From Symmachiella dynata (GTDB taxonomy: Bacteria; Planctomycetota; Planctomycetia; Planctomycetales; Planctomycetaceae): DNA of 64,000 nt. Each line of letters begins with the position of its first letter. Position 1 is the first letter of the stretch. Below the pieces are notes generated by a model. It made no database searches. It saw nothing but the letters and a program-made list of their open reading frames with translations, and had not been told where the DNA came from. Of this stretch, positions 1 through 64,000 are shown piece after piece. The position numbers were made by a program, and so were the translations under genes. The stretch spans positions 1,417,001-1,481,000 of the forward strand of contig NZ_CP036276.1 of NCBI RefSeq assembly GCF_007747995.1, given 5' to 3'.

Positions 1-198
1 GTTCTGACCGTGCATTCGTCGCCACAACAGCGCGACAGTGTAGCAAACCGGTCCCGAAAGCGGCAACATCGCAGTTTAAGTGGGACGAAATGTCAACAGC
101 TTCCCGTTCAGCGGGTTCTTTTGTGGGACATCCGTCAGACAACTGGCATGAGGTTGCTGGCACGAGAAGTGGTCGCGGCGATACTCCGGACGTGAACT

Positions 199-3100
199 TC
201 AAAACCCGTTGGATTTCGTTCGCTTGGATGATGATTTGGCTCCGGCGGATGTTTGGGGCACAATCTTGCCAGGGTCTGCGCCGAGCCGTTGGCCGTTCCA
301 GGAGTTCGCTTCGGCGCTGCTGTGCAGCGTGAAATGTTTGGGCACTAATTTCTCCAAAGTGGGGAGTGGCGCGGCAAACAGCACGCCTCCCGGTTTGGCG
401 AGCGGGGAGCGGACGTTCTTCTGGCCCCAGGTCTCTATCCAGCCCAGGTTGAAATTTGATGAGTCGGCGAGTTTCACGGGGTCGGCCACGACGAACTTCT
501 TAATTTCATCCGAGTAGCCATTCTGCTCGCCGATCCAGGCAACGGTCCCGCTCGCGGTGGCGGAGCGGTCGGCGAATACGACTGGTGTTGCTGTCTTTGA
601 ATCGGTGTGTGGCGGTGCGGCGAAGATTGTCCGCTCCGCAAAAATCCCCAAGGCGGCGCGTTGCGAATCGTGAGGGTCGGCGGTGGAGACCTCGAAAAAA
701 TTTCTCGCGGCCGAGAGTGTGGAATTTTGCAGGACGAGGCTGCTGGGCGGAATTGCGGGAGAAACATCGACGTCGAGTGAAAAAATCGTTTCGGGTGAAA
801 CCAGGATCGCGTTGTCGACGAATAATTGCCGTTGTCGCATTTGAGCTTGAATGAGCGTTCCATCGGCGACAAGGAAGGAGTCGCGGATCAGTCCCACACG
901 CGGTTGAGTTGCCGAGTTTCCGGCCGTGTCGTCTTGCCAGCGGATGAGTCCCGATTTGTGGTCGGAATTGCCCGACCGCAGGGCCACGTGACATTGCTCA
1001 ATCGAAAAACCGCCATCGCGCACGTCGAGGAACCAGTCAAAACCGGACCGCTTAGCGGAGGCGGACATCTCAAAATCGCCCCCTACGATATCCAGTCGGC
1101 CACTCACTACGGTCATCAAGGCATCGCTCGCTGGCTTGTTCACAGAGGCGCGACCTTTTGCGGCAGCCACCAGTTTTAGGGGGACTTCCCCCCCTTTTTG
1201 GCGAAATTCAATTCGTACGGCGCGGTCGGTGATCGAAAACGGCGTGATTTCCCGCCGTCCATATCCTTCGGCGACAATCACGACGCGCGGCGGAAGTCGG
1301 GTCTTGCGGAGAAAACTACCCAAGTCCCGTTTGGTTAAATCGAAGGGGATGATTTCGGCGTTTTTGAATTCCGCTGCGACGGCTGTTGGAAAAGAGGGGC
1401 GGGGGGGAATGTCGCGTGTCTCTGTGAGGGGAGTTGCCGTGCCGACATGCAAGTTCGCCACACGACAGCCCGGTTGGTCACCCAATAGACTGACGGCGAC
1501 TGTATTGGGAAGCGTTTGGGAGGTGAATGGTTTTAAGTCCAGCGGTTGTGAAAAACCGACTGCGGATGTGGGCCAGGGGGTGGGATGAAACTGTGGTTCT
1601 TCCCCCGGGACCGGCCAGAGCGATTTCCAATCGGTATAGTCGGCGGCAATGCCCTCTGTGATTTTCGCATTCCGATTTTGCACTAACCGCGGCCAACCTT
1701 GATAGGCTGAGCCGGCTGATTCCCAGGTGAGGTTTTGAAGCTGTCCGGCGGTGCGTGGCCAGTTTCGCAAGCCCAACATGGCGGCTGATTCGACTGCTGC
1801 GGTGTTGGCGAAAACTGTATCGATGGCGGTGATTTGTGTGGGGGCGACATCGCCGATCGAGAGGCCGTTGATTAACTCAACCGCGTGGCTGCTGGAGACA
1901 ATCGTGTCGCCGATCAATCGCAGCGAGCGTTGTGACATGGCTGCGGTGGCGCGCGATTGCGCGATTTGCAGGGCCGGAGCGCTGCCCGAGACAATGAGGC
2001 TGTCGCGAATCACAACGTCGGCGTGATCGGAATCCACCTGCACAGCGGTCAGATGCGGCCCCATGAGGACCGAGCGGTCGAGAAGCAGCCGCGCGGTCGC
2101 GGAGAGATCGGCGGTTGCGGGCTTTTCGATTTGGAGGGCGACGATGTTCGCCTGCTGGTTTCCCAGCACTTGGACGGAACAGTCTCGCAGCAGTAGTTCG
2201 CCGGCACCGGCGTGAATGGCAACGGCAGGGTGTTGCGCGGAATCGTCGTCGACTTGGAAAAACAGGTCCAGCCCGTCGAATTCCAAAATGGGGAGCGAGA
2301 CGTCCAGGGCGATCGGCTGGCCCGCTGTTTGCCGGATGAAGACCGCCGGGCGTGGGGTGCCCCCCTTGAACACGATGTGCTGATGATTTTGGAGCTGGGC
2401 CAAATTCAATTCATAAGGCCCGGTTGCCGGCAGTCGGAGAATTCCGCCAGCTTCGGGCAATTTCTCCAGATGCGGCTTCAGGGGGATGGTTGGCGGACGG
2501 GCGTTGGGACCGATCGCCGAGGGGAGTGCGACGGTGGCCGTGACTAAGCCTTTTCGCCGTGCAGCAATTGTGGAACGCGCAGCCCAGTCGGGGAGGTACG
2601 GTTGTTGTGCCAGCGCGCGTTCGACCGGGGTTACGGTTTTGGGTTCTCCCTGCACAACCGGTTCGTTTTCGGGCGGAGTGAGGGTTGCAGCGGAGGGATC
2701 TTCGGCGGGGGCTGCTTGGGCACCGTCGGGGGGCGGATTTTGTTTGTCTTCGTTCTCGGGGTTCTCGTTGGGGGCGAAGGGGTCGAATTCGGGAGCATTT
2801 TGGAGTTCGAACGGGTCGCGGACATCGAGCGGGTCACTGGTGAAATCGATATCGACAGGTTCCTCGCTGGAGCTGGGCATCCAGTTTGACCAACCGTAGA
2901 GCAGCAACGCCAACAAGGCGATTCCGGTGAGCACGGTTCCTACGAGCCGCATCGGAAAGACGATCGTCCCTTCAGATTCCGGCTTGCCCAACTTGGGATC
3001 TCGGGAGGGCAAGGGGGCTACGTTTTTTCGGACTTTAATAACAGGCTTGTCATCCGTCTCCTCGCGCTCGTCCAATTCGGACAGGATTTGTCCCGCTACC

Positions 3101-4056
3101 GTGCTGCGCTGCAGGCTGACTTTATCGAGTTCCTTGATCACCTCCGCCGGTGTGCGATAGCGGTCATCAGGATTTTTGGCCAACATGCGGTTCAAGATGG
3201 CGACGACTCCCTCGGGGACCTTGGGATTCAGGTCGCGGGGATCGGGGGGCTTTCCCTCGGCGTGCAGCCGCAGACGTTGTGTTAAACCGCCATCGGCATA
3301 GGGGGGTTCGCCGGTGAGCATGTGATACCAGGCGCAGCCGAGCGAATAAATATCGCTGCGGGTATCGGCCGAACGGCTGTTGCGGGCTTGTTCAGGCGAC
3401 ATATAGTCGACAGTGCCGACGGTGGTCCCATCGCGTGTGATTCCCGCATCGGAGGATTCATCGATGATCCGTGCCAGGCCCAAATCGGCCAATTTGACCG
3501 TTCCATCGCGCTGGATCAACAGGTTGGAGGGTTTGATGTCGCGGTGGACGACCCCTCGTTCATACGCATGTTGTAGCGCGCTGGCGACTTGTTTGATGAT
3601 ACTGATGGAGCGGCGGACGGGAATGACTTCGCGGCGCTGCACGAGATCATGGACATCAATACCGTCTACGAATTCCATGGCGATAAAGGTGAAGCCATCG
3701 ACTTGACCCGCTTCGTAGACCGCGACCACGTTTTTGTGCTTGAGAGCGGCGGCGGTTTTGGCTTCGGCTTGAAAGCGTTTGACGAGCGTGGGATTGCCGG
3801 CACGTTCTTGACGCAGCAACTTTAAAGCGACGTGGCGTTTCAGTTCGGTATCGAGGGCCAGGTAGACTGTCCCCATGCCGCCTTCGCCCAAACGTCGTTC
3901 GATGCGGTATTTGCCGATCGATTGAGGGATCTCACCGCGACCGGCAGTTGGACTGGCGCTCGGACCGGCGCTTGGCCGTGTGGTGGCACCGGGACCGGTG
4001 GCCGGGGAGCGATTTCCGCCGGGGGATTCCGCAGACGAATGAGGATCGGTCGTCAT
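199..4056 (-). CDS. Ser/Thr protein kinase with long extracytoplasmic-type tail
   Basis: Hanks-type kinase expected to phosphorylate Ser/Thr on partner proteins. Seen: glycine loop GEGGMG near residue 57, the VALKLL lysine, catalytic loop HRDIKPSN near 171, DLG in place of DFG, and a GTVDYMSPEQ activation segment. The kinase domain spans about residues 50-317. A Pro/Ser/Ala-rich linker, one membrane helix (VGTVLTGIALLALLLYGW, near 370) and about 880 further residues follow. That tail has beta-rich, right-handed-helix-like texture and no motif I recognise. The ATG at 4056 is preferred over an in-frame TTG at 4080 because AGAGG lies just upstream of it. The gene follows the protease/propeller pair at 4186-6716 and could be cotranscribed with it. 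The kinase call is secure; the role of the tail is unknown. Confidence 0.93.
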   Translation of the reverse strand: MTTDPHSSAESPGGNRSPATGPGATTRPSAGPSASPTAGRGEIPQSIGKYRIERRLGEGGMGTVYLALDTELKRHVALKLLRQERAGNPTLVKRFQAEAKTAAALKHKNVVAVYEAGQVDGFTFIAMEFVDGIDVHDLVQRREVIPVRRSISIIKQVASALQHAYERGVVHRDIKPSNLLIQRDGTVKLADLGLARIIDESSDAGITRDGTTVGTVDYMSPEQARNSRSADTRSDIYSLGCAWYHMLTGEPPYADGGLTQRLRLHAEGKPPDPRDLNPKVPEGVVAILNRMLAKNPDDRYRTPAEVIKELDKVSLQRSTVAGQILSELDEREETDDKPVIKVRKNVAPLPSRDPKLGKPESEGTIVFPMRLVGTVLTGIALLALLLYGWSNWMPSSSEEPVDIDFTSDPLDVRDPFELQNAPEFDPFAPNENPENEDKQNPPPDGAQAAPAEDPSAATLTPPENEPVVQGEPKTVTPVERALAQQPYLPDWAARSTIAARRKGLVTATVALPSAIGPNARPPTIPLKPHLEKLPEAGGILRLPATGPYELNLAQLQNHQHIVFKGGTPRPAVFIRQTAGQPIALDVSLPILEFDGLDLFFQVDDDSAQHPAVAIHAGAGELLLRDCSVQVLGNQQANIVALQIEKPATADLSATARLLLDRSVLMGPHLTAVQVDSDHADVVIRDSLIVSGSAPALQIAQSRATAAMSQRSLRLIGDTIVSSSHAVELINGLSIGDVAPTQITAIDTVFANTAAVESAAMLGLRNWPRTAGQLQNLTWESAGSAYQGWPRLVQNRNAKITEGIAADYTDWKSLWPVPGEEPQFHPTPWPTSAVGFSQPLDLKPFTSQTLPNTVAVSLLGDQPGCRVANLHVGTATPLTETRDIPPRPSFPTAVAAEFKNAEIIPFDLTKRDLGSFLRKTRLPPRVVIVAEGYGRREITPFSITDRAVRIEFRQKGGEVPLKLVAAAKGRASVNKPASDALMTVVSGRLDIVGGDFEMSASAKRSGFDWFLDVRDGGFSIEQCHVALRSGNSDHKSGLIRWQDDTAGNSATQPRVGLIRDSFLVADGTLIQAQMRQRQLFVDNAILVSPETIFSLDVDVSPAIPPSSLVLQNSTLSAARNFFEVSTADPHDSQRAALGIFAERTIFAAPPHTDSKTATPVVFADRSATASGTVAWIGEQNGYSDEIKKFVVADPVKLADSSNFNLGWIETWGQKNVRSPLAKPGGVLFAAPLPTLEKLVPKHFTLHSSAEANSWNGQRLGADPGKIVPQTSAGAKSSSKRTKSNGF

Positions 4057-4185
4057 TGAACCTCTAGAACTCAAATACAATCAAAAGCTTAAACCGCTTT
4101 GATGGAACCAATTTACAGGCTCAATTATAACGCCCGTGGGAATCGTGAGTCAAAACCGACTGAGCGAAAAATCGTGACTGACAAA

Positions 4186-5076
4186 TCAATCCCATGAGAG
4201 TCGCATAATCTCGCCCGACTCGAATCCGCACACCGCACCATATCCTAACGGGTCGCAATGAATGGCGACGGTCTTTTGCGGGGTGGCAGCGGACCAGAGT
4301 ACCTGACCTTGAAAATCGAGCCAGCACAATTGCTGTTCAATCGTCGCAGCCATCATGCGATAGGGGTTGAAACTGGAGGAAATTCGCGAAACTGTCTCGC
4401 CGAGCTGATATGAACCATCGCTCTGGCCATCGCCCGTGTAGCGTTGAATGCCGTGGGCGAAGCAGGCCAGTAGAATTGTGGAGCCGTTGCCTGAGACCGA
4501 GAGCCCGCCGACATCGGACCACAGGTTTTCGCCCCAGATCTCGTTCCCGCTGAATTCGAATTTGTAGAACATTCCAAAGGCGGACACACCGAAAATTGCC
4601 GGTTCGTGGACCAGAAATTCCAAATGGGCCAACGGTTGGTAGGTTTTGAATTCGTGAATCGGTTTTCGCGGCGCGTCGAAGATGAGGTTTTGGCCGCCAT
4701 CGAGACTCACGACGGCATATTCGGCATGCGCGTCGAGTGCCACGTTGAGGGCGCGGTCGGACAAGACGATTTTCTTGTCGAATTTTAGACCACGATTGAA
4801 CCAGTAGAGGGTGCGTTTGCCAACGAGAGCAATTCCTCCTCCGCCGGTATCGCCCCAGGCGATGGCGCGAATCGGCGCGCGGCCGCGGGAGACTGCGCTG
4901 ATGGCTCCGGCGCGGTTGATCAGATACAAACCGCCCGCTTCGTCCGCCGCTAAGACTTCGCCCGTTTCGCGTCCCATTTGCAACGCCACCAACGGTGCCT
5001 CGGTGCTCACGGTCCAATCAACATTGGGCGTGGCACCGCGGCCTTGGTGGATCCAGTCCGGGACCTGTTGCGTCAT
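4186..5076 (-). CDS. Beta-propeller-like protein of unknown function
   Basis: A 296-residue protein without a signal peptide. It is built of repeated short beta-strand units (such as PLVALQMGRETGEVLAADE, AIAWGDTGGGGIAL and VAIHCDPLGYGAVCGFESG) in the manner of WD40 or quinoprotein-like propellers, where each blade reads out a value. Its start overlaps the end of the S41 protease gene by four bases (ATGA), so the two are translationally coupled and probably work together. There is no enzymatic motif. It may be a cytoplasmic scaffold or sensor; that is inference. Confidence 0.75.
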   Translation of the reverse strand: MTQQVPDWIHQGRGATPNVDWTVSTEAPLVALQMGRETGEVLAADEAGGLYLINRAGAISAVSRGRAPIRAIAWGDTGGGGIALVGKRTLYWFNRGLKFDKKIVLSDRALNVALDAHAEYAVVSLDGGQNLIFDAPRKPIHEFKTYQPLAHLEFLVHEPAIFGVSAFGMFYKFEFSGNEIWGENLWSDVGGLSVSGNGSTILLACFAHGIQRYTGDGQSDGSYQLGETVSRISSSFNPYRMMAATIEQQLCWLDFQGQVLWSAATPQKTVAIHCDPLGYGAVCGFESGEIMRLSWD

Positions 5077-6716
5077 CGTTGGGCCATTTGTCGGCGAAGG
5101 GCTCTCAAGCCGGCCTGCAAATCACTGTCCCCGGCGACATTCAAGTCGGTCGGCGAGCGATAATACGTCCGGCTTTGATCGGGTTCAGGAACTTCAATAT
5201 CGGGCGATACGCCCACTTTAGCGTGATTGCGGCCACTGGGCGAGTAAAACTTGGCGATTGTTAATCGCAAGCCGGCATTGCCCCGTGTGTGCATCACTTC
5301 TTGAACCGACCATTTTCCATACGTCTTACGGCCAACCAGTGTACCGCGATGGTGATCGCGAATGGCTCCGGCAACAATTTCGCTGGCACTGGCACTATTG
5401 CCGTCGATCAGCACGACCAGCGGCATTCGCCACGTTCCGGGCCGTGTGGCTCGCATGACATCTTTGACTTGACCATTGCGTCCTCGGGTGGAGACCAATA
5501 CGCCGTTCTCAATAAAGCGGTCCAGGACCGAGGTGGCTTGATCCAACAAGCCGCCGGGGTTTCCGCGGACATCCCAGATGAGGGCCCGCATGCCTTGTTG
5601 TTGGAGTTTCCGCAACGCTGCGTCGAGCTCCCTGGTGGAATTGCGTTGAAAACCGGTCATTTGGATGTAGCCAATCCCTTCGCTGGGGTCGACCATTTTG
5701 ACGATCGGAAAACTCTTGATCGAGACCGCACGCCGAATGAAGGTGCCTTGTCGCAGCCTTGTTCCCGGTGCCCCTTGAATGTCCAAAATCACCCGACTTC
5801 CCGAGGCGCCTTGCAGCCGTTCGGCAGCTTCGTCGGTGGACATGTTGCGGCAATCCGTGCCGTCGATGCTGACGATGTATTCGCCCGGGGTGAGTCCCCC
5901 CGCGTCGGCGGGGCTGTCGGGAAGTACGTTGACGAGCAACATCCCTTTGCCCAATTCGGCTTTCATTTCGATACCCAGTCCGACAAACTCGCCGTCGATG
6001 TTGCCAAACAAATCTTTGAGGCGACCGGGGGTGAGATAGCTGCTGTAGTCGTCCAGTGCGTTACAACTGCCGAAGACGTATTCCATGATGATGGGAGCGG
6101 ACCGCAGTCCCAAACGGGCCTGTGAGATCCTGCAAATTTCTAAAATCACCTGTCGGGCTTGGCCGTGATACCGTACCGGTTTGTTCCAATAGCTCTCCCG
6201 CAACAAACGACACAAGGCGGTCACCCGTGTTTTGTCGGCGTTGGGGATGTTGGTTTGCAGAAATTTTTTGTTTTGCAACGCCAACCACAGGCTTTCCGTG
6301 CCGTGGGCGACGATGGACGTCGGTCCAATGTTTTCTACGTAGCGACGTTCGATGGTCTGTGATAGTTCATCATAAATCTGCAAAGCTTCGGCTTCTTGCA
6401 GACGCAACATCGATTCGCGGAACGATTTGTCGGAATAGCGGCGGACGATGCTGAATTGGAATTTGCTGCGGCGCAGCCCCAATTTGAGCGAATTGTTGTC
6501 CGGCCATTGCTTGGCCGCTTTTTCGTAGTGCTCAATGGCATCGAGCCATTGACGGGACGCTTCGAGTTGGCGGCCGGTGGAAATCTCTTGTTGGATTTCG
6601 CGACTGACCCCGGTGCCACGAGCGGAGTCGGCGAACCCGGAGAGTCCGGGCCAGGACGCCGTCGAGGCGATGAGTAAAAGCAGAGCGGCCAGTTGTATCT
6701 TACTGCGTAGGCGCAT
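5073..6716 (-). CDS. S41-family C-terminal processing peptidase (CtpA/Prc-like)
   Basis: Secreted serine protease with a Ser-Lys dyad. Seen: a signal peptide (hydrophobic LAALLLLIASTA then a small-residue region), a long helical N-terminal region of about 200 residues with a TPR-like start, a PDZ domain at about 242-325 (LGIEM, then LVNVLPDSPADAGGL), and the S41 core. The core contains WDVRGNPGGLLDQA, the nucleophile in GNSASASE near 441 and the lysine in GRKTYGKWS near 466. The family cleaves C-terminal ends of envelope proteins. Length (547) is somewhat above typical CtpA because of the N-terminal extension. The downstream propeller gene overlaps it by four bases. Confidence 0.93.
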   Translation of the reverse strand: MRLRSKIQLAALLLLIASTASWPGLSGFADSARGTGVSREIQQEISTGRQLEASRQWLDAIEHYEKAAKQWPDNNSLKLGLRRSKFQFSIVRRYSDKSFRESMLRLQEAEALQIYDELSQTIERRYVENIGPTSIVAHGTESLWLALQNKKFLQTNIPNADKTRVTALCRLLRESYWNKPVRYHGQARQVILEICRISQARLGLRSAPIIMEYVFGSCNALDDYSSYLTPGRLKDLFGNIDGEFVGLGIEMKAELGKGMLLVNVLPDSPADAGGLTPGEYIVSIDGTDCRNMSTDEAAERLQGASGSRVILDIQGAPGTRLRQGTFIRRAVSIKSFPIVKMVDPSEGIGYIQMTGFQRNSTRELDAALRKLQQQGMRALIWDVRGNPGGLLDQATSVLDRFIENGVLVSTRGRNGQVKDVMRATRPGTWRMPLVVLIDGNSASASEIVAGAIRDHHRGTLVGRKTYGKWSVQEVMHTRGNAGLRLTIAKFYSPSGRNHAKVGVSPDIEVPEPDQSRTYYRSPTDLNVAGDSDLQAGLRALRRQMAQR

Positions 6717-7555
6717 GTAGTCCTCCTCTCACCTCAGCAGCGACGTACCGCGAGCGGTCCGCATCACCGTGGGTGGAGTGCAAATCTGTAGGATGGCTGA
6801 TTATCTCGGAGAGTACGTCCGCGACGAAAGCCGCGCGGACGGTTCGACTCCTCTCGCCAATGACCGGTGGCAACCGATGGTGCACCGGCCGCGTTTGTCC
6901 CGCCCTGTTGAGAGCAACGTTGAGGTTTGTTGGCAACGCGATGTTTCAAAAAAACAACACAGCGTTGGTAATGTTGAATATAAACCACGTTTGGGGGGCG
7001 GTCAAAAAATTGTGCTCGGCAACTGCAGGCAAAACAGGCACAAACCACACGACCCCCCCGCTGACGACCGAACATGCTGATCGTCCGGTATAGAGAAACA
7101 GTTTTCTAAGGTAAGCATAGGACTATTTCTCTCGTTTCCACCCAGATTTGCCGGGGAGTCGGCGCGATGTCGCAAGACGCGGGGAGGCAACGGCCGGTGA
7201 AAGTCTGCCAGCGGTTCACGCGGTCGGGGTCATGCTTGGTTCAACCCCCGACTCCAGCCATCTTGGCAATCTTTGCCTGTCCGGGTGGCGAGGGATGGGC
7301 GCAAATGGTCCGGTCGCTTTGCCTTCCGCAACGGGGTCGCGTACAATTGACCCCGAGAATTGAGGCGGCCGTTGTCACTGCAGAACGTGTCGGCGTCGCC
7401 TAGCCCCGCTGACCCCATGCGCCTTGCACTCAGGACGCCGTTCTACGAGAACCACATCATGCGGTTGTCTGCGAATGGAGCCTGGGTCCGACAACACCTA
7501 CCCGAAAATTCCTCCCCACCGAACTTCTTCACAGAATTGTCCAAGACGCCGATCT
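6717..7555. other. Long gene-free divergent region
   Basis: About 840 bases between the divergently transcribed S41 and alcohol dehydrogenase genes. It must hold both promoters. No protein-like reading frame is convincing. An AGAGAAA/TTTCTCT inverted pair lies at about 7091-7134. A GC-rich stretch at about 7150-7350 could form extended secondary structure, including CCGGTGAAAG near 7192 that faintly recalls a cobalamin riboswitch core, but the conserved GCCACTG box was not found. A non-coding RNA here is possible and unproven. Confidence 0.3.
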
Positions 7556-8761
7556 ATGTCTGGCAGCACAAATATAGAACCGTCCCAAACACCTCGCCCG
7601 GTTGAGAACGGCCGGTTGGTCCCTTTTGACTATGCCCCGCGGACGCGCGTGGTGTTCGGTCCCGGCACGCTCAATCAATTGGGCAGCTTGGTGACTGAGT
7701 TGGGCGGGACCCGCGTGTTTTTAGTCACGGACCCTGGATTGCAACAAGCGGGGCATGCGCAACACGGGCTGGAATCGCTCAACGCCGCCGGTTTGCACGT
7801 GACGATGTTCACTGATGTCCAGCAAAATCCGACAACTGACGATGTGGACCGCGCTTTGGCCGTTGCGCGGGGGGCGAATGTCGACCTGATTGTGGGTTTG
7901 GGGGGCGGCAGCAGTATGGATTGCGCCAAAGGGGTGAACTTTCTGCTCAGCAACGGCGGTCGGATGGAGGATTATTGGGGGGTGGGCAAGGCCACAAAAC
8001 CAATGTTGCCCATGATCGCCGTGCCGACGACATCGGGAACGGGCAGTGAAGCGCAGTCGTTTGCTTTGATTGCCAACTCCAAGACACACATGAAGATGGC
8101 CTGCGGCGATAAAAAGGCGGCTTGCAAAATCGCGATTCTTGATCCGGAATTAACAGTCAGCATGCCTGCTTCGGTTACGGCTGCGACAGGAGTCGATGCG
8201 ATCAGCCATGCGGTCGAGTCGTATGTCTCCACAAGTCGGAATCCGGTTTCGCAACTCTTTAGCCGTCAATCGTGGCAGTTAACAGCCAAGTCCTTCCGCC
8301 GGGTGATGCAACGTCCGACGGATATTGATGGTCGCGGGCAAATGCAACTGGGGGCTTATCTTGCTGGAGCGGCGATTGAGAATGCGATGTTGGGGGCGGC
8401 GCATGCTTGTGCAAATCCGCTCACGGCGCATTATGAAATCACGCATGGCGTGGCGGTGGGCATCATGTTGCCGCACATCATACGTTACAATGCCGCAGTG
8501 GTCGGCCGCTTGTACGGTGATTTGGCGGTCGATTGCGGCTTGTGCGCCGCCAATGATGCACGTGCCGGAGAATTGCTGGCTGATTTTGTGCGGGAATTGA
8601 TTGCCGAAAGCGGACAAGCGACGAGTTTGGCGCCTTGGAATATCCACCCCGATTCCTTGTCGCAATTGGCCGAGGAGGCCTCCAAGCAATGGACGGGCAA
8701 TTTCAATCCGCGTCCGGTCGATCAGCAAAGTTTGAAGGAGATTTACGAATGCGCCATGTGA
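7556..8761 (+). CDS. Iron-containing alcohol dehydrogenase
   Basis: Group III metal-dependent NAD(P) alcohol dehydrogenase, interconverting an alcohol and an aldehyde or ketone. Seen: an N-terminal FGPGTL strand, the nucleotide-binding GGGSSMDCAKG near residue 116, TTSGTGSEAQSFA, DAISHAVESYVS near 213, and the metal-ligand region (HACANPLTAHYEITHG, near 282) with the expected histidines. The start at 7556 gives 401 residues, close to the family norm; a longer frame opens at 7424 but adds a low-complexity basic leader. No strong ribosome site is visible. The end overlaps the next gene by 13 bases. Substrate cannot be told. Confidence 0.9.
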   Translation: MSGSTNIEPSQTPRPVENGRLVPFDYAPRTRVVFGPGTLNQLGSLVTELGGTRVFLVTDPGLQQAGHAQHGLESLNAAGLHVTMFTDVQQNPTTDDVDRALAVARGANVDLIVGLGGGSSMDCAKGVNFLLSNGGRMEDYWGVGKATKPMLPMIAVPTTSGTGSEAQSFALIANSKTHMKMACGDKKAACKIAILDPELTVSMPASVTAATGVDAISHAVESYVSTSRNPVSQLFSRQSWQLTAKSFRRVMQRPTDIDGRGQMQLGAYLAGAAIENAMLGAAHACANPLTAHYEITHGVAVGIMLPHIIRYNAAVVGRLYGDLAVDCGLCAANDARAGELLADFVRELIAESGQATSLAPWNIHPDSLSQLAEEASKQWTGNFNPRPVDQQSLKEIYECAM

Positions 8762-9954
8762 TGACCGCGCGACGCACCGTATGTTGGCTGTTGTTGTCGA
8801 TCGTCGCTTGCGGCGGACTGCTGGGCGGGATCGTTCACGGCGACGATGCGCAAAAGCCGGCGAAAAACGACTGGCCGAACTTCCGCAACGGGCTTGAGCA
8901 ACGCGGCATCGCCACGACCACGCTGCCGGAGAAACCGGAGTTGTTGTGGAAACATGAAGCGGGCGAAATGGTGACGGCGACGGCGGCGATTGTCGATGGT
9001 CGTGTCTACATCGGCACGCTAAAAGGCGAAGTGCTCTGCTTGGATCTGAAAAACGGCGAGCGAATTTGGACCTATCGGTCGATCGAAAGCGACGATCCCG
9101 AGGAATTCGCACCCGGTTTTAACGCAGCCGCCACAGTTGCCGGTGATACAGTCTATCTCGGCGACGAGGATGGCGTGTTTCATGCCATCAATCGACAGGA
9201 CGGCAAAGCACGCTGGAAGTTTCAGACCAACGATCAAATCGTCGGCGCCGCTGCCGTGGTGGGGGAGCACGTGATCGTCGGTTCGCACGACCAGTCACTG
9301 TACTGTTTGAAGACAGCCACGGGTGAAAAAGTGTGGGAAGTCGTCACCGAAGGTCCGGTGAATTGTTCCGTGGCGGTCGAAGGCAATTCCACATTCACCA
9401 CCGGCTGCGATGGGTTGTTGCGGGTGATTGATATCACCACCGGAAAAGAAAACATCGCGTTGCAGCAACAAGTCGGCAGCTATGTGATTGCTTCTCCGGC
9501 AGTGATGGGTGACCTGCTGTATGTAGGCAATCACGATGCGGAGTTTTGGGCGGTCGATTGGAAAAACGGCAAACACCTGTGGACGTATAAAGCAGAGCGG
9601 CGGCACTACCCGTTTCATTCCTCCGCAGCCGTGACCGACGATCTGGTTGTGGTGGGCAATGGGGACAAACGTTTGCACTGCATCGACCGGGCGACGGGCA
9701 AAGGGCGGTGGATGTTCGATACCCGCGGCGCGGTCGACGGCTCACCAGTGGTGGTGGGCGACCGGGTCTATTTTGGCTCGGGCGATGGGAAGTTGTACGG
9801 AGTGAATCTCGCCGACGGCAAAGAAGTTTTTCGATTCGTAGGCGGCCGCCCGTTCACTGCTTCGCCGGCGGTCGGCGAAGGCTGCTTGGTGATCGGATCG
9901 GAGTCGAGTAAAGGTTACATCTATTGTTTCGGCAAGAAACCCGCAGCCCAATGA
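8749..9954 (+). CDS. Secreted PQQ-like beta-propeller protein
   Basis: A 401-residue exported protein of the BamB/quinoprotein-like propeller superfamily. A hydrophobic signal segment (CWLLLSIVACGGLLGGI) precedes repeated blades with the W-type docking signature, for example GERIWTYRS, GKARWKFQT, GEKVWEVVT, GKHLWTYKA and GKGRWMFDT. Such proteins are either scaffolds or quinoprotein dehydrogenases; the calcium and PQQ ligands of true dehydrogenases are not evident. The start is set by AAGGAG at about 8734 with good spacing, inside the end of the alcohol dehydrogenase gene. That overlap implies coupled translation and possibly linked function in alcohol oxidation (inference). Confidence 0.87.
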   Translation: MRHVMTARRTVCWLLLSIVACGGLLGGIVHGDDAQKPAKNDWPNFRNGLEQRGIATTTLPEKPELLWKHEAGEMVTATAAIVDGRVYIGTLKGEVLCLDLKNGERIWTYRSIESDDPEEFAPGFNAAATVAGDTVYLGDEDGVFHAINRQDGKARWKFQTNDQIVGAAAVVGEHVIVGSHDQSLYCLKTATGEKVWEVVTEGPVNCSVAVEGNSTFTTGCDGLLRVIDITTGKENIALQQQVGSYVIASPAVMGDLLYVGNHDAEFWAVDWKNGKHLWTYKAERRHYPFHSSAAVTDDLVVVGNGDKRLHCIDRATGKGRWMFDTRGAVDGSPVVVGDRVYFGSGDGKLYGVNLADGKEVFRFVGGRPFTASPAVGEGCLVIGSESSKGYIYCFGKKPAAQ

Positions 9955-10147
9955 TTTCGCCACAGATCAAACACAGATTCAAAGGCGTGAAACACAGCAT
10001 CCCAAACCGACGGCTTGCCGTCGTGCACGGCGGTCCTAGTCAAGCAGAGTGACCGAATGATTTCCGACGTAAAACATTCGACCGGATCGCGACATACACT
10101 ACAAAAATCAGTTTGCAAACAGTTCACACAATCCAACGGAGCGAATC

Positions 10148-11524
10148 GTGCAAATAGCCAAGGTTTTGGCATTCACCGTGACTCTGCTTGCCACCTTCGG
10201 TACGTCCACAGTGGGTCAGGGCGCTGAACCGATTGATATTGGCAGTCGGCTGGAATTGTTCGTTGACAACCATCTCATTGAGGCGGTCACCGGTGACGTG
10301 CAGCAAGTCGTGCAGAATCCTCAGCCTCGAGAGGTCGTTTTAGTTCACGACGAACCTTGGGGCGGGAATATCTGTGCTTATTTCACCGTTCTACAGGACA
10401 ACGACACCTACCGGATGGTCTATCGCTCAGCGCAGCACGACAAGGCGAATCCCAAGAAGGGCTGGGGAATTGCGGTCTATGTGGAGAGCAAAGACGGTAT
10501 CCACTGGACGAAGCCAAATCTTGGCATGTTTTCGTTTCGCGGTAACAAAGAGAACAACATCCTCGACCTGGGAAGTGGCGGCAATGTGCACCACAACTTC
10601 ACCATTTTTCGGGACGACAATCCCGCGACCCCAGATGAGGAACGCTACAAAGGCGTGGGAGGTCTCGCTCATGGGCTGATCGGTTTTACCTCACCAGATT
10701 GCATTCACTGGAAGCGCGTGCAAGAGGAGCCCATCATTAAGAATGGACGATTCGACTCACAAAACATCGTCTTTTGGGACTCAGACCGCAAGGAGTACCG
10801 CGCGTACTGGCGGGTTTATCCGAACAAGATTCGAGCGATTCGAACAGCGACATCCCAGGATTTTATTCACTGGGAAGAGGGCCAAGAATTAACATACACG
10901 GATGACTCCCCTCCCGTGGAACTCTACACAAACGCCATTCAGAAGTATTTTCGCGCTCCCCACTTGTTCTTGGGATTCCCCACACGTTTTTATGAGGAAT
11001 CAGAACAGGTCGAACCACTCTTCATGGCTAGCCGTGACGGTGTCAAATTTCGCCGGTATACCAGTCCCGTGATTCCTCGCACTGCCCCGAAAGACCGTAA
11101 TTTGAATCGAAGCAATTACATGGTTTGGGGAATGGTTCAGCTTCCCGGAAAACCGGATGAAATTTCAGTCTATGGGACGGAAAACTACTACCAGAAAACA
11201 CCGGGCCGCGTTCGTCGATTTGTGTATCGCGTGGACGGTTTCGTTGCACTGCACGGAGGTGAGGACGGTGGTCAAGTCGTGACGAAACCACTGCGGTACA
11301 CCGGTGAAGAGTTGCTGTTGAATTCCGTTGTCCCGCAAGACGGCTCACTAAAGATTGAAGTGCTGGATGAACATGGAAAAGTGCTTGGTCTCTCGCAGCC
11401 GATTGTCGGGGACGCCATCGACCGTGTGGTCACCTGGGACAGGGACCCCGACTTGAGTGCCGGGATTGTTCAACTGCGTTTCACCATTAAGGACGCCGAC
11501 GTCTATTCGTTTCGTTTTAAATGA
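10148..11524 (+). CDS. Secreted glycoside-hydrolase-like five-bladed propeller protein
   Basis: A 458-residue exported protein with a signal peptide (VLAFTVTLLATFGTSTVGQ). It has blade-like repeats such as ELFVDNHLIE, YRMVYRS, SKDGIHWTKPNLG, SPDCIHWKRVQEEP and TSQDFIHWEEG, typical of the GH32/GH43-like propellers common in planctomycete genomes. Asp and Glu residues that could act in catalysis are present but I cannot assign them. The GTG start at 10148 has ACGGAG just upstream. It stands alone, with about 190 bases before it and 250 after. Composition is slightly more AT-rich than its neighbours. A carbohydrate-related role is likely; substrate unknown. Confidence 0.62.
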   Translation: MQIAKVLAFTVTLLATFGTSTVGQGAEPIDIGSRLELFVDNHLIEAVTGDVQQVVQNPQPREVVLVHDEPWGGNICAYFTVLQDNDTYRMVYRSAQHDKANPKKGWGIAVYVESKDGIHWTKPNLGMFSFRGNKENNILDLGSGGNVHHNFTIFRDDNPATPDEERYKGVGGLAHGLIGFTSPDCIHWKRVQEEPIIKNGRFDSQNIVFWDSDRKEYRAYWRVYPNKIRAIRTATSQDFIHWEEGQELTYTDDSPPVELYTNAIQKYFRAPHLFLGFPTRFYEESEQVEPLFMASRDGVKFRRYTSPVIPRTAPKDRNLNRSNYMVWGMVQLPGKPDEISVYGTENYYQKTPGRVRRFVYRVDGFVALHGGEDGGQVVTKPLRYTGEELLLNSVVPQDGSLKIEVLDEHGKVLGLSQPIVGDAIDRVVTWDRDPDLSAGIVQLRFTIKDADVYSFRFK

Positions 11525-11773
11525 CCACCATAACTTTCGTAACACAGTGTTGTAGAAAGCGTCACGACGCACGCTGTTTCTGCAAGACGACAGATTTTTT
11601 GTGCTCAAGAACTTTTAAAAGAAAAGTCTCACGCAAAGGCGCCAATGTCGCAAAGTCGCGGCATGCCTGCCGAGTTAGTGATTGGGCATCTTTTATACAC
11701 TGCGGTTTAAAACAACGGCCTGCTTGACCGATGTGAGCTAGGCCCGCATTTGCAAAAATGATTCGAGATTCTT

Positions 11774-13084
11774 ATGAGTAGCGAAACTTCGACGACCACC
11801 GAAATTGGCAGTTATTTCGTCACAAATTATCCTCCCTATTCGCTCTGGAAACGGGAGAACGTGCATGAGATCGTTGAGGCCTTCGAGCAACCGCCGCGGC
11901 GCGAAGGGCCGTTGGGGCTGTATATTCACATCCCCTTTTGCCGCAAGCGGTGCAAGTTTTGTTACTTCCGCGTTTACACCGATCAAAACGCCAAGGCGAT
12001 CGAAAATTATGTGCAGGCGCTGATCAAAGAGGTCGCCCTGTTGGCCGAACAACCGGGAATTGCCGGGCGCAAATTTGATTTTGTCTATTTTGGCGGCGGG
12101 ACGCCATCGTACCTCAGCGCCAAGCAATTGAAATCATTGCGCGATCGCCTGCATCATTCGATTTCTTGGGACGATGCCCGCGAGGTCACGTTTGAATGCG
12201 AGCCGGGGACGTTGAGTTTGGATAAAGTCAAAACGCTCCGCGATATCGGCGTGACGCGCGTTTCGCTGGGAGTCGAGAATTTCGACGATAAGATCCTTGA
12301 AGAAAATGGACGGGCGCATCTGACTCCGGAGGTCGAGCGGGCCTACGGCTGGATTCAGGATGTCGGCTTTCCGCAAGTGAATATCGATCTGATTGCCGGG
12401 ATGGTCGGCGAGACGGACGAGAACTGGGCGGATTGCGTCGACAAAGCGGGCAAGATGTCGCCCGATAACATTACGATCTATCAGATGGAATTGCCCTACA
12501 ACACGATCATCTCCAAGGAGATGCAGGAGGGGGGCTTGGCGTCACCGGTGGCGAGTTGGGCGACCAAACGCCGTTGGGTGGACGAGGCATTCAATACGCT
12601 GGCGGGGGTGGGCTACAAAGTCAGCAGCGGGAACGAAGTGGTCAAGAACCTGGAAACCGACAAGTTCATTTATCGCGACAGTCTGTTCCGCGGGATCGAT
12701 TTGTTGGGGACGGGCGTGGCCTCGTTTGGGCATTTTCAAGGGGTGCATTATCAAAACCTGGATCAGCTCAACGATTATGTCGCTGCGTGTGACGAAGGAC
12801 GGTTGCCGGTCAATCGCGCACTGACTCCGTCGCCGCATCAGACATTGATTCGCGAAGTGATTTTACAACTCAAAGAGGGCCGCATCAGTGGCGAGCCGTT
12901 CCGCCAGAAGTTCGGCGTCGATATTTTCGAGGAATTCCGCGACGCCTTCGCCGCTCAGCAAGCTGCCGGCTATTTAACCGTCGAGGGCGACGACGTGATT
13001 CTCACGCGCCGCGGATTGTTGCAAGTCGATTCGCTGCTGACGGAATATTTTGAAGAAGAACATCGCGAGGTGCGGTATACGTAG
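11774..13084 (+). CDS. Radical SAM protein, coproporphyrinogen III oxidase (HemN/HemW)-like
   Basis: A 436-residue radical SAM enzyme. The cluster motif CRKRCKFC (Cys-x3-Cys-x2-Cys) sits near residues 55-62, followed by [10 protein letters not shown], the FECEPGTLS strand and [11 protein letters not shown], the order typical of HemN-family proteins. A HemN-C-like region closes the protein ([16 protein letters not shown]). The family contains true oxygen-independent coproporphyrinogen oxidases, HemW heme chaperones and enzymes of natural-product clusters, and motifs alone do not separate these. The chorismate-lyase-like and flavoprotein genes downstream on the same strand hint at the last option, but 340 bases separate them. 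Confidence 0.85.
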
Positions 13085-13428
13085 AAGGCTTGAGGCTTGA
13101 GGAGGACAGGCTTGAGGAGAGGACTTTAGGCTGTAGGCTTTAGACTGTCGGGTTGGCACTTGGGTGCCGTCGGGCGAGGGACAGGTGAATCGACGTTGTG
13201 CTCGGGTCTCTCGCGAGTTGTGCGCGGGTCTCCTGACCCCGCACCGACTAGACCGCAGGTCTCCCCCACCACCGTACCTGAAAACTGAGTTGAGATGGTC
13301 TACTACAAGTCGTTTCAAAACCCTCTGACGCGTCACGCAAACACTTGTATTAAAGATTCCTGAACAGGCGCAACCGGGTTTTGAAACTGGTTCTAGTAAT
13401 TGATACACCCCAACGCGACGAGATTATT
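13085..13428. other. Intergenic region with heptamer array and GGAGACC element
   Basis: Three repeat types occupy this gap. At 13086-13150 lies a degenerate 7-bp-period array built on AGGCTTG and GGCTTTA units. At 13218-13265, in reverse orientation, is one copy of the GGAGACC/GCGCACAAC element also found at 38682-38801 and 46686-46733. At about 13372-13402 is a segment (CAACCGGGTTTT then GGTTCTAG) closely matching the leader at 47352-47390. No gene is seen. Confidence 0.6.
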
Positions 13429-13974
13429 GTGAATCCACGACACGAACTTGATGCTTTGACCGGACTGTTTGGCGGCAGCGATGCTTTGGTGTCGGAGGCG
13501 GAACACATCCCCTCGGCGCTGACTCCCGAACCTTATAAGCAGATGTTGGTGCACGACCACCACATGACGGTCACCATGGAGGAGTACCATGGCTGCAATG
13601 TGGACGTCAAAATCATTGACCGACATTTGGAAGAAGATACCTATACCCGCAAGATCCTGTTGCTGAAATCCGGGACGGACGAGGTGGTGCAATTCGGGAT
13701 TGTGCGATTCAATTTTGCCTATGTCACTCCGACCGTTCGAGAAGAAATCTTGGCGGGGCAGATTCCGTTGGGGCGGGTGTTGATCAATCATAATGTGTTG
13801 CGGCATATTGACTTGGCGGCGATTTTGCGTGTGGCTCCGGGGCCGGAATTGCTGGGTTACTTTGGCATGAATCCAGGGGATGTCACGTACGGACGTTTGG
13901 CTACAATTTTCTGTAACCATCAACCAGCTGTGGATTTGCTGGAGATCTCAGCACCGCTGACAGCGACGGAGTAA
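13429..13974 (+). CDS. Chorismate-lyase-like (UbiC/DUF98 fold) protein
   Basis: About 181 residues resembling the chorismate pyruvate-lyase superfamily: MLVHDHHMT near the start of the fold, an R-containing strand ([12 protein letters not shown]), then VRFNFAYV and [15 protein letters not shown]. In UbiC and DUF98 proteins these strands line the pocket that releases 4-hydroxybenzoate and pyruvate from chorismate. The track of conservation is read by eye, so the family is probable rather than certain. The GTG at 13429 is chosen because a TTG at 13381 lies inside a non-coding element shared with another leader. Eight bases separate it from the flavoprotein gene, so they form one operon. Confidence 0.55.
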
Positions 13975-13981
13975 TTTGAAA

Positions 13982-15274
13982 ATGGCTGACGATTGGAAAT
14001 TTTGTAAGGCCACTGCTGGCAGCGACGCGTTCTGTCCCCCGGTGGAGGATGCGTACGATGTGATCGTCGTTGGCGGCGGTCCTGCGGGGGCAACGGTGGC
14101 AACTTTGTTGGCCGAGTTTGGTCACAGCGTGGTGCTGTTTGAACGGGCCGGGCAGCAGCGGTTTCATGTGGGGGAATCGCTGATTCCCGAGACGTACTGG
14201 ACGCTGGAGCGGTTGGGGCTGATTGATCAATTGCAGGCCAGCGCCTTTACCAAAAAGTACAGTGTGCAGTTCGTCAACGAAAACAATCAGGAATCGGCCC
14301 CGTTTTATTTTGACAAACATAACCCGCACGAGTCGTCGCAGACGTGGCAAGTGGTCCGGGCGGAATTCGACCGTATGTTGTTGGAGAACGCTGTCAAAAA
14401 AGGTGCGGTCATCCATTCAGCTGCGCAGGTTCAAGATGTTCGTTTTGACGGCGAACGTGCTGTGGGCGTGCGCGTGAAATTGGCGGGGGAGGATGATCCG
14501 CGAAACGTCTCAGCCAAGGTAGTGGTCGACGCCACGGGACAATCAGCGTTTCTGGCCAGTCGGTTGAAACTGAAAGTGCCCGATCCCAAGCTGAAAATGG
14601 GGACGGTCTGGTCCTATTTCCGGAATGCGCGCCGCGATCCGGGACGCGACGAGGGGGCGACGTTGATTATTCAGACGCCCGGCAAGAAAAGTTGGTTTTG
14701 GTATATTCCTTTGCCCGACAATATCGTCAGCGTCGGTTGCACGGGGACGATGGAATATATGTTCGCTGCTGGGCGGGGTTCCGCTGCGGACGTTTTCACC
14801 CAAGAGGCAGAGCGGTCGACGGCCATTACCGCTCGGCTGGCGGAGTCGACGCGTTGTGACGACTTTCACACGACCAAAGATTTTAGCTATTCGTCGCGGC
14901 AAGGCGCCGGTGATGGTTGGATGTTGGTGGGAGATGCACTGGGATTCATCGATCCGGTTTATTCCAGCGGCGTGTATCTGGCACTCAAATCGGGTGAGAT
15001 GGGAGCCGACGCGATCCATGCGGCACTAGGAGAGGGAGATGTGAGCGGCGAGGCGTTGGGAAACTGGCAGGCAAAATATCGCGGCGGCGTGGATTCATTC
15101 CGTAAATTGGTGTATGCCTTTTATTCGCCCGAATTCAGTTTTGCCAAATTTCTCAAGGCGCATCCTCAGTATCATTCGAATCTGGTGGACATCCTCATTG
15201 GCAATGTGTTCAGGCCGGGAGTGGATGAGATCTTCGACGCCATGGGAGACATCAGTCCGCAGACAGCTGTTTGA
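13982..15274 (+). CDS. FAD-dependent oxidoreductase of the halogenase/geranylgeranyl-reductase type
   Basis: A 430-residue flavoprotein. Seen: the Rossmann FAD loop VGGGPAGATVA near residue 30, FERAGQQRFHVGESLIP near 56-70, the second FAD motif GDALGFIDPVYSSGV, and WFWYIP near 238. The last matches the WxWxIP signature of flavin-dependent halogenases. A conserved catalytic lysine cannot be placed confidently, so a reductase or monooxygenase is also possible. It follows the chorismate-lyase-like gene by eight bases and precedes the DUF3311/symporter pair, suggesting it modifies an aromatic product. ATG at 13982 is preferred to the TTG two codons upstream. Confidence 0.8.
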   Translation: MADDWKFCKATAGSDAFCPPVEDAYDVIVVGGGPAGATVATLLAEFGHSVVLFERAGQQRFHVGESLIPETYWTLERLGLIDQLQASAFTKKYSVQFVNENNQESAPFYFDKHNPHESSQTWQVVRAEFDRMLLENAVKKGAVIHSAAQVQDVRFDGERAVGVRVKLAGEDDPRNVSAKVVVDATGQSAFLASRLKLKVPDPKLKMGTVWSYFRNARRDPGRDEGATLIIQTPGKKSWFWYIPLPDNIVSVGCTGTMEYMFAAGRGSAADVFTQEAERSTAITARLAESTRCDDFHTTKDFSYSSRQGAGDGWMLVGDALGFIDPVYSSGVYLALKSGEMGADAIHAALGEGDVSGEALGNWQAKYRGGVDSFRKLVYAFYSPEFSFAKFLKAHPQYHSNLVDILIGNVFRPGVDEIFDAMGDISPQTAV

Positions 15275-15309
15275 TCGGGCCGTTGGTTACACCACATTCG
15301 GAAGACGCA

Positions 15310-15546
15310 ATGAAATATGTGATTTGGATTTCTGTCGTTGTGCTGTTGATCCTGCACCAGGATTTTTGGTGGTGGGACGATGGGACATTGCTGCTGGGAA
15401 TTGTGCCGATCGGACTGGCGTCCCATATCGCGATATCGCTGGCCGCCGCGGTGTTATGGTTCTTGGCAACGATCTATTGCTGGCCGCACTCCGCTGAAGA
15501 GGCCGAATCGTCGACCGCGCCGACGACGGAAGGTGGGCAGGGATGA
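15310..15546 (+). CDS. DUF3311-like small membrane protein
   Basis: A 78-residue protein with two hydrophobic helices (YVIWISVVVLLILHQDF and the segment around SLAAAVLWFLATIYCW) and a polar tail. DUF3311 proteins are typically encoded immediately before sodium/solute symporters, as here, and are thought to be accessory subunits. GGAAG precedes the ATG at 15310. The stop codon overlaps the symporter start by four bases (ATGA), implying coupled, stoichiometric synthesis. Confidence 0.7.
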   Translation: MKYVIWISVVVLLILHQDFWWWDDGTLLLGIVPIGLASHIAISLAAAVLWFLATIYCWPHSAEEAESSTAPTTEGGQG

Positions 15547-17105
15547 CACAATTGGCGATTATCGGCGTCTATTTGGCGTTGTTGCTGGGATTAGGCCTGT
15601 TCTCGTCGCGGTTATTTCGCGGGACGGGCGAAGACTACATGTTGGCTAGCCATTCCATCGGCCCGTTCTTGTTGTTGATGTCGCTGTTCGGCACCACGAT
15701 GACGGCCTTTGCGCTGGTTGGTTCAACGGGCGAAGCGTTTCGCGAAGGAATCGGCGTTTACGGTTTGATGGCGTCGTCGAGTGGGATTGTGCATTCGCTT
15801 TGTTTTTTATTGATCGGCGTGAAGATCTGGTCGTTCGGGTACAAGCACGGCTATACGACGCAGATTCAATTTTTTCGCGACCGGTTGGGGAGCAATGGAA
15901 TCGGGCTGCTGTTGTTTCCGATCATTGTGGGACTGGTGATCCCGTATTTATTGATCGGCGTGATCGCGTCGGGAGCAGTGATTAACGGCGCAACCATCGG
16001 AACGTTTCCTGAGACGTTTGCCGCTACACGGGGTGGGGTGCCGCATTGGTTGGCGGCGCTGGTGATTTGCAGCGTGGTTTTGATTTACGTCTTCTTTGGC
16101 GGCATGCGAGGTACTGCTTGGGCGAACACGTTTCAAACCAGTGTGTTCATGATCTTGGGTGTAGTGACGTTTGTGGTGATTGCCAATGGCATCGGCGGGC
16201 AAGATGGGTTGTGGGCCAACATGCAGGCGGCGACGGCCAAGGTTGCCCAGGCTCATCCGGATCGATTGACACGGAGCGAGATGAGCAAGTTTATGTTCAC
16301 CACTTACTTGTTGATTCCGCTGTCAGTCGGGATGTTTCCGCACGTGTTTCAGCATTGGCTGACCGCTCGAAGCGCACAGACATTTAAACTGCCGGTGATC
16401 GTGCATCCGCTGTTTATCATGCTTGTCTGGGCTCCGTGCGTGATGGTGGGCGTGTGGGCGACGTCCGCGACGTTAAACGGGCAGTTGATCGTGCCGCCGG
16501 ATGTGCGTCCCAATACGGAGTTGCCGCTGATGGTCGCCAAACTGGCTGGGCCGGTGTTGGGGGGCTTGTTGTCGGCGGGAATTTTGGCGGCAATCATGTC
16601 GTCATTGGACAGCCAGTTTTTGTGCATCGGATCGATCTTCACGAACGATATTGTATTGCATTATTGGGACAAGAAGCGGTTCAGTGAAAAACAGATCGTG
16701 ATGTGGGCACGGCTATTTGTCGTGGCAATTGTTGCAGTGACGTATGGACTCAGCCTGTTCGAGCCGCGCAGCGTGTTTGCGATGGGCATTTGGTGTTTCA
16801 GCGGATATACGGGGCTGTTTCCGTTGGTGTTCGCGGCGCTGTATTGGAAACGTCTCACCGTGGCCGGGGCGTATGCGTGTGTATTGACCGTGGCGGGAAT
16901 GTGGTTGTGGTTGTTTGCGGAATCGGGATTTGGGGCCAATGCGAATTATACGTTTCAGCTACCGGCCTTCGGTCAGCAACTGGAGATGATGCCCGTGTTG
17001 CCGATTACTGTGGCGTCGGTGGTGGCGCTGGTCGCGGTCTCCCTGGTGACATCTCCGCCGCCGGATGAGACGTTGCGGCGGTTTTTTCCGGAGTCTCAAA
17101 GCTAA
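15543..17105 (+). CDS. Sodium:solute symporter family (SSS) transporter
   Basis: A 520-residue polytopic protein with about 13 hydrophobic helices. The opening YLALLLGLGLFSSRLFRGTG, then EDYMLASHSIGPF, is characteristic of SSS transporters, as is GGMRGTAWANTFQT in the middle, and the helix with ILAAIMSSLDSQFLCIGS corresponds to the sodium-site helix TM8. It imports a solute with Na+. Substrate is not evident; placement between an aromatic-acid-type flavoprotein and a thioesterase would fit an organic acid (inference). Coupled to the DUF3311 gene by a four-base overlap. Confidence 0.92.
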   Translation: MTQLAIIGVYLALLLGLGLFSSRLFRGTGEDYMLASHSIGPFLLLMSLFGTTMTAFALVGSTGEAFREGIGVYGLMASSSGIVHSLCFLLIGVKIWSFGYKHGYTTQIQFFRDRLGSNGIGLLLFPIIVGLVIPYLLIGVIASGAVINGATIGTFPETFAATRGGVPHWLAALVICSVVLIYVFFGGMRGTAWANTFQTSVFMILGVVTFVVIANGIGGQDGLWANMQAATAKVAQAHPDRLTRSEMSKFMFTTYLLIPLSVGMFPHVFQHWLTARSAQTFKLPVIVHPLFIMLVWAPCVMVGVWATSATLNGQLIVPPDVRPNTELPLMVAKLAGPVLGGLLSAGILAAIMSSLDSQFLCIGSIFTNDIVLHYWDKKRFSEKQIVMWARLFVVAIVAVTYGLSLFEPRSVFAMGIWCFSGYTGLFPLVFAALYWKRLTVAGAYACVLTVAGMWLWLFAESGFGANANYTFQLPAFGQQLEMMPVLPITVASVVALVAVSLVTSPPPDETLRRFFPESQS

Positions 17106-17159
17106 CCGCGAAGGTCCGGCATACTTGAATTCATTGATATATTGTTTGGATGCTTCTGA

Positions 17160-17582
17160 ATGTTCACTGCGACCCACCGCGTTCAATTTCACGAAACCGA
17201 TATGGCGGGGATCGTGCATTTCTCGAACTTTTATCGATACATGGAAGAAGTCGAGCATGCCTATTTGCGGTCGTTGGGGCTGAGCGTTTCGATGACGGGG
17301 CCTGATGGGTCGGTGATTGGCTGGCCGCGGGTCCGGGCGCAGTGCACGTTTGAGGCACCGGCCTATTTTGAGGACGTGATCGAAATTCGTCTGAAATTGA
17401 TGCGCAAGGGTGTCAAATCGCTGACGTTTGAGGTCGAATTTTATCGCGCTGAACGGCGATTGGCCCGGGGATCGTTGAAAACCGCTTGCTGCATCGTGGC
17501 GCATGGTCAACCGCTGGTCTCGATCCCGATTCCGGAAGATATCGACGTGAAATTCATTGAAGAACCGGCGGAATCGGCCTGA
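17160..17582 (+). CDS. Hotdog acyl-CoA thioesterase (YbgC/4-hydroxybenzoyl-CoA type)
   Basis: A 140-residue single-hotdog protein. The catalytic segment is HETDMAGIVHFSNFYRYMEE with the family aspartate, followed by the long helix and strands (IEIRLKLMRKGVKSLTFEVE). It would hydrolyse acyl- or aroyl-thioesters. It lies 55 bases after the symporter gene and may end the operon that begins with the chorismate-lyase-like gene. That neighbourhood makes a hydroxybenzoyl-type substrate attractive but unproven. Confidence 0.88.
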   Translation: MFTATHRVQFHETDMAGIVHFSNFYRYMEEVEHAYLRSLGLSVSMTGPDGSVIGWPRVRAQCTFEAPAYFEDVIEIRLKLMRKGVKSLTFEVEFYRAERRLARGSLKTACCIVAHGQPLVSIPIPEDIDVKFIEEPAESA

Positions 17583-17749
17583 CGATGTCTCCGTGGACCT
17601 CAACGCCACTGGCGTCGGCTTCGGGTGTCGGGTAGCATGGATTGTCAGGCGGTCGTGATGCGTACGGAGACGAATCGGGACTGCATTGTCTTGATTGCGG
17701 CGGGTGCGACTCGTTGTTGGCTGGTTTGTTACGGTCGCATTGGTCGCGG

Positions 17750-17772
17750 CACTGGCGGACAAGCCGCCAGTG
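17750..17772. repeat. Interspersed palindrome, copy 1
   Basis: CACTGGCGG-ACAAG-CCGCCAGTG forms a perfect 9-bp stem with a five-base loop. The same hairpin with its immediate flanks recurs at 51294-51316. It sits in the 272-base gap between the thioesterase and the ATPase fusion genes. Confidence 0.7.
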
Positions 17773-17854
17773 GCACCCCCTAACGTCTTTTTTGTGGTAT
17801 TCCACTCGCCCCGTTCGGGCGGGATTTGCGTCCGTCCACTCCGACCGATCCGTC

Positions 17855-20800
17855 ATGCATTACGTACCCGAATCGGCCCGTGCTTTTTTAGAAAGTGGCG
17901 GGACCGCGCCTGAAGACGAGGAAGCGACGAGCTTTCATTACGTCTCTGCGCCGCTGTATTTGTTGACAGCGCTTGTGGGTGCGCTGTTGGCGGCTGATTT
18001 TGTCATTCAAATCAGCAACAATCCCGCCTGGGAACCGTATCAGACCGTGTTCGGCTTCCGTTTGGCGCTGCTGGCGGCGGTGATTGGCGGGGCGCGGATT
18101 TTGTATCAGACGCTCGAAGGCCTATTCGATGGGCGGATCGGTGCGGATTTGGCGCTGACGATTGCCTGCTTGGCGGCCATTATTCTCGGCGAGCCGCAGG
18201 TGGCGGCGCTGGTGGTCTTCATCGCCATTTGCGGCGAGAGTATCGAGGGCTACACCAACGGCAAAGCGCGGCAAGCGGTGCTGAGCATTTTCAATCTGCG
18301 CCCCAAAACCGCGCATGTGATACGTGACGGCGACGAGGTGGATGTCGATCTCGATGACGTCGCAGTTGGCGAGCTAGTCGTCGTGCGTCCCGGCGAACGG
18401 ATTCCGGTCGATGGTAGCGTGCTAGCGGGGACCTCGGCGGTCGATCAAAGTTCGCTGACCGGTGAGAGCCTGCCGATTGATAAAGTTCCCGGTGACGAGG
18501 TGTTTGCCGGGACGTTGAATCAGTTCGGGGCACTGTCGGTTGAAGTCGAAAAAACGGGTGAAGAGACGACATTCGGGCAGGTGCTGCGGATGGTGGCCGA
18601 GGCGATGGAGCGGAAAGCGCCCATCGAGCGGACGGCGGATCGGCTGGCGCGGTATTTTTTGCCATTTGTCTTAACAGCTGCGGCAGCCACGTTGGTCGGC
18701 TGGCGGATCGCTGCCGGCGATTGGCGAGCCGGATTGATGCCCGCCTTGGGCGTGTTAGTCGTGGCTTGTCCGTGTCCGTTGATCTTAGCGACGCCCAGCG
18801 CGGTGATGGCAGCGCTGGCGTGGTTGGCGCGCAACGGGGTGGTGACAAAGGGTTCGATTGCCCTGGAGCGTTTGGCCAAGGTCGATTGCATTGCGTTTGA
18901 CAAGACCGGCACGTTGACACGCGGCGAACCGGCACTGGGGGGGATCGTCACCTGGGGGGGATTGGACGAAACCGAGTTATTACGGATCGCGGCGGCGGCG
19001 GAAAAACGGAGCGAACATGTGCTGGCGCGGTTAATCGTCCGCGAAGCCGAGGGCCGCATGTGCGTGGTGCCGGACATCGAAGAATTTGAGGCGCATCCCG
19101 GTTGCGGCGTGACCGGTGCGATTCGCGGGTCATCGCTCGGACCGGACTATACACAGGAGTCGCACCGGGTCGTGGTGGGCAATCGCCGGTTGTTGGAATC
19201 GATGGGCATCGTGTTGCCCGAGGATTTTGAACAACGGTTGGATGAAGTCGAAAATCTAGGCCCGACGCAACTGTTGGTAACGATTGACGGCCAACTGGTG
19301 GGGGCGATTGGCGTACGGGATACGCTACGGCCCGAAGCACGCAAAGTGTTGGCCGAATTGCGCGCCGAGGGGATCGAGTCGTTCGCATTGTTAACGGGTG
19401 ATCGAGCCGAACCCGCGCAAATGGTGGCGGATGCCTTAGAAGGCATCGATGAAATTGGCAGCGAATTGTTGCCGACCGACAAAGCACGGTGGATCGAAGC
19501 GCAGACCAAGGCGGGCAAAAAGGTCGCCATGATTGGCGACGGCATCAACGATGCACCGGCATTGGCCTCGGCGACTGTGGGCCTGGCGCTGGGAGGAGTC
19601 GGCAGCGACGTGGCCGCTGAGGCTGGGGACTTGGTCCTGATGGGGGATCCGCTCACGCCATTGCCCGGTTTGTTGCGTTTGTCGCGGCAGTTGGTACGCG
19701 TGATCAGTCAAAGCATTTATCTGTTTGCGTTTGGGATGAACGGCTTGGGGGTGATTTTGTGCGCATGGGGAATTCTCAGCCCGGTGGGCGGTGCGATCTT
19801 CCATGAATTTGCCTCGTTGGCGGTGATGTTGAATTCGATGCGGTTATTGTGGTTCGAGCGTTGGGACGAAACGCGGTTGGGGCGCGGGGTGGAATCGCTC
19901 GGCGGCTTTTCCGAAGTGGTGGCCACAGCGCTGTCTCCGTCACGGTTGGCTTTCGGATTGGTGCGGCACTGGAAGATGTTGGCCAAGGTGGCTGCAGCGG
20001 CGTTGTTGGTTTATTGGCTGACGTCGAACCTGGTGGTGATTCGCGAAGACGAATCGGCGCTGGTCACGCGTTTTGGTCGGCAAGAGGCGATGTTGAATTC
20101 GGGGATCCATTTCCGTTGGCCCGCTCCACTGGAAGTTGTCCGCCGCGAAAAGTTCGCCAGCATCCGCACAATCCCGTTGGGCTTTCGAGCTCCGCAGCGT
20201 GAGGCGGGCGGCGAGGGACAGGCGTTTGTGGAATGGCAGTCGGAACATACGCGGGCCGATTATCAATCGCGTCCGGAGGAAGCCTTGATTCTCACCGGTG
20301 ATGAGGTGCCGGTGGAGATCACAGCTGAAGTGCATTACCGCATACGGGATCTGAAAAAGTTTGCCTATGCCAGCGCGGACCCGGAGACCATGTTGCGGGC
20401 CGTAGCGGAAACCAAGTTGCGGGGGTTGGCGGCGCATTTGCCGTTGAACGATATATTGACCAGTGGCCGTCAGAAAATGGAGGCGGATTGTCTGGAGCTG
20501 ACGCAGCGTGCGGCGGATGATTACGATTTGGGAGTGGAACTGACCGGTGTGAACCTGCTGGATGTGCATCCGCCGATTGATGTGGTTCCCGCATATCGTG
20601 ACGTCGCTGATGCAATGGAGATGCAACAGAAATTGGTGAACGATGCACAAGCGTATTATGCCCGCAACGTGTTGGAAGCAGCAGGCGAAGATGCGATTCG
20701 TGTGTTGAGCGGATCGACCAGTGACGTGCAATCCGCACCAACGTCAACGACCGGCGGAGTCGCCGATTGGTCGCTCGACGATGAGCTGTGGGCGAAATTG

Positions 20801-21154
20801 ACAACGGAAACGAACGGTAAAAGCCCGTTGTCGGGTCAAGCAGCGTCGAAGCTGCATGCAGCGCATCATCAAAGTGCGCAGCAAGTGCAATCGGCGGTGG
20901 GGGAAGCGGCTCGGTTTGAAAGTCTTTTGAGTGCTCACCGGAGTAACCAACATTTGACACGCACCCAAATGTATTGGGACACGGTCGAGCGCGTGTTGTC
21001 GGTGCGTCCGCTGACAATCATCGATCCAAAGGTAGCGGGGCGGCAGAATTTGTATCTCCTCGATCCGGATCGTTTCGGCGCCGGCAACTCGGTCATGTTG
21101 CCACAAGCACAACCAGAAGAAGAACAACCACTCGTCGGTCAGCCGGAACCATGA
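17855..21154 (+). CDS. P1B-type metal ATPase fused to a C-terminal SPFH (HflK/stomatin) domain
   Basis: A 1099-residue fusion. Residues 1 to about 690 are a heavy-metal P-type ATPase: TGESLPIDK near 203, the transport motif CPCPL near 305, DKTGTLT near 349, and GDGINDAPAL near 560. There is no N-terminal HMA metal-binding domain. The usual SEHP nucleotide-domain motif reads SEHV near 385. A membrane helix at about 708-730 (VAAAALLVYWLTSNLVVI) then leads into an SPFH domain (EDESALVTRFGR, then GIHFRWPAPLEVV) and a coiled tail ending in a Pro/Glu-rich stretch. SPFH proteins form membrane rings around FtsH or organise microdomains. Two more SPFH genes follow, so the three probably form one complex around the pump. 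The ATG at 17855 is chosen; upstream frame is repeat-derived. Confidence 0.9.
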   Translation: MHYVPESARAFLESGGTAPEDEEATSFHYVSAPLYLLTALVGALLAADFVIQISNNPAWEPYQTVFGFRLALLAAVIGGARILYQTLEGLFDGRIGADLALTIACLAAIILGEPQVAALVVFIAICGESIEGYTNGKARQAVLSIFNLRPKTAHVIRDGDEVDVDLDDVAVGELVVVRPGERIPVDGSVLAGTSAVDQSSLTGESLPIDKVPGDEVFAGTLNQFGALSVEVEKTGEETTFGQVLRMVAEAMERKAPIERTADRLARYFLPFVLTAAAATLVGWRIAAGDWRAGLMPALGVLVVACPCPLILATPSAVMAALAWLARNGVVTKGSIALERLAKVDCIAFDKTGTLTRGEPALGGIVTWGGLDETELLRIAAAAEKRSEHVLARLIVREAEGRMCVVPDIEEFEAHPGCGVTGAIRGSSLGPDYTQESHRVVVGNRRLLESMGIVLPEDFEQRLDEVENLGPTQLLVTIDGQLVGAIGVRDTLRPEARKVLAELRAEGIESFALLTGDRAEPAQMVADALEGIDEIGSELLPTDKARWIEAQTKAGKKVAMIGDGINDAPALASATVGLALGGVGSDVAAEAGDLVLMGDPLTPLPGLLRLSRQLVRVISQSIYLFAFGMNGLGVILCAWGILSPVGGAIFHEFASLAVMLNSMRLLWFERWDETRLGRGVESLGGFSEVVATALSPSRLAFGLVRHWKMLAKVAAAALLVYWLTSNLVVIREDESALVTRFGRQEAMLNSGIHFRWPAPLEVVRREKFASIRTIPLGFRAPQREAGGEGQAFVEWQSEHTRADYQSRPEEALILTGDEVPVEITAEVHYRIRDLKKFAYASADPETMLRAVAETKLRGLAAHLPLNDILTSGRQKMEADCLELTQRAADDYDLGVELTGVNLLDVHPPIDVVPAYRDVADAMEMQQKLVNDAQAYYARNVLEAAGEDAIRVLSGSTSDVQSAPTSTTGGVADWSLDDELWAKLTTETNGKSPLSGQAASKLHAAHHQSAQQVQSAVGEAARFESLLSAHRSNQHLTRTQMYWDTVERVLSVRPLTIIDPKVAGRQNLYLLDPDRFGAGNSVMLPQAQPEEEQPLVGQPEP

Positions 21155-21524
21155 TGGTTGGCCGTTGATTATGGCGTTTTGTGAATGAGCATTTAATTGG
21201 TATGGAAAGTCAGTCGAAGATTAAAGTTTTAACGCCAAAGGCGTTAAACATATTAGCCTGGGGGCACGAACGAAGTGAGCACACCCCAGGTTGGTGATGG
21301 AATCGTAGAATACAACCCTGAAGGGGTTGTTCACTCGTCCATCAATGAAATCGTCAGGCCAACGAATGAAAAACCCCTTCAGGGTTTTTTCGTCGTCAAT
21401 GATGGATTTCCTAGGGTGGCGCGGCTGTGTCGCTTACCCTAGGCTATGGTGATTCACCCCGTTGGGGTGTTTGTTGGGATGCACGCGGAATTGTTTGACC
21501 GGATTTGTGGAACTACTGAAAACC
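21155..21524. other. Hairpin-rich intergenic region
   Basis: About 370 bases packed with short inverted repeats: TTTAACGCC/GGCGTTAAA (21228-21248), CCTGGGG/CCCCAGG (21257-21290), CAACCC/GGGTTG (21313-21329), AAAACCC/GGGTTTT (21369-21390), CCTAGGGT/ACCCTAGG (21410-21443) and CACCCC/GGGGTG (21455-21469). No coding frame is credible. It separates the ATPase-SPFH fusion from the next SPFH gene. Confidence 0.65.
21369..21390 (+). terminator. Possible rho-independent terminator
   Basis: AAAAACCC-CTTCA-GGGTTTTTT: an eight-base stem ending in a T run on the plus strand, with an A run on the other side, so it could work in both directions. If active it would partly uncouple the fusion gene from the two downstream SPFH genes. 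Confidence 0.45.
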
Positions 21525-22685
21525 ATGAGTGACGTTGTGACAAAACCAGGATCTGAATCAACTGCCGGTCGCCGATTGGCGCGCCGTGCCTTGCGGACGC
21601 TGGTCCTGTGGGGGGCGGTCTTTGCAGTCATCGCTCTGTTGGCCAGTTGCGTGGTGTTTGTGGATGAGACGCAATACGTGATCGTCGAGCGACTGGGGAC
21701 CATTGCGGCTGTTTATGACCGGGATGAGGATCGCGGCTTGCAGTTCAAGTTGCCGTGGCCGATTTCGACGGTGCGGACGTTTGACCGCCGGTTGCAATTG
21801 CTCGATCCGCCGGGGCGTGAATTGTTCACGGGAGATAAGAAAAATATCACGGTCGATACTTACGTCTGTTGGCGGATTGCTCCCACGTCCGCGGAATCGT
21901 CGGCGGAACTTTCCGACCGGCCGGTGGTGCGATTTTTTCGTTCGCTGGGAAATGTCTCCACGGCTGAGGACCGCTTGATGTCGCGGTTGCAGTCGTTGTT
22001 GTCGGCCGAGTTTGGCCGGGTGGAGTTGACCGATCTGCTCAGCGTCGAAAACTCCGAAGCGGGTCCGCAGGGGGACAGTTCAATGGAGTCGCTCACGGAG
22101 CGTTTGAAGTCGCGGTTTGAAAAATCGGAGGAGGGGGCGACCTCACCGCGTGAGGCATTGGGGATTGAAATCGTCGATGTGCGGATCAAACGGATCAATC
22201 TTCCCGAAGCGAACCGGTTTGCTGTGTTTGAGCGGATGAAAAGCGAACGTCAAAAAATCGCCGATCGTTATCGCAGCGCAGGGCTGGCGCAGAATACCGT
22301 GATCCGCAGTCAAGCGGACCGGCAGCGTGAGGAGATTCTCGCCAAGGCCGATGCGGATGCACAGCGGATTCGCGGTACGGGGGAAGCCGAAGCGCTGCGG
22401 ATTTTGAATCAAGCTCATGCGCAGGATCCAGAGTTTTATCGTTTCGAGCGGACGCTACAGTCGTATCACAAGATTCTCAATGAACGGACCACGCTGGTAC
22501 TTTCGGCCTCCAGTGCGTTGCTAAAATTATTGACCGAAGGAATTCCCGATATTCAAGAACCCCAGCCGGAAACCAAGTCGGCTGATCCGTCGACGGATGC
22601 ACCCGTTGCGGAGAAAAACGTGTCACAATCGTCAGCGACTCCCGATACGATTTCCGAGAAAACGCGTGCGGAGGCCACAAAGTGA
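21525..22685 (+). CDS. SPFH-domain membrane protein (HflK-like)
   Basis: A 386-residue protein: one N-terminal membrane helix (TLVLWGAVFAVIALLASCVVF), an SPFH/band-7 domain beginning VDETQYVIVERLG and KLPWPISTVRTFDRR, then an Ala/Glu/Arg-rich coiled coil (ADRQREEILAKADADAQRI) and an acidic Pro/Ser-rich C-terminus. HflK and HflC form a large periplasmic-facing cage around the FtsH protease in other bacteria. ATG at 21525 is chosen over an in-frame ATG at 21462. Its stop overlaps the GTG of the next SPFH gene by four bases, giving an HflK/HflC-style pair. Confidence 0.85.
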   Translation: MSDVVTKPGSESTAGRRLARRALRTLVLWGAVFAVIALLASCVVFVDETQYVIVERLGTIAAVYDRDEDRGLQFKLPWPISTVRTFDRRLQLLDPPGRELFTGDKKNITVDTYVCWRIAPTSAESSAELSDRPVVRFFRSLGNVSTAEDRLMSRLQSLLSAEFGRVELTDLLSVENSEAGPQGDSSMESLTERLKSRFEKSEEGATSPREALGIEIVDVRIKRINLPEANRFAVFERMKSERQKIADRYRSAGLAQNTVIRSQADRQREEILAKADADAQRIRGTGEAEALRILNQAHAQDPEFYRFERTLQSYHKILNERTTLVLSASSALLKLLTEGIPDIQEPQPETKSADPSTDAPVAEKNVSQSSATPDTISEKTRAEATK

Positions 22686-23641
22686 AACGCGCGTTGGTCG
22701 TGATCTTGATTCTTGTCGCTGGTTATTTTGCTAGCGGGCTGTACATCGTGGGGGGCAATGAAAAAGCGCTCCTGCGACGTTTCGGCCGCGCGCGGTTGCC
22801 GCTGGTCGGGAGCGGGTTGCATTACGCGCTGCCCTGGCCGATGACCACGATCTCCCGCATCAATCCCAGCGAAGTCCGTACGCTGCAAATCGGGGGTGTG
22901 GCCTCGGAGTCGCTGGAAGGGGATCAATTTCTCTTGGCGGCCGATCAGTACCAGCTTGATGAGTTTCTTACCGGCGACAAGAACATTTTGAATGTTCAGG
23001 TCAACGTGCAATACCGGATTTCCGAAGCGGATGCGGCCGATTATTTGTTTGGCTGTGTTAATCCCGAAGAGCATTTGCGGTTAATGACCGAGTCGTTATT
23101 GGGAGACGTGGTTGCTCGTAGCGGCGTCGATTTTGTACACCCCTTGGGGTTGGCCGAATTGCGAGCGATGCTGACTCAACGTACACGGGAGTTGGTACAG
23201 TCGCATCGTTTGGGAATTGTGATTGAAGATGTAGACATCGCCGGTGTCTCACCACCGTTGTTGGTGAAGCAGGCATTTGTGGATGTGAGCAATGCGCGAG
23301 CCTCGAAACAACGGTTTATTAATGAGGCCTTGGCCTATCGAGAACAAACCGTGGCCGCCGCTTCGGCGAACGCACGGAAAAATGTGGATGAAGCAGAAAC
23401 CGCGCGACGGTCGGCGATTGAGTCGGCGCGCGGCGAAGCGGACCGCTTCGGAAAAATCGTCGCCCAGTTCCAAGCCGATGCCGACGGCGGCGTGCAAACC
23501 TATGAGCAATCGCGTCAAATGACCTTGCGGCAAAAGTATCTGGAAATGTTGGAAACCATCGTCCCCAAACTGGCCAGCAAGGCGCTGCTTGATACCGACA
23601 AGCCGGTGAACTTGACGATTTTTCCTGAAAACAATAAGTGA
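22682..23641 (+). CDS. SPFH-domain membrane protein (HflC-like)
   Basis: A 319-residue protein: N-terminal helix (VVILILVAGYFASGLYIVG), SPFH domain starting NEKALLRRFGRARLPLVG with LPWPMTTISRINPSE, a middle region with VNVQYRISEADAADYLFG, and a coiled coil (ARKNVDEAETARRSAIES). Third SPFH domain in a row after the ATPase fusion. The GTG start at 22682 overlaps the preceding stop (GTGA). The expected partners are the HflK-like protein and possibly the pump; FtsH itself is not encoded in this window. Confidence 0.85.
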   Translation: MKRALVVILILVAGYFASGLYIVGGNEKALLRRFGRARLPLVGSGLHYALPWPMTTISRINPSEVRTLQIGGVASESLEGDQFLLAADQYQLDEFLTGDKNILNVQVNVQYRISEADAADYLFGCVNPEEHLRLMTESLLGDVVARSGVDFVHPLGLAELRAMLTQRTRELVQSHRLGIVIEDVDIAGVSPPLLVKQAFVDVSNARASKQRFINEALAYREQTVAAASANARKNVDEAETARRSAIESARGEADRFGKIVAQFQADADGGVQTYEQSRQMTLRQKYLEMLETIVPKLASKALLDTDKPVNLTIFPENNK

Positions 23642-23686
23642 TTGGTTGGCGGTCAATTTTGGGCTGAGGCTGGAGAGCATTATAAA

Positions 23687-23840
23687 TCACCACGGAGGCA
23701 CGAAGGACACGGAGAAAAAAACTGTAGGCTTTTGACTGTCGAAAATGGTTCAACAGCTGCCCTCTAAAACCTAAAACCTAAGGCCTAAAGCCTAAAGCCT
23801 AAAGCCTATGGCCTCTGTGCCCTCCGTGCCTCCGTGGTGA
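23687..23840. repeat. 28-bp inverted repeat flanking a heptamer array
   Basis: Arms at 23687-23714 and 23813-23840 (TCACCACGGAGGCACG against CGTGCCTCCGTGGTGA, with a few mismatches further in) enclose about 98 bases. The enclosed part ends with seven tandem 7-bp units at 23765-23813 (TAAAACC, TAAGGCC, TAAAGCC). The right arm ends 28 bases before mqnA. Confidence 0.75.
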
Positions 23841-23868
23841 AAAACATTTTTTGCAGGAACATGAACAA

Positions 23869-24684
23869 ATGACTGGACGGAGTCCGGATACGGTGCGTGT
23901 GGGGGCCGTGAATTATTTGAATTCTAAGCCGCTGGTCGAAGATTTGGCTGCGGCTGAGGGAAGTGAGCTTCGGCTCGACTATCCCAGTCGGTTGGCGGAT
24001 GATTTGGCGGGCGGCCATTTGGATGTGGCGTTGGTGCCCTCGATTGCCTGTCTGCAAAACCCGGATTATGAAGTGATTTCCGACGCTTGCGTGGCGGCTT
24101 GTGGCGATGTGCTCAGCGTGAAATTGTATTGCCGCGTGCCGGCGGCAGAAATCAAGACGTTGGCGCTGGATCAAGGATCGCGGACCAGTGCGACGTTGGT
24201 GCGGATTTTGTTGGCCGAGCGGTTTGGCTTGCATCCGGAACTCAAACCGTTGCCCTTGACCTGGTCGGTGGCGGACAGTGATGCCGACGGGGTGTTGATG
24301 ATCGGTGATCGGGCGATTCATCCCCCGGCGGAGAAGTTTGTCGAAACCTGGGATCTGGCCGGTGAGTGGTTACAGTGGACCGGGTTGCCGTTTGTGTTTG
24401 CCATGTGGGTGGCGCATCGGGAGACCGATTTGGGCAGCGTGGCCGATGCGCTCAGTGCGGCCCGTGATTTGGGCGTCGAACGGATCGAGGCAATCGCCCG
24501 GCGGGAAGCGCCGTTGTTGGGGATTCCGCTGGACACGACGATTGACTACTTGACGAATAATCTTTATTACCGGTTGGGAGAGCGGGAACGCCTTGGACTG
24601 AATCGGTTTTATGAGTTGGCCGTCGAGCACGGCTTGGCTCCGGAGGGAGTGGATCTTGTCTTCAGAAATTGCGCCACTACTTGA
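23869..24684 (+). CDS. mqnA: Chorismate dehydratase MqnA (futalosine pathway)
   Basis: Converts chorismate to 3-enolpyruvyl-benzoate, the first step of the futalosine route to menaquinone. The N-terminus RVGAVNYLNSKPL is the family hallmark. A periplasmic-binding-protein-like fold follows, with DVALVPSIACL, the LDQGSRTSATLVRILL strand, and DGVLMIGDRAI. Length 271 is typical. ATG at 23869 is preferred to a TTG at 23851. The gene overlaps mqnC, the next recognised pathway enzyme here; mqnB, mqnD and mqnE are not in this window. Confidence 0.92.
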   Translation: MTGRSPDTVRVGAVNYLNSKPLVEDLAAAEGSELRLDYPSRLADDLAGGHLDVALVPSIACLQNPDYEVISDACVAACGDVLSVKLYCRVPAAEIKTLALDQGSRTSATLVRILLAERFGLHPELKPLPLTWSVADSDADGVLMIGDRAIHPPAEKFVETWDLAGEWLQWTGLPFVFAMWVAHRETDLGSVADALSAARDLGVERIEAIARREAPLLGIPLDTTIDYLTNNLYYRLGERERLGLNRFYELAVEHGLAPEGVDLVFRNCATT

Positions 24685-25795
24685 AAAAGCGGTCGACGGC
24701 GGCCGGCTGACGCCCGAAGAAGGGCTGAAGCTGCTTGAGTCGCACGATTTGAACGCGCTGGGCGAAGCGGCCAATGCGGTAACGCAGCGGCTGCATCCCG
24801 AGCCGTACCGCACGTATAACATCGATCGGAATATCAATTACACCAACGCCTGCACGGCGGTGTGTGATTTTTGCGCGTTTTATCGTCCGCCCGATCACCC
24901 CGAAGTTTACGTGCTCGAACGCGAGGAATTGTACAAAAAGCTGCAGGAAACGGTCGAATTGGGAGGAGACCAGATCCTGCTGCAAGGGGGACTGCATCCC
25001 AAGTTGCCGTTGGAATGGTACGAAGAGCTGCTGTCCGATTTGCGCTCGCACTTTCCACAGATCAATATTCACGGGTTCAGTCCGCCGGAGATTCATCACT
25101 TCACCAAGATCAGCAAATTGCCGCTCAAAACCGTGCTGGAGCGGCTCAAGGCAGCGGGCTTGGGGAGTTTGCCGGGCGGGGGTGGTGAGATTCTGGTAGA
25201 TCGGGTTCGCAAAGAGATCACCCGCGGCAAGGTGTTGACGGATGACTGGTTGAATGTGAATCGCGTGTGGCACGAATTGGGGGGCCGTTCGTCGGCAACG
25301 ATGATGTTTGGTCATGTGGAGACCTTGGCCGAGCGGATCGAGCATTTGGAACGGCTGCGGCAAGTGCAGGACGAAACGGGTGGATTCACCGCTTATATTT
25401 GCTGGACATTCCAGCCGGACAATACGGACCTGTCGCACATCCCGCCGGTTGGTGCGTTTGAGTACTTGAAGACCCAAGCGGTGAGCCGGTTGTATTTGGA
25501 CAATTTTGCGAATATCCAATCGTCCTGGGTCACGCAGGGAGAAAAAGTGGGGCAGATGGCGCTGTATTTCGGTGCCAACGACATGGGCAGCTTGATGATC
25601 GAAGAAAACGTCGTCGCGGAGGCGGGGACGGTGCATTATTTATCGTTGGAAACGATTCGTCGAGTTATTCAGGAATGCGGTTATATACCGCGGCAGCGCA
25701 ACGTGTTTTATGAGTACATTGACGAAGTTGACGAGGCCACATCGTTGGAATTGGCCGGTCATGCGGGTTCGTCGTCGCTGAACGTGTTGCCGTAG
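24656..25795 (+). CDS. mqnC: Cyclic dehypoxanthinyl futalosine synthase MqnC (radical SAM)
   Basis: Radical SAM enzyme that cyclises dehypoxanthinyl futalosine in menaquinone synthesis. Seen: NINYTNACTAVCDFCAFYR with the Cys-x3-Cys-x2-Cys cluster, GGDQILLQGGLHP, HGFSPPEIHH, GLGSLPGGGGEILVDRVR, RSSATMMFGHVE, ETGGFTAYICWTFQP and QGEKVGQMALYFGANDMG. These fit MqnC better than the related MqnE. The TTG at 24656 has GGAGGGAG immediately upstream and gives 379 residues, overlapping mqnA by 29 bases; the ATG at 24611 lacks such a site. Confidence 0.92.
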   Translation: MSSEIAPLLEKAVDGGRLTPEEGLKLLESHDLNALGEAANAVTQRLHPEPYRTYNIDRNINYTNACTAVCDFCAFYRPPDHPEVYVLEREELYKKLQETVELGGDQILLQGGLHPKLPLEWYEELLSDLRSHFPQINIHGFSPPEIHHFTKISKLPLKTVLERLKAAGLGSLPGGGGEILVDRVRKEITRGKVLTDDWLNVNRVWHELGGRSSATMMFGHVETLAERIEHLERLRQVQDETGGFTAYICWTFQPDNTDLSHIPPVGAFEYLKTQAVSRLYLDNFANIQSSWVTQGEKVGQMALYFGANDMGSLMIEENVVAEAGTVHYLSLETIRRVIQECGYIPRQRNVFYEYIDEVDEATSLELAGHAGSSSLNVLP

Positions 25796-25929
25796 GCGGA
25801 ATTTTGGCGTTGGATGCGGTCCCGTCGCCGAGAATGGGGTAACTTTGGATTCCAGTCGTCCAGCTACTGCGCTACGCGGAATGGTTTTTGTCGAAAAAAA
25901 CGATCCGCACGGTTGTCAGGATTCCCCCG

Positions 25930-26700
25930 ATGATACACGTTGAGAACCTCACCAAGAGCTTTGCCGATTTGCGCCGCGGAACCGTGCACGCCTTGGATGG
26001 AGTGAGTTTCGACGTCCAGCCGGGCGAGATTTTCGGTTTGCTCGGCCCCAACGGCGCGGGCAAGACGACCTGTCTGCGGATGCTGAGCACTGTGTTGCGC
26101 CCCACGAGCGGAATCGCCGAGGTGGCCGGCTATAACGTAGCGACCGATCCGGCGAAAGTTCGCATGCGGATCGGTTTCATGTCGGGCAACACCGGGGTCT
26201 ATGACCGCATGACCGCCTGGGAAATGGTGGAATACTACGGCCGGTTGTATGGCATGCCCGAAGACGCTCTGCAGGCGCGGTTGGAAGAGCTGTTTGAAAC
26301 ATTGCAGATGAATGAAATCCGGGACATGCTTGGCTCCAAGATGTCGACCGGGAATAAGCAAAAAGTATCCATCGCACGGACCATCGTACACGATCCGCCG
26401 GTGATGATTTTTGATGAACCCACGTCTGGATTAGACGTGCTGGTCGCCCGCGCGGTGCTGGAAGCGATCGCGCGGCTCAAGGATCAAGGCAAGTGCATTA
26501 TTTTTTCCACGCACATCATGCGCGAAGTGGAAAAACTGTGCGACCGTATCGCCATCATTCACAAGGGACGTATCTTGGCGATGGGGACGGTGCAAGAGTT
26601 GGAAGACCGCTACCAGGAATCGGATATGGAAGAGGTCTTCTTTGATTTGATACAAGCTTACGAAGCGGAATTGGCCGCAGCAGCGGCCGAGGCCGGGTAA
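25930..26700 (+). CDS. ABC transporter ATP-binding protein (NatA-like)
   Basis: A 256-residue ATPase: Walker [10 protein letters not shown] near 39, signature region [13 protein letters not shown] near 138, Walker [13 protein letters not shown] near 158, and H-loop FSTHIM. The signature lacks the canonical LSGGQ, as in NatA-type exporters. It drives the membrane partner encoded 55 bases downstream. ATG at 25930 ([11 protein letters not shown]) is the natural start for the family; the longer frame from 25888 adds no conserved residues. Confidence 0.93.
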
Positions 26701-26755
26701 CAATTTTCAATTTTGGCCGACGCAATCAACGACCCTTGGACCTCGCACGGCAAAC

Positions 26756-29182
26756 ATGATCAACTGGAAAAATGTCAAACTGATTTTCATGCGGGAACTG
26801 CGCGATCAGCTCCGTGATCGGCGTACGTTGTTCATGATCATCGTCTTGCCGCTACTGCTGTATCCCGGTCTGGGAATCGGCATGGTGCAGTTGACGGTGC
26901 TTTTTTCCGAGCAACCGCGGACGGTCGTGATCTTGGGGGACAAGAATTTGTCGCCCAAAACCTTGCCGCCGTTGTTAGAAGGGGATGGATTCGCCAGAGA
27001 TCTGTTTGCCGATTCCGCAGATGCCGCGAAATTGCGGGTGCTCTCACAATCGGAGCTTGTTGCGGCCAATAGCGACGGAAAAGTTTCTGAAAAAGATGCC
27101 GAGTTATTGCAGCGGGCCGAGTCGATTTCGTCGATGGTCCCCGAGCGCGAACGGTTGCAGCAAGAATTGGCCGAATTGCAGGGGACTGCCCAATTTGGGA
27201 CTGCGAACACGGAGCGGATGGAGGAACTTCGGCGGCAGTTGACGGCGATCAACGCCGAAATGGGCAAGCTGTTTGCCGAGTCGAAAATCCAAACCTTGGT
27301 GATTATTCCCCAGGATTTTGGCGAATCGGTTGCATCGGCCAACCAGCAATTGGTGGAGCGCGGTGGCGCAACGGTGCGGATCGCTGACTATGCGCGCCCG
27401 TTGATTGTACACAACAGTGCCGATGAAAAATCGCAGATCACCTATAGCCGCGTCGCCGAAGTTTTGGAGCATTGGGAAGATCAGATTCTCGATCAGCGTC
27501 TAGAACTGGCGGACCTGCCGGCGAATTTGCATCGACCGGTGGAGGCCCGCGGCGCGGATTTGGCGATGATCGAACAGCTCAGTTCGAAATTGTGGAGCCA
27601 ATTATTTCCCGGTCTGCTGGTGTTGATGTCAATCACGGGTGCGTTTTATCCGGCGATCGACTTGGCGGCCGGCGAAAAAGAGCGGGGCACGATGGAAACC
27701 TTGTTGATTTGCCCCGCCTCCCGGTCGGAGATCGTGGTGGGCAAATTCTTCACGGTGATGTCGTTTAGTATTATGACCGCCTTGCTGAATTTGATCAGCA
27801 TGGGGATGACAGGCCGCTATATGGTGGGGCTGATGGGGGCACGCACGATGCCGGGGATGACAACACCGACGTTGCCATCTCTGGGGGATGTTGCCTGGAT
27901 CGTGATCTTTCTTGTGCCGTTGGCGGCGATGTTTAGTTCACTCTGTTTGGCGTTGGCGACGTTTGCCCGCAGTAGCAAAGAGGGGCAATATTACCTGACG
28001 CCGCTGTTGATGGTGACCCTGGGTTTGACGATGTTCTGTTTGTCGCCGGGAGTGGAATTGACCGAGCGGCCGATGTACAGCGTGATGCCGGTCTGCGGCG
28101 TGGCGTTGTTGCTCAAGGGACTGTTGATGTCGTCGTTGTCGACAGCGCCGCTGTATGTGTATGCCGTGCCGGTGTTGGGATCGACGCTGTTTTATAGCTT
28201 CTTAGCGCTGTATTGGGCGATTGAACAATTCAAAAGCGAAGATGTGCTGTTCCGTGAAGCGGAGCGGTTCGACCTAAAGTTGTGGGTGCATCATCTCCTG
28301 CGGGACAAGGAACCGACGCCGAGTTTTTCTGAGGCGGTGATTTGTTTCATTCTGATCATGATGTTGCAGTTTGTGGCGATCAGTGCATCGGGGGGCGGCG
28401 CTGGCACGGGGTGGATGATCCGTATGTTGTTGATCACGCAAATCGCTGTGATTGCCAGCCCGGCGCTCTTCATGGGGGTCATGTTGACCACCAGCTTGAG
28501 GCAAACATTTCGGCTCTACCTGCCCCGCCTGAAAATGGTGGCTGTCGCCATGGTGTTGGCGGTGGCGATGCACGTGCTCTCGTTCGAGTGGTTGCACCAA
28601 CTCGATTGGTTCTTCCCCAAATTACCCGATTCGATGGAAGAGCCGTTAAAACGGCTGATGAGCGCGAATATGCCTTGGTGGATTATGCTGGGGACGATGG
28701 CCCTCGCACCGGCGATTTGCGAAGAACTGGCGTTTCGCGGTTTCATCTTGAGCGGACTGCGCCGCACGGGCCGCACCTGGATGGCGATCGGTCTGTCGAG
28801 CTGTGCCTTTGGTTTCATGCACATGATTCCGCATCAGGTCTTTAACGCGACTTTGTTGGGGCTGGTGCTGGGAATCATCGCAATCCGCAGCAACAGTTTG
28901 TTGCCGGGCGTGATCTTCCATCTGATTTATAATTCGCTGGGGGTTATCCATGGCCGCATTGGGCCGCAGTTGTTGGAGCGATTCCGCGGCAACCCGCTGG
29001 TTCGTGATGTGGACGGCCAAATGCTGTACGGCTGGCCGACGATCGTGATTGCTGCGTTGATTGCGTTGCCGTTGTTGTGGCGACTGATCCAAGGTATCAA
29101 TCCCCGCTCGCCGCGGCAGGTCGACCAAATCGCTCCGAATTCGGCCCCGACACTGGTTTCGCCGGGGGCAGGCTCGGTTTAG
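26756..29182 (+). CDS. NatB-like ABC permease fused to a CPBP (CAAX/Abi) protease domain
   Basis: An 808-residue membrane protein. The N-terminal part matches NatB/ABC-2 permeases: a first helix after REL, RDQLRDRRTLFMIIVLPLLL, a large soluble loop of about 230 residues with a coiled segment, then GAFYPAIDLAAGEKERGTME and four or five helices. The C-terminal 170 residues form a CPBP domain with EELAFRG near 655, FMHMIPHQ near 687 and FHLIYNS near 720, the motifs of this glutamate-dependent intramembrane protease family. Partner of the ATPase upstream. The fusion suggests the exported substrate is cleaved or released by the same protein (inference). Confidence 0.9.
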   Translation: MINWKNVKLIFMRELRDQLRDRRTLFMIIVLPLLLYPGLGIGMVQLTVLFSEQPRTVVILGDKNLSPKTLPPLLEGDGFARDLFADSADAAKLRVLSQSELVAANSDGKVSEKDAELLQRAESISSMVPERERLQQELAELQGTAQFGTANTERMEELRRQLTAINAEMGKLFAESKIQTLVIIPQDFGESVASANQQLVERGGATVRIADYARPLIVHNSADEKSQITYSRVAEVLEHWEDQILDQRLELADLPANLHRPVEARGADLAMIEQLSSKLWSQLFPGLLVLMSITGAFYPAIDLAAGEKERGTMETLLICPASRSEIVVGKFFTVMSFSIMTALLNLISMGMTGRYMVGLMGARTMPGMTTPTLPSLGDVAWIVIFLVPLAAMFSSLCLALATFARSSKEGQYYLTPLLMVTLGLTMFCLSPGVELTERPMYSVMPVCGVALLLKGLLMSSLSTAPLYVYAVPVLGSTLFYSFLALYWAIEQFKSEDVLFREAERFDLKLWVHHLLRDKEPTPSFSEAVICFILIMMLQFVAISASGGGAGTGWMIRMLLITQIAVIASPALFMGVMLTTSLRQTFRLYLPRLKMVAVAMVLAVAMHVLSFEWLHQLDWFFPKLPDSMEEPLKRLMSANMPWWIMLGTMALAPAICEELAFRGFILSGLRRTGRTWMAIGLSSCAFGFMHMIPHQVFNATLLGLVLGIIAIRSNSLLPGVIFHLIYNSLGVIHGRIGPQLLERFRGNPLVRDVDGQMLYGWPTIVIAALIALPLLWRLIQGINPRSPRQVDQIAPNSAPTLVSPGAGSV

Positions 29183-29429
29183 CGGCGATGGCCTGGAAGC
29201 GTGCTTTTCGGCGATTTTTGGCTTTTGTAAGGCGTTTTCGTCTGCCGTGTGGGCTAAGAATCAGTTGCTGTCCGGCGTGATGTGAGGACCAACGGTGACG
29301 CTTGCAATCACGGCAGCTACGTACCTAGACTAAGTCTTAACGGTAAGCCTCTCTTCGTTGTCCACCCAAGCTGGGACGACGATATTCCCGCCTTTTTGTC
29401 CGAGATAACGGACGGACTTACGCTGACTG

Positions 29430-30458
29430 ATGACTGATCAACCGACATACGACGACGATGCCGCATTGCCCAACGAACTTCCACCGGTCGAACCTCCGTC
29501 GGCGGGATTTATTCTGCAATTGTTTTTGATCCCGGCGTTGATCATCGGCGTGATCGTGGGAGTGGTCTTCGTATTTGGGTTGATGGCGTCTTCCCAGGAC
29601 GATTGGCGGGATCTGGTGCAGAAGGTGGGCAGCCCGAACGGTGATATCCGTTGGCGGGCAGCGATGGGGCTGGCACAGATGTTGTCGTTGGACGACAAAA
29701 AGGAGAACTCAGAGGAGAACCTGGTTGGAAATCGCCAAGTGGCCGACGCGCTGTGTGGACTGCTCAACGAAGAACTGAGCCGTACGTCGCCCAACGAGGA
29801 CGAAATACAAACGCAAGCGTTTTTAACCCGGGCGGTCCAGTTACTGCGCGTGCCGGATGTGGTGGTCCCGACGCTGATTCGCGCCATCGATGCGGATCAG
29901 GATTTGGAGGTTCGCAAAAACGGATTGGCGGCTGTGGCCATTGTCGCCAATCGGGCGCAAGAAGCGGGGCAACCTTTGAATGCGGAATTGACCGATGCGC
30001 TGACCGAGAAGCTGACAGAAGTCTCCGCTGAGATGACTCCAGCCGATTCGGCGCCGTTGATGCGACAGATGGGGGCGTTTGCTTTGGGCATGCTCGATTC
30101 CGAGCAGGCCACCGCACGGTTGCAGATCCTGTTGGATGACAGCAATCCGGCGACGCGAGCCAATGCCATGATTGGATTGGCGCGACATGAGGATGCGAGT
30201 GGATTTCCGGTGTTGGTGGAAATCCTCGAATCAGCGGCGCGGGCCCCCCAAGAAGATGACGACGCGTTTGAGCGGTTTGCTTCGGTGAAAAACGGGATTA
30301 TGGCGATTGAGCTGCTGGCGTCGTCTTTAACGGTTGCGCAGCGTGAACAGTTGATTGAGCTGCTGTCTCCCATTGAAAAAAGCCATGCCGAACCGCGGAT
30401 TCGGATCGATGCGGGCAACGCCATTAAGACGCTGAATTCGGTGAGCGAGACTCCGTGA
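29430..30458 (+). CDS. HEAT-repeat protein with one membrane helix
   Basis: A 342-residue protein with an acidic Pro-rich N-terminus, one helix at about 26-53 (LFLIPALIIGVIVGVVFVFG) and then about six alpha-helical HEAT-like repeats, for example IRWRAAMGLAQML, LEVRKNGLAAVAIVAN and PATRANAMIGLARH. HEAT arrays bind other proteins. No catalytic residue is seen. It stands alone between gaps of about 250 and 525 bases, with no clear ribosome site. Confidence 0.78.
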   Translation: MTDQPTYDDDAALPNELPPVEPPSAGFILQLFLIPALIIGVIVGVVFVFGLMASSQDDWRDLVQKVGSPNGDIRWRAAMGLAQMLSLDDKKENSEENLVGNRQVADALCGLLNEELSRTSPNEDEIQTQAFLTRAVQLLRVPDVVVPTLIRAIDADQDLEVRKNGLAAVAIVANRAQEAGQPLNAELTDALTEKLTEVSAEMTPADSAPLMRQMGAFALGMLDSEQATARLQILLDDSNPATRANAMIGLARHEDASGFPVLVEILESAARAPQEDDDAFERFASVKNGIMAIELLASSLTVAQREQLIELLSPIEKSHAEPRIRIDAGNAIKTLNSVSETP

Positions 30459-30983
30459 CATTGCGACTGCGGTCCGTGCCGGGCAGAGGATCCACACCTG
30501 TTTTTGCTGACGCTAGCTTCGCTGAAATTGGCCTCTGATTGTGTTCTCAGGTGGCTGATTCTTGACGAATGGCCACTCAGATGAGTACACAGGATGTTTA
30601 GATACACAGGAAGAGCAAACTGTAACGATTTTGCGGCTGTGTTTGAGACATGGTTTTTGCCGTGGCGGACCACGGAGGGGGGGCTGAGGGAGGCGGACAG
30701 GGGGCACAATGCTGGCGTGGGAAGATGGTACTGGTAGAGAATTTGGAAAATTTTCGCCTTTTTACGCAAGTTCGCCAAAAATCATGACCTATGTTTGAGC
30801 GTCAATCAGACGTTTGAGCGCTTGAAGCGGCAGATTCTCCGTTTTAACACCAGAAATGCTTTGCATTCGTGGAAAAGAATTGCCAGGATGCATGATGAAA
30901 TGGGCGTTTGCGGAAGACGGGGGAGACGCTGTGGGGCGCGTGCTACGAATTCGAGGAATTGGAACACCAAAGGAGATGTTACC
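30459..30983. other. Gene-free region upstream of the YTV protein
   Basis: About 525 bases. It presumably carries the promoter and leader of the repeat protein downstream. No repeat array, hairpin family or small gene stands out; the only clear element is AGGAG at 30971-30975 serving the next gene. Confidence 0.4.
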
Positions 30984-32366
30984 ATGAAGATCAAATGGGC
31001 AGTAATGGTGGTAGCCCTTGCCACCTTCTGCGGAAGTAGTTCGGCGGAAGCCAGTAATTATTGTGGAGCGGCTGGGTACAACTGTTGCCCAACAGCTGCC
31101 TGCCAGCCCTCTTGCTGTTATACAGCTTGCAAGGTCGAGCGGCAGACCTGCTACAAGACTGTTTATGAAACGGTGTATGAGCAGGAAGAGTACACGTGCC
31201 ACAAGACGGTCTATGATCGTCAAGTCGAAGAGCGCCAAGAGACTTGCTACAAGACGGTGATGGAGCAACACGAACGGGATTGCACCTACACGACTTGTCG
31301 TCCGGTCTTCGAGACGAGCCAAGTAGAACGTCGTTACACGGTCTGCAAACCCGTTTGGGAGACCTCGTACAAGCAGTGTAACTACACCGTTCGTCGCCCG
31401 GTTTGGGAAACATCGGAATGCGAACGCACTTACACGGTGTGTCGCCCAGTTTGGGAAACCACTGAAAAAGAGTGTCGTCGCACGGTCATGAAACGTGTTG
31501 TCGAAACCGTCAACCGCGAACGTTGCTACACGGTTCGCAAACCGGTAACGACTTACCGTACGGTGACGAAACAGACCGGTTGCTGGAAAACCGAGCAAGT
31601 TTATGTGCCCGGTCCGGTTCAACGTCGTTGCGTGACGGACGAATGCGGTTGCCCGCGGGTCTGCATGGTGCAGTGCCCGGGACATTACACGTGCAAACGT
31701 GTTTGGTGCCCGCAAACGGTTCAGTGCCAAGTTCCCTGTACGACCTACAAATGCGAAGTCGTGCGGCAAAGCTGCCCGGTTCAAGTTTGCCGGTACGTTC
31801 CTGAGACTGTTGTCGAAAAAGTGCCCGTACGGACTTGCCGTATGGTTCGCGAACAGCGGACCTGCAAAGTTCCGGTTCGCACCTGCCGTTGGGTTTGCGA
31901 AACCAAAACCCGACAAGTTCCGGTTCGCACCTGCAAAATGGTCCGCGAAGAACGGGTCTGCACGGTTCCTGTCCGGACCTGCAAAATGGTTACGGAAACG
32001 CATGTGAAGAAAGTTCCTTACTGTGTGGCCAAGAAAGTGCCTTACACCCGGACTTTCCAAGTTTGCAAAATGGTGCCTCGCCAAGTCGCCGAGACGCGTA
32101 CGCGTTGCGTCGCTCGTTGTGTGCCGCGGAAGGTTGCCTATGAAGTCTGCCGTATGGTTCCGACAACCGTTTGCCCGACCAACTGCAACAGTGGGTGTTC
32201 AACCTGCGACGGCGGGTGTTCGAGCTGTGGCGGTGGCTGTGCCGATGGCAATTGTGGCGTGAGCGGAGCACCGCAAACGCACGAAACGGAAAAGCCCGCT
32301 CCAGAACCGGCTCCTGAGCCGGAAGCGGAACCCGAAGCTGCACCGAATCCGGGCGCTGAAGCCTAA
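30984..32366 (+). CDS. Cysteine-rich YTV-repeat cell-wall protein
   Basis: A 460-residue secreted protein. Signal peptide (AVMVVALATFCGSSSAEA), then more than 20 short repeats of the kind CRPVWETxxxxRxYTV and VPVRTCKMVREER, with Cys every 10-15 residues. A Cys/Gly cluster (CDGGCSSCGGGCADGNC) and an acidic Pro/Glu/Ala tail follow. YTV-type repeats are known from Rhodopirellula baltica proteins found in the SDS-resistant wall fraction, where disulfide cross-linking is thought to build the proteinaceous wall. AGGAG eight bases before the ATG at 30984 fixes the start. A strong terminator follows, so it is monocistronic. An antisense frame spanning it is a shadow. Confidence 0.88.
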   Translation: MKIKWAVMVVALATFCGSSSAEASNYCGAAGYNCCPTAACQPSCCYTACKVERQTCYKTVYETVYEQEEYTCHKTVYDRQVEERQETCYKTVMEQHERDCTYTTCRPVFETSQVERRYTVCKPVWETSYKQCNYTVRRPVWETSECERTYTVCRPVWETTEKECRRTVMKRVVETVNRERCYTVRKPVTTYRTVTKQTGCWKTEQVYVPGPVQRRCVTDECGCPRVCMVQCPGHYTCKRVWCPQTVQCQVPCTTYKCEVVRQSCPVQVCRYVPETVVEKVPVRTCRMVREQRTCKVPVRTCRWVCETKTRQVPVRTCKMVREERVCTVPVRTCKMVTETHVKKVPYCVAKKVPYTRTFQVCKMVPRQVAETRTRCVARCVPRKVAYEVCRMVPTTVCPTNCNSGCSTCDGGCSSCGGGCADGNCGVSGAPQTHETEKPAPEPAPEPEAEPEAAPNPGAEA

Positions 32367-32402
32367 TCGTAACGCAGTTTTTGAGTCAAAGATGATGAAC
32401 CA

Positions 32403-32438
32403 GGGAGCCGTGACGCAAGTCGTCCGGCTCCCTTTTTT
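32403..32438 (+). terminator. Rho-independent terminator after the YTV gene
   Basis: GGGAGCCG and CGGCTCCC form an eight-base perfect stem around a 14-base loop, followed directly by six T residues. It lies 37 bases after the YTV stop codon. Confidence 0.88.
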
Positions 32439-32480
32439 CGTGCGCAGTTTGGTGGCGAGAGTGGCCAGTATGGCGTTCCA

Positions 32481-32517
32481 ACCCTCACGCCTGTCACCTC
32501 AAGCCTCACGCCTATCA
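32481..32517. repeat. Short heptamer array overlapping a gene end
   Basis: Five degenerate 7-bp units (CCTCAC G, CCTGTCA, CCTCAAG, CCTCACG, CCTATCA). The minus-strand ATPase gene ends inside it: the array supplies its last five residues and stop codon. Confidence 0.6.
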
Positions 32518-34673
32518 GCAGCGTTCAGCAGTCGTAGACCGTTGAAAATAACCAGGAGCGAGGCGCCCATGTCGGCGGCGATGGCCATCCAGAGTGTGGC
32601 TTCGCCAAACAGCGTGAGGATGATGAACAAGACCTTGAGGCCGAGCGCGAAGACGATGTTTTGACGGACGATGGTGAGCGTTCGCCGTGCGTGTCGAATC
32701 AGCCAGGGGATTCGTGAAAGGTCGTCGGACATCAGGGCCACATCGGCGGTTTCGATGGCGGTGTCGGTTCCCATGGCTGCCATGGCGATTCCGACGGTTG
32801 AGGCGGCCAGTGCGGGGGCGTCGTTCACGCCATCGCCGACCATCGCCACGCCCTCGCCTTGGGAGGTGAGCTGTTGGATGTAGTTCAGTTTATCTTCGGG
32901 CAGGCATTCAGCTTTGACGTGATCGGCAGCGATGATCTGGGCGACGGCTTCAGCGGTGGCTTGATTGTCGCCGGTGAGAATGTCGATACGCTTCACGCCA
33001 GCTTCACGCAGGGAGACGAGGACCTGCGCGGCGATTTCGCGAGGCGCATCGGCGACGCTGATCAGTCCAATAACCTGTTTGCGGGTGCCGACGGCGATTA
33101 CGGAGTGGCCGGCCTGTTCTAGTTCCATCGCTTTTTCGTGGACGCCGGGTGATTCATCTGCCTGTTCGTGGACCAGGCGGTGGCTGCCGATCCAATAGGG
33201 TTCGCCGGCGATGTTGCCCACCACACCGCGACCGCTGAGCAACTGGTGGTCCTCGACTGTGGGGGTATCGATCTCCTCGGCGGCGGCGAAGTGCCGGATG
33301 GCGCTGGCGATGGGGTGACTGCTTTGTGCTTCCAGTGCGGAGGCGACTTCGAGCAGTTGTTTGCGCGAATAGGAATTGACCGGCGTGACGGATTGCACTA
33401 CAGGTTTACCGACCGTGATCGTGCCGGTTTTATCAAAGGCGATGGTTTGGATCGTGGCGCACGACTCCAGGTACCGTCCTCCTTTGATGAGCACCCCTTG
33501 ACGGGCAGCTGCTGTGAGAGCTGAAACGATGCTGACGGGAGTGGAGATGACCAGCGCACAGGGGCAGGCAATGACCAACACGACCAGTCCACGGTAAATC
33601 CATTCGCTCCAATTGGCGGCGAACAGCAGAGGGGGAATGACTGCGATGGTGAGGGCCAAAGCCATCATCGCCGGCGTATAGTATTGGGCGAATCGCTCGA
33701 CCCATTGTTGGCTGGGCGCGCGGGCGGCTTGGGCTTCTTCGACCATTTGCGCGATGCGGGCCAGTGTCGAGTCGGCGGCGATGTGCGTGACTTCGATTTC
33801 CAGCGCGCCGTCTTCATTGATGGTGCCGGCAAAGACTTCTTGGCCGGGCTGTTTGTCGACCGGGCGGGACTCGCCGGTGATTGGGGCTTCGTTGATGGCG
33901 GACTGGCCGGCGCGGATAACGCCATCGAGCGGGATTTTTTCACCGGGTCGGACTGAGATTAATGCACCCAATTCGATATCTTCGACCGGCAAGGATTCGG
34001 CCTTGCCCGCGGCATCGATTCGCCGTGCAGTGGGAGGAGAAAGGTCCATGAGTGCGGAGATCGCCCGTCGCGCGCGGCCCATGCTCCAGTGTTCCAGCAA
34101 GAGTGCTACGCAGAACAGAAAGGAGACGGTGGCAGCTTCGAACCATTCGTTGATGGCGATCGCGCCAAAGACAGCGACGGTCATCAACAGGTTCATATCG
34201 GGTTGGCGGCGACTGAGTGCAGCCCAGGCTTTGGGGGCGACTTGCCATAAGGCGGCGAGAATGGCGGCCATGTAGGCGGCGCGAGACGTCCAAAATGCGG
34301 CGGAGTCACCGGCATGTGTGAATTGAATTGTGGTGCCGATGATCAGAGACGCAGCGGAGAGGGCAGCCAGCCAAGTCGGCCATTGTTTCCACCAGGGGAG
34401 GGCGTGCTGGGCGGAAAGCGGTGCCCAGGGTTGCGCCCGCATCCCGATTTCGGAAATGCGGGTGATGATCTGTTTGGGGTCGGTGACGGCCTGATCGTAG
34501 ATGGCCGTCATGCGGTTTTTGAAGATGTCGAATTTGAGTTCGACGATCCCCGGTTGACGTCCCACGGCCTGTTCGAGTTGGCGAATCTCCTCGGCACAAT
34601 CCAATTCAGCAACGCGGAATTGAGCGGTCCGCACGGAGCGCGGGCGATCCGATTCTTCAGGTTGTCCCTGCAT
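32499..34673 (-). CDS. Heavy-metal P1B-type ATPase (ZntA/CadA-like)
   Basis: A 724-residue metal exporter. A degenerate N-terminal HMA-like domain keeps a single cysteine (ELDCAEE, Cys26). The membrane part has the transport motif CPCAL near 371; the cytoplasmic part has TGESRPVDK, DKTGTIT near 414, the SSHPIA dipeptide near 451 and GDGVNDAPAL near 612. CPC with this order fits Zn/Cd/Pb pumps, though copper cannot be excluded. Unlike the fusion at 17855, all canonical motifs are intact. The gene converges on the YTV gene, with a terminator between. Confidence 0.93.
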   Translation of the reverse strand: MQGQPEESDRPRSVRTAQFRVAELDCAEEIRQLEQAVGRQPGIVELKFDIFKNRMTAIYDQAVTDPKQIITRISEIGMRAQPWAPLSAQHALPWWKQWPTWLAALSAASLIIGTTIQFTHAGDSAAFWTSRAAYMAAILAALWQVAPKAWAALSRRQPDMNLLMTVAVFGAIAINEWFEAATVSFLFCVALLLEHWSMGRARRAISALMDLSPPTARRIDAAGKAESLPVEDIELGALISVRPGEKIPLDGVIRAGQSAINEAPITGESRPVDKQPGQEVFAGTINEDGALEIEVTHIAADSTLARIAQMVEEAQAARAPSQQWVERFAQYYTPAMMALALTIAVIPPLLFAANWSEWIYRGLVVLVIACPCALVISTPVSIVSALTAAARQGVLIKGGRYLESCATIQTIAFDKTGTITVGKPVVQSVTPVNSYSRKQLLEVASALEAQSSHPIASAIRHFAAAEEIDTPTVEDHQLLSGRGVVGNIAGEPYWIGSHRLVHEQADESPGVHEKAMELEQAGHSVIAVGTRKQVIGLISVADAPREIAAQVLVSLREAGVKRIDILTGDNQATAEAVAQIIAADHVKAECLPEDKLNYIQQLTSQGEGVAMVGDGVNDAPALAASTVGIAMAAMGTDTAIETADVALMSDDLSRIPWLIRHARRTLTIVRQNIVFALGLKVLFIILTLFGEATLWMAIAADMGASLLVIFNGLRLLNAADRREA

Positions 34674-34852
34674 CGTCTCGCCCCCGCTGGCTTGACCGTC
34701 GCACGTTCGAGTAGCGCAGCCACGGCAGAGATAATGCAGCTTGGCGCCGAGATGAATCTGGTGTGTGCGTCGTTGTTGAATGAATCAGTGTGGTGAGGTC
34801 GTTTTAAGCTGCACAGGCCGGGCAGCGCCTCAACCGCAGTCATTGCGGTCCG

Positions 34853-35140
34853 TTATTTGTATTCGTAGCCGACGCTGCGTTCAATAGAGCGGGCCTTATC
34901 GCTGAGCGTCCATTTGTTAATCGGGTCGTCAAGTTTTTCGGTGGGGCGATCGGAGCGTGCGTCCTTGCCGTATTCACTCCAGTTTTCAGCAACCATTGGG
35001 GCGGCATCGTCGTAATCGCGTGGATTCGGTTCCATCAGACTCAACGTGGAGTCTGTCATTTCTTTGCCGGCATCGACCAGGGCGCAGCCGGTGAATGTAG
35101 CACAAATGGACACAAACAGTGAGAAAATGAACAGTCGCAT
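34853..35140 (-). CDS. Small predicted lipoprotein
   Basis: A 95-residue protein with a lipoprotein signal (RLFIFSLFVSICATFTGC; Cys near 19) and a polar, acidic mature part ending SIERSVGYEYK. GGAGGATC before the ATG at 35140 fixes the start; a longer frame to 35308 is not needed. No recognised family. It is likely anchored to a membrane. It is divergent from the ABC ATPase gene at 35408. Confidence 0.72.
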   Translation of the reverse strand: MRLFIFSLFVSICATFTGCALVDAGKEMTDSTLSLMEPNPRDYDDAAPMVAENWSEYGKDARSDRPTEKLDDPINKWTLSDKARSIERSVGYEYK

Positions 35141-35407
35141 GGACGGATCCTCCGGGCGGCCTCGCCGGGTTGCCAAGAGTTGAGGCGAGACCAGGCGCAA
35201 CGAGGGCGGCTTGAAGTGAGAGATGAAAAGATTGTGTGGTTGTTGAGAGAGTGAGAGGGGCGGAATTTCGCAGAATTGTCGCAGCAGGTCTAGGGCAGTT
35301 TTGGGCAAATTTGTTGGTCGTGTCTCGCAACAGGCAATTGTGCGGGCGGCGCAATTTTAAGATCGTTCTATAGCGATGTTGGGGTTTGTTTTGAGGAGAA
35401 AAGAGCC

Positions 35408-36136
35408 GTGAAAATTTCGGTAGGTTACGCGTTTTTGCCCAAACAGATGAGCTTGCGGACGGCGGCGGTGATGGATCATTTTGGGGTCGGTTTTGAAACA
35501 GGCCGGCATGAGATCGCTGAGAAGTTGGAGTTACCGATTCAAGAGGGGGACGTAGTTTGTTTTACGGGCGAATCGGGGTCGGGGAAATCGAGTTTGATGC
35601 GGGCCGTTGCAGGCGAATTGCCGGGAGTGGTGAACATTGATGCCTTGGATTTGGGAGAGGCGATTCTTGTGGAAGCGTTGGGACAATCCTTTGAGGAGGC
35701 GGCGCGGTTGTTGTCGATGTGCGGTTTGGGAGAAGCGCATTTGATGTTGCGGCGGCCTACGGAATTGAGCGATGGTCAACGGTATCGATTTCGCCTGGCG
35801 TTGGCACTCGCGCAACAACCGCTGTGGATTATGGCGGATGAATTTACGGCGACCTTGGATCGCACATTGGCCAAGGTGGTGGCCTTCAACTTGGCGCGGC
35901 ATGCGCGGAAGACGGCGACCGGTATTTTGTTGGCGACGACGCACGAGGATGTGTTGGTTGATCTGCAACCGACGTTGCATGTGCGGTGCGCATTGGACGG
36001 CCCGCCGGAAGTCACCCGTTACGAGCGTAAAAAAAAAGCATCAGCTTTGGCGACGACATGTGGATCAGTCGTGGGACCAAGTCCGACTGGCCGCATTTCG
36101 CTCGGTGGCATTACCGCAGTCACGGCGTCGGGCTGA
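35408..36136 (+). CDS. ABC-type ATPase (soluble), N-terminal part of a possible ABC-GNAT protein
   Basis: Walker A GESGSGKSS near 58, signature LSDGQRYRF near 120, Walker B LWIMADEFTATLD near 137 and H-loop TTHED. No membrane helix, so it is not a classic transporter subunit. The GTG start has GAGGAGA upstream. Zero-frame translation runs through a nine-A tract at 36029-36037 and ends after about 33 low-quality residues at 36136. A -1 shift at the A run would instead continue directly into the GNAT frame (KKK then SISFGDDMWISRG). The zero-frame tail looks like junk, favouring a shift or slippage. The gene borders the phage packaging genes. Confidence 0.78.
   Translation: MKISVGYAFLPKQMSLRTAAVMDHFGVGFETGRHEIAEKLELPIQEGDVVCFTGESGSGKSSLMRAVAGELPGVVNIDALDLGEAILVEALGQSFEEAARLLSMCGLGEAHLMLRRPTELSDGQRYRFRLALALAQQPLWIMADEFTATLDRTLAKVVAFNLARHARKTATGILLATTHEDVLVDLQPTLHVRCALDGPPEVTRYERKKKASALATTCGSVVGPSPTGRISLGGITAVTASG
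36029..36037 (+). promoter_or_regulatory. A9 slippery run, candidate -1 frameshift or transcriptional slippage site
   Basis: Nine consecutive A residues read as AAA AAA AAA then GCA in the ABC frame. Slipping back one base gives AAA then AGC ATC and enters the GNAT frame with no intervening stop, joining an ATPase (about 210 residues) to an acetyltransferase-like domain. The run could also be a true null mutation or a sequencing error. Confidence 0.55.
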
Positions 36137-36624
36137 CGCGATTTGTGACGGTGCTGTGGCATGGTGAGCGAGCGGTGGGGATTTGCCTGTTTACTTGCCC
36201 GCCGATTTCGTTGCGGCATCGGCGTCGGTTTTTCGGGATGTCGGGACGGTGGTCGCGAGTGAAGTTGCAGTTGCTGAATCGGCAACTGGTCAATTTGTCG
36301 CGCGTGGTGTTGCATCCGACTTATCGCGGCGCAGGTTTGGCTGCATCGTTTGTACGGCGGAGTTGTGAGTTGTGCCCGTGGCCGTGGATTGAGACATTAA
36401 CGCAGATGGGGCATGTGAATCCGTTTTTCGAACGGGCAGGATTTGTGCGAGTGGGGCAGTCGTCTCCTCCGGCACGATCGCGGTCGGGGCATTCGTCATT
36501 GTGGGGGACACGACGACATGCCGACGGCGGGAAGACGTTGGTTTCGCAACAGGCGTTTGAGAAGAGCCGCTATGCGGAGCCGGTTTATTATGTGTTTGAT
36601 AATCGGGTGAATGCTGATGATTGA
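36058..36624 (+). CDS. GNAT-fold acetyltransferase-like domain protein
   Basis: Up to 188 residues from the ATG at 36058. The GNAT acetyl-CoA loop is visible as HPTYRGAGLA (R-x-G-x-G/A form) after the strand NLSRVVL, with the later NPFFERAGFVRVG element typical of the fold. The first conserved-looking residues begin before the ATG (SISFGDD in frame), and no Shine-Dalgarno site precedes it. It is therefore more likely made as the second half of an ABC-GNAT polypeptide through the A9 run. Substrate unknown. Confidence 0.62.
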   Translation: MWISRGTKSDWPHFARWHYRSHGVGLTRFVTVLWHGERAVGICLFTCPPISLRHRRRFFGMSGRWSRVKLQLLNRQLVNLSRVVLHPTYRGAGLAASFVRRSCELCPWPWIETLTQMGHVNPFFERAGFVRVGQSSPPARSRSGHSSLWGTRRHADGGKTLVSQQAFEKSRYAEPVYYVFDNRVNADD

Positions 36625-36641
36625 GGGGACTGGCAGAATTG

Positions 36642-36716
36642 GTAGGTCATGCTGTGCATGACGTTTCTCGGAGAGGTATCGCGACTCTAAGTCTCGTCAT
36701 GCACAGCATGACCTAC
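36642..36716. repeat. Perfect 22-bp inverted repeat
   Basis: Arms 36642-36663 and 36695-36716 are exact reverse complements (GTAGGTCATGCTGTGCATGA against its mate), with a 31-base loop. There is no T run, so it is not a typical terminator. The right arm ends immediately before the GGAGGGG ribosome site of the next gene and could affect its translation. Confidence 0.8.
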
Positions 36717-36724
36717 GGAGGGGC

Positions 36725-37174
36725 ATGATGAGTGAGGCGGAGATTATGGTGCGGCGGGTGGGGCCGCGGTTGTTGACGGATGCGGAACAACAGGCGTATT
36801 TGCAATTCCTGCTGAAGGGGGCGAGTCCGGCGGTGATTTGCGCGCAATTGGGCGTGCCGTATTCGGCGGTGCTGACGACGCTGCGGGAGTGCGCGGAGTT
36901 TCGAGACGATCATGGTGATGCGCAGGCGTTGCTGACGCAGAATGTCGAGGCGGCGCTCTACACGCATGCGATGAAGGGGAGTGTGCCGGCGATGACGTTG
37001 TGGCTGCGCAACCGACCGCCCAATAGTTGGAAGGCGGACGCCGACGGGGAGGACGCTGTTGACGAACTGGAACGGTTGAGCGATGCAGAATTGCTTGAGT
37101 TGGCAACAGCGGAGGGACTTGCGGTACCGGTTGCGTTTGCACGGGGCGCTCAAGCGTCGGGCGGCGAAGTATAG
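36725..37174 (+). CDS. Small-terminase-like DNA-binding protein
   Basis: A 149-residue helical protein with a helix-turn-helix-like N-terminus (LLKGASPAVICAQLGVPYSAVLTTL) and WLRNRPPNSWKAD followed by an acidic C-terminal segment. WLKNR...WKD is a signature of phage terminase small subunits and related DNA-packaging proteins, which recognise phage DNA and recruit the large subunit. GGAGG precedes the start. It overlaps the large terminase gene. Assignment rests largely on context. Confidence 0.65.
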   Translation: MMSEAEIMVRRVGPRLLTDAEQQAYLQFLLKGASPAVICAQLGVPYSAVLTTLRECAEFRDDHGDAQALLTQNVEAALYTHAMKGSVPAMTLWLRNRPPNSWKADADGEDAVDELERLSDAELLELATAEGLAVPVAFARGAQASGGEV

Positions 37175-38552
37175 CCCGGCGGATTTTCGTCGGCAGTTGC
37201 GGCTGAGGCCGGGGTCGCCGGTTTGTTTGGGGGACGCGACCGAAGCGTGGCAGGCGGCGGATTTTGCGGCGCTCGACGGGGCGTGGCTGTCGTTGGCGGG
37301 CCGCGGTGGTGCCGTAGGAGTGCGGCGGGCATATATCGAACGACCGCGGGGGCATGGCAAGACGTCGGACATGGCGGCGCAGGTGTTGTGGATATTGCTG
37401 TACGCCGAGAGCGCAGTGAATGGTTTGGTCGCGGCGGCGGATTTGGATCAGGCGACGTTGCTGCGCAAGGCGATCGAAAGGTTCGTGCGACTGAATCAGG
37501 AATTATGTGGGCCACTCAGATTCCGGCAGCACGGCGTAGTGAACGGGAAGACTGGCAGCCGGTTGGAGGTGATCAGTTCCGACGTGCAGAGTTCTTGGGG
37601 GGCGTTGCCGGACTTTGTGGTGTGTGATGAATTGAGTCATTGGCCGCGACCGGATATGTGGCATTCCTTGTTTTCGTCGGCAGCAAAGAAACGAGACTGT
37701 GTGTTGGCGATTTTGACCAATGCCGGCGTGGGCCGTGGTTGGCAATGGGATGTGCGTGAGGCGGCGCGGACGAGTTCGTCGTGGTATTTTTCGTCGATTG
37801 CCGGCCCGTGCGCTCCGTGGATTCGGGACGAAGACTTGCAGGAACAGCGGGAATTGTTACCGCCCAGCGTCTATGACCGGTTGTGGCGCAACATTTGGCA
37901 AGAGGGTGGCGGGGAATTCGTCACGTTGGCTGAAGCTGAAGCGTGTCGCGATGCGGACTTGTCGGAGCGGAGTCGAAGCGCGCCGGGGTGTCGCTATATT
38001 GCGGCGATCGACTATGCGGAGAAGCGGGACTACACCGTGGGTGTGGTGGTGCATCGCGAGGGGCAGCGGGTTGTGGTGGATCGCATGGACGTGGTCCGTC
38101 CACAGCCCGATGCGCCGGTGGAGGTCGCCTGGGTCGAGGAGTGGATCGAACGCATCGCTGCTGATTTTCATGCGGTGACGTTCGTGGTCGACGAATATCA
38201 ATTGGTGAGCACGATTCAAAAATTCGGCCGTCGGTTTGACGTACGACGTTTTGAGTTTCTGTCGGGGCGAGGCAACCATGCACTGGCGCTCAATTTGCGG
38301 CAGTTGATTTTGCAACGACTGGTCCGTTGGTACGCCGGGTGCGGCGAGTTGCATGCGGAGTGGGGCCGAGACGATTTGGAGACGGAATTGGCCAGCGTTG
38401 TATTGCGGCAATCCGCCTCGGGCCGCTGTCGCATCGACCATCACGTGGGCGGTCGGCAACACGACGACCGCGCATTTGCATTGGGTGCGGCTTGTTTGCA
38501 TGCGGTGGAAGGGGCTTCGGGGGGGGAGTGGTTGTTGGTGGGGAGTATGTAG
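37083..38552 (+). CDS. Phage terminase large subunit
   Basis: A 489-residue DNA-packaging motor. ATPase half: Walker-A-like RPRGHGKTSD near 88 and Walker B FVVCDELSHW near 178. Nuclease half: IDYAEKRDYTVGVVV near 308 with the first metal aspartate, VDEYQ further on, and a final D in HDDRAFALG. Both halves are intact, so the protein could be active. The start is uncertain: the frame opens at 37083, 92 bases inside the upstream gene, and TTG codons near 37130 are alternatives. Part of a three-gene packaging set. Confidence 0.85.
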   Translation: MQNCLSWQQRRDLRYRLRLHGALKRRAAKYSPADFRRQLRLRPGSPVCLGDATEAWQAADFAALDGAWLSLAGRGGAVGVRRAYIERPRGHGKTSDMAAQVLWILLYAESAVNGLVAAADLDQATLLRKAIERFVRLNQELCGPLRFRQHGVVNGKTGSRLEVISSDVQSSWGALPDFVVCDELSHWPRPDMWHSLFSSAAKKRDCVLAILTNAGVGRGWQWDVREAARTSSSWYFSSIAGPCAPWIRDEDLQEQRELLPPSVYDRLWRNIWQEGGGEFVTLAEAEACRDADLSERSRSAPGCRYIAAIDYAEKRDYTVGVVVHREGQRVVVDRMDVVRPQPDAPVEVAWVEEWIERIAADFHAVTFVVDEYQLVSTIQKFGRRFDVRRFEFLSGRGNHALALNLRQLILQRLVRWYAGCGELHAEWGRDDLETELASVVLRQSASGRCRIDHHVGGRQHDDRAFALGAACLHAVEGASGGEWLLVGSM

Positions 38553-38857
38553 TGCGGTGGGCGGTAGGCGGTAGGCAGTAGGCAGTAAAAAAGTGGCCGG
38601 TGGTTAGTGGCCGGTGGCCAGAAAAAGGGGGGATGGATATCTGTGCGTGATTATGCTGGGGTGTTGGTGTTTTTGTGTTTTGGAGACCTGCGGTCTGGGC
38701 TGTGCGGGGTCTGGAGACCCGCGCACAACTAAGCCGGGGGCGGGGTCTGGAGGTCTGCGCACGACTAAGTCGGGTGCGGGGTCGGGAGACCCGCGCACAA
38801 CGAATGTCCTCACGCCTGTTACCTCAGGCCTCAGGTCTTATTTCAAAGGAGCGAACG
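38553..38857. repeat. Repeat-filled spacer between terminase and portal genes
   Basis: 38553-38622 holds 7-bp-period arrays (GGTAGGC, GTAGGCA, then GTGGCCG/GTGGTTA/GTGGCCA). 38682-38801 holds one full and two degenerate copies of the GGAGACC/GCGCACAAC element. 38810-38840 holds CCTCACG/CCTCAGG heptamers. A reading frame runs through them into the portal gene but translates only the repeats. AAAGGAG at 38845-38851 belongs to the portal gene. Confidence 0.75.
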
Positions 38858-40213
38858 TTGTTGGGATACTTACGTGATCGTTGGCGGGTGGCGGCTTTGC
38901 GGGCTCGGTATGCTCGGCGGGTTCAGGAGCGGTTGTTGAATTTGGTGGAGACGTCGGGGCCGTTGCCGGTTTCTGAGGATCCGGGGAAATGGACGTTGTT
39001 AGGTCCGGGAAGTGGAGCCATGGATGCGGTGCAGCGGACTGATTTGCGTGCGCGGGCCCGGCAGTTGGCGATGACCAATTCGCATGCGCGGAATGTGATT
39101 CGGCTGTTGGAGATTTACGTCGTGGGGCCGGGACTGAAGCTGTCCCACGGGGCGCGGCGGGAGGATGCGGCGGCGAAGGAATTGGCGGCCCGCGCGGATG
39201 CGGTGTGGGCGGAGTTTTTGCGAGCGAATCAGCGGCACTTCTCCTACCGCGAATATGGTCGGCGGGCGTGGAGGGATGGGGAATGTTTTTTGCGGCTGTT
39301 TCGTCGTCCCGCTTGGCCGCCGAGTGTGCGGTTTGTTGATCCCGAAACGGTGGCGACGCCCGCGCATGAAGAGGAGAGCGAAGGGATTGTCACGGAGCCG
39401 GACGACGTCGAAACGCCGGTAGCGTATCAACGAGTCGATGCGGTTTCGTTGGAACTGCGCGAGGAGATTCCGGCAGCGGATATGTTGCATACGAAATTGG
39501 GAGCGGACTCGAATCAAAAACGGGGCGTGACCGTATTAGCGCCGGCGATCGAAACGCTTGAAAGTTTCGACAAATGGTTGGAGACGGAGTTGCTCGCGCG
39601 GCGGTTGCAGTCGTCGATTGTGTTATGGCGGAAGGTGCAGGGATCGCCCTCGGAGGTCGCTTCGGTGGCCGATGGTGCCCAACACAATTCGCGGACCGAT
39701 CCATACGGAACGGTGCGGAATGAAAAGGTGCGAGCCGGGACGATCTTGACGACGTCGCAGGGAACCGATTTGCAATTCTTGCAGCCGGATACGAACTTCG
39801 GCGATGCGGTCCCAATGGGGCGGTTGCTGTTGTTGTGTCTGGCAGCAGGGCAGGGGTTGCCGGAGTTCATGCTGACGTGCGATGCCTCGAACGCGAATTT
39901 TGCATCGACGATGGTGGCTGAGGGGCCGGCGGTGAAGTTGTTCCAGGCGGAGCAGCAGTTTTTCGTCGCTGAGTTTGAGCGTTTGTGGCGCTGGGTGATG
40001 TCCGAAGCAATCCGGGCGGGGCTGTTACCGGACGACTTTCATGACCAGGTGATGCCGCATTGGAGCGCGCCGGAGTTGGTGAATCGCGATCGCCCACGAG
40101 AACGCTTGGCCGATGCACGGCTGTGCGACGCGGGGATTTTGAGCAAGGCGGAAGTGGCACGGCGCGACGGGGCGGATCCGGAGTTGATGCGTGCGGAGCG
40201 TGAGGAGGAGTAG
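38858..40213 (+). CDS. Phage portal protein (lambda family)
   Basis: A 451-residue portal-like protein. Seen: RARARQLAMTNSHARNVIRLLE then the GPGLKL strand, YREYGRRAWRDGECFLRLF, FVDPETVATP, an ADMLHTK segment, and the C-terminal clip and wing region with LPEFMLTCDASNANFAS, the order of lambda-type portals. Portals form the ring through which the terminase packages DNA. The TTG start at 38858 (or 38861) is set by AAAGGAG six to nine bases upstream. No capsid, protease or tail gene follows. Confidence 0.85.
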   Translation: MLGYLRDRWRVAALRARYARRVQERLLNLVETSGPLPVSEDPGKWTLLGPGSGAMDAVQRTDLRARARQLAMTNSHARNVIRLLEIYVVGPGLKLSHGARREDAAAKELAARADAVWAEFLRANQRHFSYREYGRRAWRDGECFLRLFRRPAWPPSVRFVDPETVATPAHEEESEGIVTEPDDVETPVAYQRVDAVSLELREEIPAADMLHTKLGADSNQKRGVTVLAPAIETLESFDKWLETELLARRLQSSIVLWRKVQGSPSEVASVADGAQHNSRTDPYGTVRNEKVRAGTILTTSQGTDLQFLQPDTNFGDAVPMGRLLLLCLAAGQGLPEFMLTCDASNANFASTMVAEGPAVKLFQAEQQFFVAEFERLWRWVMSEAIRAGLLPDDFHDQVMPHWSAPELVNRDRPRERLADARLCDAGILSKAEVARRDGADPELMRAEREEE

Positions 40214-40806
40214 GCGGAAAAGAGTGGCCGGTGGTCGGTGGCCAGTGGCCAGAAGAGTAGGCAGTAGGCAGTAGGCAGAAATTTTGGCCTATGGCTGCCA
40301 AACGGGTTGGGGTGCTGGGCCTCTGAGGTATGGCCTACGACCTACGGCCGTTTCTACGCCGGTTGACCGGCGTTTCCTCGCAGCGGTATTAGGCCCATCG
40401 TTTATGGCGGGTCGGTTGGGCACGCGGTTTTTGATTTCTGGAGCCTCGTTTACGAGGCTTCTCGCTGCAGGGATTGCGGTGATGGCTGAAGCCCTCGCAT
40501 CGAGAACCCCCGTAAACGAGGGTTGAGTTTTTGTGTGATTTTCCTTCGCCCAAACCCGCCGTAAACGACGGGCCTAATACCCGCTTTCAGCGGGGAAAGT
40601 CCCGTAAACGGGACTCGTATTGTTGAGGCGGAATTCGATTGACCGTGTCTGCTTGCGTGGGAGGGACAAACCTTCGGCCATTCGTCCTGCCGGTGGCCAG
40701 TCGTTTGAATCGACCCACCCTCAAGCCTGTCGCCTCAAGCCTGTTTCCTACAGCCTACAGCCCAAAGCCTAAAGTCTCGCCGCCGCAGGCGGCGCGGGAG
40801 GATGTG
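40214..40806. repeat. Repeat-dense intergenic region with GTAAACG hairpins
   Basis: 40211-40278 holds heptamer arrays (GTGGCCG, GTGGCCA, GTAGGCA). 40357-40615 holds a string of short hairpins: CGCCGG/CCGGCG (40357-40372), AGCCTCG/CGAGGCT (40442-40459), AACCCCCG/CGAGGGTT (40505-40524), CCCGCCG/CGACGGG (40555-40572), CCCGCT/AGCGGG (40580-40594) and AGTCCCG/CGGGACT (40598-40615). Four share a TAAA or TTTA loop closed by CG pairs. 40718-40777 holds CCTCAAG/CCTACAG heptamers. No gene is seen before 40807. Confidence 0.75.
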
Positions 40807-41157
40807 ATGCGTGTGATGTGGTTGGTGTTTGAGCGTTTGCCGCATCCAGAGGCGGTTTGTTATGCGGCGGGGGAGGCGGATGTGCGGTTGGCGGAGGTGT
40901 TGCTGAAGCAGCCGCGGATTGAGCGGTTGCGATATGCTGAGCAGTTGCGGAATTTTTTGCGCGAGCAAGAAGGGCTGTCGCCGTTCGCGCGACCGGGAGT
41001 GGCTTGCCGGGAAGGGGACGGTTTGTACCGGGTGATTTCTTGGCGGTTCGCGAAATGGTTGGCAAATGTGCTGCCGGCGGAGGGGACGCAGTTGGAGGGG
41101 GTGCGGGGGCGGATTGGTGACTGGCTGGGTGGTAGTCGGGAGATGCTCGGAAGTTGA
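40807..41157 (+). CDS. Hypothetical protein in the packaging cluster
   Basis: A 116-residue helical protein starting MRVMWLVFERLPHPEAV, with GGGAGGA six bases upstream of the ATG at 40807. Visible features are only an Arg/Glu-rich helical middle and a Trp-containing SWRFAKWLANVL segment. No family is recognised. The longer in-frame ORF back to 40639 translates repeats and is rejected. It follows the portal gene after about 600 bases of repeats, so a phage-related role is only suggested by position. Confidence 0.6.
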   Translation: MRVMWLVFERLPHPEAVCYAAGEADVRLAEVLLKQPRIERLRYAEQLRNFLREQEGLSPFARPGVACREGDGLYRVISWRFAKWLANVLPAEGTQLEGVRGRIGDWLGGSREMLGS

Positions 41158-41332
41158 TTGGCCGGAAAAAGTGTTTTGGATAGGGGGCCTGGCGAGTGTG
41201 AAAAATGTTGATTTCTGCTGTTGTAATGATGTACGATTGTAGTTTGGGTGCGATTGCTCTTCACCCTGTAAGGTTTAGTCGTCGCGATCGATACGACGAG
41301 CGTTCAACAAGTTAGCGTATCGTGAGAAAGCC

Positions 41333-42271
41333 GTGAATCACCCTGGAGTACGTCACTTCGCAAAAAAATTAGCATGGTTCATAGAGTCCGCTGCTTTCGT
41401 AGCGCTTGGATGGATCAGCTATTCCCTAGGCATGAAAGCTGATGATAATTTATTCGGGCCGTTAATCGGAAAGACGAACGAGTGTGCTCCATTGTTGGTT
41501 TTGGGGTCTGGAGCAGTTATTATCGCTGCGAGGATGATCCGGTATTTTTTTGCCGACCCAACTGAAGCTGAAAAGATAATCGCTAATTGCGTCAACGATG
41601 CCCTGAATAACTTTCGCAGAAAGTGTTTTCCCGATCTTCCCGAGAATACGGCTACTGACCTAAATAGGGTAACAATTTTCAAACACTATCGATGGGTTTG
41701 GAGCGTTTCACCTCGGCGATTGTGGTATCGACGATGGGGGAAGGGGAGATTTCCAGGATCGGGTTGGCTAGTCCTCTTACATCGGTCTGGTCACACCACT
41801 CAGACATCAAGCACTATGTTTCTAGCTCCCGACGATTCTCCACAATATGCTGAGGGAGTTGCTGGGCAGGCGTGGCGAGGGACAACAATTCGAGTAAGAT
41901 CGCTCCCAAATCTCGAAAACATCAAATACAGAAGCGTTTTTTTCGTAATATGGTATAGGATGTGCGTTTTTGCAAAGAAGCAGAACGGAATAACCCGAAG
42001 CTACGAAGAAGATTGCAAACTGGTTAATGCGTATGCTGAGGCAACGTACACGTCGGGTCGAATTGTTTGGCAACGAATCAAGTCGGGGAAACGGAGTCCG
42101 ACATCGATACTCGCAATCCCGCTTGAGTCAATTGACAGTCGCGGATGGGGTGTAATTGTTATGGATAGTTCAAACAAATTCGAGTGCATCGATACCGAAG
42201 ACCGTCGTTTTAGGCTAGCACTCTCCGAATTGAATACAAACTTGAGTCTTTACAACGTAACGCGTTCTTGA
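41333..42271 (+). CDS. Two-TM membrane protein with GAF-like C-terminal domain
   Basis: A 312-residue protein. Two hydrophobic helices lie at about 14-33 and 49-68 (ESAAFVALGWISYSLGM; LLVLGSGAVIIAARMIRYFF). A soluble region follows, ending in SILAIPLESIDSRGWGVIVMD and a final amphipathic helix. That ending resembles the last strands and helix of GAF-type sensory domains, but family membership is not certain. Composition is clearly more AT-rich than the flanks, and codon use differs. The GTG start follows GAGAAAG. Nine bases separate it from the next gene and a strong terminator closes the pair: a self-contained two-gene cassette beside phage genes. Confidence 0.7.
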   Translation: MNHPGVRHFAKKLAWFIESAAFVALGWISYSLGMKADDNLFGPLIGKTNECAPLLVLGSGAVIIAARMIRYFFADPTEAEKIIANCVNDALNNFRRKCFPDLPENTATDLNRVTIFKHYRWVWSVSPRRLWYRRWGKGRFPGSGWLVLLHRSGHTTQTSSTMFLAPDDSPQYAEGVAGQAWRGTTIRVRSLPNLENIKYRSVFFVIWYRMCVFAKKQNGITRSYEEDCKLVNAYAEATYTSGRIVWQRIKSGKRSPTSILAIPLESIDSRGWGVIVMDSSNKFECIDTEDRRFRLALSELNTNLSLYNVTRS

Positions 42272-42280
42272 GGACGAATC

Positions 42281-42733
42281 ATGTCCCAAAAAAAATGGAT
42301 CACCTTAGACCCGGAAACATTGAATCGGACTCAACGAAAAGATGTTGATGGAATTGAGATAACGTTGGGTATGTCACCGTTCGATCTGCCAGATAAAGTC
42401 AGCGGTGAATACAGGGATGAAATCAAAAAATTCGTCATTACGTTCCAGTATCTTGGAGTCACGAACGAACCGTTGCGTCCTCTGAGGTCTGTCGAACCTC
42501 ATATCCTATTTAGGGTCGGAGCTCATAGTGGGCGTCTTTGCGAGATTCAAGTGGATGTCGCTGCGGCAGCGGCTGATCATGTACGTCTCGACATGATCGT
42601 CCCAGAAGTAGAGAGTGCAATTGGCGCACTTGGCGATCAAGTTCCCAATCGGCGGGACAACTTCAGCGTTGCTCGTGAGGTAATCACAGAAAACAAAAGT
42701 CAACTAATTGAAGGCGTATTTGCTGGTGACTAA
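42281..42733 (+). CDS. Small partner protein of the two-TM/GAF-like gene
   Basis: A 150-residue soluble protein, start fixed by GAGGAC seven bases before the ATG. It has mixed alpha/beta texture (IKKFVITFQYLGVTNEPLRP, then PHILFRVGAHSGRLCEIQVD) and a helical C-terminus. No family recognised. The only neighbour in its transcription unit is the membrane protein upstream, so the two probably act together. Like its partner it is more AT-rich than the surrounding genome. Confidence 0.65.
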   Translation: MSQKKWITLDPETLNRTQRKDVDGIEITLGMSPFDLPDKVSGEYRDEIKKFVITFQYLGVTNEPLRPLRSVEPHILFRVGAHSGRLCEIQVDVAAAAADHVRLDMIVPEVESAIGALGDQVPNRRDNFSVAREVITENKSQLIEGVFAGD

Positions 42734-42769
42734 TGTCAGATTCAATTGTCAATGGGCGTTATGAACTTG

Positions 42770-42806
42770 AACCACCTTGCTCCCTCTCATAGCAAGGTGG
42801 TTTTTT
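42770..42806 (+). terminator. Rho-independent terminator closing the two-gene cassette
   Basis: AACCACCTTGCT and AGCAAGGTGGTT form a perfect 12-base stem with a nine-base loop, followed by a T run. Confidence 0.92.
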
Positions 42807-42864
42807 GCCGGGCATATTCCGTAGACGGATGAATTCTTTCATTGAAATACAAGTTGCACCAGCC

Positions 42865-43761
42865 CTAAGTCACCGCGATGCGGCGGGCGAGGAGTAGGGC
42901 GGGGATGATGAGGGCGGCGACGGCTAGGGAGTACTCGACGCGTTGGGTGATGAAGAGTACTAAGGCGGCGTCGATGAGGGGGAGGGAGAGGAGCATGGTC
43001 TTGATCGCTAGGCCGATTTTGGGGCCGACGGGATCGAAGATTGCGACTGCGAGGCGGCGGTTGATGACGAGTAGGATCACTGCGAAGAGCATCAAGACCG
43101 AGAGAGGGTTGCCTAGGTTCTTGGTGGACAGGACGAATGAAATCAGCAGCATCACGCCGGTGTTGACGAGCAGCATGCCGGTGATGGCTTGGAATTTGCT
43201 GCGGCGTCCGGCGTTGGCTTCGCTGCGGGCAAACCAGGTGACGCCGACGATGTACACGCCCAGTGCAAGGGCGATGCCGATGTGGTGTCCGCTCCAGAGC
43301 GACGGGGCTGTGCTGGCTCCTAGAATCACATTCAGGCTGCGGCAACTGCCCATGGCGATCGGTCCTAGCGGCGTGGCTTTGAGCAGCCAGTCGTAGGCGA
43401 AGATCGCGGCGACGATCATCAGGGCGACGGTGAGGCTGGATGGTCCCACGACCGAAGCGGCGCCAACGCCGCCTGCCATTAACAGGCCGCCGAGTCCGAT
43501 TGCATTGGTTAGCGGAACACGTCCGGAAGGAATGGGGCGTCCGGGCCGCTCTTGGGCATCGATACGGCGATCAAAGACGTCGTTGAAGACCATGCCGGAC
43601 AAATACAAACCCCCGGAGGCCAACAACAACAGCACGAAGTCCAACACCGATGTGAAGCTGCGGTGGACGATGAGATATCCCAGAAAGATATCGGCCATTG
43701 CCGTGAAGAGGGCCGGTAGCCGGACGATTTGCAGATACGCCAGCAGTTTGGAGCGGGTCAT
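42865..43761 (-). CDS. UbiA-family prenyltransferase
   Basis: A 298-residue membrane protein with eight or nine helices. The first Asp-rich motif is NDVFDRRIDAQERPGRPIP near 60-78, and the second region is the YDWLLKATPLG loop. UbiA enzymes transfer prenyl groups to aromatic or other acceptors (quinones, hemes, chlorophylls). The opening RLPALFTAMADIFLGYL is reminiscent of the EboC subgroup, but no other ebo gene is present. Substrate undetermined. A heptamer array lies just upstream. Confidence 0.87.
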   Translation of the reverse strand: MTRSKLLAYLQIVRLPALFTAMADIFLGYLIVHRSFTSVLDFVLLLLASGGLYLSGMVFNDVFDRRIDAQERPGRPIPSGRVPLTNAIGLGGLLMAGGVGAASVVGPSSLTVALMIVAAIFAYDWLLKATPLGPIAMGSCRSLNVILGASTAPSLWSGHHIGIALALGVYIVGVTWFARSEANAGRRSKFQAITGMLLVNTGVMLLISFVLSTKNLGNPLSVLMLFAVILLVINRRLAVAIFDPVGPKIGLAIKTMLLSLPLIDAALVLFITQRVEYSLAVAALIIPALLLARRIAVT

Positions 43762-43767
43762 GGTTTG

Positions 43768-43835
43768 CCAGTGGACGGTTGGAGTCGGCAGTGGGCGAGG
43801 AAATAGTGGCCGGTGGTTAGTGGCCGGTGGCCAGA
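43768..43835. repeat. Heptamer array upstream of the UbiA-family gene
   Basis: Units CAGTGGA/CAGTGGG followed by GTGGCCG, GTGGTTA, GTGGCCG, GTGGCCA with exact 7-bp spacing, the same series as at 38595-38622. It occupies the gap between the phosphohexomutase and UbiA-family genes. Confidence 0.7.
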
Positions 43836-43861
43836 GATTAGGGGGGAGCTTTGGGGTGTCG

Positions 43862-45700
43862 TTAATTGTCTACTACTTTTTTAACCCACTCGGTGAGGGC
43901 GGTTTTGAAATCTGTTAGGGTGGCTTCTAGGTTGGTTTTGGCGGTGGTTAGGGCGTCTTTGTTGGGGCAGCTGGCTTGGGCGAAGTAGTAGAATTTGATT
44001 TTGGGTTCCGTTCCTGAGGGGCGGGCGGCGAAGGAGATTTGGCGTTCGCCGGGAGCCGAGTCGAAGAAGACCAAGTCCCCTTGTGGCTGGGGGAGATCTT
44101 CGACGCGTGCATTGTCGGGCAGAGAGCGGACTTCGTGTGTGCCGTAATCTCTGGCGCGGGAGAGGGTGATGCCGGCCAACTCCGCGGGGGGGGCGTCGCG
44201 AAAGGTTTGCATCAGCGCATCGATCTGGGCTTTGCCGGTGGGGCCTTCGCTGACGAGCGAGGTTTGCGATTCGGTGAAGTATCCATGCTCGACGTAGATT
44301 TCGTCCAATCGATCGAGTAAGGTTTTGCCCTCGGCGTGCAGCTCTGCGGCGAGTTCCAAAATGTAGAGACCGGCGATGGCGGCGTCTTTGTCGCGGGCGT
44401 ATTGGCCGGCGAGGTAGCCGAGGGATTCTTCGGCGCCGAAGACAAAGTTGTCCGGCCCTTCGCGGTCCATGGTTTGGCCGATGTATTTGAAGCCGACGAG
44501 CAAATCGTCGATGGCCCGCACGTCGGCGGCTTGTGCGAGTTTGGCGATGAGTGGTGTGGTGACCAACGTTTCGACAACATAGTGTTCCGGCGAGAGGGTT
44601 CCGGCCTCTTTCCGCTTGCGCAAAATGTAGTCGGCGATCAACACGCCGATGCGATTGCCGCTGACATGCACGTATTCGCCTTCGCCGTTGCGGACGGCGA
44701 TTCCCAAGCGGTCGGCGTCGGGGTCGCTGGCCAAAACGAGTGCGGCGTCTTCGGCGCGGGCTTGTTCGATGGCGGGTGCGAAGACTTCGGGGCGTTCGGG
44801 GTTGGGCAATTGGTCGGGGACGTTGGGGAAGTTTCCATCGGCAGCGCGTTGTGGCTCAAAGATGGTAACGCCTTCAAATCCGGCGGCCTCAGCAGCGCGA
44901 TAGACGGCTGTTTCGCCGACACCATGCAAGGGGGTGAAGACGGCCTTGATGTCGCGAGCCTGGGAAAGACTCATGGCCAGGACATTGGCGATATAGGCGC
45001 GATCGACTTCGGCGCCGATGATTTCAATTTTGCCGGCGGCGACTGCTTCGTCGAAGTCGATGGTCGCGAGTTCTTGGCATTGATAGACGCAATCGATAAT
45101 GCCTTTGTCATGCGGCGGGAGGACTTGGCCACCGGTGGACCAGTAGGCTTTGAAACCGTTGTCTGACGGGGGATTGTGAGAGGCGGAGACCATGGCGCCG
45201 ACGTCGCATTTCAAGTGCCGCACGGCGAAGGACAACTCAGGGGTCGCACGGGGCGATTCGAACAAGTAGACCTTGAGGCCGTTGGCGGCGAAGGTCGTGG
45301 CGGTCAATTTTGCGAAATCGTGGGAGCGGAGTCGCGTGTCACTGGTCACAACGGCCACGCCGCTGGTTTTACCAGTCGCCTGTTGCATGTAGACGGCGAG
45401 TCCTTGTGCGGATTCGCCGATGGTGCGGTTGTTGATCGTGGCGGAACCGATGTCGGCCATCAACCCGCGACGTCCGCCGGTTCCAAAGGGGATCACTTCC
45501 CAGAACAGGCGGTCCAATTCCTCGAAACGGTCCGCGTCGACCAGCGCGAGTACATCCGGCACGTATTCGGCGAGATAGGATTCCGTCAGCCATCGAGAGG
45601 CGTTGGTGGCGCTGGCGGGGGTTAAGCGGTTCTCAGCGGCAGCGGCTTCAATTTTGGCGATGGCCGTACGAAGTCGCTCGTCAGGTGTCGTGGAACTCAT
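43862..45700 (-). CDS. Alpha-D-phosphohexomutase (phosphoglucomutase/phosphomannomutase)
   Basis: Interconverts hexose 1- and 6-phosphates, feeding glycolysis and nucleotide-sugar synthesis. All four family loops are visible: the phosphoserine loop SASHNPPSDNGFKAYW near 171, the metal loop DPDADRLG near 326, the sugar-binding GAEESLGYL near 420, and the phosphate-binding RPSGTEPKIKFYY near 561. Length 612 fits the longer PGM2-like branch with an N-terminal extension. ATG at 45700 has a plain upstream region. The product could supply the UDP-sugar genes at 49134-51150. Confidence 0.94.
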   Translation of the reverse strand: MSSTTPDERLRTAIAKIEAAAAENRLTPASATNASRWLTESYLAEYVPDVLALVDADRFEELDRLFWEVIPFGTGGRRGLMADIGSATINNRTIGESAQGLAVYMQQATGKTSGVAVVTSDTRLRSHDFAKLTATTFAANGLKVYLFESPRATPELSFAVRHLKCDVGAMVSASHNPPSDNGFKAYWSTGGQVLPPHDKGIIDCVYQCQELATIDFDEAVAAGKIEIIGAEVDRAYIANVLAMSLSQARDIKAVFTPLHGVGETAVYRAAEAAGFEGVTIFEPQRAADGNFPNVPDQLPNPERPEVFAPAIEQARAEDAALVLASDPDADRLGIAVRNGEGEYVHVSGNRIGVLIADYILRKRKEAGTLSPEHYVVETLVTTPLIAKLAQAADVRAIDDLLVGFKYIGQTMDREGPDNFVFGAEESLGYLAGQYARDKDAAIAGLYILELAAELHAEGKTLLDRLDEIYVEHGYFTESQTSLVSEGPTGKAQIDALMQTFRDAPPAELAGITLSRARDYGTHEVRSLPDNARVEDLPQPQGDLVFFDSAPGERQISFAARPSGTEPKIKFYYFAQASCPNKDALTTAKTNLEATLTDFKTALTEWVKKVVDN

Positions 45701-45811
45701 CGGGGATCACTCGCGAATCGGATAGCGTGGTTTTGGGGTAGCGGCGCGTTGATACGTCGCCGCTAACTTTACCAAAACAGGTCGCGGTCAGCGAGTGTGG
45801 GGGGCGGGATG

Positions 45812-46294
45812 TTAGGCGTTGGCTGCGTACAATTCGGCGTATTCCAGCACCCACATGTCAATCAATTGCCGAAAGGATTCCGGGTCCGCTTCGACGAGCA
45901 TTTGATAGCGGGTGCGGCGAAAGAGTTCCTTGTTGTGAATGGTGCCCTTGGCGCGGAGTTCGAGGATATGCACGGAGGCAAAGGGGCTGATGACCATTTC
46001 CAGGCGGCTGAAGGAATTGGCGCGGCGGCCGTCTTCGACGAGCAAATCATCACGAGAGATGGTCGCACCCCAGCCACGTTCGTCGGTGGCGGTGTTGAAG
46101 CGAAAGCCGGGGAAATGGTCGGCCAATTTGCGGAGGCAGTCCTCGATCTGTTCGGAGAGCTCCAATTGGTACTTAATATGGAGCTGCTTCAATTCAGCTT
46201 CGCCCAATTTGCGCTGCTCATCTTCGCGCGCCTGGACGTCGCCTTGGTGCTGACCTCGTTCGATGGCCCGTTCGAGCCGCTTTTCAAAATCCAT
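45812..46294 (-). CDS. Conserved-looking hypothetical protein
   Basis: A 160-residue soluble protein. The first 60 residues are a charged helix ([19 protein letters not shown] then [19 protein letters not shown]), followed by a mixed domain ([43 protein letters not shown]). No motif recognised. It is the first gene on this strand after a 1.1-kb gap and lies about 110 bases before the phosphohexomutase gene, with which it could be cotranscribed. Confidence 0.65.
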
Positions 46295-47405
<1,111 letters not shown>

Positions 47406-48959
47406 ATGGCTTCGTCCAAGAACACCGGGCTTACGCTCACTTTGGTCTTCTTTGTGATCACGACGTTGATCAGCAGCGTGTGGGCGATCATGATGACCCA
47501 AGAAAACCAGGAGCGGTTGGCGACGCAGGAAGAAGACAAAAAAACAGCGGTCGAAGCCAATCAATTGGCCAAATCGACCTTAGATGACATCAACCAACTG
47601 AAAGCCCTGTTGGGGCATGATCATCCTGAAGTGGGTGATGCCAACGAGGAGCTCAAGGACGAAACCGTGATCGGTGCCGTGCTGAACGATTTGAAGACTT
47701 ACGGCGGCGACCTGCAAGAAGGGACGGTCTTGGCCACATTGCAGAATTTGCACGCCGCGTTGTCCTCTGCGAATCAGCAGTTGGCTCAAAAGCAAAAGAT
47801 GTACGACGAACTGCAGACGCGTTTTGCGATGTTGGACCAGACGAACAAAGACCAACTGGCAAAACTCGACGAAGCCCGCACAGCGGCAGAGCAGTCGTTG
47901 GCGGAGAACACGGAAACGCATCAAGACATTCTGGCCAAAAAAGACGATACGATTCGTGAGAAACAAGAAAGCGTCAATTCAGCGGAAGGCCGCGCCGAGG
48001 AAGCGGAGCAGAAGCTCGCCGACGTTTCGACGGATCTCGGCGAGCGGATTAAGCGTCAGAGCGCTCTCAATCGCCGCTTGTCGGGAGAGTTACGAGAGAT
48101 CAAGAAAGAAGAAGTCGAACGTCCTGACGGAGAAATTGTGAAGGCGAGCCGTGACAAACGGATGGTCTGGATCAATCTGGGAAGTTCAGATCGGCTGCCG
48201 AAACGAATGACGTTCAGTGTCTACAAGAAGGGACACAGCGGTATTGCCCGCACGAATGCCGACATCAAAGGCGCGATCGAAATCACTAAGATTCTCGGTC
48301 CTCACTTGGCAGAAGCCCGCGTGGTCGATGCCGATTTCCGGTTGCCAATCACGGACCGTGACCCGATTTACACGCCGCTGTGGAGTCCTGGCCGTACAGA
48401 GAAAATGGCGATTGTGGGCTTCGTGGATCTCGATGGTGACGGCCGCTCAGACCGTAAAAAGTTGCGAGAGCTAATCACCTCGTCCGGCGCTTCGGTCGTT
48501 ACGGAAATCTTGGATGATGGGACGACGATTCCGGAAGATGCCGATTTCAGTGAATTGATCTCAACCGATGTGAAATTCGTGATTCTGGGCGACATGCCCC
48601 GTCCTGAGGATTCCAGTGTTCCCAAAGAACGGCAGCAGATCCTCGACGTCTTGAGAGAATTCAACTCGATGCAAGAAGCTGCATTGGACAACGGTGTGCG
48701 TCTGGTTTCGCTGAGCGACTTCTTGAACTTCATCGGTTACAAAGCCGAACAACGCTTGTATCGTCCGGGCGACAAGCGGAAATATACACTCAAAAGCGGA
48801 TCACGCAGTGCGGCTGTGGATGAAACGATCATCCGCATGGGCGACGGCAGTTCCGGCCAGACCGCCGGGAAATACTCACGACACCCGCTGCTGAAAACGA
48901 GATCCTCTTCGGATCAAACATCCAAACGGTACAAGGCCGGCAGTAAGGATGACAAATAA
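47406..48959 (+). CDS. Coiled-coil membrane protein of unknown function
   Basis: A 517-residue protein. One N-terminal helix (LTLVFFVITTLISSVWAIMM), then about 200 residues of coiled coil rich in Gln, Glu, Ala and Lys (such as LAQKQKMYDELQTRFAMLDQ and SLAENTETHQDILAKKDDT). A folded C-terminal part follows (RMVWINLGSSDRLPKRMTFSVYKKG, then MAIVGFVDLDGDGRSDRKKL) and a basic, Ser-rich tail. AGGGTGA lies before the ATG at 47406. The topology suggests anchoring with a long stalk. No enzymatic motif; the second folded part has a BRCT-like feel I cannot confirm. A terminator follows. Confidence 0.75.
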   Translation: MASSKNTGLTLTLVFFVITTLISSVWAIMMTQENQERLATQEEDKKTAVEANQLAKSTLDDINQLKALLGHDHPEVGDANEELKDETVIGAVLNDLKTYGGDLQEGTVLATLQNLHAALSSANQQLAQKQKMYDELQTRFAMLDQTNKDQLAKLDEARTAAEQSLAENTETHQDILAKKDDTIREKQESVNSAEGRAEEAEQKLADVSTDLGERIKRQSALNRRLSGELREIKKEEVERPDGEIVKASRDKRMVWINLGSSDRLPKRMTFSVYKKGHSGIARTNADIKGAIEITKILGPHLAEARVVDADFRLPITDRDPIYTPLWSPGRTEKMAIVGFVDLDGDGRSDRKKLRELITSSGASVVTEILDDGTTIPEDADFSELISTDVKFVILGDMPRPEDSSVPKERQQILDVLREFNSMQEAALDNGVRLVSLSDFLNFIGYKAEQRLYRPGDKRKYTLKSGSRSAAVDETIIRMGDGSSGQTAGKYSRHPLLKTRSSSDQTSKRYKAGSKDDK

Positions 48960-49006
48960 CCGTTCACCTCACGGTGGCCGGTCAAAGGCGAATTGGATAG
49001 GACCTA

Positions 49007-49051
49007 ACAGGGTGAACCTTGGTTGAACACGGTTCGCCCTGTTTTTGTTTT
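49007..49051 (+). terminator. Rho-independent terminator after the coiled-coil gene
   Basis: ACAGGGTGAAC and GTTCGCCCTGT form an 11-base stem (one G-T pair) with a 14-base loop, followed by TTTTTGTTTT. Confidence 0.88.
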
Positions 49052-49133
49052 GCCCGGCGATCCGTTCTTGCTGTTCATTTCCCAAGTCACGTAACGCACA
49101 GACCCACCCCCAGTTGCTGAAGCTTTGTTTCGC

Positions 49134-50099
49134 ATGACAAGAGTTCTTATCACCGGCTCGGCGGGTTTCATTGGCTTTCATACAGCAAAGCGGTTGCTGG
49201 CGGATGGCTACGAAGTGGCTGGGGTCGATTCTCTGAACGACTACTATGCTCCGCGGCTCAAGGAAGCGCGACACGCGGATATCGCGGTGGCCTATCCCCA
49301 GTTTCAAGCCCATACCATGGACTTGTGCGATATTGGCCGCGTTGTGGAATTGTTCGAGCAATTCCAACCCGATTTGGTTTGCCATCTGGCAGCGCAGCCC
49401 GGCATTCGTTATTCGCTGACGCATCCGTTGACGTACGGCGAGCGAAACCTGACCGCCTTTATGAATGTCTTGGAAGCTGCCAAGAACCAAAAGGTCGCAC
49501 GGTTTGTCTACGCCTCCAGTTCCAGCGTCTATGGCGGGAACGAGAAGCTGCCGTACTCCGAAAGCGACACGGTGGATCAGCCGATGAGCATCTATGCCGC
49601 CACCAAGCGCTCCAACGAGTTATTGGCCGGCACGTACAGCCGTCTCTTTGATTTTCAGACGATCGGACTACGGTTGTTTACGGTGTACGGACCGTGGGGA
49701 CGTCCCGATATGGCGCTTTGGAAATTCACCGAGTCGATTCTGGCCGGCCGACCCATCAGCGTTTACAACAATGGCGAAATGTTTCGCGACTTCACGTATG
49801 TGGAGGACATTGTCGAGGGGATCCGGGCGACATTGCAGGCGCCCGGCTTAGCTGCGGCTGAGGTCATCAATTTGGGCAATCACCGTGCGGAGTCGATCAT
49901 GGATTTGATTGCCGAGATCGAACGGGCCACCGGGAAAGAGGCGATCAAGCAGCTCGAGCCGTTGCAGCCCGGCGAACCGGTGCGGACTTTCGCCGATATC
50001 GACAAAGCCCGCCGGTTGTTGGATTTCGCGCCGCGGACTACGATTGCCGACGGCGTGCCGCGGTTCGTAGACTGGTACAGACAATGGACCGGCGATTGA
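49134..50099 (+). CDS. UDP-glucuronate 4-epimerase-like SDR
   Basis: A 321-residue extended short-chain dehydrogenase. NAD loop TGSAGFIG near 7, YASSSSVYGG, catalytic YAATK near 152, and YGPWGRPDMALWKFT with RDFTYVEDIVEG; the last two are typical of UDP-glucuronate 4-epimerases that make UDP-galacturonate for polysaccharide. ATG at 49134 begins the MTRVLITG strand. It lies 116 bases before the UDP-xylose-synthase-like gene, which uses the same substrate. Confidence 0.88.
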   Translation: MTRVLITGSAGFIGFHTAKRLLADGYEVAGVDSLNDYYAPRLKEARHADIAVAYPQFQAHTMDLCDIGRVVELFEQFQPDLVCHLAAQPGIRYSLTHPLTYGERNLTAFMNVLEAAKNQKVARFVYASSSSVYGGNEKLPYSESDTVDQPMSIYAATKRSNELLAGTYSRLFDFQTIGLRLFTVYGPWGRPDMALWKFTESILAGRPISVYNNGEMFRDFTYVEDIVEGIRATLQAPGLAAAEVINLGNHRAESIMDLIAEIERATGKEAIKQLEPLQPGEPVRTFADIDKARRLLDFAPRTTIADGVPRFVDWYRQWTGD

Positions 50100-50214
50100 G
50101 ATCATGGTGCTGACTGTTACTGAGTCTGCAATGGACACGTTGATTGCGCGCGGCCAACCGGCGCATCACGGCAATGCATATACCCATTAGGTTCGTAGAA
50201 CGGGACGATCGACG

Positions 50215-51150
50215 ATGACGACGACACTTGTGACCGGCGGCGCCGGTTTTTTGGGCAGCCATCTTTGCGACCGGCTGATCGAACGGGGCGACGAGGTGAT
50301 CTGCGTCGACAACTTTTTTACCGGCGGCAAACGGAACATCGAACATCTGTTGGATCATCCGCGCTTTGAGTTGATCCGCCACGATATTGTGCATCCGCTG
50401 CATGTGGAGTGCGATCAAATTTTCAATCTCGCTTGTCCGGCCTCGCCTCCCGCCTATCAATACAATCCGATCAAAACGATCAAGACCTCCACGGTCGGGA
50501 TGGTCAATGTCCTGGGGTTGGCCAAGCGTTGTCGCGCGCGTGTTTTGCAATCGTCAACGTCGGAAGTCTATGGCGATCCACACGTGCATCCGCAGACGGA
50601 AGATTATTGGGGGCATGTGAATCCCATCGGGCCGCGCAGTTGCTACGACGAAGGGAAACGGGTCGCAGAGTCGCTATGCGTCAATTACCACCGCGAGAAC
50701 GGCGTAGACGTCCGCATCGTGCGGATCTTCAATACCTATGGACCACGGATGGATCCGCAAGACGGGCGGGTGATTTCGAATTTCATCAATCAGGCGATCC
50801 AGGACGAGCCGATTACGATCTACGGCGACGGCAGCCATTCCCGATCGTTTTGTTATGTGGATGACTTGATCGAAGCCATGTTGCGGATGATGGAACAGAC
50901 TGAAACCATTGGCCCGGTGAATATCGGCAACCCCACGGAAACCAGTCTGTTGGACCTTGCGCAAACGATTCGCAGCATCACGAATTCCCAATCAGAAATC
51001 ACACATCATCCGTTGCCGCAGGACGATCCCAAACAACGCTGCCCGGATATTACGCTGGCAAAAAAAGTTCTCGACTGGACGCCACAAGTTGAGTTGCGGC
51101 CCGGTTTGGAAAAAACGATCGCGCATTACCGCAGCCTGTTGGAGAGCTAA
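50215..51150 (+). CDS. UDP-glucuronate decarboxylase (UDP-xylose synthase)-like SDR
   Basis: A 311-residue extended [18 protein letters not shown] at the N-terminus, [38 protein letters not shown] and catalytic [11 protein letters not shown] near 142. YNPIKT and the ACPASP stretch are hallmarks of UDP-glucuronate decarboxylases, which make UDP-xylose. Working on the same pool as the upstream epimerase, it suggests synthesis of a xylose- and galacturonate-containing glycan. Confidence 0.93.
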
Positions 51151-51293
51151 ATCCCTCGGCAACAGCAGTCAGTTGCGCGAGCGGTGTTGCACCGTCGCAG
51201 GCAATCTGGGAGATTATGCGATCGTCGTCGCGGAGGCCTCCTCGCCGGTTTGCGGCGACGCGTTTGATTGAAGTCCAGTCACTATTGAAATCG

Positions 51294-51316
51294 CACTGGC
51301 GGACAAGCCGCCAGTG
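51294..51316. repeat. Interspersed palindrome, copy 2
   Basis: Same CACTGGCGG-ACAAG-CCGCCAGTG hairpin as at 17750-17772, with identical bases for several positions on either side (TCGC before within a few bases, GCACCC after). It lies in the leader of the SDR gene starting at 51373. Confidence 0.7.
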
Positions 51317-51372
51317 GCACCCTATTCCCAACGGAACGGGAATGGCGTTCTCAGGACGCAAGGAGGTCAGCC

Positions 51373-52386
51373 ATCGCCGATCAACAGAAAATCATGCTCG
51401 TCACCGGTGCCACCGGGTTTGTTGGCAGTCACGTGGTGCAGCGGGCGATTGAAGCAGGCTATTCGCCGCGGGCGCTCGTCCGCGAGTCCAGCAATCGAGC
51501 ACTGCTTGATGAATGGGGCGTGGAACAGGTCGTCGGCGATTTTTTTGATCACGACGCACTCAAAAAAGCGGTCGACGGCGTGAGTGCCATTGTGCACTGC
51601 GCGGCCAAGGTGGGGGACTGGGGGCCGATCGACGACTACCGCGCCGTGAACGTCCGCGGCTTGGAACATCTATTGGTTGAGGCCGAAGCGGCCGGCAGCT
51701 TAGAGCGGTTCATCCAAGTCAGTTCCTTGGGGGTTTACGAAGGCCGCGACCATCACGGGACCGATGAAAGCGAACCGGCGACCCTCACCGGAATGGACGG
51801 CTATACGCTCACCAAGGCCGAGGCGGAACGGCTGGTGCTGGAACATGTTCGCGACAACAGCCTGCCCGCAACGGTGGTCCGGCCGGGATTCATCTACGGC
51901 CCGCGCGATCAAACCGTGCTGCCGCGATTGTTGGAGCGGCTCAAGATCGGACAGGTGAAGTTCTTCGGTTCCGGTGATCAACTTTTAAACAACACCTACG
52001 TGGGCAATCTGGTCGACGCGATTTTCCTCTGCCTGGAGAAGCCGGAGACGATTGGCGAAGTGTTCAACATCACCGACGGCCAACTGGTCAGCAAGAAGCA
52101 TTACATCTCCTCGGTCGCCGAATTGGCCGGTTACCCGGTGCCAACCGGATCGGTCCCGCTGGGAGTGGCGCGGTTTTTGACCAAAGCCTCGGAACGGGTC
52201 TATCGGCTATTGGGCAAAAAAGAAGCGCCACTGTTATCCAACGCGCGGTTCAAGTTCCTGGGCCTGAACCTCGATTTCTCCATCGAAAAAGCCCGCCGCC
52301 AACTCGGCTACGATCCGCAGGTGACGTTCGATGAAGGCGTGCGACGGATGATGGAGTGGTACAAGACTAATAGCGACGCAGCATAA
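51373..52386 (+). CDS. Extended SDR, 3-beta-HSD/OleD-like, apparent ATC start
   Basis: NAD(P)-dependent sugar or sterol-type dehydrogenase. Nucleotide loop TGATGFVGSHV, IVHCAAKVGDWG, SSLGVYEG, catalytic YTLTKAEAE, and RPGFIYGPRDQT. The tail PLGVARFLTKASERVYRLLG is like 3-beta-hydroxysteroid dehydrogenase or OleD-type relatives, so a hydroxy-acid or isoprenoid substrate is as likely as a nucleotide sugar. A perfect AAGGAGGT at 51360-51367 sits five bases before an ATC at 51373 in frame. The first ATG (51394) is 26 bases beyond that site. An ATC-initiated protein would begin (M)ADQQKIMLVTG, a normal SDR N-terminus. Confidence 0.85.
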   Translation: MADQQKIMLVTGATGFVGSHVVQRAIEAGYSPRALVRESSNRALLDEWGVEQVVGDFFDHDALKKAVDGVSAIVHCAAKVGDWGPIDDYRAVNVRGLEHLLVEAEAAGSLERFIQVSSLGVYEGRDHHGTDESEPATLTGMDGYTLTKAEAERLVLEHVRDNSLPATVVRPGFIYGPRDQTVLPRLLERLKIGQVKFFGSGDQLLNNTYVGNLVDAIFLCLEKPETIGEVFNITDGQLVSKKHYISSVAELAGYPVPTGSVPLGVARFLTKASERVYRLLGKKEAPLLSNARFKFLGLNLDFSIEKARRQLGYDPQVTFDEGVRRMMEWYKTNSDAA

Positions 52387-52411
52387 TAACAGTCACGCTG
52401 CGTCGCCTTTT
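52373..52411 (+). terminator. Rho-independent terminator overlapping the SDR gene end
   Basis: GCGACGCAGC and GCTGCGTCGC form a perfect 10-base stem with a 14-base loop, followed by CTTTT. The left arm encodes the last residues of the SDR gene. It separates it from the convergent propeller gene. Confidence 0.8.
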
Positions 52412-52428
52412 GGATCACGCTCTTGAGG

Positions 52429-53661
52429 CTACTGTCGCACGTCGTAACAAAGCAGCACGTCCATGTCGCGCAGGTAGAGCTTGCCGTCGGCAATGACCGG
52501 GTGGGGCCAGGCGTTGTAGTCGCTTCGCTCGGGTTGGTCGAAGCGGCCGGTTTCGACGAATTTCTCGGGGTTGGCTTCGACCAGGGCGACGGGGCCTTTT
52601 TCGCCGCGTAAATACAGGTGTCCATCGGCGTAGACCAAAGCTCCTTTGCCAACGGAACGCTCGGCCCATTTGACGTCGCCGGTCGTTAGGTCCATACAGG
52701 TCCAAACGTTGTTGTTGGCACCGTAGATGTAGCCATCGACGATCACCATGCCGCCATGATGGTTTTTCATCATCGGTGTTTTGTACATGAATTCTGATTC
52801 GACGCTGTCCCCATCGGCATTGAGTTTTAGCAGCGCGCCGCCCGTGCCGTAGCCCGACGCGGTGAAGACATAATCGCCGGTCAGCAGCGCTGTGGAACAG
52901 TTGGCAACCGGGTTGGCCGAGGCGGTATTGCTCCACAGGAATTGACCGTTGTCGGCGCGAATCCCAATGGTTGCATCACTCGTGAATTGCACGTATTGCT
53001 TCACTCCGCCAGCTGTGGTGATCACGGCCGACGCATACCCCGCGCGGGCTTTGTCTTTGGTGATCGAGGTCCAAATCTCTTTGCCGGTTTTTTTGTCGAG
53101 GGCAACAACGGTGCCTTTGCTGCCGCCGGGCGTGCAGATCAGCCGGTCGCCATCGATCAACACCGATTCGCTGATGCCCCATTTGATGTTTTCGCCGTCG
53201 TACTCATCCAGGATATTCAACTTCCAAACCACGTCGTGTGTCGTGCGGTTGATGCAGGCTAGATTGCCGCTGCCGCCCAACACATAGAGAAAATCGCCGT
53301 CGATCGTCGGTGTACCGCGGGGACCGTTGCCGCGACCTTGTTCGTAGGCTTCGCCGATTGCAGTTTGCCAGAGGATCTTTCCCGTTTTTTCATTCAGAGC
53401 GAAAACTTGTTCTTGCCCGTCGAGGTTGCCCATTGTGTAGAGGGTTCCACCGCTGACGGAAACGGTCGAGAATCCTTCGCCGATGCCGTGGGTTGTCCAC
53501 AACAATTTTGGACCCTCTTCGGGCCAAGAGGTCAGCAGCCCGGTTTCGGAGGAGCGGTTGTCGCGATGGGGACCGCGAAACTGTGTCCACTCTTCCGCGT
53601 GAAGCGACGCAGCTGTGAAAAATAACAAGCTCAGCACACCGGCAGACACAATCCGTCTCAT
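52429..53661 (-). CDS. Secreted PQQ-like beta-propeller protein
   Basis: A 410-residue exported propeller. Signal peptide (VSAGVLSLLFFTAASLHAEE) then WTQFRGPHRDNRS and blades such as GKILWQTAIGEAYEQ, TTHDVVWKLNILDEYD, GKEIWTSITKDKARAG and GDVKWAERSVG. WxQFRGPxRdg is the usual opening of this large planctomycete family. Quinoprotein metal ligands are not apparent. AGGAGA eight bases before the ATG fixes the start. Monocistronic and convergent with the SDR gene. Confidence 0.9.
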   Translation of the reverse strand: MRRIVSAGVLSLLFFTAASLHAEEWTQFRGPHRDNRSSETGLLTSWPEEGPKLLWTTHGIGEGFSTVSVSGGTLYTMGNLDGQEQVFALNEKTGKILWQTAIGEAYEQGRGNGPRGTPTIDGDFLYVLGGSGNLACINRTTHDVVWKLNILDEYDGENIKWGISESVLIDGDRLICTPGGSKGTVVALDKKTGKEIWTSITKDKARAGYASAVITTAGGVKQYVQFTSDATIGIRADNGQFLWSNTASANPVANCSTALLTGDYVFTASGYGTGGALLKLNADGDSVESEFMYKTPMMKNHHGGMVIVDGYIYGANNNVWTCMDLTTGDVKWAERSVGKGALVYADGHLYLRGEKGPVALVEANPEKFVETGRFDQPERSDYNAWPHPVIADGKLYLRDMDVLLCYDVRQ

Positions 53662-53877
53662 CGTTGATTCTCCTGGGTTCGATCAAAATAGAGCGCCGGA
53701 CGCGAGCATCGTCGCGGGGATGTTCGACGTGCCAACAAGGTGTCGGCATGATAAGGCATCGGTCGAAGCACTGACAATTTCAGGCGCGTCAGTACAATCC
53801 GATTTTCAAAGACACTCTACAAACCATAAGCCGGTTCCCTCAAGTCTTATCCCTTTTCTGATATACTCGCCGACGAC

Positions 53878-54807
53878 ATGACAAATTCCTCCCGTCAAAC
53901 CCGAGCCGGCTTGCTGTTCGTCGCACCCTGGTTGGTGGGTTTGTTGTTGTTGACCATATATCCGTTTTTGCAGTCGTTGTATTGGAGTTTTTGCCGCTAC
54001 GACCTGTTGAATGATCCGCAATGGATCGGTGTCGAAAACTATCGGCGGTTGGCGGCGGAGATCGAGCGGGGCGACGAGTTTGGGCAGGCGCTGTGGAATA
54101 CGGTTTATTACGCGGCGCTGGCGGTGCCGGGTAGTGTGTTGCTGGGTGTGGGATTGGCTGTGGCGCTCAACTTGCGGGTGCGGGGACAGGCGGTTTATCG
54201 CACACTGTTTTTTATCCCCTCGATCGTGCCGACGGTGGCGACCTCGATCCTTTGGCTATGGTTGCTGAATCCCACGCGCGGACTGGTGAACCGTCTGCTT
54301 GCGCCGACCGGATGGGCGCCCACTTGGCTGAATAACGCGGCCGAAGCGTTTAGCCCGGCCCAGTTGTGGGCGGGGACGGCGGGTCTCGGCTCGAAGGATG
54401 CGTTGGCGTTGATGACGCTGTGGGGTGTGGGAAACTTCATGATCATCTATCTGGCCGCCCTGGGCAATATTCCACGCGAGTTGTACGAGGCGGCCCAATT
54501 GGACGGGGCGGGCCGTGTGCGGCAATTTACGGCGGTGACGCTCCCGCATTTAACGCCGGTGATCTTTTTTAACGTCGTGATGGGGCTGGTAGCGGCCGTA
54601 CAGTACTTCACGCAGGCCTATGTGGTCAGCGGCGGGAGCGGCGGCCCGGAAGGCTCAACACGCGTGCTCTCGCTACACATCTTCCTGTGGGGCTTTAAGT
54701 ACCTCGACGCGGGTTACGCCAGTGCGGCGGCCTGGGTGCTGTTCGTGCTCGTGGCGGCTGTGACGTTACTGCTGTTCCGCTCCGCACGCCGGTGGGTGCA
54801 CTATTAG
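53878..54807 (+). CDS. Solitary sugar ABC transporter permease (MalF/UgpA-like)
   Basis: A 309-residue protein with six helices. The opening AGLLFVAPWLVGLLLLTIYP and the cytoplasmic EAA loop (ELYEAAQLDGAGRVRQF near 205) that contacts the ATPase are typical of carbohydrate-type permeases. No second permease, ATPase or binding protein is nearby, so it must pair with subunits elsewhere or be a remnant of a transporter. The EAA loop is intact. A TATACT box at 53862 lies only about ten bases before the ATG and there is no clear ribosome site, so the message may be nearly leaderless. Confidence 0.88.
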   Translation: MTNSSRQTRAGLLFVAPWLVGLLLLTIYPFLQSLYWSFCRYDLLNDPQWIGVENYRRLAAEIERGDEFGQALWNTVYYAALAVPGSVLLGVGLAVALNLRVRGQAVYRTLFFIPSIVPTVATSILWLWLLNPTRGLVNRLLAPTGWAPTWLNNAAEAFSPAQLWAGTAGLGSKDALALMTLWGVGNFMIIYLAALGNIPRELYEAAQLDGAGRVRQFTAVTLPHLTPVIFFNVVMGLVAAVQYFTQAYVVSGGSGGPEGSTRVLSLHIFLWGFKYLDAGYASAAAWVLFVLVAAVTLLLFRSARRWVHY

Positions 54808-55139
54808 GCTGCTGGTTCTGCTCAGTGACTGTACCGCTCCATCCTCGGGGGCATCCCTCGAGGGGGCGCAGCGATCACAGCCCTCTGCTTGCTGCTGAGG
54901 CCCTCACACGTCAAGACGAGGATCAAGGCCCGGTAGGCAATCGAAGCCGGTATCCGCCTGATGCAGGACAATGGGGGCCTTGGAGGAGGATTGCTTGGCG
55001 GGTGGTCCTTGGGAGTAAGGCAACAAGGGGAGGAGGGCAACAAGCAGGGTAAGGCGCAATAAAAAACGCCCTCGGAGAACATTTCTCCGAGGGCGATATT
55101 TAACAGACTATTCAGCTATCGAATTCAGATGGAACTGAA
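54808..55139. other. Gene-free convergent region
   Basis: About 330 bases between the permease gene and the convergent PEP-CTERM gene. It is GC-rich with purine-rich plus-strand runs (for example GGGGAGGAGGGC near 55026). Apart from the minus-strand terminator at 55061-55095 nothing is recognised. Confidence 0.4.
55061..55095 (-). terminator. Rho-independent terminator of the PEP-CTERM gene
   Basis: On the minus strand CGCCCTCGGAGAA pairs with TTCTCCGAGGGCG (13-base perfect stem, three-base loop) and is followed by six T residues. It lies 44 bases beyond the stop codon. Confidence 0.93.
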
Positions 55140-56099
55140 TTAGGCAGCTTTTTTGGCGTTGCGACGACGACGGGCGGCAACACCGACCAAAGCGACACCA
55201 CCGAGTGACAGCAGAACAAAGCTGCTCGGCTCGGGGACGACCTCGAATGTCGAGGAACCGTCGATGGCAGCTTGGACGTCGATACCGGTTCCCCAACCAT
55301 TTGAGAATCCGGGGAAGACAGCGTCGATGTTTGACGGCAAGGTTCCGGGGTATCCGGGTTCACCAGGCAGCGGCGGCAGCGGCTCATCGTCGGTTGTGAC
55401 GTACATCAGCAAGTTGCCAACCAATTCGGTGATTTCACCAGCCAAGAAGCCCAAGACCGGATCTGAGGTCAAGACAGAACCGAATTCTGTGGATCCAGCA
55501 ACTCCGGCACCGGCGAACGAGATGATGCCCGTTCCGGGGACCAAAGTGAAGGAGGCTACAGGAGTACCATCGACCCAAGTCGAAGCATCACCGGAGTTGT
55601 AGTTTCCAGTTCCCGCTGCGGCGGGATCAATGTTGTCAACATAGAAGTTGACGGTCACTGCAGTCAGTGCGACTTGGAAGTTGTTGTTGTCGACGACGTT
55701 GAACATCACGCCCATTGCGTCAACAGTGGCTGTCAATTCCAGGAAGGAAAGACCTCCACCAACGCCTGTTCCGCTGATCGGCGGGATAAGCGGGGAGTAT
55801 GCATTGGTCGGGCCAGTCAAGTAGCTTGTCGCCACAACGCCACCGACGGTGTGAACGGCATCGCCATTGGTGGCATTGCCAGCACCGAGGTGGTTCGACG
55901 CAACCGCACCCGAGAACGTGAGGCGGGTGATGTCGGTGACATCGTTGTAGGTATTACCATTTCCGTTGGCGTTATCGAAAACGCTAAAGTTCATGTCGAC
56001 GGGGCTGTTGAAGCCAATCCCGAATTGGGCTTGGGCTTTCGTTCCGGGCATCAACAAAGCAGCTGCGACCAAGCTGGCCACGAAAAGTGATTTCTTCAT
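55140..56099 (-). CDS. PEP-CTERM sorting-domain protein
   Basis: A 319-residue exported protein. Signal peptide (SLFVASLVAAALLMPGTKAQA), a Gly/Asn/Asp-rich beta domain, and a C-terminal PEP-CTERM tail: VPEPSS, then the FVLLSLGGVALVGVAA helix, then ARRRRNAKK. This tail is recognised by exosortase, which anchors or releases surface proteins, usually with exopolysaccharide. No exosortase gene is in this window. AAGG is present before the ATG. Strong terminator downstream. Function of the mature domain unknown. Confidence 0.93.
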   Translation of the reverse strand: MKKSLFVASLVAAALLMPGTKAQAQFGIGFNSPVDMNFSVFDNANGNGNTYNDVTDITRLTFSGAVASNHLGAGNATNGDAVHTVGGVVATSYLTGPTNAYSPLIPPISGTGVGGGLSFLELTATVDAMGVMFNVVDNNNFQVALTAVTVNFYVDNIDPAAAGTGNYNSGDASTWVDGTPVASFTLVPGTGIISFAGAGVAGSTEFGSVLTSDPVLGFLAGEITELVGNLLMYVTTDDEPLPPLPGEPGYPGTLPSNIDAVFPGFSNGWGTGIDVQAAIDGSSTFEVVPEPSSFVLLSLGGVALVGVAARRRRNAKKAA

Positions 56100-56140
56100 T
56101 TTTCAAACCTTAAGTTGCTAGTTTTTTAAGTAATTGAGCG

Positions 56141-56155
56141 GCCAGATCATCTGGC
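56141..56155. promoter_or_regulatory. Dyad-symmetric site upstream of the PEP-CTERM gene
   Basis: GCCAGAT-C-ATCTGGC, a perfect 7+7 palindrome about 42 bases before the ATG of the PEP-CTERM gene, in an AT-rich leader. Position and symmetry fit an operator for a dimeric regulator or a short mRNA hairpin; neither is proven. Confidence 0.35.
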
Positions 56156-56207
56156 AACTCGATGCAAAATCGTGTCTCTGTTTACTACTGTTCGATTTGC
56201 GAAAAAA

Positions 56208-56636
56208 CTAGCCGACGCGGGGCGGTCGGAACAGCCGGTCCACATGTGGCGGGGGCCGTGAGGTTTGAGAAGCGATGGCCAAGCGGGCCGTTAGTTGATT
56301 TTGTGAGACTTCCACCGGTAATAGCAGTCCGGCGATCGGCATAGGGGACCCGGTCCCACTCACTGAGGGGGTGCCAATTCCAGAACTGACATCCATAGTG
56401 CCCTTGACGGCCAAGGGGCCGAACATTTGCAGCAGGGCTTCGGGAGTTACCGGTTTACGTGGGGTGTCAGCCGTTGCGGCGGACGAACCCGATTGGCCCG
56501 AATCGACGAGGCACAGATCGGGCACTTGAGTGACATCAGTGATATAACCGGCGCGAGCATTCGACGACAGGCCCGTTAAGAGGGCCATGCAGCCGAGAAT
56601 CAGAACCCAATTGTAGGCTCTCCGTCGCATGTTCAT
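56208..56636 (-). CDS. Small secreted hypothetical protein
   Basis: About 142 residues. A signal peptide (YNWVLILGCMALLTGLSSNARA) precedes a polar region rich in Ser, Thr, Gly and Pro. No domain recognised. The exact ATG (56636 or 56630) is unclear because no good ribosome site is visible. It ends about 108 bases before the start of the PEP-CTERM gene on the same strand, and could be cotranscribed with it. Confidence 0.5.
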   Translation of the reverse strand: MNMRRRAYNWVLILGCMALLTGLSSNARAGYITDVTQVPDLCLVDSGQSGSSAATADTPRKPVTPEALLQMFGPLAVKGTMDVSSGIGTPSVSGTGSPMPIAGLLLPVEVSQNQLTARLAIASQTSRPPPHVDRLFRPPRVG

Positions 56637-57075
56637 TCCGGTAATTCTGTAGTTGTCAGTCATCAATGGGGGCCAGAAATGTCGTTGACATAAGTGCAAC
56701 ACCCATCACTACTCTCCAATTTACGGAGATCTGCCTATCGGTGTCAACAAAAAAAACTCTATTTTGGGAGTTTTTTCTGTTTACCTAAAACTCGCAGTTT
56801 AGGGTGGAGATTCTGCGATATTTGGTCGACATACCGCAGAAATGCAGCCCCAACGCAGCAGGTGCTTGGGGAGGGGCGAGAGGTCCATTGGGAATTTTGC
56901 CGAAACACTGGCCATCACGGGCTCCGAAAGGGCGTCCAAGACGCACTCTGGCTGTTTTTGGCCCAATCTGCAGCTCAATAACCGTGCTGGTGATTCACGA
57001 AATCATCATGATTTCGTGTTGAGAAAACAGGGGCGAGGCTTCGTCTGGATAGCTGCCTCTGCCCCTGTCGCTTTC
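56637..57075. other. Gene-free region between the small secreted gene and the TPR gene
   Basis: About 440 bases. Contains T-rich stretches near 56750-56780 and GATTCACGAAATCATCATGATTTCGTG near 56992-57018 in which CACGAAATCAT pairs with ATGATTTCGTG as an almost loopless hairpin. On the minus strand it is the downstream side of the TPR gene and the promoter side of the small gene. No coding frame is credible. Confidence 0.45.
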
Positions 57076-60000
57076 TTATTTTTTCTCGACCTCTAGGCCC
57101 AAGTCGTGGACGAGTTGGTCATGCGCTTCGATTTCACGAGGATGCAGGTTGTGGGGGGTGAATCCCAGTTTGCGCGCTTGCAACATGGTCCGTTTTGCTT
57201 CAGAAAAATCGCCGGCCAGCAAATAGGCTTGCGCGAGGTGGTAGTACATCGATTTGTTGTTGGACGTTGATTTGACCGCGATTTTCAGGTCGTTAATCGC
57301 TGCGGTCGCGTCTCCTTGAATCATATGAATTGTCGCACGCGTGTCGAGGAATTCGGGCACCGGACCGCGAACCGCAATGGCTTCATTAATCAAATTCAGG
57401 GCTCTCTCGGTGTTTTGTTCATTGCCGGTACTCATGGCGAGCAACCAAGCGAGGTTGTTGTTCGCTAGCACATTTTTGGGATCTTGTTTGAGAATCAGAT
57501 CATAAGCGGCGATGGCTTCGCTATCGAGTTCTTGGTAGTCCCGTAACGTGGCAAGCTGCAGCTTGAGGGGAATCGAGTTTGGGTCTTGGGCCACGGCCTG
57601 GTCCACACTTTGGGCGACACGACGAACCTCTTCAGGCGTAGCGAACCCAGTGCGTAGTAGCGCGACTTTCAAGGCAATCAATTGGGCAACAGGGATACTG
57701 CCGTCATCAAGTTGGTCACAAATCTCGAGTGCTTCAGAAATGCGTTTCTGTCGGCCATAAAAGCTAGCCAGGGCAAATTTGGCAGTTGGTTTTCGCGACA
57801 GTTGTACATAGTCGCGGTAGATTTCTTCAGCTTTCTTGATGACAGCTTCGTTGGCAGCGGAAATTTCCTCGCCTGCCAGGGTCTCCAATATTTTAGCGAT
57901 CGCTAATGTTTCTTCGGCGAATAAATCTCCCCGTGCGACGACCTTGCCTGTGAACGCAGCGGCGAGACGGGCGGCTTCTGCCGGCTTTTTATCTTTGTAA
58001 AGTTCGCGGGCGTTTTTCAGCACCTCGGGAGCTTGGCGATCGTCTGTTGACTTTACGAATTTTTCGAAGACGTCAAGCAATTCTTCGGTCGGCTGGGGAT
58101 CGGCCTTGTAGAGTGTGCCGATCTGCATGGCTAAATCGAGGTCGTACTTGGGGGGCGGATGGTTGTCTAAAAAGTCTGTGAGCTCCTGCACAGCAGCTTC
58201 TGTATCATCGTTGGCCATTTCCATACGGGCTTTGATCATGGCCAACGTCATCGAACCGGGCGCGATTTGCTCCAACCGTGAAATGAAGGGAGCGGCATCT
58301 CGTTGTTGGTTTTGGCTGATCAATCCATCAATGTATTCGGCAAGGTATTTTTCCGAATCCGGGGCGGCATCTACCAAATTGAGCAGTTGACTTTTAGCAG
58401 CATCCCAGTTGCCGCGCATCTGGTACAGCTTGGCCAAGACGAATCGTTCCTGCAGATTCATTTGACCAGCGGCATCAATTTCGTTGAGAATTTCAATCAC
58501 TTGTTTTTGTGCGTCTTGCGTAGCATGGCGATTCAAGATTTCCATTTTGACGCGCAAATCTCTGAGATCGTGTGACTCGACGAGGTTTTCATCGATAAGC
58601 TTCACAGCATTTAAGCTTTCCTGGTAGACGTTTGTCGTCCCTAGTAGTAATGCTTTTCGTCGGCGGGCGGATTTGACGAATGGTTCGTCAAATTCCGATT
58701 TGCGCTTGAGGATTTTGTCCAGGTAGATCAACGCCTTTTCACGTTGTCCGGTTTTTGCATACAGATTGGCGGCGACGCTGTATAAGCTTGGGTTTTTCTC
58801 GTCGATAGAGAGGGCCGTGTTAACGGCTTGTTCGGCAGCCTCGGCATTTTTCAGGCTGACGTAGTAGTCAATCATTTCGCCCAGCAGAATGCTATCGGTG
58901 GGGCGTTGGCTGAGTGCGGCTTCGTATTCGCTGGTCGCTAAGTCCAGGTTTCCGACGGCGCGATACATTCTGGCTAACAGTGCATGATTGTCTTCACTGC
59001 CCAGGTTGGTTTTTGCTTTCTCGACTTCCAGCACCGCATCCTCGCGGCGGTTGGCCTCCAGCAGGTAAGCGATCAGTGCCAGACGTGCTTTGGGATCCTG
59101 AGGAGCGATTTCAACCGCTTTGCGGAAATGCGGCTCGATTTCAGTGTCTTTGTCGACGCGTTTTTTGCTGCGCGCCTCCATCAGATTGATTTGCCCGATG
59201 CGGAGGTGATAATTGGCGTTGTTCTCCTGGTCGGGTGAGATTTTCTTGAGGAGGTCAATGGCGTCAGCATAGTCCCCGAGTTGCATGAACGCCTGTGCTC
59301 CGTATGCTCCCAGGCGGTTGCCCGAGCCGGACCCGTTACCCGGCGTGAGCACTTCGGGTTTGCGGATTTGTACGCGATTGACGATTCTGCGAATCTCATC
59401 GTTCCGGTTGTATTTAGAAAGCAACGGAATGAGTTGATCCAAGACGAGGGAGTTGTACTCGCCCAGGTCGACGGCAATCAAAAAGTTATCAATAGCTGCT
59501 TGTTCATTGCCCAAAGCAAGTTCCACGCGTCCCAATACGGCTAGGATTTCGGTGTCTCGCGGCTGCTTGCTCTTGGCGGCGAGTAACAATTTTCGAACGC
59601 GCTGCAGTTGCGCAATAAGTTTCTCATCAGTTACAGTCATCTGTTGATTGGTCAATTGCCGTTGCTGGAATTCAATTTCAAGCAACATCGCGTTCGCTTC
59701 AGCAAAATCACCATTCGGTCCGCCGGCGCCTTCAATTTTGCGGATTTCTGCGGCGATGTGCTTCGCATCTTTGAGTAGACCCTCGTATTGAGTACGCAGT
59801 TCAGCCAACTTGTCAGCCGGGAGGTCGGGTTGAACATTGCTGAGCAGAAACTTGGATTCGGTTAGTACCAATTGCAACAAGAACTGTTGGAACTCCAAGT
59901 TGAATGGTTTGGTGTCAACGATTTTTTGCCAATAGTTGCGCGTGTTCTCGATGGATCCGAGGCTTAGATTGGCCATACCGAGACCTCTCCAAAGCTGGAT

Positions 60001-62397
60001 TTTCTCCTCGTCGCTCATGTCGCCCAGGTCGTCTCCCAAAGCGTTGATTTGCTTGAGGGCTTCGGCCTTGTCTTCATCATCAGCGTGCAGAAGAGCTATT
60101 GCGTTGGCACGCGTTGCGAGCAGGACGGGGGTGGGGCCGAATATTGCATCCGCTTCGTCTAAGATTTTTAGGGCTTCAGCCTGTGTGCTTCGTTTCTTCT
60201 CTTCATCCTTATCCAGCGACCCTCGCAGGAATTGCACACTCGCCAATTCCGACCAGTACGTCGGTTCCTCGGGTTGTTGCTCGATGGCCTCGCGGAGCAA
60301 TGTCTCGGCTTCATTGAGCGCTAGCTTGGCTTGTTCAGGTTTGGTGTCGCTCAATTCCGAAACATTGTTTTTATAAGTATGAACATACGCCGTTTTTACG
60401 GTGGTCCAATCCGGCGAGAATTTGCGGCCCGTTTTATCAAGCAGGTCGAGAATTCTAGTCATCTGTTTACGAACCGCATCCCATTTGCGGCTCTGTACGG
60501 GACGATTCTGCATTTGATGGATGTAAAGTCGAGCGAGCTGAGACGCGACTCCATCCACAGACATACTTGTCAGGTTCAAATCCTCAATCGCCTCGTCGGC
60601 ACGTCCGGCCCGCGCCAAGGCGTTGGCAAGTTGGACTCGTACCGCAATCATCAGTGGATTGAGTTCCTTGGCGCGTTCCAAGGCACGCAGTTGCAATTGC
60701 AAATTGCCGGTTTGGCCATAAGCGGTGGCCAACATCATGTTGATTCTGAGAGAGAGAAGATTGTTATCCAGCAATTCTTCTCGCGCTTCGACCAAAGCAG
60801 GAATCGCTTTCCCCCAGTCCTGTTGTTCGTAGAGCTGCAGAGCCTGCAGAAAATCGACGTGACTGCCGGGAGCATTACGTTCTTTTAAAGAGGTGAAGGC
60901 GTCTTCTAATTCTTGGTTCTTACCGGCGGAATCGGGACCTTCCTCCCAATACTTGGCCAGGATCATTTGTTCGGCCAATTCCAACCGCAAACGTAATTCT
61001 TCGTTCGTTGGGAATCGCAGTCCCTCGGGGATTTGGGCCAAACCATCTTTGAGGTATTGAATCGGAGCCGTAAGGTCCCGTTCAGCGAGCGGTTTTGAAA
61101 ATTGTAACGACTGTTGGTTTTTCGACAGCAATAAGTAGCTGGTCAGGTTGGATGGTTGGCGCTCAAGGACCGTGGTGGCGAATTGGTGCGCCTTTTCCCG
61201 GTATTTCTTTGCGGTCTCGCGGTCTCCATGTTCGTTGGCATACCTGGCGGAGGTTGAGTAAATTCTTGAGGCAACCAGAAACGGTTCGATTTCCTTCTCC
61301 GGGGAATCGATTGTCTCGTCGATACTTTGCTCGGGTTGCGCGATCAAGGATTCCAGTTGCTTGACTGAATCTTCGATGTCGTTTCTGGCTTTCTCCAGGT
61401 CGGCATCGCGGAGTGCGTCGTTGTCAGCTGTTTCGCTACTTTCTTGTTCCAGGACGGCTCTGGTGAAAAAGGCCTGATAGGCAGGCTTGCCGTTTGCCAC
61501 CATTTTTTCACCAAGCCGTGCGATTACTTCGTCGACGGTCACTCCCGTTCTTCCAGAAGGATCATACCCCTGGTAAGGGACTTCGCGCGGGTGATCTCGG
61601 ATGACCAAGATCAGGTTTTTGTAAGCCTCGACCATACTGGGGTCCAGCGCGATGGCCTCGTCAAATGCGCTGGCGGCTTGTTTCCATTCTTGTAGTTGGG
61701 CGGCACAAATTCCGGCCCACAATTTTAATTCCGCGTCATTGTCATTTTCGCTGTTTTCATCATTTTTGAGCTCATCGTTGAGTTCTTCGATGTCCTTCGC
61801 AGCGATTTTGATCAGGCTGGTTTCTCTCGTCAAAGCTCCGACATTCATGGCCACTTTAATGGAGCGGCGGCGGAGAGCTTGGTATTGTTCGGCAACTTCA
61901 TCTGTCGCGGTACCCGCTTCAATCGCGGATTCCAATTTGCGCAGAGCTGCATTGATACGCTCGTGCACTTTCCGTCGGGAACCGGGGGCGGTTTGGAATT
62001 CATCAGAGGACTTGGCGTACAGCAACCAAGCTTCGTGATCTTCTGTTTCCAGTTGCAGGTACTGCCCGAGGTAACGGATCGCATCTCGGCGTTTTTGTGC
62101 AGCTTGTTTTTCCAGCTTTTCCAGTTTCTCGCCTTCGGCCGACTGCGCGGCGGTTTCGTCAGCCTTTGCCTCGTCCAACAAGCGGACGGCGCGGTCATAT
62201 AGGTCGCTTGCGTTTCGGTCGACCATCACACCGTGCACGAGATGAATCACGGTCCCTGAAACCAACAGCGCAACCGCCAAGATCAAAACCAGTCGTCCAT
62301 TGACACGTCCATGACGTGTCTGGTGCGAAGTCGATTCAATTCCGAGAATTTGAGTTTTCATTTGCAGTCCAACCTGGCTTGAATTTGTTGCCGACAT
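57076..62397 (-). CDS. Giant TPR-repeat membrane protein
   Basis: A 1773-residue protein. A short cytoplasmic N-terminus and one helix at about 36-56 (LVLILAVALLVSGTVIHLVHG) are followed by some 1700 residues of helical tetratricopeptide repeats (for example WLLYAKSSDEF, AASAFDEAIALDPSMVEAYKNL, LAWLLAMSTGNEQNTERALNL). TPR arrays scaffold protein assemblies. Some very large TPR proteins accompany exosortase/PEP-CTERM systems; the PEP-CTERM gene 1 kb away makes that link worth noting, but no lipobox or family signature supports it. The start may be 62397 or the in-frame ATG at 62361; neither has a strong ribosome site. Confidence 0.85.
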   Translation of the reverse strand: MSATNSSQVGLQMKTQILGIESTSHQTRHGRVNGRLVLILAVALLVSGTVIHLVHGVMVDRNASDLYDRAVRLLDEAKADETAAQSAEGEKLEKLEKQAAQKRRDAIRYLGQYLQLETEDHEAWLLYAKSSDEFQTAPGSRRKVHERINAALRKLESAIEAGTATDEVAEQYQALRRRSIKVAMNVGALTRETSLIKIAAKDIEELNDELKNDENSENDNDAELKLWAGICAAQLQEWKQAASAFDEAIALDPSMVEAYKNLILVIRDHPREVPYQGYDPSGRTGVTVDEVIARLGEKMVANGKPAYQAFFTRAVLEQESSETADNDALRDADLEKARNDIEDSVKQLESLIAQPEQSIDETIDSPEKEIEPFLVASRIYSTSARYANEHGDRETAKKYREKAHQFATTVLERQPSNLTSYLLLSKNQQSLQFSKPLAERDLTAPIQYLKDGLAQIPEGLRFPTNEELRLRLELAEQMILAKYWEEGPDSAGKNQELEDAFTSLKERNAPGSHVDFLQALQLYEQQDWGKAIPALVEAREELLDNNLLSLRINMMLATAYGQTGNLQLQLRALERAKELNPLMIAVRVQLANALARAGRADEAIEDLNLTSMSVDGVASQLARLYIHQMQNRPVQSRKWDAVRKQMTRILDLLDKTGRKFSPDWTTVKTAYVHTYKNNVSELSDTKPEQAKLALNEAETLLREAIEQQPEEPTYWSELASVQFLRGSLDKDEEKKRSTQAEALKILDEADAIFGPTPVLLATRANAIALLHADDEDKAEALKQINALGDDLGDMSDEEKIQLWRGLGMANLSLGSIENTRNYWQKIVDTKPFNLEFQQFLLQLVLTESKFLLSNVQPDLPADKLAELRTQYEGLLKDAKHIAAEIRKIEGAGGPNGDFAEANAMLLEIEFQQRQLTNQQMTVTDEKLIAQLQRVRKLLLAAKSKQPRDTEILAVLGRVELALGNEQAAIDNFLIAVDLGEYNSLVLDQLIPLLSKYNRNDEIRRIVNRVQIRKPEVLTPGNGSGSGNRLGAYGAQAFMQLGDYADAIDLLKKISPDQENNANYHLRIGQINLMEARSKKRVDKDTEIEPHFRKAVEIAPQDPKARLALIAYLLEANRREDAVLEVEKAKTNLGSEDNHALLARMYRAVGNLDLATSEYEAALSQRPTDSILLGEMIDYYVSLKNAEAAEQAVNTALSIDEKNPSLYSVAANLYAKTGQREKALIYLDKILKRKSEFDEPFVKSARRRKALLLGTTNVYQESLNAVKLIDENLVESHDLRDLRVKMEILNRHATQDAQKQVIEILNEIDAAGQMNLQERFVLAKLYQMRGNWDAAKSQLLNLVDAAPDSEKYLAEYIDGLISQNQQRDAAPFISRLEQIAPGSMTLAMIKARMEMANDDTEAAVQELTDFLDNHPPPKYDLDLAMQIGTLYKADPQPTEELLDVFEKFVKSTDDRQAPEVLKNARELYKDKKPAEAARLAAAFTGKVVARGDLFAEETLAIAKILETLAGEEISAANEAVIKKAEEIYRDYVQLSRKPTAKFALASFYGRQKRISEALEICDQLDDGSIPVAQLIALKVALLRTGFATPEEVRRVAQSVDQAVAQDPNSIPLKLQLATLRDYQELDSEAIAAYDLILKQDPKNVLANNNLAWLLAMSTGNEQNTERALNLINEAIAVRGPVPEFLDTRATIHMIQGDATAAINDLKIAVKSTSNNKSMYYHLAQAYLLAGDFSEAKRTMLQARKLGFTPHNLHPREIEAHDQLVHDLGLEVEKK

Positions 62398-62918
62398 GCG
62401 GCCGTTTTTTTGAAGGGATCTCTCTGGTGATTCGCATCATTCGAATTCGAGCGGTCCGTCAACAGTCTCTGCCCCGTTTATGACTCGTGCCCCATTGATT
62501 CTTCTTAGTACTACTGTGTGCAGTCAGAAATCGGTGGATGAGTCCCCAGCATATTTTCTGTTCAATGAAAAAAAACGTGCGAGAACCGGTTTGGCCCCTC
62601 CATTGGCCATGCGGAAATGCGTTGACATTCCGCAACATCCCATCACGATCAGGGAGTTCCACACAATGCGTGCAAACCGCATTCGCTGTTGTTCCATGCG
62701 TCCAGCCAGTATTGACGGTACGCAGGAGACGTTCCTGGCAGTTCAGGGAACATCTCTTATGGACAATGTAGCGGCCAAATCCTTGAGCGTCCTCAAGGTA
62801 ACGACTCTCTGGACAATTCACAGCGCGAAATTCACCGATTTTTTCGGAGATACGGGTCATTCCCGATTTTACGCCCCTCCTGGCAGCATGCGGCAACTAG
62901 GCTGACATTCTTGCACGG
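62398..62918. other. Gene-free region upstream of the TPR gene
   Basis: About 520 bases. Overlapping frames of about 140 residues exist on both strands (62459-62896 and 62480-62905) but neither has protein-like composition, a ribosome site or a domain. Presumed to hold the TPR gene promoter. Confidence 0.4.
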
Positions 62919-63686
62919 TCATCGCTGACGTGTCGCTTCATACAGTACAATTCCGGCCGCGACAGCTGCGTTGAGCGAACCGATTTCTCCTTGCAGCGGA
63001 ATTCGCACGAACCCGTCGCAAACCGCTTGGACCTCGGAGGAAATTCCGGTTCCCTCATTACCGATGACCAACCCGATCGGGCCGGACAAATCGTGCTTGA
63101 AAATCGGTTCGACCGCCTTTTCACTCGCTCCATAGACCAAGATTCCCTGCGTTTGCAGAAGTTGAATCATGGTCGCCACATCTGCAGATTGCACAATGGG
63201 TACGCGGTTGACTGCGCCGACGGAACTTCGCGCCACCAGACTGTTGACCGTCGCTTGGCGGTGTTTTCCAACAACGATTGCCGAAGCGCCAAACACCTCA
63301 GCCGAGCGGATCACCGCACCAAAATTGTAGGCGTCCTGCATCGCGTCTAAAATTAAATAGAGCGGGTTCTTTGCCGGATTTTGTAAGACCTCTTCGGCCG
63401 CCTTGTAAGGGAAAATCCCCATCTTGGCGAGATAACCTTGGTGGTCCTTGGTTTTGGCCAATTGGGTCAAGCGGGTAGCTGTTTCCACGATTACCGGGAC
63501 ATGGTGACGGTCGGCGAGGCTTTGCAATCGCGACAGTTCTTCCTCGCCCAAGCGGTCGGCCAAATGGATTTCGTGAATGGGCCATCGATTGGCTTCGAGC
63601 GTTTGCCGTACGAGGTGCCGTCCCCATAGCCAACAGCGTTGATGATTGCCCAACAACGCGTCTCGCCGTTTTTTTGCAGCTGCCAC
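62919..63686 (-). CDS. SpoU/TrmH-family RNA 2'-O-methyltransferase (RlmB-like)
   Basis: A 255-residue SPOUT methyltransferase that would methylate a ribose of rRNA or tRNA. N-terminal substrate-binding domain (LLGNHQRCWLWGRHLVRQTLE), then the three SPOUT motifs: LDAMQDAYNFGAVIRSAEVFG near 119, IGLVIGNEGTGIS near 201 and IPLQGEIGSLNAAVAAGIVL near 226. RlmB-like sequence order suggests 23S rRNA. A GTG at 63686 is preceded by AAAGGGA and gives a normal length; the frame runs further upstream into the neighbouring gene and is not needed. Confidence 0.9.
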   Translation of the reverse strand: MAAAKKRRDALLGNHQRCWLWGRHLVRQTLEANRWPIHEIHLADRLGEEELSRLQSLADRHHVPVIVETATRLTQLAKTKDHQGYLAKMGIFPYKAAEEVLQNPAKNPLYLILDAMQDAYNFGAVIRSAEVFGASAIVVGKHRQATVNSLVARSSVGAVNRVPIVQSADVATMIQLLQTQGILVYGASEKAVEPIFKHDLSGPIGLVIGNEGTGISSEVQAVCDGFVRIPLQGEIGSLNAAVAAGIVLYEATRQR

Positions 63687-63756
63687 TGCGGTCCCTTTCC
63701 AAGCGATGGCTACTCTGCCAGCTGACCAGTATTGCTCTGCAGCGAGTCTCAGTTTT

Positions 63757-64000
63757 TTACGGTGTGAGCCGTTTGCTGATTTCGCCAAGAACGTTGTCGA
63801 GTTGCGATCGGACTTCGCTCGTGGCGGGATAAACGACGCGGCCCCGTTGGTCGTTTGTGATGGCCACAACATCGAATTCACCATTACGGCGTCTTAGGGG
63901 CATCACATAGGAGTTTCCGGTTGACAGATTGGAGATTTCAGAGAGTCCGACGACGGTGAGTTCCTTATCGGGAAATACGCCGTACATCGTTTCGGCAACA
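63757..64000 (-). CDS. C-terminal part of a gene cut by the window end
   Basis: The frame is open to the window edge and ends at 63757, about 70 bases before the methyltransferase start. The visible 80 or so residues (TMYGVFPDKELTVVGLSEIS, then RRRNGEFDVVAITNDQRGRV and LDNVLGEISKRLTP) are soluble and end in a helix. No family recognised. An internal ATG exists at 63987, but the frame continues upstream of it. Confidence 0.5.
   Translation of the reverse strand, partial: VAETMYGVFPDKELTVVGLSEISNLSTGNSYVMPLRRRNGEFDVVAITNDQRGRVVYPATSEVRSQLDNVLGEISKRLTP

Follow-up and report, generated by a model that had tools for sequence, protein, structure and literature searches.

A transition-metal P1B-ATPase fused to an HflK-type SPFH subunit in three-gene SPFH operons of planctomycetes

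Among described SPFH systems, a close one is that of Escherichia coli, where HflK and HflC are encoded by adjacent genes in a two-gene operon and, in the literature excerpts available, act on FtsH. Another, in Pseudomonas aeruginosa, is the hmtA locus (PA2435 and PA2437-PA2439), in which, according to similar excerpts, three SPFH genes accompany a metal P-type ATPase; the locus is induced when zinc is depleted, and the PA2439 promoter is shifted by Zur. HmtA, which has been studied more than the other relatives, is reported there as a Cu/Zn importer (an excerpt from one review wants confirmation of the import), and the same passages give no zinc-handling role for the SPFH proteins. The PaFlo5-7 operon of strain PA14, described in PMC13086221 (section 3.2), probably comprises the same genes as PA2437-PA2439. 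Binding of an SPFH protein to a channel in the membrane is also indicated, by the title of PDB 9zd2, for human stomatin and aquaporin 1, there as separate chains, in a eukaryote and with a channel for water. In the literature searched no description of transporter-HflK fusions was found; an earlier note on the present DNA knew of no described system of this form, which needs the correction that an unfused relative is half known from what excerpts report of the P. aeruginosa hmtA locus and its three SPFH genes.

The locus dealt with here lies in a window of 64,000 nucleotides, the whole stretch analysed, from Symmachiella dynata (NZ_CP036276.1). It has the homologues of HflK and HflC in adjacent genes as in E. 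coli, but there are three of them, of HflK, HflC and HflK type in that order (K-C-K), with a P1B pump on the first HflK, K1 (Table 1). In the hmtA locus, by comparison, the pump is a separate gene, the likeness being one drawn from literature descriptions and not from sequence. The K1 frame runs from an ATG at 17855 to a stop at 21152-21154, 1099 codons with no internal stop, and its start is backed by MHYxPES, an N-terminal motif kept in aligned relatives. The earlier note's account of a single frame joining a full P1B ATPase, a membrane helix and an SPFH domain, and so of a pump covalently tied into a set of three SPFH proteins, is borne out by that stop-free frame, by models for both halves and by HflC and K2 downstream, whose genes have the four bases 22682-22685 in common as it had said.

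Table 1. Features of the fused gene and of the genes following it (positions in the window)
Feature	Positions	Strand	Basis or remark
K1 fused gene, P1B metal ATPase and HflK-type SPFH subunit	17855..21154	+	1099 aa
P1B-type ATPase part, about aa 26-669	17930..19861	+	Motifs, Pfam/NCBIfam, Foldseek
Ninth membrane helix, pump-SPFH link, about aa 705-724	19967..20026	+	AF2 helix 706-723; hydrophobic sequence; topology putative
HflK-type SPFH domain and coiled-coil start, aa 727-951	20033..20707	+	TIGR01933, Foldseek
K1 C-terminal helical region, aa 952-1099	20708..21151	+	AF2 models; model confidence low toward end
Spacer, 370 bp, between K1 and HflC genes	21155..21524	+	Contains dispersed repeat
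HflC, 386 aa	21525..22685	+	ATG 21525; TIGR01932 194.5 bits, cut-off 134.4
K2, second HflK, 319 aa	22682..23641	+	GTG start; TIGR01933, Band_7

The pump part carries the P1B catalytic motifs TGE, DKTGT and GDGxND (as TGES, DKTGTLT at aa 349 and GDGINDAP at aa 561), His650, and in the fourth core membrane helix the CPx motif as CPC (aa 305-307), invariant in 17/17 aligned sequences, the window's included. The NCBIfam heavy-metal P-type ATPase model TIGR01525 covers aa 98-664 with 549.7 bits against a cut-off of 346.25, and Pfam E1-E2_ATPase, Hydrolase and Band_7 all exceed theirs on K1. The catalytic motifs and the CPC in M4 are shared with ZntA, CopA and CoaT; unlike these, K1 adds a C-terminal ninth helix and an SPFH domain, and a Pfam search found on it no N-terminal heavy-metal-binding domain, which is usual in P1B ATPases but is not required. 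The ZntA/CopA equivalog models NF008262, NF033775 and NF007952 give 403.0, 344.3 and 329.4 bits, all short of their cut-offs of 1005, 1240 and 1316. The top Foldseek matches of the pump part are copper, zinc and cadmium P1B pumps, and its best PDB sequence match is 7qbz, named there a cadmium translocating P-type ATPase, which we take to be sCoaT. A zinc-like divalent metal or copper is most likely the substrate.

The HflK model TIGR01933 barely passes on K1 (160.3 bits, cut-off 159.4), and K2, at 148.0 bits, is under that cut-off, though its Band_7 score of 51.1 bits clears 23.6. Other long HflKs also fall below 159.4: L051 with 151.2, L052 with 145.6, L022 with 98.4, L137 with 70.8 and L138 with 66.3. 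The best Foldseek match of a 410-aa K1 model is the HflK chain of the HflK/C assembly 9cz2, and the N-in C-out topology of E. coli HflK would be expected here; the agreement with that chain gives TM-scores of 0.40 and 0.57 and an rmsd of 29.8. The AF2 models are of single chains, and their mean pLDDT values of 69.9 and 68.9 amount to a middling confidence. Comparison of E. coli HflK Arg191 as a test for FtsH contact was abandoned, residue 191 of the sequence used being Ala, which shows that the numbering differs.

Separate genes whose dividing stop had been overlooked, and likewise an artefact from a frameshift, are ruled out by the open frame in many relatives and by a junction pN/pS of 0.36 against the G002 orthologue, the ATPase having 0.17 and the SPFH part and tail 0.26 each, below 1 everywhere with dS near saturation. 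Ordinary HflKC with an unrelated neighbour is likewise ruled out, since pump and HflK are in one frame. A stop-free, near-full-length match, to at least residue 1068, is present in 10 others among 40 genomes, its own included (loci L002-L005, L007, L008, L010 and L012-L014; further ones are partial or cut at contig ends), and together with pN/pS below 1 even at the junction this argues that the fusion is not due to chance. In the family, the fusion occurs in 54/120 genomes (own counted) and in 24/50 genera, with an open frame of at least 1000 aa in 50 of the 54; it is without a match in the other 66, a patchy distribution. A profile spanning the pump end into the SPFH part is matched at 36 loci from named genomes; 35 of these bear planctomycete titles and the other is called only ‘bacterium’.

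Gene order has been retained along with the fusion. K1, HflC and HflK follow one another in 32/40 fused loci with room for them (31 by script plus L039, where the HflC match is split), which answers for planctomycetes both the proposal to look for the same fusion and order and the doubt whether the three SPFH genes co-occur elsewhere; of the remainder, 2/40 have HflC only and 6/40 neither an adjoining HflC nor a second HflK. (Ten loci repeating an already included contig were removed before neighbours and gene orders were counted.) Those six, and the portrayal of SPFH proteins in literature excerpts as microdomain scaffolds, are what would be expected were the SPFH part a mere localisation or stability tag on an ordinary exporter, with no cage. 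We regard this as unlikely, given that the K-C-K order is kept in most fused loci and with three other transporter types, and that the best matches of the predicted K1 structure are chains of HflK/C cages. No conserved metal regulator was seen beside the fused operons, none of the neighbour clusters printed exceeding 9/45 loci once those taken for shadow frames of HflC/HflK were set aside. The terminator that the earlier note wished to have checked at 21369 is absent from the sites listed by a terminator scan; the position is inside the dispersed repeat of the spacer, which has 22 matches across the genome, this copy counted.

In planctomycete K-C-K operons the first HflK can bear any of several unrelated transporters at this position, of which the pump of K1 is one. 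The others are of CDF type, of the SO_0444 Cu/Zn exporter type or a 6-TM domain; the CDF and SO_0444 types, in sister triads outside the window, have profiles unrelated to that of the pump, P1B, CDF and SO_0444 showing no mutual kinship on profile comparison and the 6-TM domain only weak similarity to the CDF profile (18.5% probability). The HMMs that sort the types were trained on members of that same set of loci and therefore sort types but prove none, and four 6-TM loci with a weak or absent domain match (L111, L112, L115 and L121) were typed by hand rules; independent tests came from Pfam and NCBIfam on named proteins, with 3/3 CDF-HflKs tested above the TIGR01297 cut-off, 3/3 SO_0444-HflKs above that of NF033936, and, among transporter-bearing first HflKs, ArsP_1 above cut-off in 5/5 tested and Cation_efflux in 3/3. 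Among loci with room, the K-C-K order is found in 3/3 of the CDF type and 13/13 of the SO_0444 type, and in the 6-TM type HflC is next in 26/26 with a P-type ATPase neighbour in 24/26. It is established that pump and HflK are fused, that this fusion is conserved, that the genes stand in the order given and that unrelated transporters occupy one position. A single origin of all transporter-bearing HflKs is not rejected on these sequences (AU p 0.427), and accordingly we claim neither a single origin followed by exchange of transporters nor repeated fusion.

In a further arrangement, type D, which is present even in the same genus (L022), the three SPFH genes have a P-type ATPase next to them as a gene of its own. 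Its pumps and the fused pumps are in different starred clades of the P-ATPase tree (HmtA is outside that tree), and the type-D operon of relatives is a second, distinct operon and not a split form of the fused one. The earlier note had held that separate ATPase and SPFH genes with a stop between them would tell against its reading; here the frame runs through both parts without a stop, and the separate-ATPase K-C-K operons are of that second kind. In three planctomycete K-C pairs (L133-L135) the HflK is without a fused transporter, and a P-type ATPase is neither fused nor neighbouring; the latter is also so for three annotated plasmid K-C pairs. One of these three, from Pontibacillus, has a cation:proton antiporter about 1 kb downstream; a Persicobacter record carries no annotation. 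His-rich loops in the cage proteins were discarded as evidence, 46/892 background frames being positive as well; five frames of the 6-TM type have them (1/27 HflC, 2/28 K and 2/26 long K), and in the P1B type 0 of 44, 42 and 57 frames do, repeats kept in.

K-C-K transporter operons are also found on proteobacterial plasmids. The order on an Aquibium plasmid is CDF-HflK, HflC, HflK, P-type ATPase, PCu(A)C and SCO, and in Paraburkholderia an SPFH triad with a P-ATPase has a zinc ABC transporter in its vicinity, together with PCu(A)C; none of the best 5000 matches in a plasmid collection spans 80% of the fused protein itself. Efflux is the favoured direction for the fused pump, uncertain in that HmtA is reported as an importer, and it is conceivable, if on balance somewhat unlikely, that the same caged architecture serves uptake in starvation, the cage collecting or holding periplasmic metal and the pump driving it inward as proposed for HmtA. 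The zinc-linked regulation excerpted above for the hmtA locus and the Paraburkholderia zinc transporter would fit this, as would a ZIP gene upstream of SO_0444-HflK in 11/14 cases. Against it are the naming of CDF and SO_0444 proteins for efflux (SO_0444 is, in the source excerpt, required under Zn or Cu stress), the position of the fused P1B pumps in a starred clade of their own apart from type-D pumps, and the review's caution about HmtA. That the K1 pump passes the Cd-family model cut-off says nothing on direction, since tested type-D pumps pass too. The uptake possibility overlaps with the explanation preferred below, which leaves direction unset.

That explanation, which we hold to be reasonably probable, is of an HflK/C-like periplasmic SPFH cage with a transition-metal pump in its wall. 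For K1-HflC-K2 we infer the following topology, co-assembly, stoichiometry and benefit. Protein 1 would be an eight-helix P1B ATPase whose cytosolic C-terminus leads, through the ninth helix, to an HflK-type segment of the wall in the periplasm, the remaining wall subunits coming from HflC and K2. The E. coli cage consists of 24 alternating HflK and HflC chains, and K1 and K2 would for that reason share the HflK places. Every K1 chain would anchor a single pump in the membrane at the base of the wall. ATP-driven transport would then lead into a walled chamber of the periplasm, or take from it, and not involve the periplasm at large, with clustering and shielding of pumps the most likely benefit.

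A role in FtsH control, with the pump as metal sensor arm of an HflK/C modulator and metal load altering FtsH proteolysis, has in its favour the action of E. coli HflK and HflC on FtsH and the two FtsH genes above cut-off in this genome; moreover, at E 1e-20 the HflK profile matches only K1 and K2 there, and the triad may thus be the genome's only HflK/C set. Both ftsH genes are, however, far from the SPFH operon, and the presence of unrelated metal transporters at the same place would go unexplained, so we consider such a role improbable. More tentatively than for the caged pump itself, and with somewhat less than an even chance in our estimation, K-C-K SPFH cages may be a general class of compartments in which bacteria handle metals. 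Interchangeable transporters (of P1B ATPase, CDF or SO_0444 exporter type, or a 6-TM domain together with a type-D P-ATPase) would be plugged into them, mostly covalently, metal would pass into or out of a walled chamber and not the bulk periplasm, and the class would also spread across phyla on plasmids.

The role of most bacterial SPFH assemblies is an open question. With a cage subunit and a metal transporter in one polypeptide, and unrelated transporters at the same place, it becomes possible to test directly whether a cage surrounds a transporter, and a possible role is offered for the SPFH triad beside the Pseudomonas metal ATPase HmtA. From a practical perspective, the annotation FtsH protease modulator HflK stands in some cases, that of Aquibium at least, on a gene for a transporter fusion. 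The findings suggest that some bacteria move metals via a caged transporter.

K1, the fused gene, carries a heavy-metal P-type ATPase at residues 98-664 (TIGR01525, 549.7 bits against an NCBIfam cut-off of 346.25) and an HflK at residues 727-951 (TIGR01933, 160.3 bits against 159.4). HflC follows (194.5 bits; cut-off 134.4), and the third gene, K2, is an HflK relative whose 148.0 bits lie below the HflK cut-off of 159.4. An HflK profile at E 1e-20 finds K1 and K2 in this genome and nothing more. The pump retains TGES, CPC (residues 305-307), DKTGTLT (with Asp349) and GDGINDAP. Across 17 aligned sequences, the window's included, CPC, DKTGTLT and His650 are invariant. The His-Pro of the nucleotide-binding part, His-Val in K1, varies in the family (HP, HL, HV, HH). 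Pfam reports no N-terminal metal-binding domain in K1. The pump exceeds the cut-off of the Cd-family model (441.8; 313.5) and just misses that of the Cu model (392.4; 397).

Features in and near the operon, window positions
Feature	Position	Strand	Remarks
Fused P1B ATPase-HflK gene (K1)	17855-21154	+	single open frame, 1099 residues, no internal stop
Spacer between K1 and HflC	21155-21524		dispersed repeat, up to ~240 bp, 22 genome matches counting itself
HflC gene	21525-22685		
Second HflK gene (K2)	22682-23641		overlaps HflC by four bases
Heptamer like cctaaag	23765-23810		short tandem copies between triad and following gene (by eye)
Presumed mqnA and mqnC	23851-25795		downstream of triad; taken to be menaquinone-pathway genes
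Second P1B ATPase	32499-34673	-	724 aa, CPC and DMG signature

AlphaFold confidence is middling for whole K1 (pLDDT 69.9) and for its last 410 residues (68.9). The best structural matches of the former are P1B pumps, and those of the latter are chains of HflK/C assemblies (9cz2, E 1.7e-18, with TM-scores of 0.40 and 0.57 and an rmsd of 29.8).

A profile spanning the pump end and the SPFH part, run on 120 family genomes (own included, each at least 90% complete), matches 54 of them, in 24 of 50 genera, and finds no match in the other 66. There is one fused locus per matching genome, except for two pieces in G014, and the open frame is at least 1000 residues long in 50 of the 54. A scan of named genomes gave 36 fused loci, 35 titled planctomycetes and one titled only 'bacterium'; among these L101 ends within the pump, and the reading frame of L071 and L100 is broken in the region encoding the pump. 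With repeats removed, 40 fused loci have more than 2.6 kb downstream: HflC directly follows in 34, and HflC then HflK in 32, leaving two with HflC alone and six with neither next. Once clusters judged to be shadow frames were set aside, no listed neighbour cluster occurs in more than 9 of 45 fused loci, so the unit is K1-HflC-K2. Of the loci inspected, only L029 and L030 have the putative mqnA/mqnC genes next to the triad. Comparison with the orthologue in genome G002 gives pN/pS values of 0.17 (pump), 0.36 (junction) and 0.26 (SPFH part and tail alike).

P1B pumps are one of several kinds of transporter so attached. HflK searches of 392 genomes of the phylum yielded, among the matches listed, pairs of long and short HflKs ~2 kb apart. 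Inspection of 49 places from these searches revealed HflK-HflC-HflK operons with multi-helix domains other than P1B on the first HflK; a few of the 49 belong to the fused P1B type, and three (L133-L135) are plain HflK-HflC pairs. A CDF transporter was confirmed by Pfam and NCBIfam in 3/3 tested (TIGR01297 94.7, 120.3 and 101.4; cut-off 82.35), as was an SO_0444-type Cu/Zn exporter in 3/3 (390.9, 401.2 and 319.5; cut-off 300). The triad order holds in all loci with enough downstream sequence (CDF 3/3, SO_0444 13/13). A ZIP gene lies upstream in 11 of 14 SO_0444-kind loci, Pfam confirming one. In the fourth kind the domain has six TM helices and no Pfam match (6-TM kind; 28 loci, four assigned by hand); where downstream sequence suffices, HflC is next in 26/26, HflK follows it in 25/26 and a P-type ATPase adjoins in 24/26. 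In the genus mate G001 the fused operon L029 coexists with the 6-TM operon L022.

Many 6-TM loci (L056, L114, L116, L119, L123, L125-L127, L130, L131) have an ABC transporter ATP-binding gene close to the triad, mostly right behind the P-type ATPase. Some triads have genes upstream that look by eye like ABC permeases, and in a few the SPFH proteins contain His-rich stretches (L059, L107, L111, L115, L122). The CPx motif of the separate pumps, e.g. at L022 9109-11064, varies (CPC, CPG, CPS, CPT, TPC).

Profile comparison finds no kinship among the P1B, CDF and SO_0444 profiles. P1B pumps have eight core helices and CDF transporters six, and simple hydropathy counts fit eight helices in the SO_0444 kind and roughly six in the 6-TM kind. 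With even numbers in all four, the orientation of HflK would be kept whichever transporter precedes it. The HflK-domain tree, modestly supported in its deep branches, sorts by position and type, with long and second HflKs in separate groups; a single clade of all transporter-bearing HflKs is compatible with the data (p 0.427). In a quick tree, triad-linked P-type ATPases occupy three places: a fused clade (13 rows, support 100), a clade of pumps encoded separately beside 6-TM triads together with three proteobacterial plasmid pumps (19 rows, support 99) and ZntA-like pumps beside CDF triads. Whatever the branching between the first two, pumps joined SPFH triads at least twice. The window's second P1B ATPase is closest to pumps adjoining CDF triads.

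Plasmids outside planctomycetes carry relatives. A conjugative plasmid of Aquibium oceanicum encodes CDF-HflK (TIGR01297 90.0; cut-off 82.35), HflC, HflK, a PPIase and a P-type ATPase, and also carries copper genes; of 318 plasmid records matching a CDF-HflK query, it alone reaches 80% query coverage. Its fusion (L136 8995-10542) is annotated merely as FtsH protease activity modulator HflK. Long HflK, HflC, HflK or SPFH, and P-type ATPase are consecutive on plasmids from Klebsiella aerogenes, Paraburkholderia sprentiae and Burkholderia ubonensis. Close to the P. sprentiae triad are genes for PCu(A)C and for a zinc ABC transporter. On a Fusobacteriota plasmid (L102 2296-5697) an SPFH gene begins 12 bp after a CopA-like pump, with a metal-sensitive regulator nearby.

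In E. coli, 24 alternating HflK and HflC subunits are reported to form a cage reaching into the periplasm. A pump with eight core helices would end in the cytosol and the added helix would take the chain across, so that the SPFH part of K1 can sit at HflK's location. K1 and K2 would divide the HflK places in the cage, and the outer mouth of the pump would open inside the cage or at its foot. PDB 9zd2, reported as stomatin in complex with aquaporin 1, indicates that an SPFH protein is able to hold a channel. Efflux is the favoured direction, since the family names of CDF and SO_0444 mark both as exporters and SO_0444 is reported as required under Zn or Cu stress.

Uptake is the less likely direction; its precedent is HmtA (PA2435) of Pseudomonas aeruginosa, reported as an importer. 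Zinc depletion is reported to raise PA2435 and PA2437-PA2439 (HflC/HflK family) 5.6- to 14.4-fold; the encoded proteins increase as well, with significance for PA2438 and PA2439. Zur shifts the promoter of PA2439, the first gene of the hmtA locus; in the same study added zinc did not repress hmtA mRNA, and one review has hmtA as an exception to Zur binding. A 2026 paper (PMC13086221) names a PA14 SPFH operon PaFlo5-7, not needed for growth and suggested to be horizontally transferred. These genes are probably PA2439-PA2437. The paper's main text lacks 'P-type', 'cation', 'efflux' and 'transporter'.

SPFH cages with a partner are a known kind of assembly. The main text of a 2009 SPFH survey lacks 'ATPase' and 'transporter', and the literature covered on SPFH/HflK with metal transporters or metal resistance and on HmtA, including few subscription papers, describes no fusion of a metal transporter with an SPFH protein.
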